From an archaeon (GTDB taxonomy: Archaea > Hydrothermarchaeota > Hydrothermarchaeia > JALTZZ01 > JALUTC01): 16,586 nucleotides of DNA. The notes beneath the pieces are model-generated. The model worked only from the letters and a program-made list of their open reading frames with translations, did no database searches and was not told the DNA's origin. The DNA lies in assembly GCA_027051265.1 (NCBI GenBank), contig JALTZH010000080.1, forward strand, positions 1-16,586. The letters are read 5' to 3'. The position numbers were made by a program, and so were the translations under genes. Shown here one piece after another: positions 1 through 16,586 of the stretch. How positions within the stretch are numbered: position 1 is the first letter of the stretch; each line of letters opens with the position of its first letter.

Positions 1-933
1 TTAATAGAATCGTTATCCAAATATAAAAAAATGTGGAACTTATATTTTACCTTTGGAATATTTTTTGGAATATTAGTAATGCTTATTACAATATATTTAA
101 CTTTCGATTTTCTATATAAAAAATTTACTATAGAAGAATATAAAGAGACAAGAGGAGCAATGTTGGTAATACCTGGTGTTACAATTCCTTTAGTAGAAGG
201 TCTTATAGCAATATTTCTTGCAGTAGTCTTTCACGAATTCTCTCATGGTGTCGCTAGTTTAATAGAAAATGTTCGTATAAGAAGTGTCGGTGCTATATTT
301 TTCTTATCTATCCCAATAGGTGCTTTTGTAGAACCTGAAGAGGAGGATCTTATGAAAAAGAGTCTATATTCCAAACTTAAAATTTATGCTGCAGGATCAT
401 TATCCAATATAATTTTGGGAATTTTTGCATTTTTATTACTCGTGCAACCGTTTTATTTTGATGGTGTTAAAGTTTTAAACGTTGTTGAAAATTCGCCATC
501 CTTTAAAATATTAGAGAAAGGAGATATTATCTATGAGATAAACGGAGAAAAAGTAAAAACCACAGGAGATTTGCTTAGAATTCTTGAAAAATATAATCCT
601 GGAGATATTATATTAATAAAAACAAATAGAGGAGAATTTAAGGTTAAACTTGGCGAAAAAGATAATAGAGTCTATCTGGGAATACTTATGACAAATAATT
701 ACAAAAATGATTTATATAAATTTTTACATAATCTAATGTTTTGGATCTTCCTTCTAAATGTAGGTATAGGAATGATAAATCTATTACCTATAAGTTTTGG
801 TGTAGCTGCAACAGATGGGTATCATATGATCAGAGATATCCTAAAAGCTAGACTTGAAGATTTTGGAGATATTATCTCTAAAATAATAGGAACTACATTT
901 TTCATCGTTCTTATGATGATGCTTCTTCTTTAA
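1..933 (+). CDS. Site-2 protease family intramembrane zinc metalloprotease (M50), 5' end cut by window edge
   Basis: This gene probably encodes a membrane zinc protease that cuts within membrane segments or processes membrane proteins. The first ATG is at 31, but the frame is open to base 1 and reads LIESLSKYKK before that Met. Archaeal site-2 proteases usually have an extra N-terminal membrane segment there, so the true start is probably upstream of the window. Counting from the ATG at 31, the zinc motif HEFSHG is at residues 68-73, AGSLSN at 121-126, a PDZ-like domain at about 148-210, and NLLP at 250-253 followed by DG at 262-263, which carries the third zinc-ligand region. Hydrophobic segments lie at about 3-27, 55-75, 118-140, 233-255 and 285-300. 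The stop is only 2 bases from that of the convergent DUF169 gene. The substrate cannot be told from sequence. Family call is confident; completeness is not. Confidence 0.88.
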   Translation, partial: LIESLSKYKKMWNLYFTFGIFFGILVMLITIYLTFDFLYKKFTIEEYKETRGAMLVIPGVTIPLVEGLIAIFLAVVFHEFSHGVASLIENVRIRSVGAIFFLSIPIGAFVEPEEEDLMKKSLYSKLKIYAAGSLSNIILGIFAFLLLVQPFYFDGVKVLNVVENSPSFKILEKGDIIYEINGEKVKTTGDLLRILEKYNPGDIILIKTNRGEFKVKLGEKDNRVYLGILMTNNYKNDLYKFLHNLMFWIFLLNVGIGMINLLPISFGVAATDGYHMIRDILKARLEDFGDIISKIIGTTFFIVLMMMLLL

Positions 934-935
934 AT

Positions 936-1880
936 TTATAATTGTTGAGATTGCTTAACCAACGATTTTGATTCTTTAATAATAACATCTATTGTATTTT
1001 TAAGTTCTCTCTCAAATTCATCTCTTAACACATCTTCTTCGAAGTTTTCATATTCCAATGTTTTTGAAACATCAATCCAATTCTCTCTTCTTACTAATAT
1101 TAAGTCTCCTTTATAATTTTTTATTATTCTTTCAGCTTCTTTTTCATCCTTACATTTGATCGATGTGAAAATTGCTACACCATATAACTTTTCTCCTTTA
1201 AGAATGTATAACCTTATTATTTTTCCATTAAACATTCCTATGAAATGATCTGTCGCTTTATCAAAGCCAAGCTTCTCAAATCTTTCTACAATATGTCTAG
1301 GAAGATCATCCATTAAACATCCACATAAAGATTTAATTCTGTTTTTTCTTATCTCATTCTCAAATAACTTGAAAATTTCGAACGGAAAACCAATAACAAC
1401 TTCATCAAATTTATAACCACCATGTTTTCGAGCACCTTGACATAGAAAAGTAACATTTGGCTCGTTTGATTCCATTACTTCTATTGTTGCTTCACCACAA
1501 ACAGCGGTTTCACCCGAGAATCTTGCAACAAATTCCTTTTTAAATATCTGATAATAGGAAGATGCTATTTTCATAACTCTTTCCGGAGTTGTTATAACTA
1601 TAACGACATCACAATCTTGTCCCTTATAAGGTTCTATTACTATACTCTTGTATTTGGGATTCTTATCAAATACCGATGGGAGTAATCCAAGAACACTTAA
1701 TGCGTTACTACATGAAATGTTTCTTTTGTTCAATACAACCTTTTTTCCCTGAGATGCTGCAATCCTAACAGCTTCACAATACCTGTAGCTACGTTCTGAT
1801 TCCTTTAATTCTTTATCTAAAAATTTAACAGCAACAGGATCTAAGGAGAGTTTAAAATATCTTTTAAAATCATCCTTCAT
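936..1880 (-). CDS. DUF169 family protein (COG2043-like), Cys-rich
   Basis: This 314-residue cytoplasmic protein, with no signal peptide or membrane segment, resembles the DUF169 family, which is widespread in methanogens and anaerobes and has no firmly established function that I know of. Recognisable parts are the N-terminal LDPVAVKFL, the stretch ISCSNALSVLGL, AVCGEATIEV and FLCQGARKHGGYK. About nine cysteines are spread along it, including a CGC near the middle, which suggests metal, cofactor or sulfur chemistry (inference). The start is taken as the ATG at 1880, not the TTG three bases upstream. That ATG shares its A with the stop of SepCysS (TGATG), so the two genes are very probably translationally coupled and co-transcribed. 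The context hints at a role near Cys-tRNA or sulfur metabolism, but this is unproven. Confidence 0.75.
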   Translation of the reverse strand: MKDDFKRYFKLSLDPVAVKFLDKELKESERSYRYCEAVRIAASQGKKVVLNKRNISCSNALSVLGLLPSVFDKNPKYKSIVIEPYKGQDCDVVIVITTPERVMKIASSYYQIFKKEFVARFSGETAVCGEATIEVMESNEPNVTFLCQGARKHGGYKFDEVVIGFPFEIFKLFENEIRKNRIKSLCGCLMDDLPRHIVERFEKLGFDKATDHFIGMFNGKIIRLYILKGEKLYGVAIFTSIKCKDEKEAERIIKNYKGDLILVRRENWIDVSKTLEYENFEEDVLRDEFERELKNTIDVIIKESKSLVKQSQQL

Positions 1881-3070
1881 CAATCTTCAACTCCTATACC
1901 ATATTTTTCGGCAATATCTTTAAAAGCATCGACAACCGTTTTTAATTCCTTCCATGAGAGACCATAAACGTTTACTTTAAAACTCTTTGTCATTCCTGGT
2001 TGAACTCCAATTATTCCTCGTTTCTTTAATTCATGATATAAGAAATATCCTCTCTTTTTATGTTTCTTTGCAATCATATGAAATGTTGGAGATTCAAAGT
2101 GTAAAAGAGTATGTTTCTTAGGTCTTTCTCCCAATAATCTAATCCCTTCAATTTTTTCCATTTCTCTAACAAACCATCTGGCTTTTTTAATTTCTTCATC
2201 CCATTTTTTAACTCTTTTAACAACTGTTGGAAATGAAGCCATTAATGTAACCAATGGTAACCCGTATACCGGTGAACATCCAAAAAAAGCAATCTCTTTC
2301 TTTGTGAATGCTCTTCCGCTCCAATTTCCACGTATTTCAGATTTTTTAAAGACAACATCAACGTAATCATAATTAGTAGCAAGTATTCCTATAGGGGCAG
2401 TTGCACTCCAAGTTTTATGTCCACTACATATTAAGAAATCTATAAGTAAGTCTTTACCTCTAACTTCCATCAGTCCAGCACCAAAAGCAGAGTTTAAAAT
2501 AAGAGGTATGTTATAATCCCTGCATATCTTTCCAACCTCTTTTACATCCGCAACGTTACCATATCTATAATCCACATGTGTTAACAGTGCAAGTGTTGGA
2601 TATTTACCTGTCTCTTCTTTTACTTTTTCGAACACTTCAGCATAATTTTCAGGATTTATTTTAAACTCCGGATATCCCGTGTTCGGAACTTCATAAACTC
2701 GTAAGTTGTTCAATTCAGCTGCTATATAAGAAGTATAATGTGCTAGAGAATCTAAAACTATCACATTACCATCTTTAGCATAGGCTTTCATAACCACGAA
2801 CTTTGCATGTCTAGCACCAGCTGTAAATCTTATATCATCCATCTTCAAAAATTCAGCAAGATCTCTTTTAAAATCATCAACGGGGGGATTTTTAAGCAGA
2901 TCAACTCTTCCTTCTAAACAGATATCACACGTTGAATATCCATCGGCCCAATCAAGTAATATTTTTCTAGCATCTTGTGTTAAAATACCACCTCTTTGTA
3001 TAGGATGTATATTTATCATGCCTTTTGATATTCTTTTTAAGTTTTCTGGTTTATATTTATCAAGATTCAT
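1880..3070 (-). CDS. pscS: O-phospho-L-seryl-tRNA:Cys-tRNA synthase (SepCysS)
   Basis: This PLP enzyme converts O-phosphoseryl-tRNA(Cys) to Cys-tRNA(Cys), the second step after SepRS charges tRNA(Cys) with phosphoserine. The protein is 396 residues, normal for the family. PLP is expected on Lys219 in SGHKTW. The three cysteines conserved in archaeal SepCysS, which carry persulfide or an Fe-S cluster, are visible as Cys48 and Cys51 (STCDIC) and Cys265 (GCSPVYG). The N-terminal block NIHPIQRGGIL is also typical. The open frame continues upstream to 3172, but this would run into tRNA-Gln and add non-family residues, so the ATG at 3070 (MNLDKYKPEN) is chosen. DUF169 follows directly with a stop/start overlap. 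No SepRS gene is in the window. A strong family match. Confidence 0.95.
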   Translation of the reverse strand: MNLDKYKPENLKRISKGMINIHPIQRGGILTQDARKILLDWADGYSTCDICLEGRVDLLKNPPVDDFKRDLAEFLKMDDIRFTAGARHAKFVVMKAYAKDGNVIVLDSLAHYTSYIAAELNNLRVYEVPNTGYPEFKINPENYAEVFEKVKEETGKYPTLALLTHVDYRYGNVADVKEVGKICRDYNIPLILNSAFGAGLMEVRGKDLLIDFLICSGHKTWSATAPIGILATNYDYVDVVFKKSEIRGNWSGRAFTKKEIAFFGCSPVYGLPLVTLMASFPTVVKRVKKWDEEIKKARWFVREMEKIEGIRLLGERPKKHTLLHFESPTFHMIAKKHKKRGYFLYHELKKRGIIGVQPGMTKSFKVNVYGLSWKELKTVVDAFKDIAEKYGIGVED

Positions 3071-3114
3071 AAATACTATATAAAAACTCTTAACTTTAAG
3101 TTGTTTTAAAGTTA

Positions 3115-3123
3115 TCTTAAAAT
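3115..3123 (+). promoter_or_regulatory. Possible TATA box for tRNA-Gln
   Basis: The AT-rich element CTTAAAATC lies about 30 bases upstream of the mature tRNA 5' end, a reasonable place for an archaeal TATA element whose transcript starts a few bases before the tRNA. The whole gap is AT-rich and also serves the divergent SepCysS gene, so the assignment is tentative. Confidence 0.3.
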
Positions 3124-3150
3124 CATAATTATAGGAAATCAACGTTAAGT

Positions 3151-3223
3151 AGCCCGGTAGTGTAGCGGTCAATCATGCGGGGCTCTGGACCCCGAGACGC
3201 CGGTTCGAATCCGGCCCGGGCTA
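3151..3223 (+). tRNA. tRNA-Gln (anticodon CTG)
   Basis: All arms fold. The acceptor stem AGCCCGG (3151-3157) pairs with CCGGGCT (3216-3222). The anticodon stem CGGGG/CCCCG (3178-3182, 3190-3194) closes the loop CTCTGGA, with CTG at 3185-3187. The T arm GCCGG-TTCGAAT-CCGGC spans 3199-3215. The discriminator is A3223 and no CCA is encoded. The D arm is short (GTG/CAT). The anticodon reads CAG codons. In archaea tRNA-Gln is normally charged as Glu-tRNA and amidated by GatDE (family knowledge). A short T run (3226-3230) follows and could end transcription, or the RNA could run on into argC. Confidence 0.95.
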
Positions 3224-3250
3224 TATTTTTAAAAAAGTTATTTGTTAAAT

Positions 3251-4282
3251 ATGGTTGATATCGCAATTATAGGCGCTTCAGGCTATACCGGTGGTGAGTT
3301 ATTGAGAATATTATCACGACATGACGAAGCTGAAATAAAAATAGCCACCTCAGATAGATTTGCAGATAAACCAATTTATTTCGTACATGGAAATCTCAGA
3401 GGAATTTTAAACTTAAAGTTTGAGAAATTTAATATAGATAGAGTAATAAAGCATTGCGATTTTGTATTCTTTGCAACTCCTAATGGTATTGCAATGAGAT
3501 ACGTTAAACAACTCTTAGAGGTTGGAATAAAAGTCGTTGATCTATCTGCGGATTTTAGATTTAAAGATAAAAGTATATATGAAAAAATATATGGTATAAA
3601 ACATGAAGCAAAAGATGTTGATGCACCATATGGTTTAACAGAATTAAATCGTAAGGAGATACGAAACGCTTCGATAGTAGCAAATCCTGGTTGTTATCCA
3701 ACGAGTATAATACCTTCCATAGTACCAATAATTGACATAATCGATTTAGAAAGAATTGTTGTAGATTCAAAATCCGGCGTATCTGGTGCTGGAGCAAGTC
3801 CTAAAGATGTAACGCATTTTCCGTTCATAAATGAAGATATCATTGCTTATAAGATTATAGGCCATAGACACGTAGCAGAGATTGAGCAAGAGTTAAAAAA
3901 ATATACTCATCAAAGAGTACTGATAAATTTTACACCTCATATGATACCAGTAACACGAGGAATACTCTCAACGATACATGTTTTTCTTAAAAAGGAAATT
4001 TCTGAAGAAGAAGTTAGGAAGAGATTTTTAAAATGTTATGAGAACGAAAAATTTATTAGAATCTTAAATATCGGTGAAGTTCCAATACTCAATAACATAA
4101 GAGGATCAAATTACTTAGATATAGGTGGATTTTTGATAGATCATGAAAGGAGGAGATTAGTTATAATAGCTGCAATAGATAATCTAATAAAAGGAGCAAG
4201 TGGTCAAGCTGTTCAAAATATGAATGTTATGCTGAATATAAAAGAGGAAAAAGGTCTTGATTTAATAGGACAATCTCCCTGA
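3251..4282 (+). CDS. argC: N-acetyl-gamma-glutamyl-phosphate reductase (ArgC)
   Basis: This enzyme reduces N-acetylglutamyl-5-phosphate to the semialdehyde with NADPH in arginine synthesis. The 343-residue protein has the NADP-binding glycine motif GASGYTGGE at 8-16, the catalytic Cys148 in ANPGCYPT, the His207 region GHRHVAEIE, and the C-terminal RGSNYLDIG and DNLIKGASGQAVQNMN motifs. The paralogous LysY of the LysW pathway normally reads SPGCNAT at the catalytic Cys. The NPGCYPT seen here favours ArgC, although bifunctional enzymes exist in some archaea. A TTG at 3242 would add three residues; the ATG at 3251 (MVDIAIIG) fits the family better. The gene begins 27 bases after tRNA-Gln and has no Shine-Dalgarno. 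Its TGA directly abuts the stop of the convergent phosphatase gene with no intergenic base. Confidence 0.92.
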   Translation: MVDIAIIGASGYTGGELLRILSRHDEAEIKIATSDRFADKPIYFVHGNLRGILNLKFEKFNIDRVIKHCDFVFFATPNGIAMRYVKQLLEVGIKVVDLSADFRFKDKSIYEKIYGIKHEAKDVDAPYGLTELNRKEIRNASIVANPGCYPTSIIPSIVPIIDIIDLERIVVDSKSGVSGAGASPKDVTHFPFINEDIIAYKIIGHRHVAEIEQELKKYTHQRVLINFTPHMIPVTRGILSTIHVFLKKEISEEEVRKRFLKCYENEKFIRILNIGEVPILNNIRGSNYLDIGGFLIDHERRRLVIIAAIDNLIKGASGQAVQNMNVMLNIKEEKGLDLIGQSP

Positions 4283-4954
4283 TCATCTTAGAATTTCTAA
4301 GATATGTTTGAAAGCTTTCCATCTTTCAGAAAAACATATATCGGCAACATCTTTTATTTCATCTCCAATACATATTGAATAGCCTGCTAATCTTAACATA
4401 TTACGATCGTTTTCTGAATCACCAACAGCTATAACTTCATCAGGTTTTATATTTAAATGATTGATCAGTTTTTCTAAAGCTCTTGCTTTATCAACGTTTT
4501 TATCGAGCAAATGAATTGCAAATTTCGTATCGTAAATTTTGATATCAAAGTTCTTCAAATACTCTCTTAAAATTCTCACATCGATTGTTCTTTTCAATGC
4601 AACATCAGTTAATCGTTGAGAACTCATTTTTACTTCTTCAACGTTTTTTACTCTTGCCTTTAGGTATTCATATGCTTTAAGAGCTTTTCTTTTATCACCT
4701 AAAACAATTATTCTACCTTTTAATTTTAGAACACCACCATTTTCAGCTATTATGTAATCCTTAGACACTCCTATTAATGATGCAAGAAGTTCAGCCGTAT
4801 ATAAATTATTTCCTGTAGTAATAACAACCAACAAATATTTTCTTATTTCTCTTATAAATTTTAAAACATCAATATCCAACTCTCTATTTTCATCTGTTAA
4901 TGTCCCATCAACATCCGTAGCTAAGAGTTTATACTTGATACTTTTTTCTGACAT
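4283..4954 (-). CDS. pgp: Phosphoglycolate phosphatase, archaeal HAD type
   Basis: This HAD-superfamily hydrolase of 223 residues is of the archaeal phosphoglycolate phosphatase/Cof type and would dephosphorylate 2-phosphoglycolate or a similar small phosphate ester. HAD motif I is DVDGT at 14-18 (nucleophile Asp14, acid Asp16), motif II the TTG at 46-48, motif III a Lys near 156, and motif IV GDSEND at 178-183. The sequence after ENGG (71-74) forms the C2-type cap. The ATG lies inside the 3' end of leuD (26-base overlap), with a purine-rich GGGAGG 11 bases upstream that could act as a ribosome site. It is the last gene of the minus-strand run starting at 9649. Substrate range in this family is broad, so the specific name is less certain than the fold. 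Confidence 0.85.
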   Translation of the reverse strand: MSEKSIKYKLLATDVDGTLTDENRELDIDVLKFIREIRKYLLVVITTGNNLYTAELLASLIGVSKDYIIAENGGVLKLKGRIIVLGDKRKALKAYEYLKARVKNVEEVKMSSQRLTDVALKRTIDVRILREYLKNFDIKIYDTKFAIHLLDKNVDKARALEKLINHLNIKPDEVIAVGDSENDRNMLRLAGYSICIGDEIKDVADICFSERWKAFKHILEILR

Positions 4955-5420
4955 AGTTTATAAGGCCTCCCGAATCAATAATCTCAAGAAGAAAATTCGG
5001 AAGCTTTTTAAATTTGAAACTTAAATTTTTAGTTTTATTATAAATAATATTTTCATCCAGATTTACTTCAACAATATCACCTTCATCAGCAACGATATCA
5101 GCTTCTACAACTAATAATCCGAGATTTATTGCGTTTCTAAAAAATATTCTTGCAAAACTTTTTGCTATAACACAACCAATACCTAATCCCTTAAGAGCTC
5201 TTACAGCATGCTCTCTACTAGAACCACAACCAAAATTATATTCCGCAACTATTATATCGTTCTGCTTCACTAGCTTGTAAAAGTTTGGCCTGACTTTTTC
5301 GAAAGCATGTATAGCGAGTTCTTTTTCATCATCCGTAACTAAATATTCTGCTGGAATTATCTGATCCGTATCAATATTTGAGCCAAATTTCCAAACCCTT
5401 CCGATTATTTTTTTCCGCAT
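4929..5420 (-). CDS. leuD: 3-isopropylmalate dehydratase (or homoaconitase-type) small subunit
   Basis: This is the swivelling small subunit of an aconitase-family heterodimer, which with a large Fe-S subunit (not in this window) isomerises 2-isopropylmalate for leucine, or a longer tricarboxylate in methanogen coenzyme B synthesis. At 163 residues it has the normal size for the archaeal form. Visible motifs are GRVWKFGSNIDTDQIIPAEYL at 7-27 and the signature NFGCGSSREHA at 62-72. The substrate loop reads YLVT at 26-29. In the methanogen pair, as I recall, the homoaconitase form has an Arg there (YLRT) and the isopropylmalate form does not, so leucine synthesis is favoured but not proved. The ATG at 5420 is the only reasonable start. 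The gene overlaps citG by 50 bases upstream and the phosphatase by 26 downstream. Confidence 0.88.
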   Translation of the reverse strand: MRKKIIGRVWKFGSNIDTDQIIPAEYLVTDDEKELAIHAFEKVRPNFYKLVKQNDIIVAEYNFGCGSSREHAVRALKGLGIGCVIAKSFARIFFRNAINLGLLVVEADIVADEGDIVEVNLDENIIYNKTKNLSFKFKKLPNFLLEIIDSGGLINYVRKKYQV

Positions 5421-6309
5421 AATAATATATTAAAAATAAAAAAGTTGAAGAAACTATTATATCTGCTATAGCACCTGGGTTTAGCTTGTTTTCAATTAAA
5501 TACGATTCGAATTCTTTAACTCCTATCTTACCATCTAAAACTTCTTTAGCATACTTTTTAACGATTTTAGCATACTCTAAACCACTGGTTTTTATAATAT
5601 GAGAATCTTCATACCTAGATAATAACGAAATATAAACATGTTCAACAGCTTTTCTCAAACTAAATCCCTTACTTATGAGTTTATAAATCTTTTTAGACGT
5701 ATCGATTGTTATGGGGTAACCTTCTAGATACTCTTTTGCTATTAAATCGTATTTTGGTGTATATTTCATAATCTCATATAAATTTATATTGTTCCTTTTT
5801 ATAATTTTAAACGAATTTTCATCGTATACGTTTAAACGATTTACATTAGGTATGTTTGCATTTGATATCACTATCGCTTTATATAAATCTATTGTATCCT
5901 TGTATGTTGTACTCTTCAATACCTTTATACAATTTTTAGATAAGTTTTCAAGGTTATCTCTTACTATTGAATATACAACTGCTACTAAGAGTGGATATGA
6001 TAACATAACTATACCTAGATTTGTATTCGATTTAACATATTTTCTAGTATTGATTAATGCTTTCTTCATGTAGTAACCGATTCTTATATTTCTTAAGGGT
6101 AATTTTCTTCTTATTACTTTATAACTTTTTTCCGTTAATATTCTCGTAGGATTAAATATCGCAATCGAACTTATTATAAAATCTTCAAACGATACATCTT
6201 CAAAATCTAAAAACCTCGAGACATTTCCAGGTTTGTATGAACATACATCTATTATACAGGATATTGTTAAAAGTTCTGGGATCTTATTAATTATAGCTTT
6301 TATTTGCAT
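5371..6309 (-). CDS. CitG/triphosphoribosyl-dephospho-CoA synthase family protein
   Basis: This 312-residue protein is of the CitG family, whose bacterial members make the 2'-(5''-triphosphoribosyl)-3'-dephospho-CoA prosthetic group precursor of citrate or malonate lyases. Family signatures are DVCSYKPGNVSR at 21-32 with FEDV/FEDF just after, NTNLGIVMLSYPLLVA at 95-110, and the C-terminal LNPGAIADIIVSSTFL. The protein is helical with a basic character. No citrate lyase subunit is nearby, and archaeal homologues occur in organisms without one, so the actual substrate is unknown. It starts within the last codons of the upstream gene (10-base overlap). Its last ~16 residues are read in another frame from the start of leuD. 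The conserved fold seems to end before that tail. Confidence 0.78.
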   Translation of the reverse strand: MQIKAIINKIPELLTISCIIDVCSYKPGNVSRFLDFEDVSFEDFIISSIAIFNPTRILTEKSYKVIRRKLPLRNIRIGYYMKKALINTRKYVKSNTNLGIVMLSYPLLVAVVYSIVRDNLENLSKNCIKVLKSTTYKDTIDLYKAIVISNANIPNVNRLNVYDENSFKIIKRNNINLYEIMKYTPKYDLIAKEYLEGYPITIDTSKKIYKLISKGFSLRKAVEHVYISLLSRYEDSHIIKTSGLEYAKIVKKYAKEVLDGKIGVKEFESYLIENKLNPGAIADIIVSSTFLFLIYYYAEKNNRKGLEIWLKY

Positions 6310-6704
6310 GTGAAGTATATCTCCCTTATAGTTTTATTTTTATAATATATTTTAATACGAAAAGATTCATTTGGATGATAAGTCTCGAATCTAAAGATGT
6401 TAAGAGGAGGAAGTTCTTTGATGGTTATTGTATCATATAAAGAGTAATTTTCATAATACATCTTTATTGTTACATTATATATTGGTTCTTTCATAGAATT
6501 ATATATTCCAATTCTTATCCTGTTGTTTTCTAAACAATTTGCTTCAAAAACTTCAATCGTTTGTATGGGTTTAACGATTTCATATAATTTTCCTCCCTCT
6601 CTTCTTATCTCTGCTGTCTTTATAAAAGTATAAGCTATACTAAAAAGAACAATTACCATTACCATTATTATCAACGTTGTAAATATCGTTGATTGATATT
6701 TCAT
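6300..6704 (-). CDS. Small membrane-anchored extracellular protein (pilin-like architecture)
   Basis: I do not recognise a named family. The 134-residue protein has one N-terminal hydrophobic segment (about residues 8-28) after the short start MKYQSTIF, then a polar region that looks beta-rich and carries four N-x-S/T sequons (NVT, NYS, NES, NKT) and two cysteines (one after the membrane segment, one in the C-terminal TCK). This plan, a short N-terminal anchor followed by an extracellular beta domain, resembles archaeal type IV pilin-like or archaellum accessory proteins. No clear class III signal peptidase site (a Gly before the hydrophobic stretch) is present, so a pilin call is not supported. 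It begins 2 bases after the stop of the large surface-protein gene and is very likely co-expressed with it, possibly as its anchor or partner (inference). Confidence 0.7.
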   Translation of the reverse strand: MKYQSTIFTTLIIMVMVIVLFSIAYTFIKTAEIRREGGKLYEIVKPIQTIEVFEANCLENNRIRIGIYNSMKEPIYNVTIKMYYENYSLYDTITIKELPPLNIFRFETYHPNESFRIKIYYKNKTIREIYFTCK

Positions 6705-6706
6705 AA

Positions 6707-9649
6707 TTAATATGCATCTACAACAACAGCGAATGTTTTGTTTTTTCCAATCTCAATCCTCGTATACTCAAGTTTATCTACTCTAACCGGGATCATTAGA
6801 TATTCATCCGTAAAACTATACACATCCGTAACTTGAACATAATAAATGTCCGGATTTTGTATCGTTTGACGATTTGCTAAGTCTACGAAGAATTTAATTT
6901 TAATAGAAGATATGTTAAACGTTGTTGGAGAGATATAACGTAATGTAAAACTTCTCAACGTTACATTGCCCCCACATGCTTGTAATCCAAATTTCATTAC
7001 CGTTATATTATAGGAAGGTGGGGATATGAAGATCTTCTTCACACTTTTCTTCCATATTAATTCAACCGATGCAACAAGGGTGAAATTGTTTTGTTCCGTA
7101 ATGTTTGTTGTATTACATACCAAATCTATATAATATCTATAACGATATAAACCAACATAAGATTCATTGCAATCGAATTCAAGTCTATAATATGCTTTCA
7201 GTTTATCTCTTGATATGTTCATCGTAAGATTTTTAATTGTGAATAGATCATCCAGTTCAATTGTTGCGTTTAAAATTTTTGCATTTGATGAAACGTTAAA
7301 TTCAATAAATCTATTTGAAATTTCACCTTTTGGAAATGTAAAGTTTAATATTATATTTCTTTCCAGACCATAAATGTTATAAGGCAGAGAAACAGTCCTA
7401 GGAACTAATACGTAGTAATTTCCCCATAATCTGACATAATCATTACCTTCCAAATCATACATTCTAACCTTTATTTCTTTACATACATATCCTGTTAAAG
7501 ATACATTTGCTAGAAATCCAGTTATACCTGTTTGCCAGTTGGAATCATATATAACTATATTATCACAATAAACCCATACTCTCCAAGTATCTCCGTCCGA
7601 ATCATAATAGTTTAACGTTATCCATCCATACGTTATATTTCTAGCAATATTGAAATCAATAACAGTATAATATCCCGTATCATAATATCTTATACCAGTA
7701 TCATACGATCCTTTATATTGAATAAATTTTTCAAGGGGTTTACTAATATCTAAAGCGTTTGGATTTCCAAAGTAAATAGAAAGATTTAAATTCTCTCCAA
7801 TACCTATAGCTGGTATTACAACTAAAAATTCCTTATCGCTTTTTCGTTCATAGTCTAATAATAATTCATATTCGGAATCATACTCTGGTTCTATTATATA
7901 TGAAGGTATATTATCAGCATATTTTCTGACTCTTATCCAATCGTAATAAGTATCAACACTTACTGGACTTATAATGAAATATTCAACATATGTTCTTATA
8001 CTTAAATTAAAAGGCCTTATTACATTAGCACTAGTAAAGGATGTCAAACTATTATATGTTCCGGATAATGTTAGTTGGTAAGTAGTACCATCTATTATAT
8101 ACTCGAAACTAAAATTACCTTCGACAAAATCAGGAACATTCTCAAATGATGTAATTGTATCATCAATCCATTCAAATATTATATTGCCAAATATAGATAA
8201 GAATATTGATATTGACAATCCCGTTCTTTGATTGTTTGAATCTATTATATATAAGGATGCAACATCACCAGTACCTTCATACCAGTCAAGGTTTCTCCAA
8301 AAACCTTTTCCTTCCCATATATATCGTTGCTGTGAAAATTGTTTTCTAGTTATGAATTCATATCCACAAACGTCCAGTGATGAATATGCATATACGCGTA
8401 AATAACCATTCTCCAATCTATATTCTTTTAAGCAACCTATTCCTGTATATTCAACAATTCTCCACTTACTTAAATTTAGTATAATCGTGTTGAAATCATC
8501 ATAAAAATCAAAAACGCTTTCCCCATTAACAGCAGTTTTTACATCTTCTTCTAGATATATTATAATATAGTTAAGTGCTGAAATATTTATTTTAACCCAT
8601 ATAACATTACTTATTGTTTCATTACATTCACCATTTAATTGTTCAAAGCAATAAGGTATAAGAGTATTATTCTCATCATAAATCTTTAACTTATTCCTAT
8701 CTATTGGAATTCCCGAAATGTCGATTCTCAGCTGGTAATCTGTTAAATCATAACTATTTGGATTATATATTGTAACTTTATATCTCTTAAATTTCTTCAT
8801 CGTAAATCTTATATCAAAATAGTTAAGTTTTGCTTTGAATGCGTATAAATTAAACATTTCATTATCACTTAAAGCTCTATCGTAAAATCTTATCTCATCC
8901 ATTATTCCTTTAAAATAACAACAGTTCTGAATTGTTGTTAAGTTATGTAAAATCATTGATCCTAGAGAATATCCTATAGATGCATTTCCCAAATGAATAG
9001 GAATAAAGAAGTCTATAAGCGTAGAATTTACAACACGTCCATTTACATATAATTTTAATGAAGGTGGATATGAATAATAATCAAAAACATAACCAATCAT
9101 TTGCCACGATTTATTCTTTATATTTGCTGTTATGTATGCTATTCTTAAACCACTATCTCTATAAGCTACTAAAAATATTTTTTCATTCAATATATACATA
9201 CTTAATCCGGAGACATCATCTCCTTCTTTATATATCATTTGTAATCTATTGATATCTTTTGGATAAATCCAAAATATACCAGTTCTAGTATATATTGGAG
9301 ATGAAAAGTATGTAACATTGGATACATCAATGTAATCATTTATTCCATCAAATTCAAGCCCTTTATTTTCATATCCCTCAACATATCTCGCATATCCTTT
9401 TATCATACCATGATTTTCAAGACCTGAAGTATCATATGCAAGATATCCATCTATTTCAAAATGGTAACTCAAAAACAATTTAGATTCGTTAAAAATGGGA
9501 TTACTTAATGGCATGGTTATATTGTATAAGATTGATGAATAATTGTTAGATAGTTCTATAGGATATTTGAACGGAAATGTAATATTATACCATGCAAAGG
9601 ATATATTAAAAAGAATAGTTATAAAAACTATTAATAAAAATTTTTTCAT
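6707..9649 (-). CDS. Large secreted surface glycoprotein with LamG-like and DUF2341-like domains
   Basis: This 980-residue exported protein is probably on the cell surface. A Sec signal peptide covers residues 1-19 (MKKFLLIVFITILFNISFA, cleavage before Trp20). A LamG/concanavalin-like beta-sandwich lies at about 60-265, ending with the family-typical DEIRFYDRALSDNEMF. It is followed by DUF2341-like parts: FDIRFTMKKFKRYKVTIYN to IIIYLEED (278-368), a FDFYDDFN-to-YDWIRVRKY module (380-577), and the ELLLDYERKSDKEFLV to LSIYFGNPNA segment (594-632). The remaining C-terminal third looks all-beta, with no recognised domain or transmembrane anchor. About 30 N-x-S/T sequons suggest heavy N-glycosylation. 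Such proteins are often adhesins or sugar-binding surface proteins, but the ligand is unknown. It is the first gene of the minus-strand run and shares a 45-base divergent gap with the methyltransferase gene. Start ATG lacks a Shine-Dalgarno. Confidence 0.82.
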   Translation of the reverse strand: MKKFLLIVFITILFNISFAWYNITFPFKYPIELSNNYSSILYNITMPLSNPIFNESKLFLSYHFEIDGYLAYDTSGLENHGMIKGYARYVEGYENKGLEFDGINDYIDVSNVTYFSSPIYTRTGIFWIYPKDINRLQMIYKEGDDVSGLSMYILNEKIFLVAYRDSGLRIAYITANIKNKSWQMIGYVFDYYSYPPSLKLYVNGRVVNSTLIDFFIPIHLGNASIGYSLGSMILHNLTTIQNCCYFKGIMDEIRFYDRALSDNEMFNLYAFKAKLNYFDIRFTMKKFKRYKVTIYNPNSYDLTDYQLRIDISGIPIDRNKLKIYDENNTLIPYCFEQLNGECNETISNVIWVKINISALNYIIIYLEEDVKTAVNGESVFDFYDDFNTIILNLSKWRIVEYTGIGCLKEYRLENGYLRVYAYSSLDVCGYEFITRKQFSQQRYIWEGKGFWRNLDWYEGTGDVASLYIIDSNNQRTGLSISIFLSIFGNIIFEWIDDTITSFENVPDFVEGNFSFEYIIDGTTYQLTLSGTYNSLTSFTSANVIRPFNLSIRTYVEYFIISPVSVDTYYDWIRVRKYADNIPSYIIEPEYDSEYELLLDYERKSDKEFLVVIPAIGIGENLNLSIYFGNPNALDISKPLEKFIQYKGSYDTGIRYYDTGYYTVIDFNIARNITYGWITLNYYDSDGDTWRVWVYCDNIVIYDSNWQTGITGFLANVSLTGYVCKEIKVRMYDLEGNDYVRLWGNYYVLVPRTVSLPYNIYGLERNIILNFTFPKGEISNRFIEFNVSSNAKILNATIELDDLFTIKNLTMNISRDKLKAYYRLEFDCNESYVGLYRYRYYIDLVCNTTNITEQNNFTLVASVELIWKKSVKKIFISPPSYNITVMKFGLQACGGNVTLRSFTLRYISPTTFNISSIKIKFFVDLANRQTIQNPDIYYVQVTDVYSFTDEYLMIPVRVDKLEYTRIEIGKNKTFAVVVDAY

Positions 9650-9694
9650 AAGAAAAAAGAAAAATTCTTAACTAAACTTAACTTAAAATTTAAT

Positions 9695-10252
9695 ATGCTA
9701 ATTTCAAAACAAAACGTTTTTTTACCCTGTTGTAAGAGCCCGGAATATTATAATAAATTAGCTGAAATATATGATGATTTATATTTAAATGAACAACTGG
9801 AAAAAATTAACCTTATATATAAAATCTTAGGAAAAAGAAGTTATGGACGTTGTGTTGATTTGGGTTGTGGAAGTGGTATTTCAAGCATTCTATTGAAAAA
9901 AATATGCAAAGAGGTTATAGGTGTAGATTATAGTATTGAAATGTTAAAGCGTTCTAAAAGTAAAAGTTTCAGAAATTTGATACTAGGATCAATTGAATAT
10001 CTTCCTTTAAAGTTTGATTCTTTTGATTTTATTCTCTCCTTATCTACACTTCATGACCTAAAATATTTTAAGCTTGGAGTTTATGGTATCTATAAAATAA
10101 TGAAACGAGATTCTGAAGCAATAATTTCTTTTAGAAAAGAATTCGATGAGAGATTTAAGATTAAACATTATTTGAGTAAGCTCTTCATAATAATTGATAG
10201 AAAACAAGCTCTCAAGGAATGGATTTATTATTTAAGAAAAAGGAATATTTGA
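9695..10252 (+). CDS. Class I SAM-dependent methyltransferase
   Basis: This 185-residue protein is a compact Rossmann-fold methyltransferase of the Methyltransf_11/UbiE-like type. Motif I is VDLGCGSG at 54-61, the acidic ribose-binding end of strand 2 is GVD at 76-78, and the post-motif FDFILSLSTLHDL follows at about 108-120. The N-terminal YYNKLAEIYDDLY is the usual lead-in helix. A vicinal Cys pair (12-13) precedes it. The C-terminal part is short, so the substrate-binding cap is reduced and the substrate cannot be guessed. apgM follows after 12 bases, suggesting one transcript. The ATG sits close to AT-rich promoter sequence, so the message may be leaderless or nearly so. Confidence 0.82.
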   Translation: MLISKQNVFLPCCKSPEYYNKLAEIYDDLYLNEQLEKINLIYKILGKRSYGRCVDLGCGSGISSILLKKICKEVIGVDYSIEMLKRSKSKSFRNLILGSIEYLPLKFDSFDFILSLSTLHDLKYFKLGVYGIYKIMKRDSEAIISFRKEFDERFKIKHYLSKLFIIIDRKQALKEWIYYLRKRNI

Positions 10253-10264
10253 TTATAATTTTTT

Positions 10265-11452
10265 ATGAAATATATTATTCTTGTACCTGATGGAGCGGCT
10301 GATTATCCAGTGGAAGAATATAGTAACAAAACACCTTTAGAAGTTGCAAATCTTGAGAATATTAGAGAAATAGAGAGACGATCAGAAATAGGATTGATAA
10401 AAACACTCTTCGATGATATGGATTACGGATCAGATGTAGCGAATATGACAATACTTGGTTATGATCCAAAAAAGTATTTAACTGGTAGAGGAGCATTGGA
10501 AGCGTTAGCTTTGGATATAAATTTACAGAGAAATGATGTTGCATTTAGATGCAATTTTATAACAGTTCAAAATAACATAATCATTAGTTATAACGCTGAT
10601 AACATAACAACAGAAGAATCTCGTTCTCTAATAAAGGAGTTAAACGAACGTTTTAATCATATTGGAAAATTTTATACGGGTATTGGATATAGAAATATCT
10701 TTGTTACAAAATTGGATGTTGAGGAGATTAAAACATATCCTCCCCATGATATAGTAGGAAAAAATATCTATAATTATTTAATTGAACCAAGAAATAATCC
10801 AAAGATAAAGGAGCTTAACGATATGATAATTGAGAGCAGAAAAGTTTTAGAACCTCATGAAATCAATAAACATAGGAAGAAGAGAGGAAAGAAACCTGCT
10901 AATATGATATGGTTATGGGGACAGGGAAGAAAACCGGAAGCAATGAGTTTTTACGATAAATATAAGTTGAAAGCAGGTGTTGCAGCTGAAGTTATAGTAA
11001 TAAAAGGAATAGGAAAATTGTTGCATATGGAAGTTCCAAATATTCCAGGAGCAACTGGAAGCTTTGATACAAATTACGATAATCTTGCAAAATATGCCAT
11101 AGAATTACTAAAAAGAAACGATCTCGTATTTATACATGTTGAATCACCAGATGAAGCTGGACATGAGGGAGATTTTGAATTAAAAGTTAAATGTTTGGAA
11201 GAGATTGATAGAAGAATTGTTGGACATATACTAAATAAAATAAACGAAATCACAGATGATTTCAAGCTTGCTATTTTACCAGATCACCCAACACCGGTAA
11301 AAATAAGAACACATACGGGAGATCCAGTTCCGTATTTAATTTATTCAAGTAATAAAAATATCAAGAATTGTTTAAAATTCTGTGAGAGAGATGCAAGAAA
11401 TGGAAAATTTTTAGAAGGTTTAAATTTCATGAGGTATTTTCTTAAATTTTAA
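10265..11452 (+). CDS. apgM: 2,3-bisphosphoglycerate-independent phosphoglycerate mutase, archaeal type
   Basis: This enzyme interconverts 3- and 2-phosphoglycerate in glycolysis and gluconeogenesis. The 395-residue protein matches archaeal ApgM (alkaline phosphatase superfamily). The metal site begins with Asp9 in VPDGAAD. The phosphorylated serine is Ser56 in GSDVANM, followed by LGYDP. YLTGRGALEALAL is at 71-83. The second metal cluster is ESPDEAGHEGD at 293-303, and LPDHPTPVKIRTHTGDPVPY at 338-357 completes it. The stretch ANMIWLWGQGRKP (212-224) is also typical. It follows the methyltransferase gene by 12 bases. A T6 run at 11453-11458 directly after the stop could end transcription. The C/D sRNA on the opposite strand begins in the same place. 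Confidence 0.95.
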   Translation: MKYIILVPDGAADYPVEEYSNKTPLEVANLENIREIERRSEIGLIKTLFDDMDYGSDVANMTILGYDPKKYLTGRGALEALALDINLQRNDVAFRCNFITVQNNIIISYNADNITTEESRSLIKELNERFNHIGKFYTGIGYRNIFVTKLDVEEIKTYPPHDIVGKNIYNYLIEPRNNPKIKELNDMIIESRKVLEPHEINKHRKKRGKKPANMIWLWGQGRKPEAMSFYDKYKLKAGVAAEVIVIKGIGKLLHMEVPNIPGATGSFDTNYDNLAKYAIELLKRNDLVFIHVESPDEAGHEGDFELKVKCLEEIDRRIVGHILNKINEITDDFKLAILPDHPTPVKIRTHTGDPVPYLIYSSNKNIKNCLKFCERDARNGKFLEGLNFMRYFLKF

Positions 11453-11458
11453 TTTTTT
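11453..11458 (+). terminator. T-run, possible transcript end for apgM
   Basis: Six T in a row follow the apgM stop directly. Archaeal RNA polymerase often stops at short T runs without a hairpin. The same bases lie at the 3' border of the antisense C/D sRNA, so this may also be part of that gene. Weak evidence. Confidence 0.35.
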
Positions 11459-11506
11459 CAGACCTGCATGGGGTCATCATGTTTCAGTGCTTAATACCTT
11501 CATCAT
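11458..11506 (-). ncRNA. Archaeal C/D box sRNA with two 12-nt guides
   Basis: On the minus strand the region shows a complete C/D box layout. Box C ATGATGA is at 11506-11500, a 12-nt guide AGGTATTAAGCA at 11499-11488, box D' CTGA at 11487-11484, a 3-nt linker AAC, box C' ATGATGA at 11480-11474, a second 12-nt guide CCCCATGCAGGT at 11473-11462, and box D CTGA at 11461-11458. Both C boxes match RUGAUGA exactly and both guides are 12 nt, the standard archaeal spacing. Such RNAs bind L7Ae, Nop5 and fibrillarin and direct 2'-O-methylation opposite the fifth base upstream of D or D'. The terminal stem is weak and AT-rich, so the transcript ends are not fixed. It lies in the apgM-phoU gap, antisense to both. 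Confidence 0.88.
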
Positions 11507-11533
11507 TATTTCATTAAATATTATCTATTAATT

Positions 11534-12193
11534 ATGAGATATCCTTTAAGTTATCGTGTTAAAGAAATTAAAGAATTAACGTTAAAAATTTGTAACATTT
11601 CTAAAGACTGTTTATCCAGTGCGGTAAACTCTTTATCAGGAAATGTAAACGAAAGAAAAGATTACATCGAGAAGGTTTTTGATCTAGAGGAAGAAAGTGA
11701 TTTGATAAACTTGCAAGTTGATGAAAAAGTTGCATCCTTAATTGCTACACAACAACCTGTTGGAAAAGATTTGAGATTCGCTATTAATATGTTAAAAATC
11801 TCGAGTAACTTTGAGAGAATATGTGATTTATCTACCAAAATAGCAATTATATCTAAAAAATATTTAAAAAATAATATATATTATATTGAAAAAATATTTG
11901 AGATTAAGAACGTTTTGGATGATATGTTTGAAATAGTAAGGAATTCCATTGAAACTTTTAATATTGAAAATTTAGAAAGTACCCTTAAAAGTAAGGATGA
12001 TATCGTTGATGATTTACACATAAAGTTTTATAAAAAGGTAATAGATGATCTATCAAAAGACAATTCCAATGTTGAGCAAAAAATTGATTCTCTTTTTATT
12101 GCTAGATATCTTGAGAGGATTGGAGATATTCTAGGAAAGACCGGTGCACGAATAATATTTATAGAAACAGGTAAATGGGTATGGATTAAATGA
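11534..12193 (+). CDS. phoU: PhoU domain protein
   Basis: This 219-residue cytoplasmic all-helical protein is of the PhoU family, with two three-helix repeats. The family hallmark IATQQPVGKDLRF is at about 76-88, followed by SSNFERICDLSTKI. The second repeat has the matching RYLERIGDILGKTGARII near the C terminus, in which acidic and Arg residues bind metal clusters in known structures. Family members modulate phosphate transport or signalling. No phosphate transporter or Pst gene is nearby, so here it is a stand-alone copy, possibly linked to another transporter. It is divergent from the C/D sRNA, whose box C starts 28 bases upstream of its ATG. No Shine-Dalgarno is seen. Confidence 0.88.
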   Translation: MRYPLSYRVKEIKELTLKICNISKDCLSSAVNSLSGNVNERKDYIEKVFDLEEESDLINLQVDEKVASLIATQQPVGKDLRFAINMLKISSNFERICDLSTKIAIISKKYLKNNIYYIEKIFEIKNVLDDMFEIVRNSIETFNIENLESTLKSKDDIVDDLHIKFYKKVIDDLSKDNSNVEQKIDSLFIARYLERIGDILGKTGARIIFIETGKWVWIK

Positions 12194-12199
12194 TTTAAA

Positions 12200-12209
12200 G
12201 TTTATATAT
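12200..12209 (+). promoter_or_regulatory. Distal TATA-like element upstream of ftsZ
   Basis: GTTTATATAT just after the phoU stop is a good archaeal TATA-like sequence. A transcript starting about 25 bases downstream would carry a leader of more than 100 bases into ftsZ, including the palindrome and a 34-codon open frame. Inferred from sequence only. Confidence 0.35.
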
Positions 12210-12254
12210 GTATAACTATAAAATTATTTTTTATAACTTATACAAAGTGAGTAT

Positions 12255-12359
12255 ATGAGAACAAAAAATATCATGCGATTCATGATCATGATGAAATTGA
12301 ATTTAAATCTTTATCAACCACTAAGTTTGGATAGGAGGTTAGCTGGATGGATTCTCTGA
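12255..12359 (+). CDS. Possible 34-codon leader ORF overlapping the ftsZ start
   Basis: An ATG at 12255 opens a frame of 34 codons that is Met-rich at its N-terminal half (five Met among the first 14 residues) and stops at a TGA 13 bases inside ftsZ. The frame covers the palindrome and the ftsZ Shine-Dalgarno. A weak purine stretch, GTGAG, precedes it. It could act as a translated leader coupled to ftsZ, but its length is within what chance gives in AT-rich DNA and I recognise no similarity. Confidence 0.15.
   Translation: MRTKNIMRFMIMMKLNLNLYQPLSLDRRLAGWIL
12280..12291 (+). promoter_or_regulatory. 12-bp perfect palindrome upstream of ftsZ, candidate operator
   Basis: TCATGATCATGA is its own reverse complement. 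It sits about 10 bases upstream of the proximal TATA-like element AATTTAAAT (around 12299-12307), where an activator or repressor dimer could act. The regulator is not known. Confidence 0.35.
12299..12307 (+). promoter_or_regulatory. Proximal TATA-like element for ftsZ
   Basis: The sequence GAATTTAAATC around this position fits an archaeal TATA box. A start about 25 bases downstream would give a short leader that still includes the Shine-Dalgarno at 12333-12339. Moderately convincing because of position only. Confidence 0.35.
12333..12339 (+). promoter_or_regulatory. Strong Shine-Dalgarno (AGGAGGT) for ftsZ
   Basis: AGGAGGT lies 7 bases before the ftsZ ATG and decides that start. It stands out because nearly all other genes in the window lack a recognisable ribosome site, which suggests that ftsZ has a real leader and efficient initiation. 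Confidence 0.8.
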
Positions 12360-13519
12360 TAAATGAAATAGTTAAAAATTATAGAAGACAAATTGGTCAA
12401 GGAACAGGGCATCCTAAAGGTGTTTCAATAAAAACTCAGCAAACAGAAATAGATAAAGAATTGGAAGAAATTTTAAAGGAAAGAAAGGCAAGAATAATAG
12501 TAATAGGGTGTGGTGGAGCTGGAAATAATACGATAACTAGAATGATGGAAGTCGGAATATATGGTGCAGAACTAATAGCAATAAATACCGATGCTCAAGA
12601 TCTTTTATATACAACAGCTCACAGAAAAATTTTAATAGGAAAAAAACTAACTCGTGGCCTTGGTGCTGGAGGGGATCCACAAATTGGTGAAGATGCTGCT
12701 AGAGAAAGTGAGGATGAAATCAAAAATGTACTTGAAGGTACAGATTTGGTATTTATAACATGTGGACTTGGTGGTGGAACTGGAACTGGATCTGCTCCGA
12801 TTATTGCTGAAGTTGCAAAAAAACTCGGAGCTTTAACAATAGGTATTGTTACGTTTCCTTTTACAATGGAAGGTGCTAGAAGAATTCAAAACGCAGCATA
12901 TGGTTTAGAAAAATTGAGAAAATATGCAGATACCGTTATAGTAATTCCAAACGATAAACTATTGGAAATTGCACCATCATTACCAATAACTCTAGCATTT
13001 AAAGTTGCGGATGAAATTCTAGTTCGAGCAGTTAAAGGAATAACTGAATTAATAACAAAACCTGGTTTAATAAACCTCGACTTCGCAGATATAAAGGCTG
13101 TGATGAAAAATGGTGGCCTAGCAGTTATAGGTATGGGTGAGAGTGATAGTGAGAATCGAGCTGCTGAAGCTGTAGAGAAAGCGATAAGAAATCCACTTCT
13201 CAGTATAGACATATCAGGAGCAAAAGGAGCGTTAATAAATATAACAGGTAGTGAGAATCTAACATTATCAGAGGCAGAAAAAGCTGTAAGTTTAATAACG
13301 GAGAAATTAGATCCGAATGCAAATGTTATATGGGGTGCAACATTAGATGATAGTTTGAAAAATCTGTTAAGAATTATTGTTATTATAACTGGTGTAAGAT
13401 CTCCACAAATATTTGGAAGAATTGGGGAAGAGAAGAAAGAAGAAAAAGATATCGATAAAATGCTTGAAGATTCTATAAAAAAAGAATCCATAGATGATTC
13501 TGATATTCCAAGGATTTAA
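12347..13519 (+). CDS. ftsZ: Cell division GTPase FtsZ
   Basis: This is the tubulin-family GTPase that assembles the division ring at mid-cell. The 390-residue protein has a charged N-terminal extension of about 45 residues, GCGGAGNN at 54-61, the tubulin signature GGGTGTGS at 142-149, and the T7 synergy loop NLDFADIK at 243-250 with Asp245 and Asp248, which complete the GTPase site of the neighbouring subunit. GLAVIGMGES follows. A charged linker (about 355-380) leads to the short C-terminal peptide ending DIPRI, which usually binds membrane tethers. Length and features fit archaeal FtsZ (FtsZ1/FtsZ2-type not resolved here). It has its own promoter-like leader and a strong Shine-Dalgarno. 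A small gene and nadE follow closely on the same strand. Confidence 0.96.
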   Translation: MDSLINEIVKNYRRQIGQGTGHPKGVSIKTQQTEIDKELEEILKERKARIIVIGCGGAGNNTITRMMEVGIYGAELIAINTDAQDLLYTTAHRKILIGKKLTRGLGAGGDPQIGEDAARESEDEIKNVLEGTDLVFITCGLGGGTGTGSAPIIAEVAKKLGALTIGIVTFPFTMEGARRIQNAAYGLEKLRKYADTVIVIPNDKLLEIAPSLPITLAFKVADEILVRAVKGITELITKPGLINLDFADIKAVMKNGGLAVIGMGESDSENRAAEAVEKAIRNPLLSIDISGAKGALINITGSENLTLSEAEKAVSLITEKLDPNANVIWGATLDDSLKNLLRIIVIITGVRSPQIFGRIGEEKKEEKDIDKMLEDSIKKESIDDSDIPRI

Positions 13520-13540
13520 ACGTTTAATAAAATTTTACTT

Positions 13541-13870
13541 GTGAAAAATTTCTCTAACATTATGGGTGTTGCAAAAATAACCTCTGAAGCTGCTAGATAT
13601 TATTCATATAGAGAAAAAATATTAGCCGAGGGGATTAGCTTACTATTAAATGCATCTGAAAGATTAAAAGAATATGATGAACAAACAATTGAGAGGTTGG
13701 GTGATATCGCATACTGGCTTCTACCCTATGCTCCAGGATATGCTGGAAAATTGTTGATCGTTATATATAGAACTCTTTGGAAATTGGTTAACAAAGATGA
13801 AAAGAAGTTAAACGTAATTAGTTTAGAAGAACTTGAAAAAATCATTAACGAAATGAAACAAAAGATTTAA
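13541..13870 (+). CDS. Small helical protein of unknown function between ftsZ and nadE
   Basis: I do not recognise this 109-residue protein. It appears fully alpha-helical and soluble, with a central segment rich in Tyr, Trp and Pro (AYWLLPYAPGYAGKLLIVIYRTLWKLV, about residues 56-83) and a Lys/Glu-rich C-terminal helix. The frame opens with GTG at 13541. The ATG at 13562 (MGVAKITSEAARYY) is an equally possible start and would give 102 residues; neither has a clear ribosome site. Base composition and codon use look like those of its neighbours. It starts 21 bases after the ftsZ stop and ends 3 bases before the nadE ATG, so it is almost certainly a real gene in the same transcript. Its conservation would have to be tested by homology search. 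Confidence 0.7.
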   Translation: MKNFSNIMGVAKITSEAARYYSYREKILAEGISLLLNASERLKEYDEQTIERLGDIAYWLLPYAPGYAGKLLIVIYRTLWKLVNKDEKKLNVISLEELEKIINEMKQKI

Positions 13871-13873
13871 TAT

Positions 13874-15628
13874 ATGGGATTAATTCTAAGTAACGAAGAA
13901 CTCGAATATTGTAAAAATAAGATAGTCAACTTTATAAAATCTGAAACAAAACAGGCAAATGCCTCTTATGGTATTGTAGCAATTAGTGGTGGTATTGATT
14001 CAACACTTACTTTATTTCTTGCAAAAGAGGCTTTAAAAGATAGATTAATAGCATTAATCATGCCAGAGAGAGGTGTGACGAGAGAGGAGGATATAGAAGA
14101 TGCCAAAAGAATAGCTGAAAGTCTTGGAGTAAAACACTATACTATTGAAATAAACAATATTATAAAATCATTTGTAAAAACTTTTCCAAAGATTAAAAGC
14201 GAAAACGAACTTATAGCTTTCGGAAATCTAAAAGCAAGGATAAGAATGTGCTTAAATTACCTGATGGCTAACTTAACCAACGGTATAGTTATCGGTACAG
14301 GAAATAAAACGGAATTGTTACTTGGATATTTTTGTTATGATGAGAGAACAAGAGTCCTTACTCCAGAAGGTTTAAAAACATATAAAGAATTAAAACCCGG
14401 TGATAAAGTCTTTTCGATCAATCTTAAAACTGGAGAGGTTGAGGAAGCACTTGTAAAGAATGTTTATGTCTTCAACTACGAAGGTTATATGATTAAAATC
14501 GATGATGGAAACGTGGATCTCCTTGTAACACCAAATCATAGAATGTTGGTAAAGGATAAAAACGATACGCTTACTTTTGTTGTTGCGGAAGAATTTTTAA
14601 ATAACGAACAATACATTCCTTTACCAAAACCTTGGTGTGGATTAAGAGATTCGGAATATATCTTTGTTACTAATGTTAATGAGAATGTGCTAAAAAAAAT
14701 ACCTACCAAATTTTTGTTCTATATGATTGGATTATATCTTGGAAAGGATGTTTATTTCAAAGAAAAATCAAAGAAAAATGGTTCCATAAATCTTCCCTTA
14801 CCAGATAAAAATGAAGCTAAAGAAAAACTATTAGAAATTTTGAGAAAATTTGACATAAAACATGAAATCCATAAAGATTTTGTTAGAATTAATTCAAAAG
14901 CATTATATGAAATATTTAGTCAGTGCGGAGAAGTTTCCGAGAAAAAAAGAATACCGAGATGGGTGTTAAAATATCCTGCTGATAAATTAATTTGGCTTTA
15001 CAAAGGGTTAATTGAGAGCAATAATCATGATAACAAAAACCTTCGAATACGATCTCTACAATTAGCTTTGGATGTTGTTGAGCTCTGTTCAAAATTAGGA
15101 TCGATAGTAAAAGTTGTTAGAAGCTCTTCTGGATTTTATTCGCTTACTATCTTGAACAAATTAAAAGTGATTAAAATAAATCCTAAAAACGTTTCCAAAG
15201 TTTATTATAAAGGTATTGTATGGTGTCCAGATGTACCACCTTATCACAATCTTTTAGTTGAACGAAATGGAAAATTTGTTTTTTGTGGAAACACAAAATA
15301 TGGTGATGGTGGTGTTGATATACTTCCTATAGGAGATCTCTATAAAACTCAAGTAAAACAGTTAGCTAAATACGTTGGCATTCCGGATAAAATTATCAAT
15401 AAAACACCTTCATCCGGATTATGGAAAGGACAAACAGACGAAGACGAGTTAGGAGCAAGTTATGAGGTTATAGATAATATACTATACAAGCTATATGATG
15501 AAGGTAAAAGTGTTGAACTCGTAGCTAAGGAACTAGGCGTTAGTGTCGAAACAATATTGAGATTTAAAAAGATGGTTGAGAGAAATTATCATAAGAGACA
15601 AGGGCCTAAAATTTTAAAGCTTTTTTAA
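13874..15628 (+). CDS. nadE: NH3-dependent NAD+ synthetase, interrupted by an intein
   Basis: This enzyme amidates deamido-NAD+ to NAD+ using ATP and ammonia, the last step of NAD synthesis. The precursor is 584 residues. Removal of residues 154-473 leaves 264, the normal size of archaeal NadE. N-extein motifs are the PP-loop SGGIDST at 38-44 and GTGNKTELLLGYF at 141-153. The C-extein begins TKYGDGGVDILPIGDLYKTQ and continues with TPSSGLWKGQTDEDELG and KRQGP near the end. The exteins rejoin to give the unbroken motif GYFTKYGDG. No glutaminase domain is present, so free ammonia is the expected donor. The ATG at 13874 is 3 bases after the small upstream gene. A T6 run overlaps the stop (15620-15625). 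Enzyme activity requires splicing, because the intein sits in a substrate-binding motif. Confidence 0.95.
   Translation: MGLILSNEELEYCKNKIVNFIKSETKQANASYGIVAISGGIDSTLTLFLAKEALKDRLIALIMPERGVTREEDIEDAKRIAESLGVKHYTIEINNIIKSFVKTFPKIKSENELIAFGNLKARIRMCLNYLMANLTNGIVIGTGNKTELLLGYFCYDERTRVLTPEGLKTYKELKPGDKVFSINLKTGEVEEALVKNVYVFNYEGYMIKIDDGNVDLLVTPNHRMLVKDKNDTLTFVVAEEFLNNEQYIPLPKPWCGLRDSEYIFVTNVNENVLKKIPTKFLFYMIGLYLGKDVYFKEKSKKNGSINLPLPDKNEAKEKLLEILRKFDIKHEIHKDFVRINSKALYEIFSQCGEVSEKKRIPRWVLKYPADKLIWLYKGLIESNNHDNKNLRIRSLQLALDVVELCSKLGSIVKVVRSSSGFYSLTILNKLKVIKINPKNVSKVYYKGIVWCPDVPPYHNLLVERNGKFVFCGNTKYGDGGVDILPIGDLYKTQVKQLAKYVGIPDKIINKTPSSGLWKGQTDEDELGASYEVIDNILYKLYDEGKSVELVAKELGVSVETILRFKKMVERNYHKRQGPKILKLF
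14333..15292 (+). mobile_element. In-frame intein in nadE with decayed LAGLIDADG endonuclease
   Basis: This is a protein-splicing element of 320 residues (precursor residues 154-473). It starts with Cys154 in block A (CYDERTRVLTPEG) and has block B VTPNH at 218-222 with the Thr-x-x-His pattern. Block F is VWCPDVPPYHNLLV at 449-462, with the His kept, and block G is VFCGN at 469-473, ending in Asn473. The first C-extein residue is Thr474, a valid nucleophile. The penultimate residue is Gly instead of the commoner His, a known natural variation. The middle region (about 275-430) resembles a two-motif LAGLIDADG endonuclease: MIGLYLGKD at 284-292 and LYKGLIESN at 375-383. The usual acidic residue is Lys in the first (GLYLGKD instead of GLYLGDG) and Asn in the second. 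Splicing looks intact; homing probably is not. Confidence 0.93.
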
Positions 15629-15669
15629 TGTTAATTTTAAATTAAATATCTAGACATATATCAATAAGA

Positions 15670-15746
15670 GGGCCCGTAGCTCAGCCAGGTAGAGCGACCG
15701 GCTCATAACCGGTTGGTCGTGGGTTCGAATCCCACCGGGCCCACCA
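15670..15746 (+). tRNA. tRNA with CAT anticodon (elongator Met or Ile2), CCA encoded
   Basis: Acceptor GGGCCCG (15670-15676) pairs with CGGGCCC (15736-15742). The anticodon stem ACCGG/CCGGT closes the loop CTCATAA, with CAT at 15704-15706. The T arm GTGGG-TTCGAAT-CCCAC spans 15719-15735. The discriminator is A15743 and CCA is encoded at 15744-15746. It is not the initiator: it lacks the A1:U72 pair and the three G:C pairs at the bottom of the anticodon stem. Whether it is elongator tRNA-Met or the agmatidine-modified tRNA-Ile2 that reads AUA cannot be settled by eye; the GGGCCC acceptor slightly favours Ile2. An AT-rich TATA-like stretch (TTTTAAATTAAA, 15635-15646) lies at the right distance upstream. 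Confidence 0.93.
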
Positions 15747-15801
15747 TTCAACTAGTTTTTATTTAAATACAAAAATATTTAAACTTCGTATGATGAAAAA
15801 T

Positions 15802-16491
15802 TTAAAACAATATTGATACTAGAGAATATACTAATAAATTTCGAACAGCTTCGATTATACCAAACAATTTTATCTTAATTTTATAATTCAGTCTTGATAT
15901 TTGTTGATAAATTCTTAAAATTATATCAATAAATAATATATAAAATGGTACAGTTCTTATAAATAATATCAACAGCAATATCGAAACAATATAAAACAAA
16001 TAAAGAATGGTCTTATTCTCTTCCTTAACTCTTAAAAATGCTTGAGAAGTTGCTATAAAAGAATATGCGACAGGAAATAGAAAGAGCTTATATTCAGATA
16101 CATTTGCTGAAAAAAGTATAAAATATGAGTGCATCGAAATTAAAACACCACCGATTATTGAATAATACTTCGGTTTTATGTTATAAAAAATTAAAAACGT
16201 GCAAATTATTACAATTAAAAGTATTATCTGAAAAATATATTTTTGATAAGACTTAATGAGTAGGGGTAAGTAAACTAAAAATATTAATGAAGAACCTATA
16301 AAAAATTTTATAAATTCTTTTTTTCTCAAATGATCTAACATACTATCGGATAACATTAAGATTAAAAAGGAACCAATTATTGCTTCGAGTAAATATAAAT
16401 TTAGAATTTTAACTTGAAGTAATGAGTAGATTAGGGTGGAAAGCCATATGAATATCAAACCATGCTCTCTTGGTATTCTAAACCACTTCAT
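15802..16491 (-). CDS. YwiC-like polytopic membrane protein
   Basis: This 229-residue integral membrane protein has about seven or eight hydrophobic segments spread over its whole length and a short basic C-terminal loop. Its N-terminal RIPREHGLIFIW matches the PREHG start typical of the YwiC-like family (a UbiA-related fold by appearance), whose function is not established. Near the C terminus, FGIIEAVRNLLVYSL resembles the second conserved region of that family. The gene is alone on the minus strand, facing the CAT tRNA across a 55-base AT-rich gap. The AT-rich stretch TTATATTA about 15-20 bases before its ATG may be promoter sequence. The 95 bases upstream to the window end hold no gene that I can support. 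Family call is moderate. Confidence 0.65.
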   Translation of the reverse strand: MKWFRIPREHGLIFIWLSTLIYSLLQVKILNLYLLEAIIGSFLILMLSDSMLDHLRKKEFIKFFIGSSLIFLVYLPLLIKSYQKYIFQIILLIVIICTFLIFYNIKPKYYSIIGGVLISMHSYFILFSANVSEYKLFLFPVAYSFIATSQAFLRVKEENKTILYLFYIVSILLLILFIRTVPFYILFIDIILRIYQQISRLNYKIKIKLFGIIEAVRNLLVYSLVSILF

Positions 16492-16586
16492 TTTTAAACC
16501 CTATAATATAACTTAAAGTTTTATGAACTAATTTCATTCCAAACGTTGGAGTTAAGAGATTATAAGATGTATAAAAACGTATAAAA

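Follow-up and report, generated by a model that had tools for sequence, protein, structure and literature searches.

A rare intein in an archaeal NAD+ synthetase with signs of movement between phyla

Class 1 and class 3 inteins have been argued to have separate origins (PMC7664689). In class 3 inteins, the Cys at block F position 4 (F:4, or C2:4) is the branch residue and Cys1 is absent (PMC7891396), as in the split intein AceL NrdHF (6zgq), which also has the Thr at G:5 that marks class 3. Among class 1 inteins, that of the mycobacteriophage Bethlehem gp51 RDF, with a penultimate Gly, has been demonstrated to splice completely (PMC5050341), and some other inteins are reported to respond to oxidants (PMC6195587 and PMC8557812). 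Neither of two reviews on intein hosts mentions NAD+ synthetase (NadE), and an intein in NadE is unnamed in the open literature searched, including for the archaeal copies described below; InBase and subscription papers lay beyond the scope of that search, and an earlier listing is possible.

The window analyzed here is a stretch of 16,586 nucleotides from a Hydrothermarchaeota genome (contig JALTZH010000080.1, assembly GCA_027051265.1). Its nadE is a single uninterrupted ORF encoding 584 aa. The NadE profile PF02540 matches this ORF in two abutting pieces (profile positions 3–138 and 139–242), placing the split point between positions 138 and 139, and the gap between the pieces in the ORF is exactly the insert. 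Features are as follows, with counts of relatives referring to a hand-picked subset of 33 aligned sequences:

13874–15628, + strand: complete nadE ORF
13874–14332, + strand: N-extein of NadE, residues 1–153, with the SGGIDS ATP-pyrophosphatase motif (ORF, split PF02540 match and alignment with solved NadE)
14333–15292, + strand: intein, 320 aa (junction residues, PF14890, AlphaFold2 fold and structural matches)
14333–14335, + strand: block A Cys1 (Cys154 of the precursor), N-terminal nucleophile, kept in 33/33 relatives
14528–14539, + strand: block B TPNH, intein Thr66–His69 (sequence and relatives; VTPNHRM served as seed for the viral scan)
14642–15175, + strand: LAGLIDADG endonuclease region, intein residues ~104–281, apparently decayed, boundaries approximate (fold; lower identity than the splicing part)
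14720–14749, + strand: first LAGLIDADG motif, YMIGLYLGKD, with Lys138 in place of the catalytic acid (D or E in 29/33 relatives)
15005–15025, + strand: second LAGLIDADG motif, GLIESNN, with Asn230 in place of the catalytic Asp (D in 28/33 relatives)
15224–15226, + strand: block F Cys298, position F:4, kept in 33/33 relatives
15281–15292, + strand: block G FCGN, comprising Cys318, penultimate Gly319 and Asn320 (Gly and Asn in 33/33 relatives)
15293–15628, + strand: C-extein of NadE, starting at Thr+1 (TKYGDGG) and including the stop codon (ORF, split PF02540 match and alignment with solved NadE)

A tRNA-like gene lies directly downstream of nadE (15672–15745), with an anticodon that, read by eye only, seems to be CAT.

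Without the insert, the protein contains a full-length domain of NH3-dependent NadE (PF02540) with SGGxDS and TKYGDG motifs, and the rejoined extein of 264 aa aligns without gaps across the junction with solved NH3-dependent NadE (best match 2e18, E 7e-57), bearing out the original prediction that the rejoined exteins have normal NadE length. Splice junctions fall at Phe153/Cys154 and Asn473/Thr474 of the precursor, which makes the earlier placement of Cys154, Asn473 and Thr474 exact to the residue. The insert alone scored only 36.1 bits with Intein_splicing (PF14890; cut-off 35.8) and stayed below threshold for TIGR01445 (18.7 against 24.5). The PF14890 match is weak, and the identity of the insert is decided by its predicted fold. 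AlphaFold2, run with the alignment of 33 relatives, confidently predicted a fold of Hint plus LAGLIDADG type (pLDDT 91.8, pTM 0.91), and the best structural matches to the model were 2cw7, 7qsu and 7qst (Z 22–24 over ~300 residues), with solved inteins overall at Z 20–24. The insert lies in frame in a conserved protein between rejoinable flanks, and it combines a predicted Hint-fold splicing domain with a nucleophile at position 1, a block B TxxH, a C-terminal Asn and a Thr at +1. By sequence and model, the NadE insert is thus an intein, which would be expected to splice, and the split PF02540 match, PF14890, the fold and an insertion site shared with other genomes all agree with its first description as such. 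Chance or assembly error was ruled out as the origin of the insert, as the same residue is occupied in four independent Archaeoglobales genomes.

The splicing residues are unusual in combination. The penultimate residue is Gly rather than His, as in all 33 aligned relatives, and Cys298 occupies block F position 4, where many class 1 inteins have Asp. The F:4 Cys, Gly and Asn lie outside every scan pattern. Viral relatives were retrieved with the pattern VTPNHRM, which in part explains why they share Met71 and TPNH; beyond the 33-row alignment, F:4 Cys is absent in a few viral relatives (L038 and L056), and others end in Gln (L038, L043, L052 and L079). A class 3 assignment was considered, given the F:4 Cys, and was rejected by Cys1, which is present in all five NadE inteins, by Met71 in place of Trp at B:12 and by Cys318 in place of Thr at G:5. 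AceL NrdHF, the closest solved match to the splicing domain alone (VIA-align, Z 19.6, rmsd 2.0 over 146), likewise has Met at B:12 and Cys at F:4, but it is split, lacks Cys1 and has Thr rather than Cys at G:5. The Bethlehem gp51 RDF intein, likened here by its description alone, shares the penultimate Gly. We assume a class 1 order of reactions; going by sequence, the first nucleophile could be Cys1 or Cys298. With no penultimate His, and with Cys in place of Asp in block F, both the splicing rate and the first nucleophile are uncertain. A hybrid route, in which a Cys1 thioester would pass to a class 3-like internal branch on Cys298 and then to Thr+1, is conceivable for this intein and for related ones of phage type, but we hold it to be unlikely. 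If it were true, a large intein family would be an extant transitional form linking classes 1 and 3. The Cys1 plus F:4 Cys signature, common to many viral inteins, bears on the origin of class 3 splicing.

LAGLIDADG enzymes take one acidic residue from each motif. Both catalytic acids are kept in three of the Archaeoglobales copies (LYIGDG and GLMDSDG in L025, L112 and L114), whereas the motifs read LYIGCE and GLVDSNG in L026, and LYLGKD and GLIESNN in the window copy. The window endonuclease is therefore probably inactive, since Lys138 and Asn230 replace both acids. Identity between the window and Archaeoglobales inteins is 70%–73% in the splicing part and 40%–49% in the endonuclease part, a contrast consistent with selection that may have been maintained on splicing alone.

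The insertion site is occupied rarely and patchily. Among the other 22 genomes of the window's phylum the intein is absent, and NadE is uninterrupted in all 19 with a NadE match; in a genus-mate (G022, 81% complete), NadE was not detected. Window-derived patterns, run against 84,980 species genomes, picked out two relatives in NadE genes of Archaeoglobales, and a profile built from this pair added two further copies from 392 sampled genomes of that order's phylum. All four are inserted at the same residue as the window intein. NadE was matched in 48 of the 57 Archaeoglobales genomes; the intein is present in four of these, and the gene is unsplit in 44, two of which run off contig ends. Five NadE inteins are a minimum, as the pattern scan, the one search to reach bacteria and the remaining archaeal phyla, overlooked two of the four relatives later found by profile. 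Host and site, suggested to be new or rare, are thus rare (4/57 Archaeoglobales) and not unique, given four more copies at the same site, all in Archaeoglobales.

Occurrence at this one site is patchy and the intein and host trees disagree, the pattern of a mobile allele. The five NadE inteins form one clade (SH-aLRT 100), with the branch order inside it left open by the tree, and the window NadE falls inside its own phylum in the extein tree (support 100/97), where the four Archaeoglobales carriers sit in one subclade intermixed with non-carriers. Because the window nadE belongs to its own phylum, and the inteins form a clade that their hosts do not, an intein moving across phyla into a resident gene fits these data. 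Transfer of the whole nadE with its intein from Archaeoglobales would equally place the same intein at the same site; it is contradicted by the grouping of the window extein and by rejection, under the model used, of a tree in which the five intein-bearing hosts form one clade (AU p = 9.4e-7), and we regard it as extremely improbable. Vertical inheritance, with an intein in the common ancestor of both phyla lost in nearly all descendants, would account for the identical site and for the large divergence of the inteins between phyla. It would also require losses in all 19 other NadE-matching genomes of the window's phylum and in 44 Archaeoglobales, and it sits poorly with cross-phylum identities that are higher for inteins (53%–59%) than for exteins (49%–50%), a relation reversed within Archaeoglobales, where exteins are closer in 5/6 pairs. 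Some members of the clade, moreover, still have an intact endonuclease, as a mobile element would, and vertical descent is thus very unlikely. With both of these accounts rejected by tree, distribution and identity evidence, we favor movement of the intein alone, for which the donor may have been Archaeoglobales or a common third source. The insertion point opens the most conserved nadE DNA, with 30-base windows from codons 149–153 top-ranked of 255, as expected of a homing site. A related, active endonuclease would have homed into the native nadE by DNA-level horizontal transfer, and its activity would have been lost after arrival; the intein could then persist because it is seldom lost precisely and any inexact loss would disrupt nadE. 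The locus documents one intein allele moving between archaeal phyla into a resident gene, and the copies at this site include endonucleases both intact and decayed. The decay of the endonuclease, the block F Cys and the movement across phyla go beyond the first description of the insert.

NadE carries out the last step of NAD synthesis. The host genome, 95% complete, has one NadE and NadA, and no match to an NAPRTase/NAMPT-family enzyme was found in it. NAD should therefore be made by the de novo route through NadE and should depend on splicing, given the single NadE, the presence of NadA and no salvage phosphoribosyltransferase found, which strengthens the earlier proposal of such a dependence. 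Splicing would convert the 584-aa precursor, through attack of Cys1 (or Cys298) on the Phe153–Cys154 bond, transfer of the acyl group to Thr+1 and cyclization of Asn320, into a released 320-aa intein and a 264-aa NadE. That the intein no longer splices, leaving nadE dead or its product cleaved, might be suspected from the loss of both endonuclease acids and the missing penultimate His; we judge it very improbable, because the family-invariant splicing residues are all retained, the splicing part is far better conserved than the endonuclease part, and extein motifs and frame are intact in a genome in which no other NadE was found. A putative redox or temperature switch on NAD supply, exerted through splicing, draws on three cysteines (1, 298 and 318) in or close to the active site, each conserved across the five NadE inteins, and on analogy with the oxidant responses reported for other inteins (PMC6195587 and PMC8557812). 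Cys1 and the F:4 Cys are retained family-wide, however, presumably for catalysis, and the distribution is patchy, with relatives that manage without the intein; such regulation is accordingly very unlikely. We consider it very likely overall that nadE carries a splicing-competent, horizontally acquired intein with a decayed LAGLIDADG endonuclease in the most conserved part of the gene, and that NAD supply depends on its removal. An essential cofactor would thus be tied to protein splicing, as the host has just one NadE and no salvage enzyme was detected in its genome.

The host genome is rich in inteins, with ~10 in all. Besides NadE, they occur on contigs C255, C211, C79, C178, C173, C96, C55 and C151 of G000 (L190–L197), in hosts named by eye from sequence as IF2, RFC small subunit (two), RNA polymerase A'', DNA polymerase II large subunit, a Hel308-like helicase, a KlbA-like ATPase, GyrA and PEP synthase. 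The NadE intein is the odd one among them, as the others sit in usual archaeal hosts and mostly have an ordinary Asp-type block F where this is covered. In another archaeal genome, an anaerobic ribonucleotide reductase-like ORF of 1721 aa (L115, G157:C32) seemingly contains at least three inteins.

A profile search of viral contigs returned 391 relatives of the NadE intein, which by its relationships is an offshoot of a phage-rich family. The nearest outside relatives are five inteins in NAD-dependent epimerase/dehydratase genes (IMG/VR: L031, L032, L033, L035 and L053), which are sister to the NadE clade (SH-aLRT 95) and share its Cys1, F:4 Cys and penultimate Gly. Each is inserted just before a conserved Ser/Thr of the active-site region, like the NadE intein, here right at a stretch of the type FS/TDEVYG. 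L031 carries another intein-like sequence further along that reading frame. They differ from the NadE intein in host gene, in identity (~30%) and in having mostly intact endonuclease motifs. Further viral relatives, in terminase, ribonucleotide reductase, thymidylate synthase and NAMPT (NadV; Staphylococcus and Citrobacter phages), have block signatures equal to those of the NadE intein, but occupy different hosts and align over partial length or at 23%–46% identity. The NAMPT intein of a Staphylococcus phage shares with it a host gene of the NAD pathway. That phage entry (OR640349.1, L198 1574–3964) is annotated merely as NAMPT and shows the same-family elements CYDEETEVYT, IYCVQV and VCGN/S; similar hits were obtained in Citrobacter phage Tr1 and in further phages of staphylococci.

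Compared with solved inteins, the NadE intein shares the predicted two-domain Hint plus LAGLIDADG fold with PI-PkoII (2cw7) and the TliVMA and PhoVMA inteins (7qsu and 7qst), at ~20% identity and in a different host. Its closest counterparts are the four Archaeoglobales NadE inteins (L025, JAMOPJ010000036.1; L026, QMZE01000115.1; L112 in G081; and L114 in G105), which equal it in insertion residue, splicing residues and Thr+1, and differ in residing in hosts of another phylum and, for three of the four, in retaining both endonuclease catalytic acids. NadE is thus a rare and apparently unreported intein host, which offers a new host and a new site for an element of well-known kind.
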